Part shown: positions 1-42,397 of the stretch, in pieces | Layout of the letters: each line of letters opens with the position of its first letter | How positions within the stretch are numbered: the stretch's first letter is position 1 | Source: a virus | Virus record (IMG/VR): IMGVR_UViG_3300008262_000109 | Span: 1-42,397 of that record | Length of the DNA stretch: 42,397 bases | Direction: 5' to 3' (one strand) | Position numbers and translations under genes: made by a program | Notes under the pieces: model-generated | What the model was told of the DNA's origin: nothing | The model's database searches: none | The model's input: only the letters and a program-made list of their open reading frames with translations

Positions 1-112
1 TGCATCCCCCAGGTGCGGCAGCTCGCGATTCACGCCCTGCCCTGCATCCCCCAGGTGCGGCAGCTTGCGATTCACGCCCCGCCCTGCATCCCCCAGGTGC
101 GGCAGCTTGCGA
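1..112. repeat. 42-bp tandem repeat, 2.6 copies, in frame in dam
   Basis: Units at 1-42, 43-84 and 85-112 (partial) differ by only a few bases. The period is 42 bp, or 14 codons, so copy number can change without shifting the frame. The array lies exactly at the contig end, which suggests the assembly was cut in, or collapsed across, this array. Confidence 0.93.
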
Positions 113-552
113 AGGTGGCCATCAATCACCCGCCATGGACCGGGGCCAAACGGATCACCGATGCCGCAGGCGACCACGTAAAGCCACCAGCCGGCTGCCT
201 TGGCGTCATGGGCCTCGGGATCGCCCTCAAGCCATGCCACCAGGTCAGGCGTGCGACGCTGCTGCAGCCATGCCAAACGGGCGTGGTAGTCGATCTCGGC
301 CACCGGGCCCCAGGCATGATGGGCCACCTCGGCGGGGCTGAGCTGGATGGCTCGCCAGGTGTTGACCAACCACCCGTCAGCATCGTTCAGGGTTTCAACC
401 CGGCGGCCAGTGAAGTCAGGGCGGGCCAGCAGTACGGCGGCAGACCCGGCAAAGGGCTCGACATAGCCGGCGGGATCGCCGAGGGCCTGCCAGATACGGG
501 GCGCGGCGCGGCGTTTGCCACCGAAATAAGGGAAAGGGGCGGCCAACGTCAC
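1..552 (-). CDS. dam: Dam-type DNA adenine methyltransferase, N-terminal part (continues at 42397)
   Basis: Partial gene running off the left edge. It starts at a GTG (552-550) that overlaps the stop of the upstream winged-helix gene. The 184 visible codons show FGGK near residue 10 and EPFAGSAAVLL near residue 33, the AdoMet-binding motif I of the D12 class (N6-adenine) methyltransferases, and end in about 2.6 copies of a 14-residue repeat (LPHLGDAGRGVNR type). The catalytic DPPY motif is on the segment at the other end of the window (42077-42397), which joins this one in frame. The enzyme would methylate adenines in phage DNA, for protection from host restriction or for control; the target site is not visible. 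It is the last gene of the early minus-strand operon. The family assignment is secure; completeness of the join is not. Confidence 0.9.
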   Translation of the reverse strand, partial: MTLAAPFPYFGGKRRAAPRIWQALGDPAGYVEPFAGSAAVLLARPDFTGRRVETLNDADGWLVNTWRAIQLSPAEVAHHAWGPVAEIDYHARLAWLQQRRTPDLVAWLEGDPEAHDAKAAGWWLYVVACGIGDPFGPGPWRVIDGHLRKLPHLGDAGRGVNRKLPHLGDAGQGVNRELPHLGDA

Positions 553-851
553 GCCGGCCCCACGCGATGCACTTCCCAGTAGGCGCCAGGGCCTGCCTGC
601 AACTTGGCCTCGACCAATCCGTGTTTCATCAGCGCGGAAATGCGGCGGCTGACTGCGGATTGCGTGCAGCCCCAGCGGGCCTGCATTTCTGCCGTGGTTA
701 TCAGCGGGGTCAGGCCGGCCTGGAAGCGTGGCCCTAGCCAGTAGACCAGATCCAGGCAGTCGAGCAGGGCGCTATCGGGCACCCAGGCGCGCCGAAACAG
801 CAGGGCAGGCACCAGGACGGAGCGGTAACAAAAGTCTGGAGCTGTCGTCAT
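549..851 (-). CDS. small winged-helix DNA-binding protein (paralogue A)
   Basis: 100 residues from the ATG at 851, which overlaps the stop of the preceding gene by 4 bases (ATGA). A longer reading frame extends upstream but lies inside the previous gene. Residues about 45-85 (TTAEMQARWGCTQSAVSRRI then SALMKHGLVEAK) look like a helix-turn-helix plus wing of the MarR/winged-helix type. The C-terminus YWEVHRVGPA is almost identical to that of the adjacent 848-1132 gene, and LLDCL is shared as well, so the two are tandem paralogues. Probably a DNA-binding regulator or cofactor; target unknown. Lies between its paralogue and dam. Confidence 0.75.
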   Translation of the reverse strand: MTTAPDFCYRSVLVPALLFRRAWVPDSALLDCLDLVYWLGPRFQAGLTPLITTAEMQARWGCTQSAVSRRISALMKHGLVEAKLQAGPGAYWEVHRVGPA

Positions 852-1132
852 GCCGGCCCCACGCGATGCACTTCCCACCAGGCATTGCGGCCGGAGTGGT
901 AGGTGGTATCGACCAGCTTGGCAGCCTTGAGCGCATCCATGCGCTTGATTGCCTCACTATTTGAGCGGCACCACCAGGCCCGGCGCAGCTCTATCAAGGT
1001 GATCGGCTGGGGGATGATGTCGGGATGAAGTGTCTCCAGCTCTGCGGCCAGGGACAGGCAGTCCAGCAAAACGTCATCGGCAACCATGCCTCGGAGGGCG
1101 AGGGTGGTGCACAGAACGAAGGAGTCGATCAT
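848..1132 (-). CDS. small winged-helix-like protein (paralogue B)
   Basis: 94 residues from the ATG at 1132, overlapping the thymidylate kinase stop by 4 bases. It aligns with the downstream 549-851 product: LLDCLSLAAELE against LLDCLDLVYWLG, then a shared region predicted to be helix-turn-helix, then the common ending WEVHRVGPA. The recognition helix region (RRAWWCRSNSEAIKRMDALK) differs strongly from the paralogue, which suggests divergence of DNA target after duplication. A frame reaching 1480 is a shadow over the kinase gene. Function inferred from fold-like pattern only. Confidence 0.72.
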   Translation of the reverse strand: MIDSFVLCTTLALRGMVADDVLLDCLSLAAELETLHPDIIPQPITLIELRRAWWCRSNSEAIKRMDALKAAKLVDTTYHSGRNAWWEVHRVGPA

Positions 1133-1776
1133 TTGGTGGCCTCGATAAAATTTGTAATGATGCCGCGGCAGGCTTTTGTCACGTCGCCCACGGGCTGGTC
1201 TGCATTGACGCAGACCCAATCCCGTTGCATGGCCAGCTCCAGGAACCCATCGGCCACGCGGGCCAGAAACTCTGCCCCCTCCCTCTCGATGCGATCGGCC
1301 AGTTGGCCACCACGGCGGCGGCGGGACTCGGCGAGGGACACATCCAGCCAGATGGTTAGGTCGGGCTGGAGATCGCCGGTTGCGATGACCTCCAGGTCCT
1401 GGATCGCGCCGAGATTTAGCCCCCTGCCATAGCCCTGGTAGGCGGCTGTTGATCCGGTGAAGCGGTCGCAGATCACCCAATAGCCGGCATTGAGAGCCGG
1501 GCGGATGATCGTGGCGACGTGCTGGGCGCGGTCGGCTGCGTAAAGAATCAGTTCCGTTATGGGCTCGGGTCGCACGGCGTCGGGAGGGTGCAGCAGCAGC
1601 TCTCGCAGTGCCTGGCCCAGGGCCGTGCCACCAGGCTCACGGGTTGCCACCAGCTGAGCGTCTGGGGGCATCAGGCCGCTGGTGGGCAGCCAGTCGCGCA
1701 GGGCCTGTAGCTGGGTGGTTTTGCCGCAGCCGTCGATGCCTTCCAGCACGATGAAGGTGCCTCTGGTCGGGGTCAT
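1129..1776 (-). CDS. tmk: thymidylate (dTMP) kinase
   Basis: 215 residues from the ATG at 1776. It catalyses dTMP + ATP to dTDP + ADP in the cytoplasm. Seen: N-terminal P-loop GIDGCGKTT (residues 13-21), REPGGT (about 46-51), the nucleotide-binding CDRF...STAAYQGYGRG segment, and a basic LID stretch SRRRRGGQLADRIE. Length matches the family (about 205-215). Upstream in-frame codons to 1836 are rejected because the start at 1776 overlaps the previous gene's stop in the ATGA pattern used throughout this operon. With the dCTP deaminase at 10680-11297 it suggests the phage boosts dTTP supply; no thymidylate synthase was found. Confidence 0.95.
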   Translation of the reverse strand: MTPTRGTFIVLEGIDGCGKTTQLQALRDWLPTSGLMPPDAQLVATREPGGTALGQALRELLLHPPDAVRPEPITELILYAADRAQHVATIIRPALNAGYWVICDRFTGSTAAYQGYGRGLNLGAIQDLEVIATGDLQPDLTIWLDVSLAESRRRRGGQLADRIEREGAEFLARVADGFLELAMQRDWVCVNADQPVGDVTKACRGIITNFIEATK

Positions 1777-1919
1777 CGGTTGCTCCACCAAACGCGACCC
1801 CAGGCATGATGGTCGGAAGGGTCTGAGTTGATCCAACGCAAGCGGCCAAAGCAGCCAATCTCTGGAGTGGCAACGACCGGCCAGTAGGGCAATCGACTGG
1901 GGTTGTGGTTAATGACCAT
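1773..1919 (-). CDS. hypothetical 48-residue protein
   Basis: Starts at the ATG at 1919 and overlaps the kinase start by 4 bases. It is rich in Trp, Pro and aromatics (RLPYWPVV, GRVWWSNR) and has no motif I recognise. The frame is open up to an ATG at 1994 (73 residues), but that longer version would overlap the small membrane gene at 1909-2079 by 86 bases; the shorter start leaves an 11-base overlap and is preferred. Operon position supports expression; function unknown. Confidence 0.5.
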   Translation of the reverse strand: MVINHNPSRLPYWPVVATPEIGCFGRLRWINSDPSDHHAWGRVWWSNR

Positions 1920-2079
1920 GGTCGCTTCGTGCTCCCAGCGCCTCCAGCGCCGGGGGGTCAGCAGGCGGACAATGGTGTGAAGGGTTGGGCTCATGGTTGA
2001 ATCCCGTGCGGATAAAGTTGAATAACAATTTGGTAAACAAAAAGCAGATCCAAAACACTGCCCAAGCGTCCCGCTTCAC
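1909..2079 (-). CDS. small membrane protein, 56 residues
   Basis: Starts at a GTG (2079-2077) that overlaps the upstream stop codon (GTGA). Residues about 4-22 (AWAVFWICFLFTKLLFNF) form one strongly hydrophobic segment following a short basic N-terminus (KRD), so a single-pass inner-membrane protein is likely. The tail is hydrophilic and Pro/His-rich. Such peptides in phage early operons can be host-takeover or superinfection proteins, or holin-like, but nothing here decides. The 1773-1919 gene begins inside its 3' end. Confidence 0.5.
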   Translation of the reverse strand: MKRDAWAVFWICFLFTKLLFNFIRTGFNHEPNPSHHCPPADPPALEALGARSDHGH

Positions 2080-3206
2080 GCCTCCCCCTCCCCAGCCTGG
2101 GGCGCTGACCCAACACCAAACACCGCCATGGTCTGGGAATCCCACGGCCCGACCGCTGCCCGTTTGAGCACAGTTACGACCGTGCCGACGCCGTCCTGAA
2201 ACGCCTCCCCAAGGAGCCCGCTATGGCCGCCTGAGTAATCGTGGCAGCCCTGGGCCAGGCGGATGGCGTCCAGGAATGTGGGATGGGGTGGCTGGACATC
2301 CCCAGCCTGGGGCGCTGGCAGTGGAATGGCGCACAACTGCATGTCGCATTTGTATGCGCCGGCGCCAGGGTCTTTCCATCCATTAAATGAGCCTCCACGT
2401 TTCATGGCGTTTTCAAACTCATCAGAACGGCACCAAGCCACCGGCACCCCCTGCAGAGCGGCCAGCTCGGCGGCTTGCTGCTGCTTGGCCCAGGCAATGG
2501 CCAGCAGGGCCGACGTGCGCCAGGTGGGTTCGCCGCCGGATCGGTACTCCGCAAACGCGGCGTCCTTCCATTGCCCCATCAGTTCGTCGCTCGGCACCTC
2601 CCCCGGCTCCGGCGCGGGCGGGGTGGTGGGGTGGCCCCATTGAGCAAGGCGCTCGTTCATTCCCTGTTGGCACGCAGCCTTGGCATCGTCTACGGAATTG
2701 AACGCCCCGAACCAATCTCCCCAGGGCGTCTCGTCAACGGTTGGGCTGTCATATTCATTCCAGCTTTTCCAAGTGATTAGGAATCGACCGAACGGCGTTT
2801 TAGCAATGCAATGGTCATATCTACACGTCTCGCTGGGTGGCATGTTGTCGGTCCATTGAAGGCTTGGCCCCTCCCCCTCCGGCTCAGCCTTCAGGGCGGC
2901 GCGGGCGTTAAAGAAGGCGCCGTCCCACGCGCTAGTTGTGGCGTGCCGATGGCTGAGTTCGATTAACCGCTCCAGGGCGGTGCGGATGGCGGGGGGTGTG
3001 GCTGGTGTCTCCGGCTCAGCTTTCAGGGCGACAGCGGCGGTGGCGCGGGCCTGCGCCCATGCCAGTTGCTCAGATGTATCCAACGAATCCCACTGGTTAA
3101 ATTCGTCGGCTTGGGCGTTCCATTGCTGCCGAAGGTCATCCTCCGAAAAGGGGCCCAAAGGAATGTCGTCACTGGTCGTGGCGGCTCGAAAGGTTGGGGT
3201 GGTCAT
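2076..3206 (-). CDS. hypothetical mosaic protein, 376 residues
   Basis: Start chosen at the ATG at 3206, preceded by AGAGG. An alternative ATG at 3248 (14 more residues) overlaps the ssb stop and would also couple translation. The protein looks modular: two LKAEPE segments (about residues 62 and 103), a Trp-rich middle (WGDWFGAF), an ELAALQGVPVAWCRSDEFEN module and two APQAG segments near the end that share DNA-level similarity (around 2092 and 2302). The VPVAWCR module resembles the reshuffled Ea22/Ead-like accessory proteins of lambdoid phages. No enzyme motif seen. Part of the early minus-strand operon. Confidence 0.72.
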   Translation of the reverse strand: MTTPTFRAATTSDDIPLGPFSEDDLRQQWNAQADEFNQWDSLDTSEQLAWAQARATAAVALKAEPETPATPPAIRTALERLIELSHRHATTSAWDGAFFNARAALKAEPEGEGPSLQWTDNMPPSETCRYDHCIAKTPFGRFLITWKSWNEYDSPTVDETPWGDWFGAFNSVDDAKAACQQGMNERLAQWGHPTTPPAPEPGEVPSDELMGQWKDAAFAEYRSGGEPTWRTSALLAIAWAKQQQAAELAALQGVPVAWCRSDEFENAMKRGGSFNGWKDPGAGAYKCDMQLCAIPLPAPQAGDVQPPHPTFLDAIRLAQGCHDYSGGHSGLLGEAFQDGVGTVVTVLKRAAVGPWDSQTMAVFGVGSAPQAGEGEA

Positions 3207-3247
3207 GGGCCTCTGGTGAGTGATTTTGATTCGATCGGGGGCGGCCA

Positions 3248-3727
3248 TCAGAAGGGGATCTCATCGTCTTTTGGCTGGCTGCCCAGGGGCGCTGTGCCCC
3301 ATGTCGATGCTGCTGCCGGTGCGGCAGGGCGGGCTGCTGGGGGGGCAGCCTGCTGTCCCCGGCCTGGCTTGGCCATCAGCTCAAACGCCTCGACGTTGAC
3401 CACCACGCCGCGCCGTTCTTCGCCGGTGTTGCGATCTGTCCAGGTTTCGGTTTCTACTTGGCCGTTAACATTCACCAGGTCGCCCTTACGGGCAACATCA
3501 GCGAAGGACTGGGCCTTGTCATTCCACAATTTCAGCTTGAAGCCATAGGGCTTTTGCCCGTCGTCGCGTTTCTGGCCGGGGCGGTTCACCAGCAGCCGGG
3601 CGTTACAAACACTGGCGCCAGACCCGAAATACTTCATCTCAGGATCAGCGGCCAGGCGGCCGATAAAACGCCACTGATTGCATTCGATTAGCTGGGTTAG
3701 GAGGTCGTTTGGTGCTGGTGCTGTCAT
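3248..3727 (-). CDS. ssb: single-stranded DNA-binding protein
   Basis: 159 residues. OB-fold pattern: FIGRLAADPEMKYFGSGASV near residues 21-40, then KLKLWNDKAQSFADVARKGDLV and the strand VNGQVETETWTDRNTG. A Pro/Ala-rich flexible linker (about 123-140) leads to the acidic, hydrophobic tip DDEIPF that SSBs use to recruit partners. It coats single-stranded DNA during replication and recombination. Sits just downstream of the exonuclease and the 230-residue unknown, a typical phage recombination cluster, and is followed with overlap by the mosaic 376-residue gene. Confidence 0.95.
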   Translation of the reverse strand: MTAPAPNDLLTQLIECNQWRFIGRLAADPEMKYFGSGASVCNARLLVNRPGQKRDDGQKPYGFKLKLWNDKAQSFADVARKGDLVNVNGQVETETWTDRNTGEERRGVVVNVEAFELMAKPGRGQQAAPPAARPAAPAAASTWGTAPLGSQPKDDEIPF

Positions 3728-3764
3728 GTCGGGTGATTGGTGAGATTAAGTTGATCAGCCAAGG

Positions 3765-4457
3765 TCAGGCGGACCAGCCGATAGGTGGGTCTTCGGGATC
3801 GTCGGCAGGGATCTCGGGGTCGGGCTCGGCAGCGGCAGGCGCTGCATTGAATTTCTCGACGGTCTGAGGGCTGATGCCCTGTTTGGCGATCCTGGCCAGC
3901 ACATCAGGCGGTGCGCCCCCTAGGTCGCTGGTGTTGCCCTGGCTGTATTCCAGAACAAACGCGGCAATGCCTGCATCAGTCAGGCCAGATTGGCAGCAGG
4001 CGGCATAGGCCTGGGCCACCAGGTCTTCGGTGGGTGGCGCTGCCACTGGCGCCGGGGCGGCCAGAGCAGCAGGCAACGGCTGCACCTTGTAGGGCACGCG
4101 CTTCCCACGCGAGGCCGTGAGGATGACTGTAATCGGCCCGTTGATGTGCGACAGATGCGACAGTCGGATTCCGCCTACTTGCTGGCCCCCGTACATGGCC
4201 CCGGGTTCCCTAAAAATAGTAATTTCTCGCCCAACGTAGTGCGAAGAATCGGGACCCCAAGCTTCTGCCAAGACTCGGCGCATGGATTTGCAGGGTCGCC
4301 AAGGCCTGCCGTTATCACCGTCAAAATGGATCGATACGGGCTGCTCTGATTTGAGGGCAACGTCTACCTTCGTAACCGTGATGGTGCGCGGGCCAATAAT
4401 CAAATCATCGGCATTCATTTGATCGGACTTCGGCGCCAGTGTTGCAGTAATGTCCAT
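3765..4457 (-). CDS. recombination-cluster protein, 230 residues, function unproven
   Basis: Begins MDITATLAPKSDQMNADDLI and shares its start with the end of the exonuclease gene (ATGA overlap at 4457). I recognise the N-terminal two-thirds (ITVTKVDV, IHFDGDNGRPW, PCKSMRRVLAEAWG, GGIRLSHLSHI) as a conserved phage protein usually found next to YqaJ exonucleases, without a named activity. An Ala/Pro-rich linker (about 128-145) precedes a helical domain (SGLTDAGIAAFVLEYSQG) and an acidic C-terminus (PADDPEDPP). It occupies the place where an annealing protein (Red-beta, RecT or Erf) would be expected, so an annealing or loading role is a reasonable guess. Confidence 0.82.
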   Translation of the reverse strand: MDITATLAPKSDQMNADDLIIGPRTITVTKVDVALKSEQPVSIHFDGDNGRPWRPCKSMRRVLAEAWGPDSSHYVGREITIFREPGAMYGGQQVGGIRLSHLSHINGPITVILTASRGKRVPYKVQPLPAALAAPAPVAAPPTEDLVAQAYAACCQSGLTDAGIAAFVLEYSQGNTSDLGGAPPDVLARIAKQGISPQTVEKFNAAPAAAEPDPEIPADDPEDPPIGWSA

Positions 4458-5134
4458 CAGAAAATCTCCTGCTCAGGTTGGATAGGATCGGTTGCTGGGA
4501 AAATGTCGGCCATCAAGGTGTAAAGCCTCATCATCCGCTGCAGTTCAGCCTCAGCGGCCTTTGCTGCGGCAATCAGTTGTGCAATCGCCAGTTCGTCACG
4601 CTCGCAGCGGTGAATGAACAGCGGCAGTCCGGGGGCGTAACTGATGTAGTCGCACCAGGCGCGGCCAGTGACAGCAAGCCCCGCTTGCACTTGCGGCACA
4701 TACTCGGCTGGCACCTCATTGCTTAGCAGCGATCGAAGGTGGTTCTTCTGCCGGGGGCTTTTGATCTCAATCAGGCCGTCATCACCCATTAGCCCGTCGG
4801 GGCTGTAGCCGATCACGGTGCCGTCGAAATCACAGGTGACAAATCCGCACTCCTGCACCGGTGCTCGGTGCTGGGCGTAGATGTCACGGGCCAGCGGTTC
4901 CAGCAGGTGGCCGCGTGCCATGTCGTCGCCGTAGAAGCTGGGCTCGCTCTCACCGGTGATCCGCTCGGCCAGCAGCTGCAGCAACTGGGCGCGGCTGCTG
5001 TCGTTGTTGGCAGGCTTGCCGGTGCCAGTGAGAAGGCGGCTAATGGCAGATGCCGTGATCATTCCCCGGCGCAGCGCGTGCCATTCGTCGCTGCCTTGCT
5101 CGATGTGGTGGTGATAAATCGGAGTTGTTTTCAT
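4457..5134 (-). CDS. YqaJ-family (lambda-exonuclease-like) recombination nuclease
   Basis: 225 residues from the ATG at 5134, which overlaps the previous stop. Longer frames to 5185 cover the upstream gene. Motifs of the PD-(D/E)XK exonuclease fold: QGSDEWHALRRGMITAS near residues 12-28 (the family's RxGxxTAS), ARGHLLEPLARDIY (about 91-104), GYSPDGLMGDDGLIEIKSPR (about 126-145, with Asp, Glu and Lys catalytic), and EYVPQVQAGLAVTG. Such enzymes digest the 5' strand of double-stranded ends to expose single strands for annealing, feeding recombination and concatemer formation. Its likely partners are the next two genes (230-residue unknown and SSB). Confidence 0.92.
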   Translation of the reverse strand: MKTTPIYHHHIEQGSDEWHALRRGMITASAISRLLTGTGKPANNDSSRAQLLQLLAERITGESEPSFYGDDMARGHLLEPLARDIYAQHRAPVQECGFVTCDFDGTVIGYSPDGLMGDDGLIEIKSPRQKNHLRSLLSNEVPAEYVPQVQAGLAVTGRAWCDYISYAPGLPLFIHRCERDELAIAQLIAAAKAAEAELQRMMRLYTLMADIFPATDPIQPEQEIF

Positions 5135-5334
5135 GTTTCCCCCTGGCTGCTTGACTTCATCCTGCGCCAATCGTCGATCATCCACTGGATGGCGCCAGAC
5201 CTTTTCAGGTTTTGCTCAAGCATCACGACCCGAACATCGCCTAGCTGAACATCGTTCAGGGAAATGGTCATTGATGTCCGTCGCTTTGGTGGGTTGTACT
5301 GCCGTGCCCGTTTGGGGCGCATCGGGTTTGCCAT
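5131..5334 (-). CDS. small hypothetical protein, 67 residues
   Basis: Overlaps neighbours on both sides (5334 with the upstream stop, 5131 with the exonuclease start). The basic N-terminus (RPKRARQYNPPKRR) is followed by TISLNDVQLGDVRVVML and IQWMIDDWRRMK, a strand-then-helices layout vaguely like a ribbon-helix-helix protein. An internal ATG at 5271 would give just that 46-residue part. DNA binding is only a suggestion. Confidence 0.55.
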   Translation of the reverse strand: MANPMRPKRARQYNPPKRRTSMTISLNDVQLGDVRVVMLEQNLKRSGAIQWMIDDWRRMKSSSQGET

Positions 5335-5615
5335 CAGGACGACAGTCCCCTTTCGCGTGCTCGGCGAGCTTGCCAGTTGCGTTGGCGCAAGGCGTTCTGA
5401 AACTCAACATCATGCGATGTTTCCGCCCTTGACAATGGAGCCCGGTAAAAATTTCTGGGGGGTGTTGGCTGGTTGATCTTTTCCCCCAGCGCATCACGAA
5501 TCTTGCACAATTCCTCCCAGGCGCTTTTGTCGTCAAGGGCGTTAATCTGCGCTCGGTGCTCGGCTTCGGCCATGTCTGCAGATAGCCGCCGATGATAGTC
5601 AACTTCCCCTTTCAT
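5334..5615 (-). CDS. hypothetical charged helical protein, 93 residues
   Basis: Start at the ATG at 5615, which overlaps the stop of the 37-residue membrane peptide gene (ATGA) and has GGGGCGA just upstream. A TTG at 5672 would be possible but lies in that peptide gene. The sequence is highly charged and predicted mostly helical (DMAEAEHRAQINALDDKSAW, CKIRDALGEK), with a basic end RQRNWQARRARERG. No family recognised. Confidence 0.6.
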   Translation of the reverse strand: MKGEVDYHRRLSADMAEAEHRAQINALDDKSAWEELCKIRDALGEKINQPTPPRNFYRAPLSRAETSHDVEFQNALRQRNWQARRARERGLSS

Positions 5616-5725
5616 TCGCCCCAGACGCGAAGGACCAGGTTGGTAATCATGGGGCCTGTCAGCTTGGCGCAACCAATAGCAAATAGCACCATAAACACAA
5701 TCGAAAGAAAGTCAAGAAACATCAT
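5612..5725 (-). CDS. 37-residue membrane peptide
   Basis: Too short for usual gene calling. The frame starts MMFLDFLSIVFMVLFAIGCA, a complete transmembrane segment, followed by KLTGPMITNLVLRVWGE. Its ATG overlaps the upstream stop and its stop overlaps the downstream ATG, both in the 4-base ATGA arrangement shared by the operon, which is strong positional support. Function unknown; could be a holin-like or membrane-targeting accessory peptide. Confidence 0.6.
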   Translation of the reverse strand: MMFLDFLSIVFMVLFAIGCAKLTGPMITNLVLRVWGE

Positions 5726-6132
5726 TGCCCAACCCTCGCAACGTTGGGCGCGGGGCAGCTGTGACGGCCGAAGTGGACGCCAACCAGAACGCTCGCGCCT
5801 GCGAGGAAAGCTGCAGCAAACAAGCCGAGAAGGGCCTTTTCGGTCTTGGTAAACCCAGGCGCGGGGGCAATCCCGGTATCAAGCTGCTCAACCAAGTCGT
5901 CGAGCCCATCGGCTGCAATGTTTAGTGATTGAATGCAACGGCTTGGGCTGATGCGGTCCCAAACACTGCGGAGGCTTGTGAGCCGCCTCAAGATGTTGTC
6001 CAGTTTGTGAGCCGGAAGCAATGGCCGAATCGCCATGAATGGATGGGCGAGGGACCCCAGAACAATAACCCAAAACCACGCTTTAAAACACGTTTTGAAA
6101 CACGCTTCAAAACGTGAAACCGTGGGGGCCAT
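5722..6132 (-). CDS. membrane protein with short N-terminal repeat, 136 residues
   Basis: First gene of the early minus-strand operon. The N-terminus contains a short repeat of 12-base units (FEACFKTCFKAWFW, residues about 8-21, DNA at 6079-6114) that runs into a hydrophobic helix (WVIVLGSLAHPFMAI). After a charged helical middle (KLDNILRRLTSLRSVWDRIS, DGLDDLVEQLD) there is a second transmembrane helix (LLGLFAAAFLAGASVLVGV). Likely two-pass inner-membrane protein; role unknown. The repeat-plus-membrane-helix plan resembles the plus-strand gene at 9242-9760. Confidence 0.7.
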   Translation of the reverse strand: MAPTVSRFEACFKTCFKAWFWVIVLGSLAHPFMAIRPLLPAHKLDNILRRLTSLRSVWDRISPSRCIQSLNIAADGLDDLVEQLDTGIAPAPGFTKTEKALLGLFAAAFLAGASVLVGVHFGRHSCPAPNVARVGQ

Positions 6133-6211
6133 GGCCAGACCCTTTGCAGCAGCTAGCTAACGGTGGGATTGTGACAGGTTGCTAAGTGGTTGGGGGATGG
6201 GGTGCTGGGGC
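6133..6211. promoter_or_regulatory. divergent early control region
   Basis: Gap between the minus-strand operon (start 6132) and the plus-strand module at 6212. It carries TTGTGACAGGTT at 6169-6180; its reverse complement contains CCTGTCACA, the block found on the plus strand in the three repeated promoter modules. On the minus strand this block is followed by GTTAGCTAGC, partly like the GTGCGTTA element. This suggests one factor controls both directions; no clear -35/-10 pair for the minus operon can be fixed by eye. Confidence 0.45.
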
Positions 6212-6255
6212 GTCACAGGTGCGTTATTGTCTGTTCACCGGAGGCGAGAGCCTCC
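6212..6255 (+). promoter_or_regulatory. repeated promoter + 5' hairpin module, copy A
   Basis: GTCACAGGTGCGTTATTGT at 6212-6230 contains a -10-like TATTGT (6225-6230). Nine bases later comes a perfect 6-bp hairpin with a GAGA tetraloop (6240-6255), so the transcript would begin at or just before the stem. Same block and same spacing as copies B and C. Precedes the 65-residue gene at 6271. Copy A lacks the upstream half shared by B and C. Confidence 0.65.
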
Positions 6256-6270
6256 ACCGCACTCCCACCC

Positions 6271-6468
6271 ATGGGCGCCATCGCTGACACCCTCCGCGCC
6301 ACCCTGCGGGACCTGGCACAAGCCGACGCCCGCCTCTACCGGGGCCTGGCCGACGAGCTGGGGACAACCGCCCCGGCGCTTCCTGGCGCTGCCACCGAGG
6401 CCGAGCTGGCTGCTGCCGTGGCTCTCCTGCGGGCCCACGGCTACCGGGTCACGCCACCCGGGGGGTGA
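6271..6468 (+). CDS. hypothetical 65-residue helical protein
   Basis: Starts at the ATG 15 bases after the copy A hairpin; the frame is open further up but that stretch is the promoter module. The product (ADTLRATLRDLAQADARLYR, then AATEAELAAAVALLRAHGYR) looks like two amphipathic helices with a short loop and a VTPPGG end. The stop codon lies in the loop of a GGGGG/CCCCC hairpin. Function not recognised. Confidence 0.65.
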   Translation: MGAIADTLRATLRDLAQADARLYRGLADELGTTAPALPGAATEAELAAAVALLRAHGYRVTPPGG

Positions 6469-6510
6469 GCCCCCAGGGGGCCAATCACAACAATCTGTGA
6501 ACTGGCCCCC
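6460..6510 (+). terminator. two overlapping hairpins after the 65-residue gene
   Basis: One stem is GGGGG/CCCCC around the stop codon (6461-6474). A second, GGGGGCCA (6476-6483) with TGGCCCCC (6503-6510), has a 19-base loop containing CAATCTGTGAAC. There is no T-run after either, so intrinsic termination is uncertain; the second stem doubles as the left half of promoter module copy B. Confidence 0.4.
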
Positions 6511-6571
6511 CCATACCGCCTTACCCTGTCACGGGTGCGTTACAGTCAATTCATCGGAGGCGAAAGCCCCC
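6481..6571 (+). promoter_or_regulatory. repeated promoter + 5' hairpin module, copy B (full)
   Basis: The left part (6481-6504) ends in GTGAACTG and matches copy C at 20 of 24 positions. After 23 intervening bases comes GTCACGGGTGCGTTACAGT (6528-6546) with -10-like TACAGT (6541-6546). Nine bases later is the GGAGGC-GAAA-GCCCCC hairpin (6556-6571, one mismatch). Precedes the gene at 6661. Confidence 0.65.
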
Positions 6572-6660
6572 ACCGATCGCCAGCCGGCTACAGGCGTCAA
6601 ACCGAGCCGAACCGCCCCAGCAGTCCGGGGCAACCAACCACCACCCTCGCCTCTCCAGTC

Positions 6661-6870
6661 ATGACCGCCGCCATCGCTCTTCCCACCGTCACGATCGAAG
6701 GCATCGTCTACCAGATCATCAAAGAAAAGGATTTCACTGTTACCCCCGATCAGGTGGGCTGGTGCCAATCGCCTGTTATTCGGCAGTGGCTGACCCTAAA
6801 ACGCCCTCGCGGCAAACGCTTCTACAACGCTGTTCGTTACGAGTCGGGCCGGTACAGCTCAGCCGCCTGA
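6661..6870 (+). CDS. hypothetical 69-residue protein
   Basis: Start chosen at the ATG at 6661; the frame stays open to 6535 but that part is the untranslated leader downstream of promoter copy B. The product has a beta-rich start (LPTVTIEGIVYQIIKEKDFT) and a basic C-terminal half (RQWLTLKRPRGKRFYNAVRY). Small, basic and single-domain; nucleic-acid binding is conceivable but there is no recognised family. Confidence 0.65.
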   Translation: MTAAIALPTVTIEGIVYQIIKEKDFTVTPDQVGWCQSPVIRQWLTLKRPRGKRFYNAVRYESGRYSSAA

Positions 6871-6900
6871 CCCCACCCTGACCCTTGCCCGCTGGCCCCG

Positions 6901-6931
6901 CCCCCTCGGCCAGCCTGCAGCGCTCAGCTGC
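6901..6931. repeat. direct repeat R1, copy 1 (31 bp)
   Basis: Identical over 31 bases to 7253-7283. Contains the hairpin GCAGC-GCTCA-GCTGC. Sits 29 bases before the start of the gene at 6961. Together with R2 it frames a gene cassette. Confidence 0.9.
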
Positions 6932-6960
6932 GTTTTTCAACTTACAAAAACACCCATCCA

Positions 6961-7245
6961 ATGAATGACTCTCGCTATCAACTTCTGCAAGAAACTTCTA
7001 GTCTTTGTGCCGATCTCTTGCAAGCAAGCGAAGAAGCACGACGCGCTTCTGCTAAACAAATGGAAATCAGGCAAGAAATCGGAAATGCACGAAATTTAAT
7101 TAACAATCTTGAGCATATTGAAAAAAACGCAGGAAACGACTATGAATTAAAGCGACAGATTGTTAATGAGTGCTACGCACGCTATCAAGCGGCCAAAGCA
7201 AATCTTGATTCCATAGATCAATCCGCCCCAGCCTTAACCCTCTGA
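6961..7245 (+). CDS. coiled-coil protein, 94 residues (cassette gene 1)
   Basis: AT-richer than its surroundings, suggesting separate origin. Nearly all of the sequence is predicted helical with a heptad-like pattern (LLQASEEARRASAKQMEIRQ, NLINNLEHIEKNAG, ELKRQIVNECYARYQAAKAN). No other motif. The last codons (LDSIDQS) are encoded by repeat R2 (7204-7224). Flanked by R1 upstream; the next gene has the same flanks. Confidence 0.7.
   Translation: MNDSRYQLLQETSSLCADLLQASEEARRASAKQMEIRQEIGNARNLINNLEHIEKNAGNDYELKRQIVNECYARYQAAKANLDSIDQSAPALTL
7204..7224. repeat. direct repeat R2, copy 1 (21 bp)
   Basis: Identical to 7558-7578 over 21 bases. Contains the inverted repeat TTGAT...ATCAA. Here it is coding (near the 3' end of the 6961 gene); in the second copy it straddles a stop codon, so identity is not kept by coding pressure. 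Confidence 0.9.
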
Positions 7246-7252
7246 TCCCTGC

Positions 7253-7283
7253 CCCCCTCGGCCAGCCTGCAGCGCTCAGCTGC
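7253..7283. repeat. direct repeat R1, copy 2 (31 bp)
   Basis: Second exact copy of the 31-bp repeat at 6901-6931, 36 bases before the start of the gene at 7320. Confidence 0.9.
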
Positions 7284-7319
7284 TCAATCCACCATTGACA
7301 CCCTCAAGCCCCAACCGCC

Positions 7320-7562
7320 ATGGATCACAAGCAAATTATTAACCAAGCCATTGAACAAGTCCTATCTGAACGACTACTGCTATCTCCCGGTGATACAGCT
7401 TGCCATTCCAGCGATAGCATGAGCTACGTGTTTCATAAGTACGAGAACGGCAGCGCTATCGTCGGATGGGATGGCGTAACCAAGTCATTCCCAATGAGAG
7501 AAGTGTTTGACCCAAACATTGTGCAAGCAAGAGCGATAGACATAAAGCTTGGCCTTGCTTGA
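7320..7562 (+). CDS. hypothetical 80-residue protein (cassette gene 2)
   Basis: Moderately AT-rich. N-terminal helix (DHKQIINQAIEQVLSERLLL) then a beta-rich part (SMSYVFHKYENGSAIVGWDG). Not related by eye to the first cassette gene although both lie between the same R1 and R2 repeats. Function unknown. Confidence 0.68.
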   Translation: MDHKQIINQAIEQVLSERLLLSPGDTACHSSDSMSYVFHKYENGSAIVGWDGVTKSFPMREVFDPNIVQARAIDIKLGLA

Positions 7563-7578
7563 TTCCATAGATCAATCC
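7558..7578. repeat. direct repeat R2, copy 2 (21 bp)
   Basis: Exact copy of 7204-7224, here spanning the stop codon of the 7320 gene and the following gap. Confidence 0.9.
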
Positions 7579-7642
7579 ACCTAGACCCCCTGCCAGGCGC
7601 CGTGAGCTTGGCGGATCCGTTCCATCACCACTTATCCCGATC

Positions 7643-7888
7643 ATGCACCTTTATCAAGTCGAAGCACACGACGGCAAGTCCTGGGCTTTTGGGATTCGCG
7701 TCAACGCCAACAACTTGTTGCCCGAGTTCTGCGCTCTTGCCAAGGCGGATCGATTTACAAGCCAAGCCGAAGCCTTGCGATTGCGCGATCTAGCCGCCCG
7801 CCTGTGCGGCGGATCCTTGCGCGTGGCTCGCGTGCGGGTTGCGGCCGGTGGGCCTGGAGGCACTTTGAGCTTTGTTGGTGCTCGCTGA
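7643..7888 (+). CDS. hypothetical 81-residue protein
   Basis: Starts MHLYQVEAHDGKSWAFGIRV and has a central helix (QAEALRLRDLAARLCGG) and a Val/Arg/Gly-rich strand region. Its TGA overlaps the next ATG (TGATG), indicating coupled translation with the zinc-finger gene at 7888. No recognised family. Confidence 0.65.
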   Translation: MHLYQVEAHDGKSWAFGIRVNANNLLPEFCALAKADRFTSQAEALRLRDLAARLCGGSLRVARVRVAAGGPGGTLSFVGAR

Positions 7889-8067
7889 TGCTTGACCCCA
7901 CCACCATCCCCTTCTGCGCCGACTGCGGGGGGCAAGTCCCCGAGCCAGCCGAACGCTGGCCCGCTGCCTCCGCTGGCATCGTCTGCCAGCTGTGCTGGGA
8001 AGCCCAGTGCTCCCGGCAATGGTGGGTCATGGTGAAGCTCCTGCCGGAGGAACCGGGCCATGACTGA
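7888..8067 (+). CDS. small zinc-ribbon-like protein, 59 residues
   Basis: Two CxxC pairs, CADC near residue 10 and CQLC near residue 34, spaced about 22 residues apart, a plausible zinc ribbon. Overlaps the upstream stop and the downstream start. The next gene encodes a second two-CxxC protein, so they may be a functional pair. Probably nucleic-acid or protein binding; no enzyme motif. Confidence 0.65.
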   Translation: MLDPTTIPFCADCGGQVPEPAERWPAASAGIVCQLCWEAQCSRQWWVMVKLLPEEPGHD

Positions 8068-8299
8068 CCCCACCAACGCCGAACGCCAGCGCCGCTACCG
8101 CGCCCGTCGGGCCGGCCGGTTGCCCCCGGTGGAGCTGTGGCGCTGTGTTACCTGCCCGCGAGTTCACACCGGCATTCATGGCAACCACTGCTGGGAGTGC
8201 TGGGAAAAGCACGACCCGGCTGGCCGGCTCGCACGGGCTCAGCGAAAACGCAATCAACGGACCAGGGACAGGGCCAGGGCCAATCTGGACAATCCGTGA
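8060..8299 (+). CDS. small zinc-finger-like basic protein, 79 residues
   Basis: Very basic N-terminus (AERQRRYRARRAGR), a compact CVTC...HCWEC zinc-finger-like centre (about residues 29-46), and a basic helix at the end (ARAQRKRNQRTRDRARAN). Overlaps the previous gene by 8 bases. Charge and cysteines suggest nucleic-acid binding. The final codons lie inside the left half of promoter module copy C. Confidence 0.65.
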   Translation: MTDPTNAERQRRYRARRAGRLPPVELWRCVTCPRVHTGIHGNHCWECWEKHDPAGRLARAQRKRNQRTRDRARANLDNP

Positions 8300-8307
8300 A
8301 CTGTCCC
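8265..8307 (+). terminator. hairpin at the end of the zinc-finger gene
   Basis: GGGACAG (8265-8271) can pair with CTGTCCC (8301-8307) around a loop that carries the block shared with copy B. Same position relative to the promoter core as the hairpin at 6476-6510. No T-run follows, so a role in termination is uncertain. Confidence 0.35.
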
Positions 8308-8368
8308 CCTGCATCTCTACCACCCTGTCACAGGTGCGTTACTGTATGTGGACAGGGGAGAGATCCCC
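8280..8368 (+). promoter_or_regulatory. repeated promoter + 5' hairpin module, copy C (full)
   Basis: Left half 8280-8303, ending GTGAACTG. Then, again after 23 bases, GTCACAGGTGCGTTACTGT (8327-8345) with -10-like TACTGT (8340-8345). Nine bases later is the GGGGA-GAGA-TCCCC hairpin (8355-8368), its stem sequence different from A and B but structure and spacing the same. A second hairpin (8373-8388, GCAGCC/GGCTGC) follows before the ATG at 8397. Confidence 0.65.
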
Positions 8369-8396
8369 ACTCAGCAGCCCAGGGGCTGCCCTGAAA

Positions 8397-8669
8397 ATGG
8401 AAGCCACCACCGGCGCTATCAGCTCCATTCCAACCATCTGCGGGGAAGACACGCTGGATCTTGGCCAGCGGGTATGGGTGAACGGCATGGCGCCGATGGA
8501 AGGACTCAACGGCCAAATCGTTGATTCGATGCCTGGAGTGATTACCCGCTTTCACAAGGAGCCCGCTGGCTGGCTGGTGGAAGTTGAGCAGCGTGGCAGC
8601 TTGGTGCTGCCGATCCAAGGCGATGCTTTCCGCTGCTTCTTCAGGCTGAACCAGGTCAGCGCCGCCTGA
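8397..8669 (+). CDS. hypothetical 90-residue protein, SH3-like barrel possible
   Basis: Start at the ATG after the copy C leader; longer open frame upstream overlaps another gene and the promoter. The sequence alternates short strands (GQRVWVNGMAPMEGLNGQIV, AGWLVEVEQRGSLVLPI), reminiscent of small SH3/KOW-type barrels. Function unknown. Confidence 0.65.
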   Translation: MEATTGAISSIPTICGEDTLDLGQRVWVNGMAPMEGLNGQIVDSMPGVITRFHKEPAGWLVEVEQRGSLVLPIQGDAFRCFFRLNQVSAA

Positions 8670-8726
8670 CCCCCAGGCCCGCCGGAGCCTATCCGGCAAC
8701 CTTTCACACCCTTTCGCATCATTCCC

Positions 8727-8909
8727 ATGACTGCTTTCAAGATCGAAACACTCACCGACGACGGCTGGACCGATGACGCCAGCCTGCTGGGATTCGGCGT
8801 CAGCCAATTTGACGACAACCGCTGGCCAACACAAAACGCTGCGCTGGACGCCTGCGCTGAGCTGTGCGCGGTGCTGGACCCGACCCGGTTGCGGGTGGTG
8901 CCAGCCTAG
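8727..8909 (+). CDS. hypothetical 60-residue protein
   Basis: Short acidic protein (KIETLTDDGWTDDASLLGFG) with a C-terminal helix (NAALDACAELCAVLD). Follows the previous gene after 57 bases. No recognised motif. Confidence 0.55.
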   Translation: MTAFKIETLTDDGWTDDASLLGFGVSQFDDNRWPTQNAALDACAELCAVLDPTRLRVVPA

Positions 8910-8980
8910 TTTCCACGGCATCACGGGGCCACCACCGGCCCCCTGCTGCCCTGCAGCATCACCATTTGCCCTCCACTTCA

Positions 8981-9184
8981 ATGGACATTGACGACATCAA
9001 CAACGCCCGCAGCTTTGCCGAGGACGCGGCGGCAAACCTGGAGGATCTGCAGACCACTGAGTGGTGGCTGCACCTTGACGAGGACATCAAGATTGCCCTC
9101 TGCACGGCCCACGCCATGTGCCGGACCATGGCGCACACGATCAAGATCCTGATGCCTACGGCGGCGTTGGATGGCGACGAGTAA
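8981..9184 (+). CDS. hypothetical acidic helical protein, 67 residues
   Basis: Starts MDIDDINNARSFAEDAAANL. Two or three helices, strongly acidic at both ends. The ATG at 8981 is preferred to frame extensions reaching back over the 8727 gene. A terminator-like hairpin follows at 9198. Confidence 0.6.
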   Translation: MDIDDINNARSFAEDAAANLEDLQTTEWWLHLDEDIKIALCTAHAMCRTMAHTIKILMPTAALDGDE

Positions 9185-9197
9185 CCGCAGCATCACC

Positions 9198-9217
9198 GGG
9201 GCCATGGGGCCCCTTTT
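9198..9217 (+). terminator. rho-independent terminator
   Basis: GGGGCC stem, ATGG loop, GGCCCC, then TTTT. Lies 14 bases after the 67-residue gene's stop and before the 9242 gene; a short but complete intrinsic-terminator pattern on the plus strand. Confidence 0.6.
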
Positions 9218-9241
9218 AGTCCTTCAACCCTCAACCCTCAA

Positions 9242-9760
9242 ATGAAAACGCTTCTCAAAGACCTTCTCAAAGACCTTCTGCAAGACCTTCTCAAAGACCT
9301 TCTGCAAGCCGACTGGGCCCCCACCATGCGGGGCATTGCTTGGGCCGTGGGCCATGCCGTCATCATTCCAGTGGCGGTCGTCACCGTGCTCGCCGAGTGG
9401 CTGGCGTTTACCTGGCGCAGGCCCCTGGCCGGGGTGCTGGCGCTGGCGCCGGTGCGGAAGTCGATGACCTATCCCGAGCTTCAGGAAGAGCTGCTGGAGC
9501 GCGTTGCTCAATCTTTTGGCTTGACCGCCCATGAGCTGCTGCGGCCCATCGAATTTGCTTACAGCTCCCCGAATTTGACCACCAGCGATCTGAATAAGGC
9601 CGGGTGTTCTATCTCTGAAACAGAACTCGGCCCCATGACTAGCCGCATGGACTTCGGCGTGGCCCGCCCAACCCTGCCCGTGGCACCCCGGCGCCCGGTC
9701 CTGGCCCCGGCACCCCGCAGGCAGCGCCGGGGCACCAAGCGCCCCCAGAACCCTGCCTGA
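9242..9760 (+). CDS. membrane protein with LLKD-type N-terminal repeats, 172 residues
   Basis: Residues 4-23 are five copies of a 4-residue unit (LLKD/LLQD/LLQA) encoded by a 12-bp repeat (9251-9310). Then comes a short linker, a hydrophobic helix (VGHAVIIPVAVVTVLAEWLAF), a globular part with a helical pair (YPELQEELLERVAQSFG) and a basic Pro/Arg-rich tail (APRRPVLAPAPRRQRRGTKR). The design suggests an oligomerising amphipathic segment ahead of a membrane anchor with a nucleic-acid- or membrane-interacting tail. No family recognised; a lysis or superinfection role is possible but unproven. Confidence 0.68.
   Translation: MKTLLKDLLKDLLQDLLKDLLQADWAPTMRGIAWAVGHAVIIPVAVVTVLAEWLAFTWRRPLAGVLALAPVRKSMTYPELQEELLERVAQSFGLTAHELLRPIEFAYSSPNLTTSDLNKAGCSISETELGPMTSRMDFGVARPTLPVAPRRPVLAPAPRRQRRGTKRPQNPA
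9251..9310. repeat. 12-bp tandem repeat, 5 units
   Basis: Units CTTCTCAAAGAC or CTTCTGCAAGAC in tandem, in frame, encoding LLKD or LLQD. Copy changes would keep the frame. Confidence 0.92.
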
Positions 9761-9765
9761 CGCGC

Positions 9766-9801
9766 AAAAAAAGACCCCCGGCCAGGAAGCTGCCGGGGGT
9801 C
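9766..9801 (-). terminator. strong terminator acting on the minus strand
   Basis: A 10-bp perfect stem (9773-9782 with 9792-9801, 9-base loop) has seven A's on its left (9766-9772), which is a T-run for minus-strand transcription. On the plus strand no T-run follows. It would stop antisense transcripts entering the 9242 gene, or only slow plus-strand polymerase. Confidence 0.65.
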
Positions 9802-9872
9802 CACCCTCACGAACAAGACTCTACAACCCATGCTCGGCACCATTTCCCCCCCCCACCTATTCACCGCCACCG

Positions 9873-10349
9873 ATGACCAACCCTGCAGCCCCATCAGAAG
9901 ACTGGGCAAATGCCATTACAAATTTTGTTGACGAAATTGGAGGCGATGGCCCTGGCCTTTGGAAATGGGCTGGAATTGCCCCAACCCCGAAAGAAGTTGT
10001 AGACGAATTGCGATTACTTTTTAAACACTCCGAACAAAGAGCTACGGCCAGCGGCGCCCGCTCCGTTCTGAAGTTTGACCCGCAGGACAGGGACGGATCC
10101 ATCCGGCTTGCCTGGGGTGACATGACCCCAGACCAGGCCGTAAAAGGGCTAAAGGCGCTGGTCGGCCATCTGAAAGGCCATGCCGCCCCGCCAGTACCGC
10201 AAACATCTGCGCCAGGTGCTGAATTTCTCAGGCCCACCATGGATGAAGTGATGGGACTGGCCAAGATGTTTGGAGTGGAAGTCAACGACTGCCACGCTCT
10301 TATGTGGTTGGTGGTGACGTCCATCGCGGCATGGGGGGATGCCCCATGA
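9873..10349 (+). CDS. hypothetical 158-residue protein
   Basis: Starts at the ATG after a C-run (9846-9854). Helical N-terminus (SEDWANAITNFVDEIGG, KEVVDELRLLFKHSEQ), a middle with GDMTPDQAVKGLKALVGHLK and a Pro-rich linker before a final helical part (TMDEVMGLAKMFGVEVNDCH). Overlaps the next gene by 4 bases. No recognised family; context is the run-up to dCTP deaminase. Confidence 0.68.
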   Translation: MTNPAAPSEDWANAITNFVDEIGGDGPGLWKWAGIAPTPKEVVDELRLLFKHSEQRATASGARSVLKFDPQDRDGSIRLAWGDMTPDQAVKGLKALVGHLKGHAAPPVPQTSAPGAEFLRPTMDEVMGLAKMFGVEVNDCHALMWLVVTSIAAWGDAP

Positions 10350-10687
10350 ACCAACCCATCTCCAGCCTGCTGTGCATGATCACCACTCCCGGCAGTGCGT
10401 CCGACAAACGCTGGCGCCCATCGCTTCAGCCGCAGCCATACCAGGCGGAGGCGATTAAGTTCATTGAGCGTGGCGACAAAAACGATCAATTTGGCTTTGT
10501 GGACCCATTTTGGGGGCAATGGAATCTTTGCGTGATCGGTCGCCGGGCACAAGTCAACATTGGCCCTGTTTACTTGCTGGCATTTCACATTTCCGACCAA
10601 TCCCCCACTCTGGGCCGTAAGCGCCGTGTTCGCCGCGCCAGGGGGCGCCAGATCCAAACGAACCGCCAAGGAGGGCTCAATGCTTAA
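10346..10687 (+). CDS. hypothetical 113-residue protein
   Basis: Start at the ATG overlapping the previous stop. The first half has FIERGDKNDQFGFVDPFWGQ; the C-terminus is very basic (GRKRRVRRARGRQIQTNRQ), and its coding sequence contains the ribosome-binding site (AAGGAGG) of the dCTP deaminase gene, which starts inside it at 10680. Function unknown. Confidence 0.6.
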   Translation: MNQPISSLLCMITTPGSASDKRWRPSLQPQPYQAEAIKFIERGDKNDQFGFVDPFWGQWNLCVIGRRAQVNIGPVYLLAFHISDQSPTLGRKRRVRRARGRQIQTNRQGGLNA

Positions 10688-11297
10688 GAACGACCGCTGG
10701 ATTGCTGCCCAAGCCGCTGCCGGCATGATCGAGCCGTTTCAGCGGGAGCTGGTGCGGACCATTGAAGTGCAAACCTCGCGCACCCATGGAGGTATCTGGG
10801 CCGACGTGCCAGCGCTTTCCTTCGGCACCAGCAGCTACGGCTACGACATCCGCCTGTCACCGGCCGAGTTCCTGACCTTTCGCCATGTGCCCGGTACGGT
10901 GATGAACCCCAAGCGATTCAATCCCGCCAACCTTGAGCCGGCTCCCCTGCACCAGGACAAAGACGGCCGCTACTTCATCTTGCCGGCCCACACCTATGGC
11001 CTGGGGGTGGCGCTTGAAAGGCTCCGGGTGCCGCCCAACATTACGGTCATTTGCCTGGGTAAAAGCACCTACGCACGATTGGGTATCATCGCCAACATGA
11101 CCCCGGCCGAGGCCGGCTGGGAAGGGCACCTCACCCTGGAGTTCAGCAACTCATCAGGGGCCGACTGCCGCATCTATGCCGATGAGGGCATCTGCCAGCT
11201 GCTCTTCTTTGAGGGGGATCCTTGCGAGACCACCTATCAGGACCGGGCTGGGAAATATCAAGCGCAGCCGGAGCAAGTGGTCATAGCGCGGGTTTGA
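10680..11297 (+). CDS. dcd: dCTP deaminase
   Basis: 205 residues; start set by AAGGAGG eight bases upstream. It converts dCTP to dUTP plus ammonia, on the way to dTTP. Seen: YGYDIRL near residues 53-59, GKSTYARLGI (127-136, family G(R/K)SxxARLG), AGWEGHLTLEFSN (145-157, with the catalytic Glu at about 154) and ICQLLFF (171-177). Length fits the Dcd family (about 190) rather than dUTPase. Works with the thymidylate kinase at 1129-1776; a dUTPase and thymidylate synthase would be supplied by the host. Last gene of its plus-strand unit. Confidence 0.92.
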   Translation: MLKNDRWIAAQAAAGMIEPFQRELVRTIEVQTSRTHGGIWADVPALSFGTSSYGYDIRLSPAEFLTFRHVPGTVMNPKRFNPANLEPAPLHQDKDGRYFILPAHTYGLGVALERLRVPPNITVICLGKSTYARLGIIANMTPAEAGWEGHLTLEFSNSSGADCRIYADEGICQLLFFEGDPCETTYQDRAGKYQAQPEQVVIARV

Positions 11298-11313
11298 TGC
11301 AAACAGGCATGAA

Positions 11314-11341
11314 AAAGCCCCTGGCTGGTGCTGGGGGCTTT
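11314..11341. terminator. bidirectional terminator between convergent units
   Basis: AAAGCCCC (11314-11321) pairs with GGGGCTTT (11334-11341) around a 12-base loop, with A's before and T's after, so it can stop both dcd transcription and the minus-strand operon that ends at 11353. Confidence 0.75.
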
Positions 11342-11352
11342 CTGGTGTCAGG

Positions 11353-11733
11353 TCATGGCTCAATCCTCAGCTCGCATTCCTCCATAACAACCTCAGGCGG
11401 CTTAACCACCCCATCAGCAGGGTCAGGCCTAACCCGCCGCTGGCAATCAGCGCAGCCATAGGCCCAGTCAAACTGCCCGTTTTCCTGGATGCCGGCACCG
11501 GGGCAGCCGAGCACCTCCCAGCCGTGGCTGCGGACGTGAGCGGGGCGCGGCTTCCAGTGCCAAAACTTTAGCCGTCCAGCTTTGCGCATGGCCTGGATCC
11601 TGGAATCAATGCGGCGCCAGTTGCCTCCAGCGGCGGCCACCAGAACGGCGCTGTTAGTTGGATGCCCGTCCTGGTCTCGCAGATGGCACCAGATCAGCCA
11701 GTCCAGCTCGTCGTTGCTCACGGGGTCAGACAT
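11353..11733 (-). CDS. hypothetical protein with winged-helix-like N-terminus and Cys motif, 126 residues
   Basis: ATG at 11733, overlapping the upstream gene by 8 bases; the longer frame to 12096 is a shadow. Residues about 8-60 (ELDWLIWCHLRDQDGHPTNS, then WRRIDSRIQAMRKAGRLKFW) look like a winged helix. A GCPG...YGCADCQRRV section (about 76-102) may bind a metal. Last gene of the nine-gene minus-strand cluster. Confidence 0.65.
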   Translation of the reverse strand: MSDPVSNDELDWLIWCHLRDQDGHPTNSAVLVAAAGGNWRRIDSRIQAMRKAGRLKFWHWKPRPAHVRSHGWEVLGCPGAGIQENGQFDWAYGCADCQRRVRPDPADGVVKPPEVVMEECELRIEP

Positions 11734-12325
11734 CGGGCCTCCGCAGTTCACGGGCGATAGCGATCGCCATGGCCTCCTTGTCGGGGCCGATCGGTTGCCA
11801 TCCTGCCTGGATCTCGGGCTGGTGGGTCCCGACCCCATCGAGCGGGTCGGCGGTGGTGCTGGCGCCCCCGTACAACTCGCTGAAGTAGGCGGCGATTTCG
11901 TGGGCAGCAGCAGCGGCCATGGCGAGGCAGCGAACGCACGGGGCTGGGCAAGGGGGGCCGTTGTCCTGGGCTTGGCAGATCGCCAGGGCGATGCGGTCGG
12001 AAAGCGTGGGGGCAACCGTGGCCGGCTGCTGGGGTGACGGGCAGGCCGCCCACGGCGCTGCCTTCTGCGGCGCTGGCATGTCACACCAGGGGCCATCGCT
12101 GCGGTATTGCCAGGACCCGTCGGCGTTCTGGCGGACGGTTGAGCCTGCCGGGATTGGGGGGAATTGGTCAGACATCACTCCCCCCCCCCAGCTAAGTGGC
12201 GATGGCGCGAACCTGGCCATAGTGGCACGGATGGCGGCGGCAAGGGCTGGCGCTGTGCCGAGAGTGGTTTCGTAGGCGTCCAGCACCGCCTGCGCGGCGG
12301 AGCTCAGTGGCTTGGGGGTGGTCAC
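11726..12325 (-). CDS. hypothetical protein, 199 residues, possible fusion at a G10 tract
   Basis: The frame runs from the ATG at 12325, overlapping the next gene by 4 bases. The first 50 residues (AAQAVLDAYETTLGTAPALA) end at LSWGGGV, encoded across ten consecutive C's on the plus strand (12180-12189). An in-frame ATG follows (12176, MSDQFPPIPAGSTV) with the G-run as an apparent ribosome-binding site, so this may really be two genes (12325 to about 12180 and 12176 to 11726) or one gene with slippage. The second part has WQYRSDGPWCDMP, a CPAPCVRCLAMAAAAAH helix and an IARELRR end. No known family. Confidence 0.6.
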   Translation of the reverse strand: MTTPKPLSSAAQAVLDAYETTLGTAPALAAAIRATMARFAPSPLSWGGGVMSDQFPPIPAGSTVRQNADGSWQYRSDGPWCDMPAPQKAAPWAACPSPQQPATVAPTLSDRIALAICQAQDNGPPCPAPCVRCLAMAAAAAHEIAAYFSELYGGASTTADPLDGVGTHQPEIQAGWQPIGPDKEAMAIAIARELRRPDV

Positions 12326-12846
12326 GGCCCAACCTCCCGGTCCTGCGGTTCAACCCACTTCAACCCGATCGTGTCGAACAGCTCCCGCTCAGTGCGGCAG
12401 GGAACAATCGACCCGTCCTCACGGCGCAACAGTCCGCCCTCAGAATGAAAGCCGGCACGCTTCCAGGCTGTCGCCAAGCGCAGGTGCGACCAGTCAGCGG
12501 AGCCAGTCCTGATCGCCAAAACCAAGCCATATCCGTCCGGGTGGGGCATGAACAGATCCAATTTCAATCCGCAGGAGAGCAACCTCTGGGTGTACCTGCC
12601 ATCAGGGGCGCCCTTGAGTCCAGGCCACTGCCCAACAGCCTGGGCAAACCCACCGGCAAACAGCGGGGTCGATTCGAGGGGCGAGCGATCGGGTAAGCAG
12701 ACGATCTCAAGGTCGCCGATCGTTGGGCGCTGCCGGCGACCACTGCCGGCTAGGTCGGCTTTGTGGCAGTGGGGCCGCAGGATGGCCAGCGTGTTGGCGG
12801 CAATGTCTAGGGCCTCGGCCAGGGGGATGCGGGGGCCGGTGCTCAT
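12322..12846 (-). CDS. DNA-polymerase-X-like nucleotidyltransferase, 174 residues
   Basis: N-terminal helical segment, then LAGSGRRQRPTIGDLEIVCL (residues 32-51). This is the polymerase beta/X-family pattern (GSxRR followed by GDxDhh), with carboxylates at Asp45 and Glu47 and a third in LKLDLF (Asp97). C-terminal part has IRTGSADWSHLRLATAWKRA and LFDTIGLKWVEP, like the end of PolX palm/thumb domains. Too small for a full PolX (about 330 or more); lacks helix-hairpin-helix DNA-binding repeats. It may add nucleotides to DNA, RNA or protein, or be a minimal gap-filling enzyme. Overlaps both neighbours. Confidence 0.8.
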   Translation of the reverse strand: MSTGPRIPLAEALDIAANTLAILRPHCHKADLAGSGRRQRPTIGDLEIVCLPDRSPLESTPLFAGGFAQAVGQWPGLKGAPDGRYTQRLLSCGLKLDLFMPHPDGYGLVLAIRTGSADWSHLRLATAWKRAGFHSEGGLLRREDGSIVPCRTERELFDTIGLKWVEPQDREVGP

Positions 12847-13106
12847 GGCTGCACCCCCGCCCCAGGCACCGGCACGGGATGTGCCCGCAGCCAGGACTCG
12901 GCGATGGCGCGGGCTTCGCTGCCCAGGTCAGGGCTCCAGCGAGTGGAGTCCCAGCGACCGGCAGCGAACCAGACCCCTGTTCGCATTTTGGATGGCCCGT
13001 TTCTGATGAACGCAAATTCCAGGACCCAACGGGCCAGTCCTGCGCGGGCGGTGATGGTCAGGTGCCCGCCGTCGGCGAGGCCGGTGTAGATGGTGCGGGT
13101 GTTCAT
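12843..13106 (-). CDS. hypothetical 87-residue protein
   Basis: Compact beta-rich start (TIYTGLADGGHLTITARAG, ARWVLEFAFIRNG) then an amphipathic helix (SEARAIAESWLRAHP). ATGA overlap with the nucleotidyltransferase gene downstream and with the 189-residue gene upstream, so all three are probably translated together. Confidence 0.65.
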   Translation of the reverse strand: MNTRTIYTGLADGGHLTITARAGLARWVLEFAFIRNGPSKMRTGVWFAAGRWDSTRWSPDLGSEARAIAESWLRAHPVPVPGAGVQP

Positions 13107-13672
13107 CGCTGGCCACCTTCAGGGGATGGGGCAACCGGGATAACGGGGATGGCGTAGTGAGGGAGCAGCCAGCCGGCTTGGACGAAGGTTGGGTCAACCA
13201 TTCGCCAATACGCTGGGCCTTTTCTCGGGCTCCACCAGCATTCGCCACTGGCGTTGCGCCAACCTTCCAGCGCCCACGGGCGTTCGCTGACTGGTGTTGG
13301 GATAGGTGCGATCACCTCCCCTGGCTGGAGGGGCTGAACCACGCCGGGCTCGGTTTTCAGGTGCTCCAGAGCAGCCAAGTCCGCCTCGGTCAGGTGCATA
13401 ACAACGGCGCGGGGGATCATGTAACCACTGCCGTCTGGCACAAAGTCTTCTGACTCCTGCCAAGGTCGGCCTAGGGCTGGATCGAAAAACCTGTCGCGAT
13501 TGCCAGCCCCAATAGCCTCAAGCCGGCATTCAAAGCGGCCCAGCCTGACATCCTGGCGGGCTACGCGCTCCATCAGCACCGCAACCCTCTCCACCAGCTC
13601 GGCATGGGTTGGGATAGGGAGCCTTTTGGGATTGCGCCAGGCGGAAGGAATTGGAAGGGAAAAACGTTTCAT
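13103..13672 (-). CDS. hypothetical 189-residue protein
   Basis: An N-terminal coiled-coil-like region (AELVERVAVLMERVARQDVR) is followed by DPALGRPWQESEDFVPDGSG and a Trp-rich C-terminal half (ALEGWRNASGECWWSPRKGP). Overlaps both neighbours by 4 bases. No catalytic motif found; function unknown. Confidence 0.66.
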   Translation of the reverse strand: MKRFSLPIPSAWRNPKRLPIPTHAELVERVAVLMERVARQDVRLGRFECRLEAIGAGNRDRFFDPALGRPWQESEDFVPDGSGYMIPRAVVMHLTEADLAALEHLKTEPGVVQPLQPGEVIAPIPTPVSERPWALEGWRNASGECWWSPRKGPAYWRMVDPTFVQAGWLLPHYAIPVIPVAPSPEGGQR

Positions 13673-14172
13673 GGTGTAAACAGTCCGAGATAATCGTCGG
13701 TCATAATTGCATCAATCCCCGGTGCATTCACCGGCAACTGAGGCGGCGGTGTGCATGGCTCGGCAAGGAGCCGGCGCTCTAATGCAGCACGCTCCAGGGG
13801 TGTCAGGAGATGCCCGACTGGGCAGAGCATTGCCGCCTCAGGCCCGGCCGCCCAGTCAGGCCACCGATCGCAGCCGTACTCCCAATGGACCCCACCAGGT
13901 CCCCAGGCTTGGCTGAGGTGCAGTATGGTGCCCTCCCGCCACATGATCAGCAGCCGCCAGCCAGGGACGGTCACCTGCTGTTGTTGATAACTGCCGGTCT
14001 CATCAGGGGTCTGGTCCACTGCGATGGGCTGCGCGGGATTGGCGATCAGGCGCAAGGCCTCGACCAGGGCTTCGCGAGTGGGGCGAACGGCGGGAGTGGG
14101 CTCCCGGTCGCCGGGGTGATTGGCTGGCAGTGTCGCCGGCTGGGATTTGCGTCGTTGGCGGGGTTTGGTCAC
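13669..14172 (-). CDS. hypothetical 167-residue protein
   Basis: Basic start (TKPRQRRKSQ), a helix (REALVEALRLIAN), a beta-rich middle (VTVPGWRLLIMWREGTILHL, WEYGCDRWPDW) and a helical PLERAALERRLLAEP. The last is near an end rich in Pro. Coupled by overlap with its neighbours. No family recognised. Confidence 0.66.
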   Translation of the reverse strand: MTKPRQRRKSQPATLPANHPGDREPTPAVRPTREALVEALRLIANPAQPIAVDQTPDETGSYQQQQVTVPGWRLLIMWREGTILHLSQAWGPGGVHWEYGCDRWPDWAAGPEAAMLCPVGHLLTPLERAALERRLLAEPCTPPPQLPVNAPGIDAIMTDDYLGLFTP

Positions 14173-14411
14173 CGCAACGCCTCAACCAAAAACAGCAGCA
14201 CGCAAATCGAGCACAGGATCACCGCCAGCGCACGGACAATGGTCGGGGCCCCGAATGCCATGGTGAGGACTACGGCGGCGGCGGCTGCGGCCAGGGGCCG
14301 GACGTAGGGGTTGCGATTGACCGGGGCGATAAAACTGGGCGTGCCATTGCGAACCCTGATCCGGCAGTCAGGGCCGCGGCGAAGGCCTGGGGGGAAGGTG
14401 GGGCCGGTCAC
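14169..14411 (-). CDS. small two-helix membrane protein, 80 residues
   Basis: Residues about 39-77 (PLAAAAAAVVLTMAFGAPTI, then ALAVILCSICVLLFLVEAL) can form two adjacent transmembrane helices. The N-terminal 35 residues are polar with several Arg. Size and layout fit a holin-like or accessory membrane protein, but no lysin is adjacent. Confidence 0.6.
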   Translation of the reverse strand: MTGPTFPPGLRRGPDCRIRVRNGTPSFIAPVNRNPYVRPLAAAAAAVVLTMAFGAPTIVRALAVILCSICVLLFLVEALR

Positions 14412-15031
14412 TTGCCTGCCTCGCGTTCGAGCAGCCAGGCGTACGCGCTGTTACCGCCATCGCGAAACCACCGGGCCACGGCCAGCACTGCCCTTTTGGC
14501 CTCGTCTTCCCATGGCTCTTCAGCTATGGCATATTCAACCATCTCAAGCAGGGTTTCAGATCCAGTGGGCTGAGGTTGCTCAATGTCGTTTATAAACAGC
14601 CGACTGCCTGAGGGCTGGGGTTTGGGTGGAGTGACAAGGGTTTGGGCCTGGAATGGTTGCTCAGGCGGCCCTGCCTGCGGCTCCGGCTTGCTGTTTGGGG
14701 GGGTCGGGGGGGTGGAATTTGCCGCCATCAGGTGCATAGCCGTCAAAATCCGAGAGCGTTGCCAGGCTGGCTGGACGGCGCTTTGTGTCTGGTCTACCAG
14801 CACATCACGCAAGCCATTGATGGCGGAGTCCCATGTCAGACCCGACCTCCCAGGCGGTTGGATGGGCGGCTCCGGCTTGCTGCTTGGGGCTGGCGCTGGT
14901 GGGTTGGATCCACGGCGGAGCATCGGAGTAGCCGCAGACCGCCAGGCTTCAGCGGTTATTTCACCACCTCCGCAAGAAATTCTTTTGGGATGCCTGAGTT
15001 TTTTGATCCAGGCAAGAAAGCTGATAGTCAT
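14408..15031 (-). CDS. proline-rich hypothetical protein, 207 residues
   Basis: ATG at 15031 preferred to a TTG at 15046. The start SFLAWIKKLRHPKRISCGGG is basic; two Pro-rich stretches with a shared SKPEP motif (SKPEPPIQPPG and SKPEPQAGPPE) surround a helical block (INGLRDVLVDQTQSAV). The acidic C-terminal domain contains ETLLEMVEYAIAEEPWED and a Trp-rich end. Likely disordered scaffold-like; function unknown. Confidence 0.62.
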   Translation of the reverse strand: MTISFLAWIKKLRHPKRISCGGGEITAEAWRSAATPMLRRGSNPPAPAPSSKPEPPIQPPGRSGLTWDSAINGLRDVLVDQTQSAVQPAWQRSRILTAMHLMAANSTPPTPPNSKPEPQAGPPEQPFQAQTLVTPPKPQPSGSRLFINDIEQPQPTGSETLLEMVEYAIAEEPWEDEAKRAVLAVARWFRDGGNSAYAWLLEREAGK

Positions 15032-15070
15032 CGAGGGTGAATGCAAAAAGCAAAAAGAATAGAAACAATG

Positions 15071-15496
15071 TTATTCCATCATCCTGTCAACCTCTTGCTT
15101 CGATTCATCTAATTGCGTTTGCAGCCTTTGTAAAGAGACTTTCAAAAACGCAATCTCTTCGCATAGCTTTACAATTCTTTCGTCGCGCTGGTCAATGGCT
15201 TTTTTGTTGCTGATGTAGGCCTCTGCGGTTGCCAAAATAAATGAGTCTTCTAGGCAGTGACTGTTTGCAGGTATCTGAATGGATATTTCTGCATCTCTGC
15301 CTGTAATTGTAATTTCATCGCCAAGCTCAATCGTCATCTTTGGCTTGACTTGCTCAAGTTGATTGTATCCTTCTTGTATAAAAACAGCATTCATCTCAAG
15401 CATTGCGGCTAATGCGGGCAACGACTTGTCCGCGCCATTGTGGGGGACGTGAATGGCAATGTGGGTAGCTCGGTTGGTTTCGATTAGAGCAAACAT
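15071..15496 (-). CDS. coiled-coil hypothetical protein, 141 residues
   Basis: First gene of the minus-strand cluster; ATG at 15496 (an upstream alternative at 15532 adds 12 residues). AT-richer than neighbours. N-terminal mixed domain with HIAIHVPHNGADKSLPALAA, a beta block (MTIELGDEITITGRDAEISI), then a long C-terminal coiled coil (KLCEEIAFLKVSLQRLQTQL). Starts about 140 bases from the divergent plus-strand regulator at 15639. Confidence 0.65.
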   Translation of the reverse strand: MFALIETNRATHIAIHVPHNGADKSLPALAAMLEMNAVFIQEGYNQLEQVKPKMTIELGDEITITGRDAEISIQIPANSHCLEDSFILATAEAYISNKKAIDQRDERIVKLCEEIAFLKVSLQRLQTQLDESKQEVDRMME

Positions 15497-15595
15497 TTTG
15501 GAAAACGGTAAAAGAGGGTAGTGAATTAGCAAACAGGCCCAGGCGGGCCGAGGGCTGGGGCATGCTGGTTGGCGGACCCCTCAACCGTAGCACCG

Positions 15596-15616
15596 TGGTA
15601 GCGTGTTCGTCTACCA
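15596..15616. promoter_or_regulatory. inverted repeat, candidate operator
   Basis: TGGTAG (15596-15601), 9 bases, CTACCA (15611-15616), in the divergent gap between the minus cluster and the plus replication genes, 23 bases before a small ribbon-helix-helix-like gene. Position suits an autoregulatory site. Confidence 0.45.
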
Positions 15617-15638
15617 TCGTTACGAACCGATCGGCGAT

Positions 15639-15821
15639 ATGCGGCCCAATCCTTTTACCGTCAGGCTCACCCCGGCGCTGCAGGCATGGCTAGACAGCCA
15701 GACCAGGGACGGCCTGCTCTCGCGTAACGCCATCGTCAGGCTTGCATTGCAGGCAGCCAAGGACCGGGGCGACGACCTGACGACCCAGCAGCCCAAGGCC
15801 ACTGATCGGGCCGGGTCTTGA
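15639..15821 (+). CDS. ribbon-helix-helix-like small regulator, 60 residues
   Basis: ATG at 15639 (a GTG at 15603 would overlap the operator). Pattern PFTVRLTPALQAWLDSQTRD, then LLSRNAIVRLALQAAKD: an N-terminal strand then two helices, as in Arc/CopG/MetJ-type DNA-binding proteins. Its stop overlaps the primase start (ATGA), so it is co-translated with the replication protein and may set its level, possibly through the inverted repeat just upstream. Low-specificity fold; family not proven. Confidence 0.65.
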   Translation: MRPNPFTVRLTPALQAWLDSQTRDGLLSRNAIVRLALQAAKDRGDDLTTQQPKATDRAGS

Positions 15822-18328
15822 TGGCCTCCACAACCAGGCTCATTCCCAGCGGGAAGCACAATCCCTGCCCGGTTTGCGGTCGCACAAAGGATGCGGACTG
15901 CAGGACATCGGGTGACGGGCTGGAGGTGATTTGTCATCACCCGAAAGAGCACCGCAAGGGCGAGGTGGTCACCGGGGCCGATGGGATGCCATGGGCTTTC
16001 ACGGGGAACACCCAGGACGGTAGGGCCGGGCACTTCACCCTCGACAAACCCCGCGACGGGGCCCCGCGCCTTCCCAGGCGATCGATTCAGCACAGGCCAG
16101 CGGAGCCAGAACGAACACCCCCGGCGCCATTACCCGACCAGCCCCCGAAGCTGGCGCGGATGGCACCCCGTGAGCCGACCGGGAGCCCCTGGCGGTACAG
16201 CGACACCCAGCGGACCCGGAGGGTGGATCTTGAGGGAGGCGGCAAGGCCTTCTATGGATCCCACTTGGTGGGCGGCAGGTGGCAGGAGGGCAGCGGCCCT
16301 GACCCTTGGCCACTGTTCAACCAGGCCGACACGATCGGCGCCGATGGCTGGATCCTGGAACCCGAAGGCGAGAAGTGCGCAGAGATTGGGTCGTCTCAGG
16401 GGGTGGTCAGCATCAGCCAGCCGGGCCATTGCCATACCGTCGAGCAGATCGTGCCGCGTTACCGGGCGTTGCAAGAGGCCGGCGTCCCAGGGGTGATTTA
16501 CCTGGCTGACTTTGACGGCCCACATCGGCCGCTGCACCAGCAGGAAGGTCGCCGCCGGGCAGAAAATGCACAGGAGGCCGCGGCGATTGCAGGCCTGCCG
16601 CTGATCGTGATCAGGGCTAACGATCTATGGCCCGGCATCCCAGACGGTGGATCGATCGACGACGCTCCAGACGGGTTCGGGGCTGCCATTGAGGACATTG
16701 AGGCCGCGGCAGTGGAGACCTACTGGACGCTGAAAGAACCTGTTCAACACCCCGTCCCCCCAGGTCCCATCACCGTTGAGCAGGTTAGGCAGCGCTATCA
16801 AGCTGCCATCGAAACCGGCGCCAGTCGGTCAGATCTTGAGACAGAACGCTTAGCCCTCGCTGCTGCCAGTGATCAACACCCAGCTGCACTGCGCGACCTG
16901 TTCAAAAGTCTTGAGCAGGAGCAGGAGGCCGCCCATGCGATCAGCGCCGAAACCCGCGCTATTCGTGACGCCGGTGAACAGAAGGCCATGGCCCAGTGCC
17001 TTCGCCTGGATTACCTCCTGCCTCCTTCCCTGGCCCAGGCCCTCACGATCCGCACCACCTGGTTGCCGGCTGATGATGTTGCCGCAGTCATGGCGTTTCT
17101 GACCTGCATATCGGGCCTGGTCAAATTGGGCACCGAGCTGGTGGCCTGCCCCGCCGCTGGCTACCGGGTACCACTCAACCTCTACTGCTGCCTGGTCGCT
17201 GTATCAGGTGCCAAAAAGTCACCCCTCAGCCGGGCTCTGGTCTCCGAACCAACCCACGCCCTGCGCCTTGACCTAGCACGCGATCACGATCGAGCCGAGA
17301 AAAACTGGGAGGAGCAGAACCGTGGCGTCAAGCCCGCCGATCGCACCGACCCCCCCAAGCCTGCCTACGTCTCGGTAACCGATGCCACGGCCGAGGCATT
17401 GATTCATCAGCTGCAGGTTCAGGAGGCCCGTGGTTTACCCCTGCTGTGGGAGCGCGATGAATTGGCCGGCCTTATCGGTGGCCTCAATGCCTACCGGGGC
17501 GGCCGTGGCGGTGACAGCGAACACCTCCTAGAGGCTTATGACGGCAGTGGTTTCAGGTCCCTGCGGATCTCAACCACTGGCGGCAGCCGCTCTTACAGCC
17601 GTTGCCACCTCTCCATCTGGGGCACCATCCAGCCCGATGTGCTCAAAGACCTGGTGAAAGGCGGTGACGCCTCCGGTCTTTGGGCCCGCTTTGCATTTGT
17701 TCCCCTGCCCGAAGAAGTCGTCCCCCTGGCCGTGAACCTTTCCCGGGCAGAGTTAGATGCAGCTCAGTGGGCCGAAAGCATGCTCAAGGATGTATGTGGC
17801 CAGATCTATCGCCTGCCGCGTTCCAGCATCTCCCTTAGCCCTAAGGGGCGTTCTGCATTCGTTGCCTATGAGGCCCGCTGTCAGCGTGACGCCCTTGATG
17901 CCGTGATCCCTGCCCAGGGGGCTCTCATGGCCAAGTCAGCAGGCAAGGCCCTCCGGATCGCTGGCCTAATCCACCTGCTCAACCAAGTCTCCCCAGACGG
18001 CGAACACAGCAACACCATCGGCGCTGAGGCGATCACCAGGGCCGCCACCCTGACCGACTACCTCAACTCCTGGGCACTGGGCCTTCATGCTTCAGCCGCT
18101 GATGGCCCCAACGACCTCATGCGGTTGATTCACAAGATCGCCCGCACTGCTGGGAATCGTCCGGTGACATGGCGGGACATCCAGCCTCGCCTTTCGAAGG
18201 TTCAGCGTCGTGAGGCTGATGCCGCCGCAGGGGCTCAGGCAATGCACGCATTGGCAGCCATGGGCCTAGGCGAAGTGGTTGTAGGGGCCAGAGGCGCGAC
18301 CACCTACCAGGCCACTGGCGACTTCTGA
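15818..18328 (+). CDS. DUF3987-type replicative primase/helicase
   Basis: 836 residues. N-terminal zinc site (CPVCGRTKDADC near 17-28, and CHH near 39). The central part (EPEGEKCAEIGSSQGVVSIS, then GVPGVIYLADFDG around 220-235) reads as a TOPRIM-like primase core. The C-terminal part has a P-loop-like VAVSGAKKSPLSRAL (about 460-474) and LLWERDELAGLIGGLNAYRG (Walker-B/strand region), as in DUF3987 proteins of phages and cyanobacterial elements. The P-loop is degenerate (SGAKKS, not GxxxxGKS). It would prime and unwind DNA at phage forks. Immediately followed by the repeat-rich 18345-18606 gap, its probable target. Confidence 0.85.
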   Translation: MMASTTRLIPSGKHNPCPVCGRTKDADCRTSGDGLEVICHHPKEHRKGEVVTGADGMPWAFTGNTQDGRAGHFTLDKPRDGAPRLPRRSIQHRPAEPERTPPAPLPDQPPKLARMAPREPTGSPWRYSDTQRTRRVDLEGGGKAFYGSHLVGGRWQEGSGPDPWPLFNQADTIGADGWILEPEGEKCAEIGSSQGVVSISQPGHCHTVEQIVPRYRALQEAGVPGVIYLADFDGPHRPLHQQEGRRRAENAQEAAAIAGLPLIVIRANDLWPGIPDGGSIDDAPDGFGAAIEDIEAAAVETYWTLKEPVQHPVPPGPITVEQVRQRYQAAIETGASRSDLETERLALAAASDQHPAALRDLFKSLEQEQEAAHAISAETRAIRDAGEQKAMAQCLRLDYLLPPSLAQALTIRTTWLPADDVAAVMAFLTCISGLVKLGTELVACPAAGYRVPLNLYCCLVAVSGAKKSPLSRALVSEPTHALRLDLARDHDRAEKNWEEQNRGVKPADRTDPPKPAYVSVTDATAEALIHQLQVQEARGLPLLWERDELAGLIGGLNAYRGGRGGDSEHLLEAYDGSGFRSLRISTTGGSRSYSRCHLSIWGTIQPDVLKDLVKGGDASGLWARFAFVPLPEEVVPLAVNLSRAELDAAQWAESMLKDVCGQIYRLPRSSISLSPKGRSAFVAYEARCQRDALDAVIPAQGALMAKSAGKALRIAGLIHLLNQVSPDGEHSNTIGAEAITRAATLTDYLNSWALGLHASAADGPNDLMRLIHKIARTAGNRPVTWRDIQPRLSKVQRREADAAAGAQAMHALAAMGLGEVVVGARGATTYQATGDF

Positions 18329-18344
18329 ACGAAGGGCGCTTGAG

Positions 18345-18606
18345 CCTACGTAGGTCATACGTAGGTCGGGTGAACCTACGCTCAAAACCCAGTCATAGAA
18401 AGGGATTATATATAATTAATAACATATGTAGGTATGTAGATACCTTTTTTCTTTCTCGTTTCCCCTCCCCTCCTCATTTCCTCAGTTTTTGTGACTAGCG
18501 ACCTACGCAGGCCTACGCAGCCTTCATGGCCCAAACCCCTTGCGCTGCAGTTGATCGTATGTAGGCGGAACGACCTTCGTAAGACCTACACAAGACCCCC
18601 CTACGT
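18345..18606. other. candidate replication origin: iteron-like repeats with AT-rich block
   Basis: About nine copies of an ACCTACG/CGTAGGT-type motif in 260 bases, in both orientations: palindrome CCTACGTAGG (18345-18354), ACGTAGGT (18359), ACCTACG (18374), tandem ATGTAGGTATGTAG (18426-18439), ACCTACGCAGGCCTACGCAG (18501-18520), ATGTAGG (18559), ACCTACA (18584), CCTACGT (18600). Among them lies an AT-only-type stretch (about 18405-18428) and a pyrimidine tract (18443-18490). No convincing gene in 18329-18737. Iterons plus an AT-rich unwinding block beside a primase gene is the classical origin layout. Confidence 0.65.
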
Positions 18607-18737
18607 GAAGAACTGGGCAAGCCGGCAAGGCTCTGCAGCCCCTCCAGAGCCCCCCCGTTGCATCCCCAGCCGCCAGGGCCTACGGTTGCGTGGCTGGTGT
18701 TCCAGCCCCCCTCGCATCCCCTCTCAGGATTGATCCC

Positions 18738-18896
18738 ATGGCCCATGAAGCCCTCCAGAGCCACCTCACCGCCATGGCCAAGGCACACCCCCGCGAGCAC
18801 CCTTTCACCCTTGCCCTGAGGCTGCAGGTCGCCACAGGGAAGGAGATCACCGGGGCGCAGGCGGCGAAGTTGCTAGAGGCTGGAGGGCGGGGCTGA
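18738..18896 (+). CDS. small helical protein, 52 residues
   Basis: ATG at 18738 with GGAT upstream; its TGA overlaps the next ATG (TGATG). Sequence LQSHLTAMAKAHPREHPFTL and KEITGAQAAKLLEAGGRG; the last part resembles one helix-turn-helix. Probably works with the 200-residue DNA-binding protein that follows. Confidence 0.58.
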   Translation: MAHEALQSHLTAMAKAHPREHPFTLALRLQVATGKEITGAQAAKLLEAGGRG

Positions 18897-19498
18897 TGGC
18901 AGCGCGATGGTCCGCAGAAGACATCGAGGCCTTGACCGATCTGACCGGTGAACTGCCCTGGCATATGGTTGTTGCCAAATTCAACCGGCGCCGGCCCCCA
19001 AGGACAGAATATGCAATGCTCAACAAGGTTGATCAATTGCGTTTATTAAGAAAGCCGCAAGGTGAATTTATTGCAATATGCGCAATAAAAGCTCTCACTG
19101 GGTATTCTTCCGAAAAAATCTGCTTATGGATCGACTCCGGCGACTTGCCTGCTGTTGCGCGGTCTGAAGCGACAAACAGCCCTCGCTACATCTCCCGCAA
19201 AAGCCTTAGAAGTTTTGCCAGGAAGCGGCCTGATCAATTTGGTGGAATGGGGCAGGCAGAACTGACGCAGTTGTTTGACTGTGAAAAACTGGCGGCTAAG
19301 ATTGTTGAAATGCACCTACCTAAGCTAAGTAATTCTATAGAAATAGAATGTATCGAAACTCGACGCCGATACCCCTCTATTGCTGCAGCTGCAAGGGAGG
19401 CGCGGGTTAGCCCCGAATTTGTAACAAAAGCTATTCGCCAAGGGTTTCCTGTTCGTGCCAGGCATTACCGCAGGGTTGACCAGCCCCTTAAGACTTAG
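18896..19498 (+). CDS. DNA-binding protein with several helix-turn-helix segments, 200 residues
   Basis: Three segments: an N-terminal Myb/SANT-like WSAEDIEALTDLTGELPWHM with RRRPPRTEYAMLNKV; a middle ICAIKALTGYSSEKICLWID...PRYISRKSLRSFARKRPD like a MerR/excisionase winged helix; and a C-terminal YPSIAAAAREARVSPEFVTK helix-turn-helix close to the NUMOD1 type. The middle of the gene is AT-rich relative to flanks. Likely sequence-specific DNA binding, perhaps at the neighbouring repeats; no catalytic site seen. Confidence 0.7.
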   Translation: MAARWSAEDIEALTDLTGELPWHMVVAKFNRRRPPRTEYAMLNKVDQLRLLRKPQGEFIAICAIKALTGYSSEKICLWIDSGDLPAVARSEATNSPRYISRKSLRSFARKRPDQFGGMGQAELTQLFDCEKLAAKIVEMHLPKLSNSIEIECIETRRRYPSIAAAAREARVSPEFVTKAIRQGFPVRARHYRRVDQPLKT

Positions 19499-19516
19499 TT
19501 GACGTAAGGTGGGGGG

Positions 19517-19951
19517 ATGGCTGATTTGATCCACTTCAATATCGAGGGCATCAGGCCCGCCCCTCAAGGCTCAAAAAAGCACGTTGGGCGCGGGGTCATG
19601 GTGGACATGAGCGCCAACCTCAAGCCCTGGCGCGAAGCGGTCAGGCAGGAAGCCCTGAAGACTGGGGCAGCCATGGCACTGGGCCCGGTGTCCGTTGAGT
19701 TGGTGTTCAGGTTTGCTAGGCCTAAGGGCCACTTCAACACCAAGGGGCAGCTCAAGCCGAGCGCACCGATGCACGTCATCGTCAAGCCCGACATAGACAA
19801 GATCGAGAGATCAGTGCTGGATGGATTGACCGGCGTATTGTTCAAGGATGATTCTCAAGTGTGCTGCCTTTATGCATTGAAGGTGTATTGCAAGGAAGGG
19901 GAACTTGAGGGGTGTGAGGTGATTGTTAAGAATGTTGGGGTGGGGGGATAG
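19517..19951 (+). CDS. rusA: RusA-family Holliday junction resolvase
   Basis: 144 residues. Starts MADLIHFNIEGIRPAPQGSK, the usual RusA opening. The signature KPDIDKIERSVLDGLTGVLF (90-109) followed by KDDSQV contains the catalytic and structural aspartates (Asp92, Asp94, Asp102, Asp111/112). It cuts four-way DNA junctions so recombined or branched replication DNA can be packaged. Adjacent to the gpZ-like gene without a gap; works with the YqaJ exonuclease and SSB. Confidence 0.93.
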   Translation: MADLIHFNIEGIRPAPQGSKKHVGRGVMVDMSANLKPWREAVRQEALKTGAAMALGPVSVELVFRFARPKGHFNTKGQLKPSAPMHVIVKPDIDKIERSVLDGLTGVLFKDDSQVCCLYALKVYCKEGELEGCEVIVKNVGVGG

Positions 19952-20605
19952 ATGCCCAGCATTCACCTAGACATCGACAGCAGCGGCATCAGCAAGGCAC
20001 AGGCATGGCTCGCAGGGGTTCAGAACCAGATGCCATTCGCAGCATCGAGGGCCCTGAATGAAGTTGCCAAAGGGGCAGCCAAGGATCTCAACCGGTCCAC
20101 AACCCAATACTTCGACAGGCCTACCCAGTTCACCCAAAGGGCGTATCGGGTGAGCCGATTCAGCAATAAGCGTGACCTGACAGCCGAGCTGGCGCCGCAA
20201 CAGATCCAGGAGCGTTATCTGCTGCCGTCCATCCAGGGTGGCGTTAGGCCTCAGAGGCCATCAGAGCGGCGGCTCACGGCTGCGCCCGCATGGCGCCCAG
20301 GACGTGGGGCAAAGCTCAACGCATCGGGCAACATGTCGAGGGCCGCCGCCGTCAAGGCGCTCAAGGGTGGGCCTGACATATTCACGATCGACAAGCGCAA
20401 GGGCAAGCTCCGGCCTGGTGTCTACCGTCGCATCGGGTCGGGCAAGATGCGCCGCTATCGGGTCGAATCGCTGCTGCTCTTCAACCAGCTGCCCAACATC
20501 CCGAAGCGTTGGCCGATCCAGAAGATCACCCAGGACAGCGTGAGGGGCACCTGGGGGCCAGCGCTGCAGCGATACGTGACCGAGGCCCTGAGGACGGCGC
20601 GATGA
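19952..20605 (+). CDS. gpZ-like tail completion/neck protein (probable)
   Basis: 217 residues, basic. The N-terminal part (GISKAQAWLAGVQNQMPFAA, SRALNEVAKGAAKDLN) followed by a region with TTQYFDRPTQFTQRAYRVS matches the general pattern of lambda gpZ-type neck proteins; the rest is rich in basic residues (GKLRPGVYRRIGSGKMRRYR). In lambda the Z gene is after FII; here it lies upstream of the terminase genes. Starts one base after rusA stops. Family call is by pattern only. Confidence 0.6.
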   Translation: MPSIHLDIDSSGISKAQAWLAGVQNQMPFAASRALNEVAKGAAKDLNRSTTQYFDRPTQFTQRAYRVSRFSNKRDLTAELAPQQIQERYLLPSIQGGVRPQRPSERRLTAAPAWRPGRGAKLNASGNMSRAAAVKALKGGPDIFTIDKRKGKLRPGVYRRIGSGKMRRYRVESLLLFNQLPNIPKRWPIQKITQDSVRGTWGPALQRYVTEALRTAR

Positions 20606-20823
20606 CCCTGGCCCTGTGTCTTGGGTCCTCCGACAGGGGTCTTGGTCGTGGGTAGACTCGCGCCCGATCTTTCTGTTGATAACGGTTCGCAATAAAGGTA
20701 CAACCCTTGCCATGGGCAGCCTGTAACCCTGAGATCCATTGGCGCCACTAGGTTGTAACCTATTTTGTACGCAGCTGGTTACAATATGGCCATAGGTACA
20801 AATCCGATGCTGGTGGCGCGGGC
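20606..20823. promoter_or_regulatory. terminase upstream region: late promoter and repeat field, cos candidate
   Basis: 218 bases without a convincing gene. TTGATA (20676-20681), 17 bases, TACAAC (20699-20704) is a good sigma70-type promoter. A GGT(T)ACAA motif recurs in both orientations: 20697, 20722 (inverted), 20753 (inverted, inside TAGGTT-GT-AACCTA at 20749-20762), 20765 (inverted, partial), 20777 and 20795. In lambda-like phages the region just before the small terminase gene holds cos with its TerS binding sites (R sites); the repeats could be those, operators, or both. Confidence 0.6.
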
Positions 20824-21447
20824 ATGTTGAACCTCCAGCAGTACGCCGATCACCGCAAGGCCATGGGGCTCCGAGGGGCCACCCATGTATCGGTGCTCAG
20901 GGCGATCAAGAATGGCCGGCTGTCTCACCCAGCTGTTGAGCGGCAAGGTAAGGGCTGGGGGATCAACCCGGCTGTTGCCGATGAGCAGTGGGCCCAGGCC
21001 ACCGACCCGGCGCCGCGTGGCACCAATGCCAGCCAAGACCAGAGGCCTAGGCCCAAGGCTGCCACGCCAGGAGCCCAGGCACCCGCCAAACCCTCGCGCC
21101 CCTCCGCCCCAGGCCTCGCCGACGACGACCTAGACACCGAGCCCGACGCCGACGCCGAGGCGGTCCCCAACTTCAACGACGAGCGAGCGCTGCACGAACG
21201 GGAGAAACGGCTGATTGCCAGGATGGAGAGGATGGAGAAAGCCAGGGAGTTGGTCTACCGAGCCGATCACGAAATCGCCTACAACGCTGTTTTACTCCAG
21301 CTAACCACAAAAGCAGCTTCAGCCCATAAGCAAATTAAAGCCGAGATCCCACACCTTACGCATGATGAACTTACCGCAGTCGAAAGAGTAATAGCAGAGA
21401 TTTTTGAGGAAGTATCTTCGCATACTTTTGAAGAACTACCGGAATGA
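20824..21447 (+). CDS. terminase small subunit (probable)
   Basis: 207 residues, directly before and overlapping TerL by 4 bases. The N-terminal part (LNLQQYADHRKAMGLRGATH, then VSVLRAIKNGRLSHPAVER) reads as a winged helix of the Nu1 kind for DNA recognition. A Pro/Ala-rich acidic linker (about 60-120) follows, then an oligomerising helical C-terminus (NDERALHEREKRLIARMERM). It would bind the repeats in the preceding gap and load the large subunit. Confidence 0.8.
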   Translation: MLNLQQYADHRKAMGLRGATHVSVLRAIKNGRLSHPAVERQGKGWGINPAVADEQWAQATDPAPRGTNASQDQRPRPKAATPGAQAPAKPSRPSAPGLADDDLDTEPDADAEAVPNFNDERALHEREKRLIARMERMEKARELVYRADHEIAYNAVLLQLTTKAASAHKQIKAEIPHLTHDELTAVERVIAEIFEEVSSHTFEELPE

Positions 21448-23378
21448 TTGACCGCAATATTCGACGGATGGCGCAACGGTTGGCAGCAAAGGTAAAGCCA
21501 AAGCCGCCAATCACGATGCTGGAATACTCAGACAAAAATTACTATATCACCAGCGCAACTGATGGCCGCAGTAAGTGGCATACGCGACCATATCAACGCG
21601 ATTGGTTCTTGGCGCCAACTGATCCCGAAGTTGAGTGCATGGTATGCCAGAAGCCGTCGCGTGTTGGATGGTCGGAGTACGTCAAAGCGGTAATCGTTTT
21701 CTTTACCGACTGGCGGCCGTGCAAGGTGATGGTCGTTCAGCCTACGGATTCTGAAGTACAGAAGTACAGCACAGAAGATATAGATTCGTTGTTTGACGAT
21801 AATCACGGGATACCACGCCTCAAGGGGCAGCTAAACAATAAAAAGACAAAGGGAGCGCTAAAAAACAGTTACGACTTTAAGCAGTTGATTAGCGGCGCAT
21901 TGATCCACCTGGTAAGCGCTGCAACGCCACGGTCCGGCCGGCGTGTTGAGCGCAGCCCGATTCTGTTTGAGGAACCCGCTGCCTACGACAGTCCCGAAGG
22001 CGACACGATCGGAAACCTGTTTCAGCGGGCCGGTAATATCTGGGATCCATTCTTTACGATTGGTGGCACGCCGATCTATCCTAATGATTACATGGAGCAG
22101 GCCTTTAAGAAAGGCGATCAGCAATATAGATATTATCCTTGCCCGCATTGCAATCACTATCAACAACTGCGCTGGGAAAATTTCATAAAAGAAGGCCCAG
22201 ACGAAGGCCGGATTCGTTGCGAGCATTGCATAACGCCGATCGATTACAAGCACCTTCGGGCGATGGATAGGGCCGCCGGCTGGGCTTGCCCCTTGGGCTT
22301 GGATCGCAGCAAGCAGGTGCTGCGTAACGGTGTGCCGATCTGGCGATCACAGCAGGTTGGCCCCGGCATGAGCTACCACCGGGCGGCCATGTGGCCCGAG
22401 CTTGTGAGCCGCCACCGGACGGCGCTTGAGCAGATGAAGCTGGGCAACGTGGCCCCCATGCAAACCTTCCATAACACAGACCTAGGGGTGCCGTGGGAGG
22501 ACTCAATTACCAGCAAACTTACCGGCGATGGCCTGGCCGAGCGCCGCAAAAACATTGGATTTGGGAATGGGTATCCCTGGGATGATGAAAAGTGGGACAT
22601 CCCGATCGGCGTCCTGCTGCTGACCGATGGGGTGGATGTGCAGGGCGGTGGCGGCAGCCTTGGCGAGCGGCTGGTTTACACAATCTGGGGCTGGGGTGTT
22701 GGCGAAGAAGGCTGGCACATTGCGCACTTCGAGATTGAGGGGGATCCCCAGCAGCCGGAGGTCTGGGAGCAGCTGGACCGAATGAGCGAGAAGGCCTGGG
22801 CCAGGCAAGGCGGGGGAACCATGAAGGTGAACCTGGGCGGCATTGACCATGGCGGCCTGGCCAGCAAGCAGGTTGAGGATTTCTGCAAGGCCCGGCCCGG
22901 TCGATGGGTGGCGATGAAGGGGTCAGGCACCAAGGGGTTGCCGATCATCCAGAAGGGCAAGCCGACGGAGGTCAACCGCAAAAACCAGAGCGTGACCAAA
23001 CGCGGCGGGATGGTCTACACCACCGGCTATGAGGCCAGCGTCAACATGCTCAAGGCGATGTTGCGCGTTGAGCAACCAGGCCCAAGGTACCTGCACTTCG
23101 GCGCCGCGTCTCGAGATGAGTTCTTGCGCGAGCTGTTCCCCTGGAAGTGGGTGCCGAAGACGCGGGCCCGCACCGAGTACAAATGGATCTGCCCGGTGGG
23201 ATCCCGTGACGAAGGGGGAGACTGCACCCGGATGGCCTATGCCGCGATGCTGCTGGTTTCTCGCCGCTACGCCAAGGGCACCATGTGGACCCAGCTGGAG
23301 CGTGCGTTGGGGGTGCAGGTGGCAGGGGCTGTAAGCGCAGCCGCCACCAGGTTCGGCACTGGCGGGCGCTTTGGTTGA
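21444..23378 (+). CDS. terminase large subunit, lambda gpA type
   Basis: 644 residues. ATPase: Walker A-like QKPSRVGWSE (about 69-78, matching gpA's ARVGYSK), motif SPILFEEPAAYD (about 171-182) as Walker B. A CPHC...CEHC zinc-like pair lies at about 230-262. The nuclease half has LTDGVDVQGG (about 393) and downstream acidic residues. Cuts and translocates DNA into the prohead; gpA-type enzymes usually act at cos sites, which fits the repeat field upstream of TerS. Strong family call. Confidence 0.95.
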   Translation: MIDRNIRRMAQRLAAKVKPKPPITMLEYSDKNYYITSATDGRSKWHTRPYQRDWFLAPTDPEVECMVCQKPSRVGWSEYVKAVIVFFTDWRPCKVMVVQPTDSEVQKYSTEDIDSLFDDNHGIPRLKGQLNNKKTKGALKNSYDFKQLISGALIHLVSAATPRSGRRVERSPILFEEPAAYDSPEGDTIGNLFQRAGNIWDPFFTIGGTPIYPNDYMEQAFKKGDQQYRYYPCPHCNHYQQLRWENFIKEGPDEGRIRCEHCITPIDYKHLRAMDRAAGWACPLGLDRSKQVLRNGVPIWRSQQVGPGMSYHRAAMWPELVSRHRTALEQMKLGNVAPMQTFHNTDLGVPWEDSITSKLTGDGLAERRKNIGFGNGYPWDDEKWDIPIGVLLLTDGVDVQGGGGSLGERLVYTIWGWGVGEEGWHIAHFEIEGDPQQPEVWEQLDRMSEKAWARQGGGTMKVNLGGIDHGGLASKQVEDFCKARPGRWVAMKGSGTKGLPIIQKGKPTEVNRKNQSVTKRGGMVYTTGYEASVNMLKAMLRVEQPGPRYLHFGAASRDEFLRELFPWKWVPKTRARTEYKWICPVGSRDEGGDCTRMAYAAMLLVSRRYAKGTMWTQLERALGVQVAGAVSAAATRFGTGGRFG

Positions 23379-23392
23379 GTATGATGCTAGCC

Positions 23393-23620
23393 ATGGCAGG
23401 AATTACGCTCGCTATCGCCACTGCGCGGCTTAATGATTACCTTGATGCAGAGGTCAAGGTGTTGAGTGGCCAGGAAAAAAAGATCGGTGATCGAATGCTT
23501 AAGCGTGCAGACCTGGCGGAAATTCAGGCAGGGATCAAGATATGGGACAGCAGGGTTAAGGACTTGAGCGGCCAGGCCATTGGGCGCGGCCGAGGGCGAA
23601 CTTTGCGCCCCAACTTCTGA
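23393..23620 (+). CDS. DUF6148-like small head-tail protein, 75 residues
   Basis: Start at the ATG at 23393 (MAGITLAIATARLNDYLDAE), which matches the family start; ATGs at 23381 and 23384 are alternatives. Contains KVLSGQEKKIGDRMLKRADL and IKIWDSRVKDLSG. Placed between TerL and portal, the position of lambda gpW. The last base overlaps the portal start. Confidence 0.82.
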   Translation: MAGITLAIATARLNDYLDAEVKVLSGQEKKIGDRMLKRADLAEIQAGIKIWDSRVKDLSGQAIGRGRGRTLRPNF

Positions 23621-25212
23621 TGGCAAAGCGACGCGACAAGAAGCCCAAGCCCCAGGCAATGCCTGCTGCATCGCCGCTGGCTGCGGTTGACCGCCTGGGC
23701 TTTGGCGGGATGATGGCATTTGGTGGCATGACCGGTGCAAGCCAGATGGCGCGGTCGCCTCGATTCTCCAACTGGCGCCCCCAGCTGCTTGACGCTGACG
23801 GCCAGGCCGAATACGAGCTGTCGGACCTGCGGGCATTTTCGCGGGACCTGGAACGCACCGCCCCGGTAGCTGCTGGAGCGATCGAGACCAGGGTTTCGCA
23901 CATTGTCGGAACCGGTCTCAAGCTTCAGAGCTTGATTGATGCCAAGGAACTGGGCATGACCGAACAGCAGGCCAGCGAGTGGCAAAGCCTGACGGAGCGC
24001 CGGTTTGGGATGTGGGCAAAATCACGGTATGCCGATCGGCACGGGGAGCTTTGCTTCTACAAGCAACAGCAACTACTGCTGCGGTCGCATGATTCGAGCG
24101 GTGATGTTTTTGCAATACTGGGCGACAAAGGTCGAAACGGTTGGCCGTTTCGGCTGACGGTGCAGATCGTGGAGGCCGATCGAGTCTCGAATGAAAACGG
24201 CCGCATGAATACGGCCACCATGATCGACGGCGTTGAGCGCGATGAAGACGGCGAACCCGTTGCCATTTGGGTCGCAAAGCATCACCCTGGCCGGATCATT
24301 GCTCGATCTGCCAACACATGGGAGCGCATCCCGTACACCGGGCAGGAATCCGGCCGCCGCAACGTTCTGCATCTAAAGGAAATGAAGCGGCCGGGCCAGA
24401 CCCGTGGCCTGCCGATCCTGGCGCCGATCATTGCGACAATCAAGCAGCTCACCCGGTACACCGACGCAGAGGTGGATGCTGCAGTGAACTCCGCAGCGCT
24501 GGCGTTGTTCCTGCAGATGGACGGGGAGACATTTGCAGATCAGAGCATTTTCAGCGATGCCGAGCGGGCGAAGATGCTGGCTGCTGCTAATTGGGACGGG
24601 ACGATCGAAAGCGGCCGAGCCGTCAACTTGATGCCCGGCGAGAGCATCATCAGCCCAACACCAGGACGGCCAAACCCCAATTTCGACCCGTTCTTTGGGG
24701 CGATGCTCAACATCTGCAGCATTGGCCTGGGGATCCCCAAAGAGGTGCTATCTAAGGCCTTCAACGCCAGCTATTCCGCCAGCCGTGCGGCTCTGATGGA
24801 TGCGTGGCGAACCTGGCAGATCAAGCGAGCGTGGCTGGCTCAGGATATTTGCCAGCCCATCTATGAGGAGTGGCTGGCAGATGCCGTGGCCCTGGGCATC
24901 ATCCAGGCGCCAGGGTTCTTTGCTGACCCGTTCATCCGGTACGCCTGGAGCCAGACGAGCTGGTGTGGCGATGGCCCTGGGGCCCTTGATCCACTGAAAG
25001 AAGCCATGGCGGCAGGGAAGCGCATGGAAATTGGCCTGACCACCCACGCCGATGAGGTGGTTGCTTACGACGGTGGTGACTGGGAAACCAAGCACCGGCA
25101 AAGCGCCAAGGAAATGGCGGCTCGATTCCGAGATGGCCTGGAGGAGCCCCCTGCTGGCACTCCTGCTGCCATCGCTGTGCCGCCCCCTGACCCCAACGAA
25201 ACCACCGACTAG
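23620..25212 (+). CDS. portal protein, lambda family
   Basis: 530 residues. Landmarks: ARSPRFSNWRPQLLDADGQA near the N-terminus, LQSLIDAKELGMTEQQASEW, LHLKEMKRPGQTRGLPILAP (about 250-268), NICSIGLGIPKEVLSKAFNA (about 366-385) and YSASRAALMDAWRTWQIKRA. These match the lambda portal family. It forms the dodecameric ring at one capsid vertex for DNA passage and head-tail joining. C-terminal tail is Pro-rich. Confidence 0.94.
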   Translation: MAKRRDKKPKPQAMPAASPLAAVDRLGFGGMMAFGGMTGASQMARSPRFSNWRPQLLDADGQAEYELSDLRAFSRDLERTAPVAAGAIETRVSHIVGTGLKLQSLIDAKELGMTEQQASEWQSLTERRFGMWAKSRYADRHGELCFYKQQQLLLRSHDSSGDVFAILGDKGRNGWPFRLTVQIVEADRVSNENGRMNTATMIDGVERDEDGEPVAIWVAKHHPGRIIARSANTWERIPYTGQESGRRNVLHLKEMKRPGQTRGLPILAPIIATIKQLTRYTDAEVDAAVNSAALALFLQMDGETFADQSIFSDAERAKMLAAANWDGTIESGRAVNLMPGESIISPTPGRPNPNFDPFFGAMLNICSIGLGIPKEVLSKAFNASYSASRAALMDAWRTWQIKRAWLAQDICQPIYEEWLADAVALGIIQAPGFFADPFIRYAWSQTSWCGDGPGALDPLKEAMAAGKRMEIGLTTHADEVVAYDGGDWETKHRQSAKEMAARFRDGLEEPPAGTPAAIAVPPPDPNETTD

Positions 25213-25221
25213 AATTAGCCC

Positions 25222-26574
25222 ATGACGGTTCTCGATGTCCTAAATGCACCATGGGCGATCCTGCCCAATCGACTGGAGGAGATCCAGGCAATCTATGCCG
25301 CCCGCAGCCGTGGCGAAGAGCTGGACATCGCAGCGATTGAGGCCAGGATCGGGCGCCCCCTGGGGGCTGATCAGCAACAGGGCTACGAGGTGCGCAACGG
25401 CGCGGCATTGATCCCGCTGCATGGCGTACTGGCGCAGCGTATGAACCTGATGACCAACATGTCAGGCGGCACCAGCACCGAGCTGTTTGCCCGTGATGTT
25501 CAGACAGCAGCAGCAGACCCCACCGTCAAGGCGATCATCCTGCTGGCCGACACCCCAGGGGGGACCGTAGCGGGAACGCAGTCGGCCGCCGCAGCTGTGC
25601 GAGCTGCGCGGGGCACAAAGCCCATGGCAACCATGGTTCAAGACTTGATGGCCAGCGCCGGGGTTTGGATTGGCTCCGCTACGGGATTGGTGGTGCTTGC
25701 CTCTGGAACTGCTCAGGTTGGATCGATTGGTGTTGTTGCAACGCACCAAGACATAAGCCAGCGAGAGCAAGCGCTGGGAGTGAAGACCACCGAGATCGTG
25801 GCCGGCAAGTTCAAGCGGGCTGCGTCGCAGTATGGCCCGCTGACGGAGACTGGCGAACAAATGATTCAGGATCAAGTAGACTATCTGTATTCGCTGTTTG
25901 TCAATGATCAGGCCGTCGACCGTGGGGTATCGGTTGACAAGGTGCTCAGTGACATGGCCGATGGGCGAATGTTCATTGGCCAACAGGCGATTGATGCGGG
26001 CCTCGCGGACCAAATCAGTAGCCTGGACATGCTGATAGCTCAGCTCACCGCAACCCCTGGCGCTTCCTCTGGCAGGCGCTCTGCTCCCGTTCTCCGATCC
26101 CCCGCCCAATCTGCCATGGATGAAAACCAGCTCACTGCCCAAACCACAGCCGAATGGCTGGCGGCCAACCCTGAGGTCGTTGCTTCACTCAAGGCCGAAG
26201 GCGCCGAGTCTGAGCGGCAGCGGATTGCTGCTGTTCGTGCCCGGTCGCTGCCAGGCCATGAGGCCCTGATCGATCGCCTGGCTGCTGATGGCAAGACTAC
26301 TGGCCCAGAAGCTGCTGACGCCGTGTTGGCCGCCGAAAAAAGCAACCTTGCCAGCCGAGCTGCGGTGCGCATGGTAGACGCCGCTCCTGCAGTTGCTTAC
26401 GCAGCCGCCCCTGATGCCTTGAGCGAGGCGAAGGAACCCCAAAAGGTTGAACCGACCGCTCAGGAAATGGCCGACAGGGCCAAAGATCTGGTTGCCAAAG
26501 CCAAGGCCGACGGTCGGATCCTTACCGCCACAGCCGCCGTGGCCCAGGCCCGGCGCGAATTAACCCAACCCTGA
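25222..26574 (+). CDS. S49-family prohead protease with C-terminal scaffold region
   Basis: 450 residues. The N-terminal two-thirds is an S49 (SppA/lambda gpC-type) serine peptidase: AALIPLHGVL (61-70), ILLADTPGGTVAG (106-118), MVQDLMASAGVWIGSA (138-153, nucleophile Ser145) and IVAGKFKRAASQYGPLTE (192-209, with the general-base Lys). The C-terminal third (from about residue 299, MDENQLTAQTTAEWLAANPE) is helical and Ala-rich, like the lambda Nu3 scaffold that starts inside gene C. It processes and shapes the prohead. Confidence 0.92.
   Translation: MTVLDVLNAPWAILPNRLEEIQAIYAARSRGEELDIAAIEARIGRPLGADQQQGYEVRNGAALIPLHGVLAQRMNLMTNMSGGTSTELFARDVQTAAADPTVKAIILLADTPGGTVAGTQSAAAAVRAARGTKPMATMVQDLMASAGVWIGSATGLVVLASGTAQVGSIGVVATHQDISQREQALGVKTTEIVAGKFKRAASQYGPLTETGEQMIQDQVDYLYSLFVNDQAVDRGVSVDKVLSDMADGRMFIGQQAIDAGLADQISSLDMLIAQLTATPGASSGRRSAPVLRSPAQSAMDENQLTAQTTAEWLAANPEVVASLKAEGAESERQRIAAVRARSLPGHEALIDRLAADGKTTGPEAADAVLAAEKSNLASRAAVRMVDAAPAVAYAAAPDALSEAKEPQKVEPTAQEMADRAKDLVAKAKADGRILTATAAVAQARRELTQP
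26116..26574 (+). CDS. nested scaffold protein (in-frame internal start, predicted)
   Basis: An internal ATG at 26116 in the protease frame would give a 152-residue helical protein starting MDENQLTAQTTAEWL, analogous to lambda Nu3 inside C. It lacks a strong ribosome-binding site, so this rests on analogy and domain boundary. Confidence 0.4.
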   Translation: MDENQLTAQTTAEWLAANPEVVASLKAEGAESERQRIAAVRARSLPGHEALIDRLAADGKTTGPEAADAVLAAEKSNLASRAAVRMVDAAPAVAYAAAPDALSEAKEPQKVEPTAQEMADRAKDLVAKAKADGRILTATAAVAQARRELTQP

Positions 26575-26584
26575 GGCCCTTTCG

Positions 26585-26959
26585 ATGAGCAACCAAGGAC
26601 TGACTAAGGCTTTTGTCGCCGGAGCCGCGATTGCCCCCAATCGATTTATCAAGTTTGGCGCTGATGACCGCACGGTGCTTCAAGGCGCCGCTGGTAGCGA
26701 TTTCATCTTTGCCGTTTCTGATGATGTTGGCTGCGCGTCTGGTGAACGACTGGACAACATTCTGACCGAAAGCGCCACTATTGAATATGGCGGCACCGTC
26801 ACTCGCGGCGCTTTGCTGATGAGTGATTCCGTGGGCCGGGCAATTGCTGCTACGGCATCTGCCGGCGCCAATGTCCGTACCGGCGGTGTTGCCCTTGTTT
26901 CTGCCGTCTCTGGCGACAAGGGCCCGATGCTTATTTCCCTTGGATCTTTCCAGGGTTGA
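26585..26959 (+). CDS. capsid decoration (DUF2190/gpD-like) protein
   Basis: 124 residues: NRFIKFGADDRTVLQGAAGS, VAEY-type segment IEYGGTVTRGALLMSDSVGR, AIAATASAGANVRTGG. The beta-rich pattern is that of DUF2190 cement proteins, which bind and stabilise the outer capsid. Position between protease/scaffold and major capsid matches lambda gene D. Confidence 0.88.
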   Translation: MSNQGLTKAFVAGAAIAPNRFIKFGADDRTVLQGAAGSDFIFAVSDDVGCASGERLDNILTESATIEYGGTVTRGALLMSDSVGRAIAATASAGANVRTGGVALVSAVSGDKGPMLISLGSFQG

Positions 26960-26986
26960 CTTACCACTTCCTGAGGTATTGATCCA

Positions 26987-27949
26987 ATGTCCTATCAGAA
27001 CTTTCCTTTTCCGATTCAGCCAGAGTACACAGCGATTGCGCTTGCGCACACCAACAGAGCTTACATTGCTGACGAAGTGTCCCCTCGCGTGCGAGTTGGC
27101 AAACGCGAGTTTAAGTGGAATCAGTACAACCGCGACGAAATGTTTACGGTTCCTGATACCACAGTTGGGCGCAAAGGTGTTCCCAACGTGGTGCAGTTTG
27201 GCAGCACTGAAGTGGCAGGTTTTGTCAAAGACTACGGCCTTGATGACTTGGTGCCAAATGACGACCTTGAAAACGCTCCTCCCGGCGAAAACCCTGTAGG
27301 CCGTGCCGTTGAAGGTATTGCCGAACTGGTTGCCCTGGATCGCGAAAAGCGTGTCGCTGATTTGTATTTCAATTCAGCGACCTACCCTTCCGCCAACCGC
27401 ACAACCCTAAGCGGTAGTTCGCAGTGGTCGGACTACGCCAACTCTGACCCTTATTCAGCGATCATGGCGGCCCGGGACGGCATGTTAATGCCGTTCAATA
27501 CTGGCGTACTAGGCCGGCTGGCGTGGTCTAAGTTGCGCGTTCACCCCAAGATCACCGCCGCACTGGCCCCTTCCAGTGCCGGCAACAGTGGCACCAGTAA
27601 CGCACAAGGCGCTCCGGCGTCTGTGCAGGCCGTAGCCGAGCTGTTGGAGCTTGATCGTTTGCTGATTGGCGAGAGCTGGATCAACACTGCCAAGCCGGGC
27701 CAAACCCCAACCATGACAAGGGTGTGGGGCAAGCACATGGCCTTGCTGCATATCAACCCAATTGCCAGCATTCGCGGCAACGCAATCACGTTCGGCTATA
27801 CGGCCGAGTATGGCAATAGGGTAAGTGGCAGCATCCCAGAGCCTAAGGTGGGCCTGCGCGGCGCTCAGCGGGTGCGCGTGGGCGAGAGCGTGAACGAGAT
27901 CGTTTGCGCTTCTGATGTTGGCTATTACTTCCAAAACGTCGTTGCCTGA
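26987..27949 (+). CDS. major capsid protein
   Basis: 320 residues. Begins MSYQNFPFPIQPEYTAIALA and includes IADEVSPRVRVGKREFKWNQ, DDLVPNDDLENAPPG, LALDREKRVADLYF-like helix and FGYTAEYGNRVSGSIPEPK near the C-terminus. The spacing and motifs fit the lambda gpE-type HK97-fold major capsid proteins. Preceded by TGAGG. Next in the gene order after the decoration protein. Confidence 0.9.
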   Translation: MSYQNFPFPIQPEYTAIALAHTNRAYIADEVSPRVRVGKREFKWNQYNRDEMFTVPDTTVGRKGVPNVVQFGSTEVAGFVKDYGLDDLVPNDDLENAPPGENPVGRAVEGIAELVALDREKRVADLYFNSATYPSANRTTLSGSSQWSDYANSDPYSAIMAARDGMLMPFNTGVLGRLAWSKLRVHPKITAALAPSSAGNSGTSNAQGAPASVQAVAELLELDRLLIGESWINTAKPGQTPTMTRVWGKHMALLHINPIASIRGNAITFGYTAEYGNRVSGSIPEPKVGLRGAQRVRVGESVNEIVCASDVGYYFQNVVA

Positions 27950-27951
27950 TC

Positions 27952-28128
27952 ATGCCAGCCCACACCGTCACAAACGGCCCCGTTGACCACGACGGGATCC
28001 GCTACGAAAACGGCGACAGCGTCCCTCGGCTTTCTGCTGAGGAGGCTGCCGCCCTGGTGGCTGCTGCGGTGATTGATCCTCCTGCCACAGCGGCCAAGCC
28101 TGGCAAGGATCCGGAGAAGGCCGACTGA
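27952..28128 (+). CDS. gpFI-like small head protein, 58 residues
   Basis: Too short for usual tracks. ATG at 27952, two bases after the capsid stop; stop overlaps the next ATG. Contains THTVTNGPVDHDGIRYENGD and EEAAALVAAAVI, a C-terminal Ala/Pro/Lys-rich tail. Position of lambda FI between capsid and FII; role in DNA packaging or connector assembly is inferred. Confidence 0.68.
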   Translation: MPAHTVTNGPVDHDGIRYENGDSVPRLSAEEAAALVAAAVIDPPATAAKPGKDPEKAD

Positions 28129-28511
28129 TGGCTTTCGACGATCTGGATGATTTTCTAGATCTGGACATGGACGCTGTCCCCGTGATAGCCGGGGCTGTGA
28201 CAGGTCTCGGCTATCTTGACTTGAATAGTGAGATTGTTTTTGATGGAGGCGCTACAGTAATTGATTATTTGCTCACTGCAAAAACTGATTTATTTGGCGG
28301 ATTAGGTTATGGCAACCCAATTACGGTAGACGGCCAAACTTACAAAGTCGAGATGCAGCCTCAGCCCTTTAATGATGGCGCGTTTTGCAAGATTCCATTA
28401 GCCCGCACCACAGCCATATCCATCCCCCTAATCTCCCGCCTTCTCCGCACCGGCTCCGGTCAGTTGCTGGTTACCGGCTCCGGCCGCTCGCTGCAAACTC
28501 AGCCGTTCTAA
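28128..28511 (+). CDS. head-tail connector (gpFII-like)
   Basis: 127 residues; starts FDDLDDFLDLDMDAVPVIAG and has a beta core DLNSEIVFDGGATVIDYLL, TAKTDLFGGLGYGNPITVDG, VEMQPQPFNDGAFCKI. The pattern of a small beta protein with a central loop matches head-tail joining proteins. The unusual last 20 residues repeat a GSGQLLVTGSG motif. AT-richer than neighbours in its middle. Confidence 0.65.
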   Translation: MAFDDLDDFLDLDMDAVPVIAGAVTGLGYLDLNSEIVFDGGATVIDYLLTAKTDLFGGLGYGNPITVDGQTYKVEMQPQPFNDGAFCKIPLARTTAISIPLISRLLRTGSGQLLVTGSGRSLQTQPF

Positions 28512-28518
28512 CCGAGCC

Positions 28519-30207
28519 ATGACCCAGACACCGCTCACGATCTTCCAACTGCCAAACCTGGACACCGTCCAAGGCAGCGACCGCCTGGTGTTGGATCGCG
28601 TCGGCGCGGCGGTAACGGCTGGTTCGTTTGTTGTTGGGCAGGCGTATCAAATAATAAATGCAGGTAATACCTCTTTTACGGCGATTGGGGCAGAGTCAAA
28701 TACAGTTGGCGCTTATTTTGTAGCTACTGGAGCAGGCACGGGAACTGGCACGGCGGGGCCGATCAATACGGGGGATGCGCCGCTGTCGGCCGTTGCGGCG
28801 CTGCTGGGTGGCGACCCTGCGGGAACGGCTGCTGCTGCTGTGGCTGACCACGCGGCTGCCGCAGACCCTCACCCGACATACACAACCCCGCAGGAGGCAG
28901 CGGCGGCGGCTCCGGTGCAGTCGGTCAATGGTCAAACGGGCATCGTCATCCTGGGCCCTGGCGATGTTGGGGCGGCCACTGCGGCGCAAGGCACGCTGGC
29001 CAGCACCGCAGTCCAGCCGGCAGCGCTGTCGTCGACGCTCTCCAGCTACCTGACGATCGCCAGCGGGGCCCTCACCTATCAGCCCCTGGATGCCGACCTG
29101 ACGGCCATTGCGGCGCTGACCACTACCTCCTATGGCCGGTCGGCGCTGACGTTGGCAAATGCCGCAGCCGGGCGATCCTGGCTTGAGCTGGGCACCGCCG
29201 CCACTGCCGCCACGGGGGACTTTGCAACCCCAGCAGCACTGAGCACCGGCCTTGCCGGCAAGGCCGACCTGATTGGGGGAGTGGTTGCAACCAGCCAGAT
29301 CCCGGCAATTGCCCTGGTCCAGTACCTGGGCCAGGTCGGCAGCCAGGCCGCCATGCTTGCTCTCCGGGGCCAGGGTGGCGACTGGTGCATCAGAACAGAC
29401 CAGGGCATCGAGTGGGTGATAGTCGCCAATGACGGCGCCTTGCTGGCCGATTGGGTTCAGATGCCCACGCCAACCGCAGGCGTCAGTTCGATCAATGGCC
29501 AGACCGGCGCGGTCACCCTGGGAACCGGCGACCTTGGGGAGTCCGGGGGCAATTTGTTCTTCACCGCTGCCCGAGCGATCGGCGCAGCGCTGACGGGGTT
29601 TACCGCAGGCGCCGGCACGGTTGCGGCGACGGACTCAATCCTGCAGGCCTTTCAGAAGGTGGTCGGCAACATTGCCAACCGGGCATTGGCGGGCTTGATC
29701 GGCTCCAGTGGTTTGACCATGGCCACCAACCGCCTGGCAGGCCGCAGTACGGCTGGGGTTGGGGCGGTGGAAGAGATCGCCGTCACCAGTCCACTGCAGC
29801 TGGCGTCCGGTGCTTTCAGCCTGTCATCCATCGCTGACGGAATGATATTCAAGGCAACAAACAGAGGCGAAACAGGAACCGCCTCTACCAATTATGACGA
29901 ATTACCGGTTGCTGTTACTAACGGAACTTTTGCAATTACGGGCATATATTTCGGGTGTCACATTGATTCTGTTGGTACGGGCACGGCAACTTTTAACGCT
30001 TACCGCCGAACAGCGGCAGGCGTTAAAACGTCGCTGCTGACGGCTAACGCCACCCTATCCGCTGGCGCCAGCCTTGTGGACGCGACCTCGCTGCTAACCG
30101 GAGCCACGGGGATTACTGCCGGCACCCGTGTCGGCTTTGACATCCTGGGCTTTGGGGGCGCTACGGGCGTGTTTGTTCTTTTCTTATTCAATCGCACTCA
30201 AGTCTGA
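28519..30207 (+). CDS. fibre-like virion protein with repeat modules
   Basis: 562 residues, Ala/Gly/Thr-rich. Repeated QSVNGQTGIVILGPGDVGA and SSINGQTGAVTLGTGDLGE (about residues 133 and 327) are typical of tail or head fibres. There is an insertion FVVGQAYQIINAGNTSFTAI near 35, plus LTGFTAGAGTVAATDSILQA. Its position between head completion and tail terminator genes is not where lambda keeps tail fibres; a neck/head fibre is possible. Overlaps the next gene by one base. Confidence 0.75.
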   Translation: MTQTPLTIFQLPNLDTVQGSDRLVLDRVGAAVTAGSFVVGQAYQIINAGNTSFTAIGAESNTVGAYFVATGAGTGTGTAGPINTGDAPLSAVAALLGGDPAGTAAAAVADHAAAADPHPTYTTPQEAAAAAPVQSVNGQTGIVILGPGDVGAATAAQGTLASTAVQPAALSSTLSSYLTIASGALTYQPLDADLTAIAALTTTSYGRSALTLANAAAGRSWLELGTAATAATGDFATPAALSTGLAGKADLIGGVVATSQIPAIALVQYLGQVGSQAAMLALRGQGGDWCIRTDQGIEWVIVANDGALLADWVQMPTPTAGVSSINGQTGAVTLGTGDLGESGGNLFFTAARAIGAALTGFTAGAGTVAATDSILQAFQKVVGNIANRALAGLIGSSGLTMATNRLAGRSTAGVGAVEEIAVTSPLQLASGAFSLSSIADGMIFKATNRGETGTASTNYDELPVAVTNGTFAITGIYFGCHIDSVGTGTATFNAYRRTAAGVKTSLLTANATLSAGASLVDATSLLTGATGITAGTRVGFDILGFGGATGVFVLFLFNRTQV

Positions 30208-30821
30208 TGACAGCTCCAAGTATTGCCACCAATCCCGACACAGGGATTCGTTACTACACCGATCCGGGCCCAAGGCACGGCCACGGTGTTGACCTGTTTG
30301 TTCCGTTGCGGGATGGGGTTATCACCAATGCAACCGGCACGGAATGGCCCAACCTGTTCGGCCTCCCCGAGGATCGCCCTGAACTGGTTTGGTATTTGAA
30401 GACTGCCTCCCAGCCCCGCGAATATGACAACCGCACTCATTTTGAAGTCGCAGCCTGGGGCCCGGTTCCTTATGCCAGCCCCAAGCCTGGCGGTCCATTG
30501 GGGACATGGGAAGAAACACTGGAGGTGAAACCGCATCCGCAAGACGTGCTGATCGACCAGGTTGAATCCGCTTTTTCTCAGGCAAACTCCCGCCTTTACC
30601 CTGCCAACCAAGAGCCCCTTATTCGTGAACTGTTTGAGGATGCAGACGCCCGCGACAAAGATAATGAGGCGACACCAGCGCAGCAAGAGCTATTGGTTTT
30701 CCGCCAAAAAATTAGGGACGCTGGCATGGCCAACGTGGAGCGCAGGACTGCCCTGATTGCAGACATCAAAGCCGGTCGGGCATTTGACCTTTCTGCCGGC
30801 TGGGTCAATGAGGTTTCGTAA
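30207..30821 (+). CDS. hypothetical 204-residue protein linked to the fibre
   Basis: Starts with TNPDTGIRYYTDPGPRHGHG and LFVPLRDGVITNATGTEWPN, then a charged helical C-terminal half (EATPAQQELLVFRQKIRDAG). Following a fibre gene, a fibre-assembly chaperone or a fibre subunit is possible, but no family motif is evident. Confidence 0.65.
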   Translation: MTAPSIATNPDTGIRYYTDPGPRHGHGVDLFVPLRDGVITNATGTEWPNLFGLPEDRPELVWYLKTASQPREYDNRTHFEVAAWGPVPYASPKPGGPLGTWEETLEVKPHPQDVLIDQVESAFSQANSRLYPANQEPLIRELFEDADARDKDNEATPAQQELLVFRQKIRDAGMANVERRTALIADIKAGRAFDLSAGWVNEVS

Positions 30822-30858
30822 GGAATGGAGACGCGGGCCATGGGTGGGGGGTAACCGA

Positions 30859-31539
30859 ATGACCGTTGTTGCAGATCGGCGAAGGCCCCCAAGCCAAGCG
30901 CCTCAGCACTTGATAGTGCTAAATGGTGACGAGTCGCCTATTATTGACTCCTCTCCGTATAACCGGACAGTCACGGCTGTCGGCTCTCCTGCTCCGAGCA
31001 TTAGCACTGCCCAGTTTCAGTATGGCGGCAGCTCAATCTCTTTCCCAAACACGCTGGGAAGCTATCTTTTAGTGTCGTCAAATGAATTTCCTGCAATAGG
31101 AACGGGCGATTTTACGTTTCAAACGTTTGTACGCCAGACCGCTTTTAATAATTTTTCAACTTTACTGGAAATTGGCAATCACCTAAATTCTAGCGGGATT
31201 GTTTTTATAGCTGGCAATAACGGCGGGACGAATTTGCAGATTTACAGTAATGGTTTTTTTGGCTCCGGCGCAGTACCGCTAAACGCAATGAACCACGTTG
31301 CGTATGTCCGGGAGCAAGGCATTCTCAGCATATACGCGAATGGCACCAGGACCAGTCAAACTACGTTTACCAACAATCTGACATCGACGGGCCCAATTAC
31401 GTTTGGGTCCAGCAACCCGGCCAGTGTTGGCGCCTACAATAATACGTACCGGCTTGCCGGCTGGCTTGATGGAGCATGTTTCACCCCATCTGCCCTTTTC
31501 AGCGGCCCGACGCTCACAATTCCGACTGGCCCATTCTAA
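30859..31539 (+). CDS. LamG/concanavalin-like lectin domain protein
   Basis: 226 residues from the ATG at 30859, set by GGGGGG six bases upstream; earlier in-frame codons overlap the 30207 gene. Pattern typical of LamG-type jelly rolls: GGSSISFPNTLGSYLLVSSN, FTFQTFVRQTAFNNFSTLLE, LNAMNHVAYVREQGILSIYA, YRLAGWLDGACFTPSALFSG. These bind glycans, so a receptor-binding or decoration role is likely. A second such domain ends the 39048-40280 protein. Confidence 0.8.
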   Translation: MTVVADRRRPPSQAPQHLIVLNGDESPIIDSSPYNRTVTAVGSPAPSISTAQFQYGGSSISFPNTLGSYLLVSSNEFPAIGTGDFTFQTFVRQTAFNNFSTLLEIGNHLNSSGIVFIAGNNGGTNLQIYSNGFFGSGAVPLNAMNHVAYVREQGILSIYANGTRTSQTTFTNNLTSTGPITFGSSNPASVGAYNNTYRLAGWLDGACFTPSALFSGPTLTIPTGPF

Positions 31540-31628
31540 CGCTCCCAGGCATGCCCCAAGCCAGCCAATCAATCCTGAGCCCGGCCCTGAACTTTGCCTA
31601 TAATCACACCACAATAACAGCCTGAGCA
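31540..31628 (+). promoter_or_regulatory. candidate internal promoter before the small membrane proteins
   Basis: Perfect -10 TATAAT at 31599-31604, 24 bases before the ATG at 31629; no good -35 (TGAGCC at 31576). Might drive the 31629 and 31934 genes separately from the structural operon. Confidence 0.35.
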
Positions 31629-31937
31629 ATGCCTGAATCTGAGCAAATTACTCATACGTCTCTGGCTATTCAGATAGCTGAGGTCAAAGGCTCTGTCGAT
31701 ACAATGTGTTCGCTTTTGGCGGAGCGAAGCAAAAACCACAATGACTTAAAGAAGTCACACGAAGACTTAGCCAAAGAGGTTGGAGATCTCAAGGTAAAAA
31801 TGGGGCAGTTTACGATAGCTGCGATTGCAATTTGGGCCGTCTCGTTGATTGCTTTTGAAAAATGGATTGATCGCAGCCATCCTCAGAAAGACTCTGGCGC
31901 TATCATGCCCCCAGCGTTGGTGAGGGGGAGGGGATGA
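31629..31937 (+). CDS. coiled-coil protein with one membrane helix (XhlA-like layout), 102 residues
   Basis: The N-terminal 65 residues contain a coiled coil (AERSKNHNDLKKSHEDLAKE, VGDLKVKMGQ), followed by one hydrophobic helix (FTIAAIAIWAVSLIAFEKWI) and a short polar tail. This matches the general layout of XhlA/hemolysin-type lysis accessory proteins. Overlaps the next small membrane gene by 4 bases. Lysis role inferred, no endolysin nearby. Confidence 0.6.
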   Translation: MPESEQITHTSLAIQIAEVKGSVDTMCSLLAERSKNHNDLKKSHEDLAKEVGDLKVKMGQFTIAAIAIWAVSLIAFEKWIDRSHPQKDSGAIMPPALVRGRG

Positions 31938-32146
31938 ATCGCTACCTAGGTCCATGCCTGCTATTTGCTGGCGTGTGCCTGATAGCCGGCGCGGCCGTTG
32001 GTGTCGCTGACTGGGCCGCCTGCCTGGCCCACCACGGCGGCCACGCGTGCCGGGCGCCTAGGTCTGAGGCAATGGCGGCGCTAAGCGGCGCGGCGAACGT
32101 GGCGCTAGGGGTGGCATTGCAGGACCGGGGCAAGGGGGGGCCATGA
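31934..32146 (+). CDS. small membrane protein, 70 residues (holin-like or spanin-like)
   Basis: N-terminal hydrophobic helix (YLGPCLLFAGVCLIAGAAVG), polar His/Cys segment (CLAHHGGHACRAPRSE), second moderately hydrophobic helix (AALSGAANVALGVALQ). Four-base overlaps at both ends with the coiled-coil membrane protein and the tail terminator. The pair 31629/31934 is the best lysis candidate in the window, on topology only. Confidence 0.6.
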   Translation: MNRYLGPCLLFAGVCLIAGAAVGVADWAACLAHHGGHACRAPRSEAMAALSGAANVALGVALQDRGKGGP

Positions 32147-32619
32147 CCCTCTCGATCTCCTGCCGAGTAATGGACGCCGTGGCCGCCTTGCTGCAGGGCA
32201 CAGCGGCCGAGGGGCACAGCGACATCCCTGGAGTTGGGGCCTTGTTCCTGGATGCCGCCAGGGTGGCGTCTAAAGATGATGGCGTGGTGCTCACGCTTGA
32301 CCAGGGCGGCGAAGCCCCAGGCACTGACGAGGCCATTGACACCTGTCGGGTGCGGGTTGATGTGCCGTTTTTTGTCGAGATCTTTGTGCCTCGCGTCCCT
32401 GGCGATGCTGCTAACTGGCGGCTGTTAGATCCCTTCTACGTCGCTGTTCACGCCCGAATCATGGCGAACCCCCGAAACCTAGGCGGGCTGTGCCGCAATG
32501 GCGGCGTCACTTCAGTTCGCCGCTTGCTGCTGGAGCCTGACCTTCAAGCGTGTGGAATGCGGGCCTACTACAATGCAAGCATTCTGCATGATCAAACTGA
32601 CGTGACCGTGGCCAAATGA
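32143..32619 (+). CDS. tail terminator (gpU-like)
   Basis: 158 residues: ISCRVMDAVAALLQGTAAEG helix, CRVRVDVPFFVEIFVPRVPG strand, FYVAVHARIMANPRNLGGLC and YYNASILHDQTDVTV at the end. The helix, long strand and C-terminal strand order is that of lambda gpU/tail terminator proteins, which cap the tail tube. Location just before the tail tube gene supports this. Confidence 0.72.
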   Translation: MTLSISCRVMDAVAALLQGTAAEGHSDIPGVGALFLDAARVASKDDGVVLTLDQGGEAPGTDEAIDTCRVRVDVPFFVEIFVPRVPGDAANWRLLDPFYVAVHARIMANPRNLGGLCRNGGVTSVRRLLLEPDLQACGMRAYYNASILHDQTDVTVAK

Positions 32620-32855
32620 GCGACCCCGAACCTCAAGCCCCCGGCATCCCTGGCGAATTCATCCGCGACCCGGGCGAAACCGAATGGCGCCGCGACCCGG
32701 CGGCGATCACGAATGAAGAGTCCCCGGCTGATCCCGTAGAGGCCCCAGCACCCGAGCAGACCGCCCCAGCTTTGCCCACCACTGACACCGAGACCGATGG
32801 CATTCAACGACCTGATTTTCGCAATCAAAGCCGAAGGGACAAGCGGGACCCTTGA
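32616..32855 (+). CDS. acidic proline-rich small protein, 79 residues
   Basis: Overlaps the terminator gene by 4 bases and overruns the start of the tail tube gene by 59 bases in another frame. Sequence DPGETEWRRDPAAITNEESP, APAPEQTAPALPTTDTETDG. Low complexity, probably disordered; could be a tail assembly helper or a spurious frame supported by coupling alone. Confidence 0.45.
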   Translation: MSDPEPQAPGIPGEFIRDPGETEWRRDPAAITNEESPADPVEAPAPEQTAPALPTTDTETDGIQRPDFRNQSRRDKRDP

Positions 32856-33753
32856 AACCCTGGCCGGCGCGGATGCGATTCGCTGCGGCAAGTTTGTGCC
32901 AAAGGTCCAGGACTTCACGGCGGTTGATCGGACAATGCTAGGCGTCAGGCCTGGCACTCCCCAAGCGTCTCAGATGACTGAGCAAAAAACCAGTTTTACG
33001 GTCCCGTTTGAGTGGGCTGGCAGCGGCACCGCAGGCACTGCCAGCGGGATTGACAAGATCGCACTGGCGGCAGGGCTGGGCAAGGCCGTTGTAACAAGCA
33101 CCAGCATCACCAGGGCGCCTGTCTGGCCCCCGCCTGCTACCACCTACTCAGTGGGCACGTCGGTGGATGGCGTCACCTACAGAGGCGCGGGGGCGCGGGT
33201 GAGCAAGTTAACGATCGAGGCCAAAGCTGGCCAGCCGCTGATGGCAATGGCAGATTTTGTGGCGTTGTATCGGGATCCGGTTACGCAGGCAAACCCGGCG
33301 GTAGCAACCTGGCCGCCGCAGGTTGACGCGGTGGTGTTTGATTCATCCTCAGGCGCCCCTGGCACTGCCACTTTGACTCCTGCTGGCGGGTCTGCTGTGT
33401 CGCTGTGCTTTACGGAATATACATATACCAAAGAAAATGTAATCACGTTAATTGATGATTTTGGGTGTGTCCCTTATTTTGCCTTTACTGGCTACAAAAT
33501 AACAGGCACAGCCAAGGTTGCCCGTCCAGCGATTGGCACCCTCGACCTGTTCGGCATCTCCAAAAGCTCAACCCTGTGCGCAATGGCGCTACCAATCGGC
33601 ACCACTCCCGGCAACATTATGACCTTCAATCACCCCAGAATCCAGATCATTTGCGATCTGGAGGACAACAAGGATCTTCCTTATATCTCCTTCTCCTGGG
33701 AAGGCAGGTTCGGCGATAACGCCAACCAAGAGCCGTTTATCGTTGAGACTTGA
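32797..33753 (+). CDS. major tail tube protein
   Basis: 318 residues. MAFNDLIFAIKAEGTSGTLE start; central KLTIEAKAGQPLMAMADFVA and C-terminal IAEYTY-like strand (CFTEYTYTKENVITLIDDFG), LFGISKSSTLCAMALPIG, ISFSWEGRFGDNANQEPF. Pattern of siphophage tail tube proteins, which polymerise around the tape measure. Located before the tail assembly chaperones, as in lambda gene V. Confidence 0.82.
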   Translation: MAFNDLIFAIKAEGTSGTLETLAGADAIRCGKFVPKVQDFTAVDRTMLGVRPGTPQASQMTEQKTSFTVPFEWAGSGTAGTASGIDKIALAAGLGKAVVTSTSITRAPVWPPPATTYSVGTSVDGVTYRGAGARVSKLTIEAKAGQPLMAMADFVALYRDPVTQANPAVATWPPQVDAVVFDSSSGAPGTATLTPAGGSAVSLCFTEYTYTKENVITLIDDFGCVPYFAFTGYKITGTAKVARPAIGTLDLFGISKSSTLCAMALPIGTTPGNIMTFNHPRIQIICDLEDNKDLPYISFSWEGRFGDNANQEPFIVET

Positions 33754-33796
33754 TCAGCCAAGCCTCAGCCCAATCTTTCACCCTTAATTCCCTCCC

Positions 33797-34246
33797 ATGG
33801 CTTTTGACATTTTCAAAGTAGGCGACACTTTCAAAGGAGAGGTAAAGCATAACCTTACCCTGGAAGATGGAACACGGGAAACCATAACGTTTACGGCATA
33901 TTTTGCCAGGATGGAGCAAACAGAAATTCAGGAACTAAACGAAGCGATTAGGCATTACCGGGCCGTGCTGCTGGCGATTGAAGATGGCAGGGAGCCCCCC
34001 AGCGCTGCTCAAGGCGTGCAATCGGTTGACTATGTTCATATTGCCAATCGTGTATTAGAGGGATGGGGTGAAGATATGCTTTACGACAGCAGGCCGTGGG
34101 AGTTCAATGAAGATTCAAAAAGGCAAGTTATCGAATTCCCAGGAATGGCCCAGGCAATTACTGATACATGGACAGCGTTAAACGGGCCTGAAACAGGAAA
34201 AAAGCCAACCTCCAAGCCATCGCAGAGGAATGGTTTCGCCAAATGA
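33797..34246 (+). CDS. tail assembly chaperone (gpG-like)
   Basis: 149 residues: FDIFKVGDTFKGEVKHNLTL, ITFTAYFARMEQTEIQELNE, YVHIANRVLEGWGEDMLYDS. Soluble chaperone that helps tape measure and tube assembly. Its final part holds the slippery heptamer A AAA AAG (34198-34204), where -1 slippage continues into the next gene to make a longer G-T product, as in lambda. Confidence 0.8.
   Translation: MAFDIFKVGDTFKGEVKHNLTLEDGTRETITFTAYFARMEQTEIQELNEAIRHYRAVLLAIEDGREPPSAAQGVQSVDYVHIANRVLEGWGEDMLYDSRPWEFNEDSKRQVIEFPGMAQAITDTWTALNGPETGKKPTSKPSQRNGFAK
34198..34204 (+). promoter_or_regulatory. programmed -1 ribosomal frameshift site
   Basis: A AAA AAG lies in the correct phase: zero-frame codons GGA-AAA-AAG. 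After a -1 slip, translation reads GCC AAC CTC and stays open through the next gene's start codon to its stop at 34608, giving a fused product of about 270 residues. Same arrangement as lambda G/GT. Confidence 0.8.
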
Positions 34247-34608
34247 ACGCGGCGCCGGTCAAGACCCGAGAGCAGGAGGACGCCGGCCAGAGACGCTCTG
34301 CTGAGGGACTTGGCATTGTCTACGTGCCCCAGGTCCGCAAGGATCGCCCCAAGCCCGCCGAACCCATCTGCCTGATATGGCCTGAAAACCTGGCCGCTTT
34401 CGAGCTGTGGTGCGAGGTCTGGACGCAATGGAACTGGGCCACTCGCTACACCCCTGAAGGCCTCCCGGTGCTGGTCAGGACCGGGCTCAACTACCCGGCG
34501 GTGATTGCCGTGGCAGGCCTTCGCCGTGGCCGTGGCGTAGTGGCGGCACTGCTCGACGACTTGCGAGTGATCGAGCGGGAACTTTTGTCTCTGCTGGGGG
34601 GTGTTTAA
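34243..34608 (+). CDS. tail assembly chaperone extension (gpT-like, DUF1799 type)
   Basis: 121 residues if started at its own ATG (34243, 4-base overlap), or the C-terminal half of a frameshift fusion from 33797. Contains ICLIWPENLAAFELWCEVWT and QWNWATRYTPEGLPVLVRTG, typical of the DUF1799-like T part in lambda-type tails. The fusion binds tail tube subunits and tape measure. Confidence 0.8.
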   Translation: MNAAPVKTREQEDAGQRRSAEGLGIVYVPQVRKDRPKPAEPICLIWPENLAAFELWCEVWTQWNWATRYTPEGLPVLVRTGLNYPAVIAVAGLRRGRGVVAALLDDLRVIERELLSLLGGV

Positions 34609-36426
34609 GTGGCGGTGAATTTTGACGCGATCCTCAAGATTGCCGCCAAGGTGGTGGGCACCGAGCAGGTGGCCAAGCTGGGCTCAACTTTCAAACAGGT
34701 AGAAGGTGCCACCCAATCCCTCACCAGCAAGCTGGGCCCCCTGAGCGGTGCTTTGGGCACCCTGGCCCCTATCGCCACCATCGGGGGGCTGGCTGCAATG
34801 GCCGGCAGGACCATTGAGCTGGGCGATGCTCTGAATGACATGAGCCAACGGACCGGCGTCAGCGTCGAATCCTTGGCCAGGTTCAGAAAGGCGGCAGCCA
34901 CCAGCGGCATTGAGCTAGACACTGTTGCTAAAAATCTTGTCAAACTTTCCAAGGGATTGTATGAAACTGCGCAGACAGGCAAGGGTCCAGCATCTGAAGC
35001 ATTGCGAACGCTTGGAATCAGCGCAACCGATGCAGCTGGCAAGCTAAAAACGGCGGATCAGGTAACGCTAGAAATAGCAAACAAATTTAAGACCATGCCA
35101 GACGGCATAGAGAAAACAGCTTTAGCGATGCAGCTGTTTGGCAAGTCAGGCGCCGATATGATCCCGATGCTCAACGAAGGCGGCAAGGCCATTGAATCAT
35201 TAAGCGTAAAGATGACAGCGGCATTCGCCAAAAAGGCAGATGAGTATAACGATAAGTTGGCGATGCTTGGCGGGAAGGTTGGGGGGCTGGCTGCTGGAAT
35301 CACGGTGGCGTTGCTGCCTGCGCTGGACGCAACCGCTACGGCGCTGACGGCGCTGGTCGATGGGTTTACGGCGTTGCCGACCCCGATCCAGGCGGTGGTT
35401 GGTGGCCTGGCGCTGGTGGCGGTTGGCCTGACCGTGCTGGCCCCCATCATCACCAGCGTGGTCACGGTGCTCGGCGCCTTTGCTGGCCTTGGCATTGGCG
35501 CCACCTTGGCCGGCATCGCTGGGGCCATTGTGCCAGTAGCAACAGGCCTAGCCGCCCTGGTCGCCGGGTTTGTTTCCGCCCCTGTCTTGATCGGCGCGGC
35601 CGCCGTCGCCGCGGCCGTCGTGATCTTCAGTTTCCGTGACCAGATTGCCGATGCTTTCCGGGGGCTGTTCGATCTGATCGCCAACCCCACTACCGGGTTC
35701 ATCGCAATGATCGGCGGTGGCTGGAACCTGATGATGGACGGCATCAGCAGCTACGTCGGCAACATCCTGCCGAACATCACCGAGAACTGGACCGCCTTCA
35801 TTGACACGATCATCGGCCCAGAGAATGGCCTGATTGCCCGCCTGGGGCAGACCTGGAACAGCGCCATGGATTCGATGCGGGACTATGCCGTGGGCTTGGT
35901 GCAACCCGTCACCGATGCCTGGGAATCCATCGTTGGCACGGTGCGGGGGGTGATCAATGGGGCGTTGTCGTTGGCTGGACGGGCAGTAAATGCCTTCATT
36001 GATCAGATCAACCGGCTCATTCAGGCGGCCAATTCAGTAAGCGCCGCCGTGCGTGGCCCGCAGCTGGGGATGATTCAGCCCGTCGAGGTGCCGCAGTTTG
36101 CCGTAGGCGGCCGGGTAGATCGGCCAACGCTGATCGTGGCCGGCGAGGCGGGCCCTGAATACATCGTGCCTCAGCGGAAAGTTCCGCAGTTCATCCAGGC
36201 GCAGATGGGGGATCAGGGCCTTGGCATCCGCCAGGGTGGCACCGTCGCCAGCGGCGGCACCTTCGCCCCGGTGATCACCCTGCAAACCGGCCCGGTGATC
36301 CAGCAGCCCGACGGCTCGCAGTGGATCAAGATTGAGGATGCCCAGGCCGTTGCTGCTGACGCGGTTGGCGAGTTCTGGGAGCAACTGCAGACATATCCAT
36401 ATCGCCAGGCTCTGGGGATGGCCTGA
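34609..36426 (+). CDS. tape measure protein
   Basis: 605 residues from a GTG that follows the previous stop at once (TAAGTG). N-terminal helical region (AKVVGTEQVAKLGSTFKQVE), hydrophobic segments about 225-335 (GGLALVAVGLTVLAPIITSV, AGLGIGATLAGIAGAIVPVA) and Gly/Pro C-terminal part (FAVGGRVDRPTLIVAGEAGP, RKVPQFIQAQMGDQGLGIRQ). Sets tail length; at about 0.15 nm per residue a tail near 90 nm is expected. The GEAGPE(Y)IVP motif is common in tape measures. Confidence 0.93.
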   Translation: MAVNFDAILKIAAKVVGTEQVAKLGSTFKQVEGATQSLTSKLGPLSGALGTLAPIATIGGLAAMAGRTIELGDALNDMSQRTGVSVESLARFRKAAATSGIELDTVAKNLVKLSKGLYETAQTGKGPASEALRTLGISATDAAGKLKTADQVTLEIANKFKTMPDGIEKTALAMQLFGKSGADMIPMLNEGGKAIESLSVKMTAAFAKKADEYNDKLAMLGGKVGGLAAGITVALLPALDATATALTALVDGFTALPTPIQAVVGGLALVAVGLTVLAPIITSVVTVLGAFAGLGIGATLAGIAGAIVPVATGLAALVAGFVSAPVLIGAAAVAAAVVIFSFRDQIADAFRGLFDLIANPTTGFIAMIGGGWNLMMDGISSYVGNILPNITENWTAFIDTIIGPENGLIARLGQTWNSAMDSMRDYAVGLVQPVTDAWESIVGTVRGVINGALSLAGRAVNAFIDQINRLIQAANSVSAAVRGPQLGMIQPVEVPQFAVGGRVDRPTLIVAGEAGPEYIVPQRKVPQFIQAQMGDQGLGIRQGGTVASGGTFAPVITLQTGPVIQQPDGSQWIKIEDAQAVAADAVGEFWEQLQTYPYRQALGMA

Positions 36427-36908
36427 TGCCCGACTACGGCCCCCACGTCTACACCCAGACCCTGAAATGGATGGACCCCGGCGGCAACGCCCAGGCCCGC
36501 TGGCACCGACTGGATGGGGTCAACAATCTGCCGTTTTCATCGTGGGATGCCGGCGATGGTGACGGGCTACAGAAATGGGAGTTTCAGGAGTTCTCCTGCC
36601 CCGGCTTTGATTCTGGGATGCAGACCCCTTCGGTCACGATCAACTGCGCCTATTCCCCTGCTGTAATGGCCCTGGCCCTGAAAGCCAATGCAGCCCAATG
36701 GTTTATTGAGCTGCGCCAATATGAGGTTGTGACAGGTGGCCTGTCTTTCATCGCTTCGGTTCTCCTGGGGAGCATCTCCGCCACTGGCACCCTGACTCAG
36801 ATCTCAATTACGGGCACCAGCTCACCGCCTCCGGTTGCCGTTACGATCCCGCCAATCATTCTCACGCAGCCGATTATCGGCACGCCCTGCGTTTTGGATT
36901 TCCCCTGA
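36426..36908 (+). CDS. minor tail protein (gpM-like or distal tail)
   Basis: 160 residues. VYTQTLKWMDPGGNAQARWH, WEFQEFSCPGFDSGMQTPSV, FIELRQYEVVTGGLSFIASV. Beta-rich, one-base overlaps with both the tape measure and hub genes. Position after the tape measure equals lambda M/distal tail genes. Confidence 0.7.
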   Translation: MPDYGPHVYTQTLKWMDPGGNAQARWHRLDGVNNLPFSSWDAGDGDGLQKWEFQEFSCPGFDSGMQTPSVTINCAYSPAVMALALKANAAQWFIELRQYEVVTGGLSFIASVLLGSISATGTLTQISITGTSSPPPVAVTIPPIILTQPIIGTPCVLDFP

Positions 36909-39046
36909 TGCTGGCATTCTCAAGCTCTAGCAAGGGCAGCGGCGGATACGGCTCCGTCACAACGGCAAAGCCTGCCCAGGTTGCCCTGGGGGGATCTGCG
37001 CGGCCAACGGCAATCAATGGCACCGAACCATCATCCTCTTGGAATAGCAACCAGCAGGCGATGAGTTTGTTGGAGCGGGCGCCAATCGTCTGGTGTCGGC
37101 GCGTAGGTGATAGCTGCGGCAGCCCCTCAGACGACGCCATAGGGGGTGTGCTGGTGAGCCCCAAGGCCACTGCCTGCCGATTCGATACTCCATTGCTGGA
37201 GGGCCAGCCCGTCGCCAATGCCGTCTCAGTCAAATGGAGGTTGGTGGTTTCCCAGGGAAAGCTTGGCGGGATTTCGGTTAATGGAGTCTTCCAGGGCCGC
37301 TGCAGGGTTGGGCAGTTCAGCCAGTCCTATGACCCAAAAACCGCTGGCACCTGGACACCCGGCAATTTCCTGGTCGACGTCTATTCAGGCACGCAGCTAA
37401 TAGCCAATAAGGTGCAGGCGCCAACGCAATGCGGAACGGTTGGCACACACAGAGATCTAACGACTGTATCTTTCAGCGCTATAAATTTCAACGGCTTTGA
37501 CGCCGATGGCGTTGGCCTGCCGGATCGTGGCCACTGGAAGCGGCAGATCCATTTGTTTATCCGCAATGGCGTCGAAACAACTAGGCTGCTAGACGATGCC
37601 TATGGCAGTTCTAACAACTTAGCCGACCTTTATTTATACTTACTGAACAACGATGGCCGTACGGCAAAGGTTCAGATTGATCGGGAGTCGCTGACCGCAG
37701 CCGCCCGGTTCATGGACGTCAACGGGCTTTACTGGAATGGGGTGCTGTCGGGGCCAACCAGCATAAGCGACTGGATGAGCAAGATCGGACCTTATTTTAT
37801 GGTGCGGGAAACCAAGATTGCAGGGCGTTACGGCCTGCGGCCGTTGCTTCCCGTCACCCCATCAGGGGCCATCGATATCGAGCCTCTAACCCCTCAATGG
37901 GTATTCGACAGCGAAGCGACTGTTGACGGGAGCTACATTTGGCAGTTGGTGGCCCCAGAAGCCAGGCGGCCATATCGGGCGATTGCGGCATGGCGGCAGC
38001 AGGGGGCAGAGGGCCTGTCACGGATGGTCAGGACCACTGAGGCCAGATATGACGACACGCCAGACTCGGCGCTGGCGGAGGAGCACGATCTCTACCAGTT
38101 TGCGACCCATGAACTGCACGTTGCCAGGGCAATGCGTTTTGCCCAGGCCAAACGGCGATACATCACCCACTCGGCAACGGTGCAGATCCGGCCGGGCTAC
38201 TGGAATTCGAGCCTGGGGGAGGGTGAGTTGATTGCGCTGCAGCTGCAGCGCCAGGACGTCGAGGGGGTCGACGCGCCATTGCGGGAGTACTACTGGATCA
38301 CCAAGCTCACCCACGGCCGCGAGGGGGTGTTGGCCCTGGAGCTCGAACACTGCCCGGTTGACGATCGGAACCGCTCGCTGGTTGCTCGGGATGTTGCTGC
38401 GGTGACGGTTCAGAATGTAGTCCTGCTCACCGGCGACTCTGCCCCCAACTGTGACGCTGATCCCAGTAGGGCCACCGACTGCAGCATCCCGGCCCCTGAC
38501 GAGGAGTCGTGGACAGAGCAAGAAGTGTGGACTTACGGGCGTTTTGGCCGGCGCCCAATCCCCGGTGAGTACCTCGGGAACGGTTATCGAAGCGGTGGCG
38601 GTGGTGCTGCCGGCGCCACCGGCGGAAGCGGTGGCGGTGGTGCGGGCGGTGGCGGGCCTGCTGCTCCCCTGCCCCCCACAGGCCCTGTTGAGCCCCCTGG
38701 GATCCCGTCCCGGCCTGGCACTCCTGATGGCCCGGCAGACCCCCCGCTGCCACCCCAGCCCCCAGTTAATTATACAAAATATGTTTTACTTTTAACCTTT
38801 ATCGGAATTGCCCCATGGACTAACTACGGCATCTATATCCAGCAGGTTGATATTCCAATCTCACCAGGTCAAACGGCATATGTTGATGATGGAACAAACG
38901 AACAGGTTACCTACGTTCGCATAGTGAACGCAGACGGTACGCTAGGGGCCAGAAATGAGTATCAGCATCTGGTGAACGGCAGTGTCCAGCAAACATGGGG
39001 CTATGAATGGAAGAGCCGTTCGCTGAGCCCTGTAGGCCCCGTCTGA
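36908..39046 (+). CDS. tail tip/hub protein (gpJ-type functional equivalent)
   Basis: 712 residues. The N-terminal part (APIVWCRRVGDSCGSPSDDA, NGVFQGRCRVGQFSQSYD) and the middle (ARFMDVNGLYWNGVLSGPTS, FMVRETKIAGRYGLRPLLPV, ATHELHVARAMRFAQAKRRY) resemble the central tail hub of cyanophage-like siphophages. A Gly-rich (about 560-595) and Pro-rich (about 596-625) linker separates a small C-terminal beta domain (NYTKYVLLLTFIGIAPWTNY). Binds the tail base to the fibre proteins that follow. Confidence 0.75.
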   Translation: MLAFSSSSKGSGGYGSVTTAKPAQVALGGSARPTAINGTEPSSSWNSNQQAMSLLERAPIVWCRRVGDSCGSPSDDAIGGVLVSPKATACRFDTPLLEGQPVANAVSVKWRLVVSQGKLGGISVNGVFQGRCRVGQFSQSYDPKTAGTWTPGNFLVDVYSGTQLIANKVQAPTQCGTVGTHRDLTTVSFSAINFNGFDADGVGLPDRGHWKRQIHLFIRNGVETTRLLDDAYGSSNNLADLYLYLLNNDGRTAKVQIDRESLTAAARFMDVNGLYWNGVLSGPTSISDWMSKIGPYFMVRETKIAGRYGLRPLLPVTPSGAIDIEPLTPQWVFDSEATVDGSYIWQLVAPEARRPYRAIAAWRQQGAEGLSRMVRTTEARYDDTPDSALAEEHDLYQFATHELHVARAMRFAQAKRRYITHSATVQIRPGYWNSSLGEGELIALQLQRQDVEGVDAPLREYYWITKLTHGREGVLALELEHCPVDDRNRSLVARDVAAVTVQNVVLLTGDSAPNCDADPSRATDCSIPAPDEESWTEQEVWTYGRFGRRPIPGEYLGNGYRSGGGGAAGATGGSGGGGAGGGGPAAPLPPTGPVEPPGIPSRPGTPDGPADPPLPPQPPVNYTKYVLLLTFIGIAPWTNYGIYIQQVDIPISPGQTAYVDDGTNEQVTYVRIVNADGTLGARNEYQHLVNGSVQQTWGYEWKSRSLSPVGPV

Positions 39047-39047
39047 A

Positions 39048-40280
39048 ATGGCCAACTTCCCGGCACTCCGCCCCGCTACCGTCCAGATCACTCCCGGCAC
39101 GGTGCCTACCACACTGACAGCGGGCTATGACGGCAGCACAACAACCAGCACAGCGGATCTGGTGCCGACCGGGGACGTGCTCGACATGACATTTGAGGGG
39201 ATCACCGAGGCCGAGGCCCGTGGCGTGGTTGATCATCAGGACGGCGAAGAGGGCCGGGCGTTTCAGTTCACCTCAACCACCCTGGCCACTGGGCTAACCC
39301 CAGCGGGATACCGGTGGACCTATGCCCAGCCGATCTCCCAGGACGACATTCGTGCGGTTGCTGGCAGCGAGTTTTACCGGCTGTCGATTCGGTTCCTGGG
39401 GGTCAGGGTTCGGCGATCCTCAACCCCATCTGCTACGGCAACGCTGCGACTCCGAACCACGGCCGCCAAGGCGCTGCCGGCAGGCACCCCCTCGGCATCC
39501 GCCACCCTGCGCCTCACCACTACCGCAGCGGGCATGGCAACTGGCACGCCGGCACAATCAGCGTTTCTGCTGCTGCGAACCACCCCAGCAAACGTCAAGG
39601 TTCCGACTGGGGAAGATCCGTATTTTGATGATAACATATTGCTTTGTGGATTTAATGGCGCCAACGGATCTCAAACATTTGTAGACGAAGGCCCGCTTAA
39701 CCTGTCATTAAGCGCAATAGGTAATGCTCAAATATCAACCGAGCAAAGTGTTTTTGGCGGCAGTTCGCTTAAACTTACCCAGCCAAACATTGACAGCCCA
39801 GCCAGTGGAGTACAGCTGCCGATCGATTCCAGGCTGGTGGTACATGGGGAATTTACTCTTGACGCAAGAGTCAGGCTTCTCAATGTAAGGCGACACACAA
39901 TCTTAGGTAATTCACCCGGAAACCTGCAAATCGGTTTGGACTCTGGCGAAAACAATATATTTATGCACTATGAAGTTGGCGAAGCATACGAATCTTACAA
40001 CGTCAATGCCACGCTCAATACTTGGCTAGCTTTACGATATACCAGAGCGCTTAATGCTAATGGTACCGGATGGATTTATTACTATTTTGCAAATGGCAAT
40101 CTGATTATGGCCAGAGACTCTGGACTGCTGGGTAGCTTGAACTTCTCTGGCGGCAGAATTGGCGTCGTTCCACCTTCTACTCATGGCCTGCACGGTTATA
40201 TCGATGAATTGCGACTTGGCAGGGTTTGCCGTGGAATCACGGCCTACACCGTAGACACTGCGCCATTTCCCCGCACGTAG
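39048..40280 (+). CDS. tail-tip fibre with repeat stalk and C-terminal LamG-like lectin domain
   Basis: 410 residues. The N-terminal domain (PALRPATVQITPGTVPTTLT, DMTFEGITEAEARGVVDHQD) is a conserved tail-tip attachment module. A 27-residue or so repeat (ATLRLRTTAAKALPAGTPSA, ATLRLTTTAAGMATGTPAQS) forms a short stalk. The C-terminal 200 residues (LLCGFNGANGSQTFVDEGPL, NTWLALRYTRALNANGTGWI, LHGYIDELRLGRVCRGITAY) are LamG-like. Likely receptor-binding protein. Last gene of the late operon. Confidence 0.8.
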   Translation: MANFPALRPATVQITPGTVPTTLTAGYDGSTTTSTADLVPTGDVLDMTFEGITEAEARGVVDHQDGEEGRAFQFTSTTLATGLTPAGYRWTYAQPISQDDIRAVAGSEFYRLSIRFLGVRVRRSSTPSATATLRLRTTAAKALPAGTPSASATLRLTTTAAGMATGTPAQSAFLLLRTTPANVKVPTGEDPYFDDNILLCGFNGANGSQTFVDEGPLNLSLSAIGNAQISTEQSVFGGSSLKLTQPNIDSPASGVQLPIDSRLVVHGEFTLDARVRLLNVRRHTILGNSPGNLQIGLDSGENNIFMHYEVGEAYESYNVNATLNTWLALRYTRALNANGTGWIYYYFANGNLIMARDSGLLGSLNFSGGRIGVVPPSTHGLHGYIDELRLGRVCRGITAYTVDTAPFPRT

Positions 40281-40299
40281 CCGGCGGCACTGGGCCAGG

Positions 40300-40641
40300 T
40301 CAAACCGCTCGCAACTGAACCCCGGTGACCTGCCACAGGTTCCCTGGCAGCAGGGCCCAGGACGGCGCCAAAGCATATCGCCATCGAACTGGCGTAGGCG
40401 GGACTGCCCGGCCAACCCAAACCGCAGCAGGCAGCTCAAACGATGACAGCAGCCCAACCGTTCTAAAGTGCGTCGCGAAATCGCCGAACTGCGTCGGGCT
40501 GAACACTGGTAGCGGCAAGGCCACGGTCTGCCCGGTGAGGCTGTCATTCAACCTAAACCGCCTATCAAGTTCGGTTGCGATATTGAAATCGCCCGTGGTA
40601 TGTGGCCTGCCAATTGGCAAGCAGGATTCTGGGAAATTCAT
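40300..40641 (-). CDS. hypothetical 113-residue protein
   Basis: Minus strand, converging on the late operon with a 19-base gap. Its ATG overlaps the stop of the 285-residue gene (TGATG), so the two are coupled. Sequence NIATELDRRFRLNDSLTGQT, VFSPTQFGDFATHFRTVG, WALLPGNLWQVTGVQLRAV. Possibly an assembly partner for the upstream virion-like protein; no family recognised. Confidence 0.6.
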   Translation of the reverse strand: MNFPESCLPIGRPHTTGDFNIATELDRRFRLNDSLTGQTVALPLPVFSPTQFGDFATHFRTVGLLSSFELPAAVWVGRAVPPTPVRWRYALAPSWALLPGNLWQVTGVQLRAV

Positions 40642-41498
40642 CAGACGTAAACTCCGTTGATCTCAATGCTATTGGGATTGATCGGAAATACGGCCCCGTT
40701 AGATGGTATCACTACACCCCAATTGGCAATCATCAGCAAGCGATCGGCAGTAGGTGCCCCGCCTAATCTTTGGTAATAAGCTACATACTGAGGGGATACA
40801 GTACAGGCGGGATGATTGATCTGCTCTGCCCGTATGATTGTTTTATCTGCGCTGTCGTCTCGCGTGACGGTCAGCGTGGCAGGCACGCCCCCGGCGGTGT
40901 AACCCGCTCCAGTCACCTCAGAAGCTGTAAGATCAGAGCGGAATGAATGACTGGTGCTAGGGGTGTAACCAGCCCCCAGCAGCATGGCGTAGAAGTTGCC
41001 GGCGTTCGAGTTTAGGGTTTCATTTATGATTGCATCGACTGTTGCATTTGGAACCATGATAGGCGAGGTAGTTGTCATCGCCGTTTCAATTTTCATTTGT
41101 TCAATCCTGAACACCCCACTGTTGTGGCTCTGGGGACTACCAAAATGGTTGCAGCCTAAGATAATTTGTTGCGCTGCGCTTGATCCCGTCGGGCGATAAT
41201 AAAGCAGAATACTGGCAGCTCCCGTGATATTTGCATTCCAGGAAACCGGCTCGATGATTAAAGTATTTATCCCGGTTGTATTGTTCATTGAATTAGACAG
41301 CGACAGCAGCTTCCCGCCTGCTTGATAGCCTGTCACAATACTGATCTCACCGCTACCAATCGCAGCCATGGTGTCGTGGGTGTCCCTATTAAATACAAAA
41401 CTGGAAGTCATTAGCTGACCGTAAAACGTGCCGGTCAGCGGCATATCGGCAGTGGCCAGCGAGTATTGGGCCCGGTTGCTGAGGGTAAAGACGGGCAT
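40641..41498 (-). CDS. duplicated-domain virion-like protein, 285 residues
   Basis: Two related halves. Residues about 22-60 (GTFYGQLMTSSFVFNRDTHD...VTGYQAGGKLL) align with about 163-205 (GNFYAMLLGAGYTPSTSHSF...VTGAGYTAGGVPA). The C-terminal part ends VAYYQRLGGAPTADRLLMIA and WGVVIPSNGAVFPINPN. The YTAGG motif and ending are common in phage virion proteins of unknown place. Unlike other virion genes it is on the minus strand, so it may be expressed separately. Confidence 0.68.
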   Translation of the reverse strand: MPVFTLSNRAQYSLATADMPLTGTFYGQLMTSSFVFNRDTHDTMAAIGSGEISIVTGYQAGGKLLSLSNSMNNTTGINTLIIEPVSWNANITGAASILLYYRPTGSSAAQQIILGCNHFGSPQSHNSGVFRIEQMKIETAMTTTSPIMVPNATVDAIINETLNSNAGNFYAMLLGAGYTPSTSHSFRSDLTASEVTGAGYTAGGVPATLTVTRDDSADKTIIRAEQINHPACTVSPQYVAYYQRLGGAPTADRLLMIANWGVVIPSNGAVFPINPNSIEINGVYV

Positions 41499-41542
41499 CG
41501 AATGAGGCTAGGTCGTTGAGGCCATGCTACCGGGCCTGGCGG

Positions 41543-41806
41543 TTACTCATCGTCAGGCTCTCCTGCCGGATCCATGCAGCGGTTGCAGCCGATGGGGCCG
41601 GAGCAGTTGCACAGCCCCTCGATGTGCGGCAGGTGGGCCCAGGCGGCGATCAGGTGGGTGGTGGGTTGCTGGGCGCGGTGGCGGGCGATCAGCTCCCACA
41701 GCGGCCCAGGGCGGCGGTCCTGGTGGAGGGTGCCATTGATGACAACCTCCCAGCAGCCGCTACCCCTAGCATCGGTTCCAACCCGCAACTGAGGCTCGCA
41801 CGTCAT
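41543..41806 (-). CDS. hypothetical 87-residue protein with Cys pairs
   Basis: ATG at 41806 lies in the CATG that also starts the divergent plus gene at 41805. A longer frame to 41923 is a weaker alternative. Strand pattern (RVGTDARGSGCWEVVINGTL, HLIAAWAHLPHIEGL) then CNCSGPIGCNRC, a four-cysteine cluster near the C-terminus that may bind metal. Precedes the 41498 gene by 44 bases, probably in one transcript. Confidence 0.58.
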   Translation of the reverse strand: MTCEPQLRVGTDARGSGCWEVVINGTLHQDRRPGPLWELIARHRAQQPTTHLIAAWAHLPHIEGLCNCSGPIGCNRCMDPAGEPDDE

Positions 41807-42074
41807 GGCACCACAGCCCTGGATGATTCCACAGCTGAGCCTAGAGGCCGAGTCGGACCTACGGCGCATGAGGGAATTGTTGCAAACCATGAGTCGTGAT
41901 GAGCTATTGGGGCATGCGGACATTCTTCTAAATCAAGCGGTAAACAAGGCGGCCGTCATCAGCCAGGCGATCCGCCACATTTCCGAGCTTGAGGCCAGGG
42001 AGGCGGTGCAAGATCCAGCTCCGGGGCTGATGCCACAGGACTGGGCGGCAGGGGTGCTGGGGGGATTGGGGTAG
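41805..42074 (+). CDS. hypothetical helical protein, 89 residues
   Basis: Starts MAPQPWMIPQLSLEAESDLR and is mostly helical (RRMRELLQTMSRDELLGHAD, ILLNQAVNKAAVISQAIRHI). Converges on the dam gene with a 2-base gap. A single plus-strand gene between two minus-strand units. Confidence 0.65.
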   Translation: MAPQPWMIPQLSLEAESDLRRMRELLQTMSRDELLGHADILLNQAVNKAAVISQAIRHISELEAREAVQDPAPGLMPQDWAAGVLGGLG

Positions 42075-42076
42075 GG

Positions 42077-42397
42077 TCATGCGAATAGGTCGGGTTGAGC
42101 GCTCCCGACACAAGCCGGTGACAACCACAACCGCTCGCGCCGTCCGTTCAGGCCATTGGTGCTGTAGCCAGCCCCTCCGCCTGCCTTGCCTTCGGTGACG
42201 GACCAGCCACGGACCAGGAGGTCATCGTGCTCGGTGTCATAGCCGCAGAGGATCACCCGCAGCTCACGGGGGGCGGTGATGCACCATTCACGCACGGCCA
42301 GGGCAACGTCAGTATCGACATGGGCATAGAGATCGCCAGATGTGGCATAGGGCGGATCCAGGAAGACCGCTCGAGCGCCATCGCCCCCGGTGCAGAT
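42077..42397 (-). CDS. dam: Dam-type DNA adenine methyltransferase, C-terminal part
   Basis: Continuation of the gene at 1-552. The visible 106 codons start with ICTGGDGARAVFLDPPYATS, including the catalytic DPPY, and end with REWCITAPRELRVILCGYDT, GGGAGYSTNGLNGRRERLWL. Joining it directly to position 1 keeps the frame and makes a protein of about 290 residues. In family members that I recall, a segment containing an RVCCGDW-like strand lies between the LPHLG repeats and DPPY; it is absent here. Confidence 0.9.
   Translation of the reverse strand: MCTGGDGARAVFLDPPYATSGDLYAHVDTDVALAVREWCITAPRELRVILCGYDTEHDDLLVRGWSVTEGKAGGGAGYSTNGLNGRRERLWLSPACVGSAQPDLFA

Follow-up and report, generated by a model that had tools for sequence, protein, structure and literature searches.

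Phage T7 phi10-type class III transcripts and the ompA and T4 gene 32 mRNAs carry 5' stem-loops whose stems lie at most a few nucleotides from the 5' end, where they are expected to hinder RppH and RNase E. In the T7 class III transcripts, the stem is joined directly to a phage promoter. The middle promoters of phage T4 form a set under one phage factor, MotA, and combine a -10 element with an activator box that replaces the -35 element and is centred near -30. The principle of 5' stem-loop stabilization, in which structure at the mRNA 5' end blocks RppH and RNase E, has been reviewed (PMC3997798). Cyanobacterial promoters have a -10 element, no -35 element and an A at +1 (PMC3219970), and HLR1, the site of RpaB, consists of two (G/T)TTACA(T/A)(T/A) repeats 2 nt apart (PMC9241938).

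We analysed a stretch of viral DNA of 42,397 nucleotides (IMG/VR record IMGVR_UViG_3300008262_000109, positions 1 to 42,397; hereafter the window), in which three copies of a module appear to place a promoter directly before a hairpin. Like the stabilizing stem-loops above, the module opens a stem no more than about 4 nt from the 5' end, given the inferred +1, and, like T7 class III, it joins promoter and stem. However, its promoter is of host type (a -10 element plus an upstream site) rather than T7 type, and its stem, unlike those of T7, ompA and T4 gene 32, is free in sequence, fixed in position and not followed by a ribosome-binding site. With cyanobacterial sigma-70 (SigA) promoters it shares a -10 TANNNT at -12 to -7, the lack of a -35 and the A at +1 (PMC3219970), to which it adds a rigid site at -67 to -50 and a phage-specific 19-bp core overlapping the -10. 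The upstream site may resemble HLR1 as a 10-bp direct repeat near the activating range of -45 to -60, although its putative half-site is usually TCACA, not TTACA (PMC9241938). As in T4 middle promoters, a -10 and an activator box would do without a -35 across several promoters that share one phage factor, but the phage-specific part of the module extends from -25 to the end of the -10 element and a distal site is added; no MotA-like gene was found. Short promoter-bearing repeats conserved among relatives also lie between the genes of halovirus HF2, an archaeal virus, for which the abstract describes neither a 5' hairpin nor a genome-specific core (PMC8707807).

A rigid module in three copies

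The cores of copies A, B and C start at 6212, 6528 and 8327 as exact copies, with none expected by chance. The sequence GTCACRGGTGCGTTAYWGT occurs exactly three times, even with three mismatches allowed, and 100 shuffles gave no occurrence; there are no further core copies elsewhere in the window genome. The features of the region are as follows.

6170 to 6189, + strand: copy A upstream site (-67 to -48), TGTGACAGGTTGCTAAGTGG; degenerate, at the standard distance, module profile score 42.6, 20/20 identical in relative G023
6212 to 6230, + strand: copy A core (-25 to -7), GTCAC-AGGTGC-GTTATTGT; 11-bp direct repeat, ends in -10 TATTGT (6225 to 6230)
6237, + strand: copy A inferred start point, +1 = A
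6240 to 6255, + strand: copy A 5' hairpin, GGAGGC-GAGA-GCCTCC; -12.7 kcal/mol, z -3.3
6271 to 6468, + strand: small ORF (65 aa) led by copy A with a 34-nt leader; 92% identical in G023, 65% in G002
6486 to 6505, + strand: copy B upstream site, CACAACAATCTGTGAACTGG; GACAAT-type start exactly 39 nt from the core
6528 to 6546, + strand: copy B core, GTCAC-GGGTGC-GTTACAGT; -10 TACAGT (6541 to 6546)
6553 to 6577, + strand: copy B 5' hairpin, with the inferred start point at 6553; weakest fold among the three copies (z -1.1)
6579 to 6645, + strand: second structured leader element, beginning GCCAGCCGGCTACAGGCGTCAAACCGAGCCGAACCGCCCC; brings the copy B leader to a length of 108 nt
6661 to 6870, + strand: small ORF (69 aa) led by copy B; relatives in 11 loci
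8060 to 8299, + strand: basic zinc-ribbon protein gene (79 aa); stop codon inside the copy C upstream site
8285 to 8304, + strand: copy C upstream site, CTGGACAATCCGTGAACTGT; fixed 39-nt distance to the core
8327 to 8345, + strand: copy C core, GTCAC-AGGTGC-GTTACTGT; -10 TACTGT (8340 to 8345)
8352, + strand: copy C inferred start point, +1 = A
8355 to 8368, + strand: copy C 5' hairpin, GGGGA-GAGA-TCCCC; the 45-nt leader folds at -20.8 kcal/mol, z -2.3
8397 to 8669, + strand: small ORF (90 aa) led by copy C with a 45-nt leader; no relative in 16 other contigs

The same rigid module recurs in the window and in about 60 other IMG/VR contigs, many of them related or partial, so that the modules are not fully independent; reversed sequences gave no matches. 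From 5' to 3', the module comprises the upstream site (-67 to -50), the core (-25 to -7), an A at +1, the hairpin, a C-rich leader and a small ORF, and its copies lie 0.3 to 2.6 kb apart in a genome. The 19-bp core has the consensus GTNAY-N6-RYTANNNT, and it contains an 11-bp direct repeat, GTNAC-N6-GTTAY. The start of the upstream site is exactly 39 nt upstream of the core in 43 of 43 modules, and the three window sites keep this distance. According to the information profile of the modules, the -10 TANNNT at -12 to -7 is not accompanied by a conserved -35. An A stands at the predicted +1 in 37 of 41 modules and in all three window copies. A pattern using neither hairpin nor start-point information retrieved 15 further modules; the A was present in 15 of 15 and the hairpin in 13 (87%). 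Core matches L006, L007 and L010 and most low-scoring profile matches have no hairpin or upstream site and were treated as chance.

No Rfam family matched at the gathering score, no sequenced phage matched in a DNA search with two module variants and the whole region, and none of the sequenced phage isolates matches the module.

An initial sequence-only reading had given the sequences and coordinates of the three copies correctly, including TATTGT, TACAGT and TACTGT and, 9 nt after these, stems capped by GAGA, GAAA and GAGA loops, respectively. Its remark that no -35 is shared also holds, and this is normal for cyanobacteria (PMC3219970). It had missed the upstream sites, the direct repeat within the core and the A at +1.

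The 5' hairpin and leader

In 41 non-redundant modules, the only peak of folding energy is at +1/+3. At this position, 93% of the modules reach -5 kcal/mol or lower, compared with mostly 0-20% away from the hairpin. A hairpin fold is found in 40 of the 41 leaders, and in nearly all of them it begins 0-4 nt from the inferred 5' end; the stem is lost in module L073. Tested one at a time against dinucleotide shuffles, only 20 of the 41 short leaders are significant at p 0.05.

The proposal that structure rather than bases is conserved had named compensatory changes in homologues beforehand as its test, and these were found. The count used rows selected to share one stem geometry. Both partners of a pair had changed in 13 cells where 5.0 would be expected, a total that none of 500 shuffles reached, and slid versions gave 0-3. 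A smaller set gave 1 of 500 shuffles. A gapped column alignment of mixed stems (A4) was left out of the pair counts.

A small GNRA-capped stem had been proposed for each copy. Copies A and C fold clearly in this way, but the simple stem of copy B (GGAGGC/GCCCCC) has one A-C mismatch, and in its best fold AUCGG pairs with CCGAU around GGC-GAAA-GCC (-8.4 kcal/mol, z -1.1). GNRA loops are common without being a rule, since loop sequences and lengths vary over the 41 leaders (GAGA 7, GGAA 4, GGGA 3 and many others). Stem and loop sequences vary even inside one genome (G015, G018).

The leader is followed by an ORF in 36 of 36 modules, and 33 of these leaders are 34-47 nt long; the small ORF starts at +35 to +48, or at about +103 to +109. 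A Shine-Dalgarno-like word occurs in one of the 36, and C makes up 52% of the last 15 nt.

The view of the module as a predicted promoter joined to a 5'-terminal stem, already put forward in the sequence-only reading, is well supported at the sequence level because the stem covaries, the energy peak occurs only at +1/+3 and the pattern was repeated in the 15 modules found blind. The stem probably shields the mRNA from processing and decay.

A shared upstream site and a genome-specific core

The core is 0.96 identical within genomes and 0.63 between them (0 of 5000 permutations), whereas the upstream site (0.70 within, 0.69 between) and the hairpin (0.54, 0.52) show no genome effect. For example, relative G023 and window copy A have identical upstream sites, spacers and hairpins, but their cores differ at 4 of 19 positions, and the second copy in G023 carries the same new core as its first. 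We conclude that the 19-bp core would be read by a phage-specific factor, as yet hypothetical. The HTH gene at 18896 to 19498 was rejected as a candidate reader, as it is 91-94% identical across phages with different cores, and a scan for any gene whose divergence follows the core gave nothing convincing. The GTCACRGG block previously suggested as an activator or operator site is part of this core, but the block alone is not the unit, and a separate site lies further upstream. Similarly, the near-palindrome CCTGTCACAGG is present in copy C but is not conserved in the module.

Most upstream sites match HLR1 at 11-13 of 16 positions (background mean 7.9, 99th percentile 11), a score that amounts to effectively one test because the modules are related. 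An HLR1-like 10-bp direct repeat stands in one register in 33 of 41 modules. As a lead, the upstream site may be a shared, HLR1/RpaB-like activator site.

The carriers are uncultivated phages that probably infect cyanobacteria. Terminase comparison places Synechococcus phage S-LBS1 closest among isolates (46%, versus at most about 27% for others); the module was searched for in this phage and is absent. The host is uncertain because the closest relative of the portal protein is not a cyanophage and no cyanobacterial genome carrying relatives was found. A prophage search by recombinase found only relatives of at most 57% identity in other phyla, none with the module.

Proposed mechanism and alternatives

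Our preferred explanation, to which we assign a probability of roughly 0.6, is a repeated promoter-leader module of the early region. The sequences themselves establish the fixed layout, the uniformity of the core inside genomes, the place and covariation of the hairpin, and where leader and ORF lie. In the steps that we infer, transcription by the host's RNA polymerase, carrying a sigma-70-type factor, would begin at the A located 7 nt past the -10, without a -35. A T7-type promoter would call for a single-subunit RNA polymerase encoded by the phage; the ORFs of at least 600 aa (helicase, terminase, tape measure, tail) all match other families. A shared activator, possibly host RpaB, would bind the direct repeat at -67 to -50, and a phage-encoded factor whose specificity varies by phage would read the core, so that all copies in one genome would be tied to one regulator. 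The transcript would open with a stem 0-4 nt from its 5' end, most likely keeping out decay enzymes, followed by a C-rich unstructured leader without a Shine-Dalgarno sequence and then the small gene.

Heteroimmune phages have operators that are alike within a genome and switched between relatives. The core follows this pattern, switching even between close relatives, and it overlaps the -10, a place at which a bound protein would obstruct polymerase. It might accordingly be an immunity-like operator through which a phage repressor shuts off the promoters together, with the hairpin still a 5' stabilizer; by eye, L013/G024 appears to carry an XRE-like gene in the module region. However, the core repeat is direct rather than inverted, its position is fixed relative to the -10 and +1, the genome has no more copies, and no repressor gene was seen among the window ORFs searched. 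We regard the operator as a possible but rather less probable explanation, and slightly favour a core factor acting in activation or promoter recognition. Recombination or cassette-boundary sequences homogenized by gene conversion, with promoter likeness as a by-product, would suit the spacing of the repeats and the small downstream genes that vary among relatives. Homogenization is nevertheless confined to the 19-bp core and spares its flanks, and the -10, +1 A, hairpin and ORF start remain in register, which makes this reading very unlikely. That the stem-loop is a terminator or attenuator is scarcely credible: the leader does contain a G+C-rich inverted repeat, but the sequence downstream is C-rich, not T-rich, and a terminator scan finds none at the stems.

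The hairpin could also be an RNA signal for a small phage protein, as in lambda N/boxB-like antitermination, with the zinc-ribbon protein (8060 to 8299) as reader. Its gene occurs in most carriers (in 13 of the other contigs searched), with the stop codon within the upstream site of a module, exactly at -55 in most. The structure model (pLDDT 88) has an arginine-rich N-terminal helix (6-17) with AERQRRYRARRAGR, reminiscent of N-type arginine-rich motifs, and several loops are GNRA or GNRNA. Yet the stem and loop variation inside single genomes would be intolerable for a sequence-reading protein, nothing lies 5' of the hairpin in the RNA, and the leaders have neither a constant boxB loop (41 leaders) nor a boxA-like word (0 of 36), as a lambda-type nut site would require. 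The protein itself has no family match and no match among PDB folds (best E 1.5). An RNA signal of this kind is distinctly unlikely. The zinc-ribbon protein is a conserved neighbour and candidate nucleic-acid-binding regulator. Doubtful as well is a group-wide programme unlike any described, in which one polymerase-directing or antiterminating phage factor, possibly this protein, reads the fast-switching core, the 5' stem or both. If it exists, closely related phages co-infecting one host would each reserve their small-gene promoters for their own use.

How transcription is controlled in phages that infect freshwater cyanobacteria is little known. The promoter-leader module predicts where transcripts start, offers a candidate site for a host activator and marks, in about 60 genomes, a set of small genes that are putatively co-regulated. 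It could also flag small early-region genes in unannotated contigs. Three layers are kept apart in one element: the upstream site is common to the phages, the core changes from one close relative to the next, and the RNA stem is constrained in position though not in sequence. Two questions therefore become testable: which protein reads the core, and whether phage mRNAs are systematically protected by 5' stems.

The second structured element in the copy B leader occurs in 10 copies in 17 contigs, and some of these copies are intergenic.

Architecture and distribution of the module

Each of the three promoter-leader modules in the window (copies A, B and C) consists of an upstream site, a 19-bp core ending in a -10, an A at +1, a 5' hairpin, a leader and a small ORF. 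A sequence-only reading had described a three-copy block followed after 9 nt by a looped stem. The cores are found exactly and in the positions described, with none expected by chance even at 3 mismatches, and the 9-nt spacing to the stem is present at all three (loops GAGA in A, GAAA in B and GAGA in C).

Features of the window
4457-5185: YqaJ-type recombinase gene (Pfam YqaJ)
6212, + strand: copy A core GTCACAGGTGCGTTATTGT, exact match
6528, + strand: copy B core GTCACGGGTGCGTTACAGT, exact match
8060-8299, + strand: basic zinc-ribbon protein gene, with relatives in most other contigs searched
8327, + strand: copy C core GTCACAGGTGCGTTACTGT, exact match

Fold z-scores are good for copies A (-3.3) and C (-2.3) and poorer for copy B (-1.1), which favours a variant fold with outer stem AUCGG/CCGAU. 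Inverted-repeat arms, perhaps terminators of the preceding gene's transcription, flank the upstream sites of B (6473-6512; GGGGGCCA/TGGCCCCC) and C (8265-8310; GGGACAG/CTGTCCCC); none was seen around that of copy A.

With +1 defined as the seventh base past the -10, an upstream direct repeat (TGTGAC-AATC-TGTGAAC) spans -67 to -50. About 25 variable bases separate the upstream site from the core and, as had been claimed, hold no shared -35. The core (-25 to -7) is an 11-bp direct repeat, GTNAY-N6-RTTA, ending in TANNNT (-12 to -7). Of 41 non-redundant modules, 37 carry A at +1. A further search relied on the upstream site, spacing and a generic core alone, so that hairpins played no part in the selection; all of the 15 new non-redundant modules it gave have A at +1, and 13 have the hairpin. 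Conservation points to this A as the putative start.

IMG/VR pattern scans and relatives of the neighbouring recombinase led to many further viral contigs with the element, including different cores in the same layout (GTTATCTACCGATTACATT, GTAACGGGTGTGTTAAAGT, GTAACGGACCGGCTACTNT, GTCACGCATGGGTTACAGT and others). In 43 of 43 modules selected on core shape and upstream site, the site GACAATYYGTGAAC starts exactly 39 nt 5' of the core, offsets of 25 to 49 being permitted. Of 114 viral loci, 81 have modules by a profile of -67 to +1, which detects none in 80 bacterial prophage loci or in reversed sequence. By our own count from the profile list, about 60 contigs other than the window are carriers, partly related to one another and partly fragments. 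No description of the module was found among open-access papers; one may exist.

An outlying member (locus L039, 6855-6945; the same in L041) carries a further copy of TACCAGTGCGTTAC as well as a palindrome, GTGAACCGTCAC, upstream, which suggests additional binding sites. Short tandem repeats (TACCACGGTTTGCCGTGGTTTGCCGTGG; GATCTGCCGTGATCTGCCGTGA) occupy a divergent intergenic region of L014-L016, about 60-120 nt 5' of the first module.

The last codons and stop of the zinc-ribbon gene are written within the upstream site of a module, with the stop codon exactly at -55 in most contigs that have a relative. The protein has an invariant CxxC...HTG...CxxC and an arginine-rich N-terminus. Its confident model (pLDDT 88) places predicted helices 6-17 and 53-76 on either side of the zinc ribbon, and no resemblance to solved structures was found.

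The 5' hairpin

A stem is formed in 40 of 41 modules and in almost every case begins 0-4 nt from the 5' end. When a 22-nt fold is slid along the modules, its mean is -9.5 kcal/mol at +3, compared with -0.6 to -3.4 at positions clear of the hairpin, and -5 kcal/mol is reached at +1 and +3 in 93% of modules. Among 11 equal-geometry stems, rows picked for that geometry, 92% of cells are paired and 13 cells are changed on both sides, where shuffles give 5.0 and none of 500 reaches the observed count; shifting the partner by one column abolishes the signal. Because of how these rows were picked, the fold-position test is the stronger evidence. As the sequence-only reading had held, and with the compensatory changes now counted, it is by these comparisons the structure of the stem, not its sequence, that is conserved.

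Examples of stems
Window, copy A: GGAGGC-GAGA-GCCTCC
Viral locus L028: GGAGCC-GAGA-GGTTCC
Viral locus L217: GGGAGG-GAGA-CCTCCC
Viral locus L225: GGAGGG-GAGG-CCCTCC

The 5' arm is purine-rich in every case, and the loops vary (GAGA 7, GGAA 4, GGGA 3, many others). RppH and RNase E require single-stranded 5' ends (PMC3997798), so a stem at +1 to +4 should slow mRNA decay. The hairpin might instead be an RNA signal recognised by a protein, but this explanation is weakened by the variation of stems and loops even inside one genome, and no boxA is present in the leaders.

A core particular to each genome

Core identity is 0.96 within genomes versus 0.63 between them, and is still 0.97 for same-genome pairs with different hairpin types. 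No such effect is seen for the upstream site (0.70 versus 0.69) or the hairpin (0.54 versus 0.52). When N6 was permuted within hairpin type, the observed value was reached in 0 of 5000 cases. The effect is plainest in G023, the nearest relative of the window after the near-identical G022 (recombinase 88%, portal 96%): the counterpart of copy A has an identical upstream site, -6 to -1 spacer and hairpin, whereas its core is GTCGCCAGTGCGTTAGTGT; the second copy in G023 bears the same altered core.

Gene conversion could make copies alike within a genome, but is unlikely to halt on each side of a 19-bp tract, and we therefore infer that the core is read by a trans-acting factor particular to each phage. 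No gene compared between contigs has divergence that tracks the core; the gene may have been missed through incomplete contigs, or the change may involve few residues. One candidate, an HTH gene (18896-19498), was rejected, being 91-94% identical across phages differing in core. It lies beside a RusA-like resolvase, and 14 of 24 related records contain a match to it; by eye, the C-terminal part of its product is like homing-endonuclease modular DNA-binding repeats.

Host and upstream factor

A cyanobacterial host is likely. The terminase is nearest (46%; others at most about 27%) to that of Synechococcus phage S-LBS1 from Lake Bourget, whose genome has no module and whose portal protein is not the closest. 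The module resembles Synechococcus elongatus promoters, which have a -10 and A at +1 without a -35 consensus (PMC3219970). The upstream site offers a lead to HLR1, the binding site of the host regulator RpaB, defined as two (G/T)TTACA(T/A)(T/A) 2 nt apart (PMC9241938). Most modules match it at 11-13 of 16 positions (background 7.9, 99th percentile 11), and 33 of the 41 share a single register; being related, the modules count as one test. The position of the site agrees only roughly with the activating range of HLR1, -45 to -60 (PMC9241938).

Leaders and downstream genes

In larger contig sequence, an ORF follows the module in 36 of 36 cases checked. Leaders measure 34-47 nt in 33; the other 3 reach 102-108 nt through insertion of a second structured element, some 62 nt long. 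A Shine-Dalgarno-like word lies near the start in only 1 of the 36, and the final 15 nt are 52% C. The led genes encode small proteins of 50-170 aa, most of which match no family, and they differ among relatives.

The second element, GCCAGCCGGCYAYAGGCGTYAAACCGAGCCGAACCGCCCC-AGYAGTCC-GGGGCAAYCAACCACC, occurs at 6579-6645 of the window and in contigs G004, G005, G006, G015, G018, G021, G022 and G023, after the 5' hairpin or in intergenic regions, always a short way 5' of a start codon; the window copy has no Rfam match. Several early-region genes have a hairpin within 60 nt 5' of the start, and CCCCTCGGCCAGCCTGCAGCGCTCAGCTGC precedes two adjacent genes (6905-6932 and 7257-7285). At 6080-6117, the start of a minus-strand gene (5722-6132) contains tandem repeats, ACGCTTTAAAACACGTTTTGAAACACGCTTCAAAACGTG, which in G023 read HALKHALKHALKHALK.

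Follow-up and report, generated by a model that had tools for sequence, protein, structure and literature searches.

A repeat field behind a DUF3987 primase-helicase gene as a probable replication origin of a picocyanobacterial phage

Introduction

Directly behind a gene for a DUF3987 protein, the window analyzed here (the entire 42.4-kb stretch of virus record IMGVR_UViG_3300008262_000109) contains a gene-free gap crowded with short repeats, which raises the question of what these repeats are for and which protein reads them. A sequence-only reading had proposed an iteron-type replication origin. The record encodes lambda-type terminase and portal genes, and its host is very likely a freshwater picocyanobacterium, because the relatives of its helicase (type A) are found in contigs assigned to Cyanobium and Synechococcus and because, among isolated phages, Synechococcus phage S-LBS1 has the closest terminase (46% identity). 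A helicase role has been predicted for DUF3987, which nevertheless keeps its label as a 'domain of unknown function', and primases with exchangeable helicase domains, DUF3987 among them, are already known (PMC5862659). In the literature searched, no origin is described for DUF3987 proteins and no iterons for cyanophages.

We propose that the field is very probably a picocyanophage replication origin and the cognate target of a single-chain initiator encoded upstream, which would combine a primase, a DUF3987 helicase and a winged helix. Repeat fields of conserved layout in relatives support the origin suggested earlier. If this proposal is true, DUF3987 gains a concrete role as an initiator that loads itself at an origin of its own, and the domain that probably reads this origin can be named; matched readers and words on one spacing scaffold would open origin specificity, and the way it evolves, to direct testing, and the fields with their initiators would be candidate replicons for Synechococcus and Cyanobium.

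Results and Discussion

Repeat field in the gap

The components of the field are listed in Table 1. Between 18330 and 18700, CCTAC/GTAGG cores occur 11 times (7 on the plus and 4 on the minus strand) and CCTACG 8 times, compared with totals of 52 and 20 for the 42.4-kb window, and the field is the densest CCTAC region of the window. The top hexamer in the 400 nt past the primase-helicase stop has 8 copies, whereas 2000 dinucleotide-preserving shuffles gave a maximum of 6. The number of about nine copies previously given for ACCTACG/CGTAGGT holds for a relaxed word, the exact word being present in only 4 copies; the palindrome, both tandem pairs, the AT block and the pyrimidine tract all lie where they had been placed. 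One tandem pair consists of two copies of TACGTAGGTC with a spacing of 11, the other of GACCTACGCA and GGCCTACGCA with a spacing of 10. The AT block reaches 20% GC over 40 nt (18391–18450), among the most AT-rich places of the window. A near-identical contig (L002) shows 5 mismatches over 8964 nt, two of which (window 18423 and 18433) fall within the iteron pair on the AT side. The gap had also been taken for the only gene-free one of more than 300 bases, but 40281–40640 may be another. No second dense CCTAC cluster (crr-like) was found across the window, and Rfam and tRNA searches gave no match.

A terminator array had been named earlier as an outcome that would speak against an origin. Although a T run lies within the pyrimidine tract, the scan of 18200–19000 revealed no terminator-like hairpin or other terminator-like site; moreover, the repeats exceed the shuffles, and their positions are conserved with changed words in relatives (see below). 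A terminator array or chance low-complexity sequence is therefore hardly credible. GC skew, which had been suggested as a mark of the origin, does have a local minimum at 18,816 in the window, but the global minimum is at 11,523, and in relatives the skew scatters and does not mark the field; it was set aside as evidence.

Table 1 Features of the window and repeat words in its relatives
Feature	Position (nt) or loci	Strand	Remarks
Primase-helicase-initiator gene (putative)	15821..18328	+	listed from TTG 15818, 836 aa; ATG at 15821
N-terminal primase half	15818..16765	+	zinc ribbon CPVCG..CHH, TOPRIM-like EGEKC/LADFD
DUF3987 AAA+ helicase domain	17084..18067	+	Pfam; Foldseek neighbors MCM and SCCmec Cch, weak E-values
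C-terminal winged-helix domain, proposed iteron reader	18116..18313	+	residues 767–832; candidate contacts Q789, P790, T828
Origin field (proposed), gap between genes	18329..18737	.	409 nt, after stop (18328) of the 836-aa DUF3987 gene
Left iteron cluster	18345..18380		CCTACG at + 18345, - 18349, - 18360, + 18375
Palindrome CCTACGTAGG	18345..18354
AT-rich block, proposed unwinding element	18400..18440	.	26/30 A+T; aligned with TGTTGGTATGTTGGT in relatives
Tandem pair TGTAGGTATGTAGAT closing the AT block	18427 and ~18435		copy at - 18427, degenerate copy at ~18435
Pyrimidine tract	18443..18482	+	C/T 38/40; position shared by most type A fields
Right tandem iterons GACCTACGCA GGCCTACGCA	18501..18520	+	degenerate third copy CCTTCA next
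Distal iterons	18560..18605		- 18560, + 18585, + 18600
Outlying CCTACG copy	18679..18684	+
52-aa ORF between field and 200-aa gene	18738..18896	+	missing at this place in most relatives
200-aa downstream gene	18896..19498	+	accompanies several different iteron words
Type A (DUF3987) word CCTACG	window
Type A word CCAACA	L010, L021, L105, L131–L133, L135–L137, L139, L141, L151
Type A word TCGGCA	L143, L145
Type A word CCTACC	L147, L159
Type A word CCTACA	L168
Type A word GCCCACA	L154, L160
Type A word GACCCAC	L166
Type A word GCCCTAC	L167, L170, L171
Type A word GCCAACC	L173
Type A word GCCCAC mix	L142
AAA_25 helicase words			GGGAATTT (type B), GTGAAC (type C), CGGACAA (type D)

Predicted domains of the upstream protein

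The only Pfam match of the 836-aa protein is DUF3987 (PF13148; E 9.6e-36, residues 423–750). Its full-length AlphaFold model (mean pLDDT 81.7) gave matches to a DnaG primase domain (5vaz; E 1.3e-4) and, among helicases, to SCCmec Cch (E 1.3e-3) and MCM proteins; the helicase match is weak by E-value and suggested by the consistency of the hits. Behind the helicase, the model contains a predicted winged helix with helices at residues 767–777, 785–791 and 802–814 and strands at 818–822 and 828–832. The predicted domain order is thus primase, AAA+ helicase and DNA-binding end.

Layout and words in relatives

First genome and phage scans with a single protein gave no match. Relatives were gathered with the terminase, the 200-aa protein and each half of the primase-helicase as queries; from collections consisting mostly of metagenomic contigs, this yielded more than 30 phages or host contigs containing the primase-helicase end and the following gap. 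Except for the loci named below, all of them have repeats at this place, with words that vary. The related phages are mostly freshwater ones, with hosts among Cyanobium and Synechococcus. In at least 10 distinct relatives, the primase-helicase gene is followed by a repeat field whose layout is conserved and whose word is not, so that the earlier expectation of equal repeat fields behind DUF3987 holds for the fields and their arrangement and fails for the word. Alignment of the type A fields gave the order of left cluster, inverted copy, AT block with tandem pair, pyrimidine tract, right pair or triple and distal copies, and the positions and orientations of the copies are usually kept within a few bases across relatives despite the changed words. 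Indeed, when copies within 4 bp and in the same orientation were counted as matching, the window agreed with L139 (CCAACA) and with L145 (TCGGCA) at 8 of 9 positions each, a value reached by none of 3000 random placements in either comparison. L147 has the same copy order in a shorter field, with 3 of 9 positions matching. Such a change of many copies to the same new word at fixed places is what would be expected from a trans-acting reader changing together with them.

Outside type A, S-LBS1 (MG271909), which encodes a Prim-Pol/VapE-like protein, carries CCTAACC repeats directly behind that gene; the CCTAACC stretch appears twice at the end of its record (L149, ~34270–34383 and 34527–34641), which is either a duplication or an end-of-assembly overlap. 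The type B, type C and L112 fields are less enriched one by one, being reached by 45, 5 and 13 of 2000 shuffles, respectively. The link between field and gene is not universal, since no field follows the gene in distant full-length homologues (~27–29% identity; L111, L113–L128) and since only weak words are found in the type A loci L169 and L172. When an origin was sought elsewhere in the field-less distant homologues, the densest repeats examined (L123:3960–4310 and L127:1540–1750, near the DUF3987 genes) resembled coding repeats and were rejected.

Covariation of the word with the C-terminal end

Over 30 loci, and ignoring ancestry, the adjusted mutual information with the word was 0.79 for the helicase class, 0.39 for the primase class and 0.17 for the downstream gene. 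Comparisons between individual loci separate these candidates. L105 (type A) and L101 (type B) are 86% identical in nucleotides over the primase up to codon ~302 and unrelated beyond, and their words differ; between L100 (type C) and L101, similarity resumes in the gene after the field. The primase half is 60–75% identical in relatives having type B, C and D helicases. Conversely, L105 and L139 share one word, while their N-terminal halves differ, with unrelated primases. Unrelated helicase halves accompany unrelated words. The word follows the C-terminal part of the primase-helicase, and it tracks neither the terminase or the 200-aa gene nor the primase half.

The same comparisons bear on the genes downstream. 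The end of the 52-aa ORF overlaps the start of the 200-aa gene, and the description of the genes behind the field as 'multi-HTH' was not borne out, the 200-aa protein giving no match in Pfam or PHROG. An operator array, in which binding of the 200-aa protein (or of some other regulator) to the repeats would control how the following operon is transcribed, is suggested by the position of the field at the start of a gene block, and iteron initiators often repress transcription too. However, the 200-aa protein is 90% identical between L010 and L052/L100, whose helicase halves differ and whose words are CCAACA and GTGAAC, respectively; since the same gene travels with several different words, this protein is not a likely reader and was rejected as such. 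Furthermore, the downstream genes can differ behind one and the same word (nuclease-like ones in L131, L133, L135 and L136), no sigma-70-like promoter or terminator was found in 18200–19000, and the association between word and downstream gene was the weakest of those compared. We consider an operator array unlikely.

A packaging role, with a cos/pac-like site recognized by the small terminase (its gene lies a few genes farther downstream), would fit the presence of the terminase genes 2.5 kb downstream of the field and the location of the S-LBS1 field directly before terS in the circular map. Yet the small terminases of L010 and L052/L100 are 87% identical and accompany different words, for which reason this protein was rejected as the reader, and the word changes with the helicase end instead; a packaging role is very unlikely. 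Clustered short repeats also form centromeres, and a partition array of a plasmid-like prophage would look similar, but no ParA or ParB match was found among the window proteins searched (a subset of the genes), and here again the covariation is with the helicase end, leaving this explanation slightly less probable still than packaging.

The initiator reading is narrowed further by a natural swap between L142 and L145. Their helicase cores are 98.6 and 93.7% identical, whereas the last ~75 residues, corresponding to the predicted winged helix, are 61.8% identical, and their words are GCCCAC and TCGGCA, respectively. Nucleotide identity drops ~170–220 nt before the stop and stays at 28–52% across most of the field, recovering to ~90% in the gene that follows. 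The predicted DNA-binding domain and the iterons are exchanged as a unit, both in this pair and in the class swaps among types A, B and C. Because the word covaries with the C-terminal end of the primase-helicase, the winged helix of the 836-aa protein is the likely, still putative, iteron binder, rather than the 200-aa protein.

Within this domain, D[IV]Q[NP][RK]LS in the second helix is common to the CCTAC-type proteins (window, L147, L159 and L168). Proteins of the CCAACA clade carry DVA[QH][RK]L and, in the wing, a tryptophan; those belonging to other words differ again. The four CCTAC-type proteins do not form a clade on the core tree (AU p 1.9e-29, for a group picked after seeing the words), on which Q (Q789) and the CCTAC word changed four times each; a tree-corrected test of Q789 against CCTAC was consistent, with only 2 independent pairs and no significance. 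Column-by-column association flagged C-half residues 461–462 and 500 (= 789–790 and 828), but it picked up clade markers in the core as well. A recognition code relating residues to words is accordingly to be taken as a lead. More tentatively, and with less than even confidence, we suggest that picocyanophages keep a fixed origin scaffold on which a ~75-residue reader and a ~300-bp field change jointly, by exchange or by mutation, as one specificity cassette, giving rise to a recognition code of about ten words whose readers differ at a few residues (for example 789–790 and 828). In this suggestion, the joint change would probably be driven by phage conflict, for instance through nucleases aimed at origins, through decoy origins or through incompatibility during co-infection.

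Comparison with known systems and proposed mechanism

In staphylococcal SaPI Rep and SCCmec Cch2 (AAGTG repeats), a C-terminal domain binds iterons directly downstream of its own gene, and the SaPI/Cch-type helicases belong to the DUF927 or D5/Primase_Cterm families (PMC7581432). The window resembles the SaPI Rep/ori arrangement in that its iterons follow the helicase gene directly and its AAA+ helicase is followed by a winged helix at the C-terminus, the latter by prediction only and with weak helicase E-values. Unlike SaPI Rep, the window protein has no DUF927 or D5/Primase_Cterm match, only Pfam DUF3987; the DUF3987 helicase (AAA_25 in other classes) shares one chain with a primase half of the DnaG type or another type, and the system belongs to picocyanobacterial phages, with about ten words on one layout. 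By analogy, the window system may work like SaPI Rep/ori, as a putative counterpart outside those protein families. The alpha protein of phage satellite P4 is also a single chain uniting primase, helicase and, at the C-terminus, a winged helix; the latter binds short iterons, which lie in two separate loci, ori and crr. The window protein, with its predicted winged helix, shares this organization and the short iterons, but the window has a single iteron locus, and its protein is of another family with no P4-like Pfam match.

Lambda O is not a helicase and needs P and DnaB. At ori-lambda, iterons lie beside an AT-rich region and the origin is inside gene O (PMC7466680); the iterons of the window likewise adjoin an AT-rich region, but the field lies outside the gene and the initiator is a predicted helicase. 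In the RepA_N protein of V. cholerae PLE, DNA-binding domain and origin swap together and function only in cognate pairs, an origin-directed nuclease being thought to drive the exchange (PMC8263062). The relatives of the window show a similar joint exchange of DNA-binding domain and iterons, whereas RepA_N is without helicase or primase and the PLE iterons are semi-palindromes of ~30 bp; no RepA_N initiator match (Pfam) was found among the window proteins searched. Pfam also gave no match to the Rep_3-type initiators of iteron plasmids (Rep_3/RepE/pi), and the whole window contains no DnaA box of the TTATNCACA type. S-LBS1 resembles the window in its related terminase and its repeat field directly after the primase gene, but has a Prim-Pol and VapE-like protein in place of DUF3987; repeats and an origin are both absent from the text of its paper (PMC6157547), as searched. 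Plant geminiviruses, an unrelated rolling-circle system, likewise combine diverse iteron words with conserved positions (PMC12548392).

From the precedent of SaPI Rep and Cch2, we infer self-loading at opposed iteron clusters with melting of the AT block, followed by origin firing. Presumably, the winged helix would bind the 6–8 bp iterons as opposed clusters, and helicase rings would thereby assemble so as to flank the AT block and pyrimidine tract. Melting of the AT block, driven by ATP, would then let the helicase self-load, with no host loader needed, and allow the primase linked to it to begin synthesis.

Other repeats and genes

Several further observations were made on the window and its relatives. 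Long arrays of GCCATN hexamers (TAGCCA/TCGCCA/TTGCCA) lie upstream of the primase gene in L101 (6084–6336) and L139 (3880–4015), with none in the window. In a Synechococcaceae contig (L144:4859–5152), an early stop cuts the type A helicase gene, and similarity goes on in another frame. The window itself begins with 2.7 copies of a 42-bp unit (1–112, the record start) and contains a 12/24-bp tandem repeat, CTTCTCAAAGAC, at 9251–9308. On its minus strand, it encodes a YqaJ-like recombinase (4457–5185) and a protein matching the DNA polymerase beta thumb (12322–12846).
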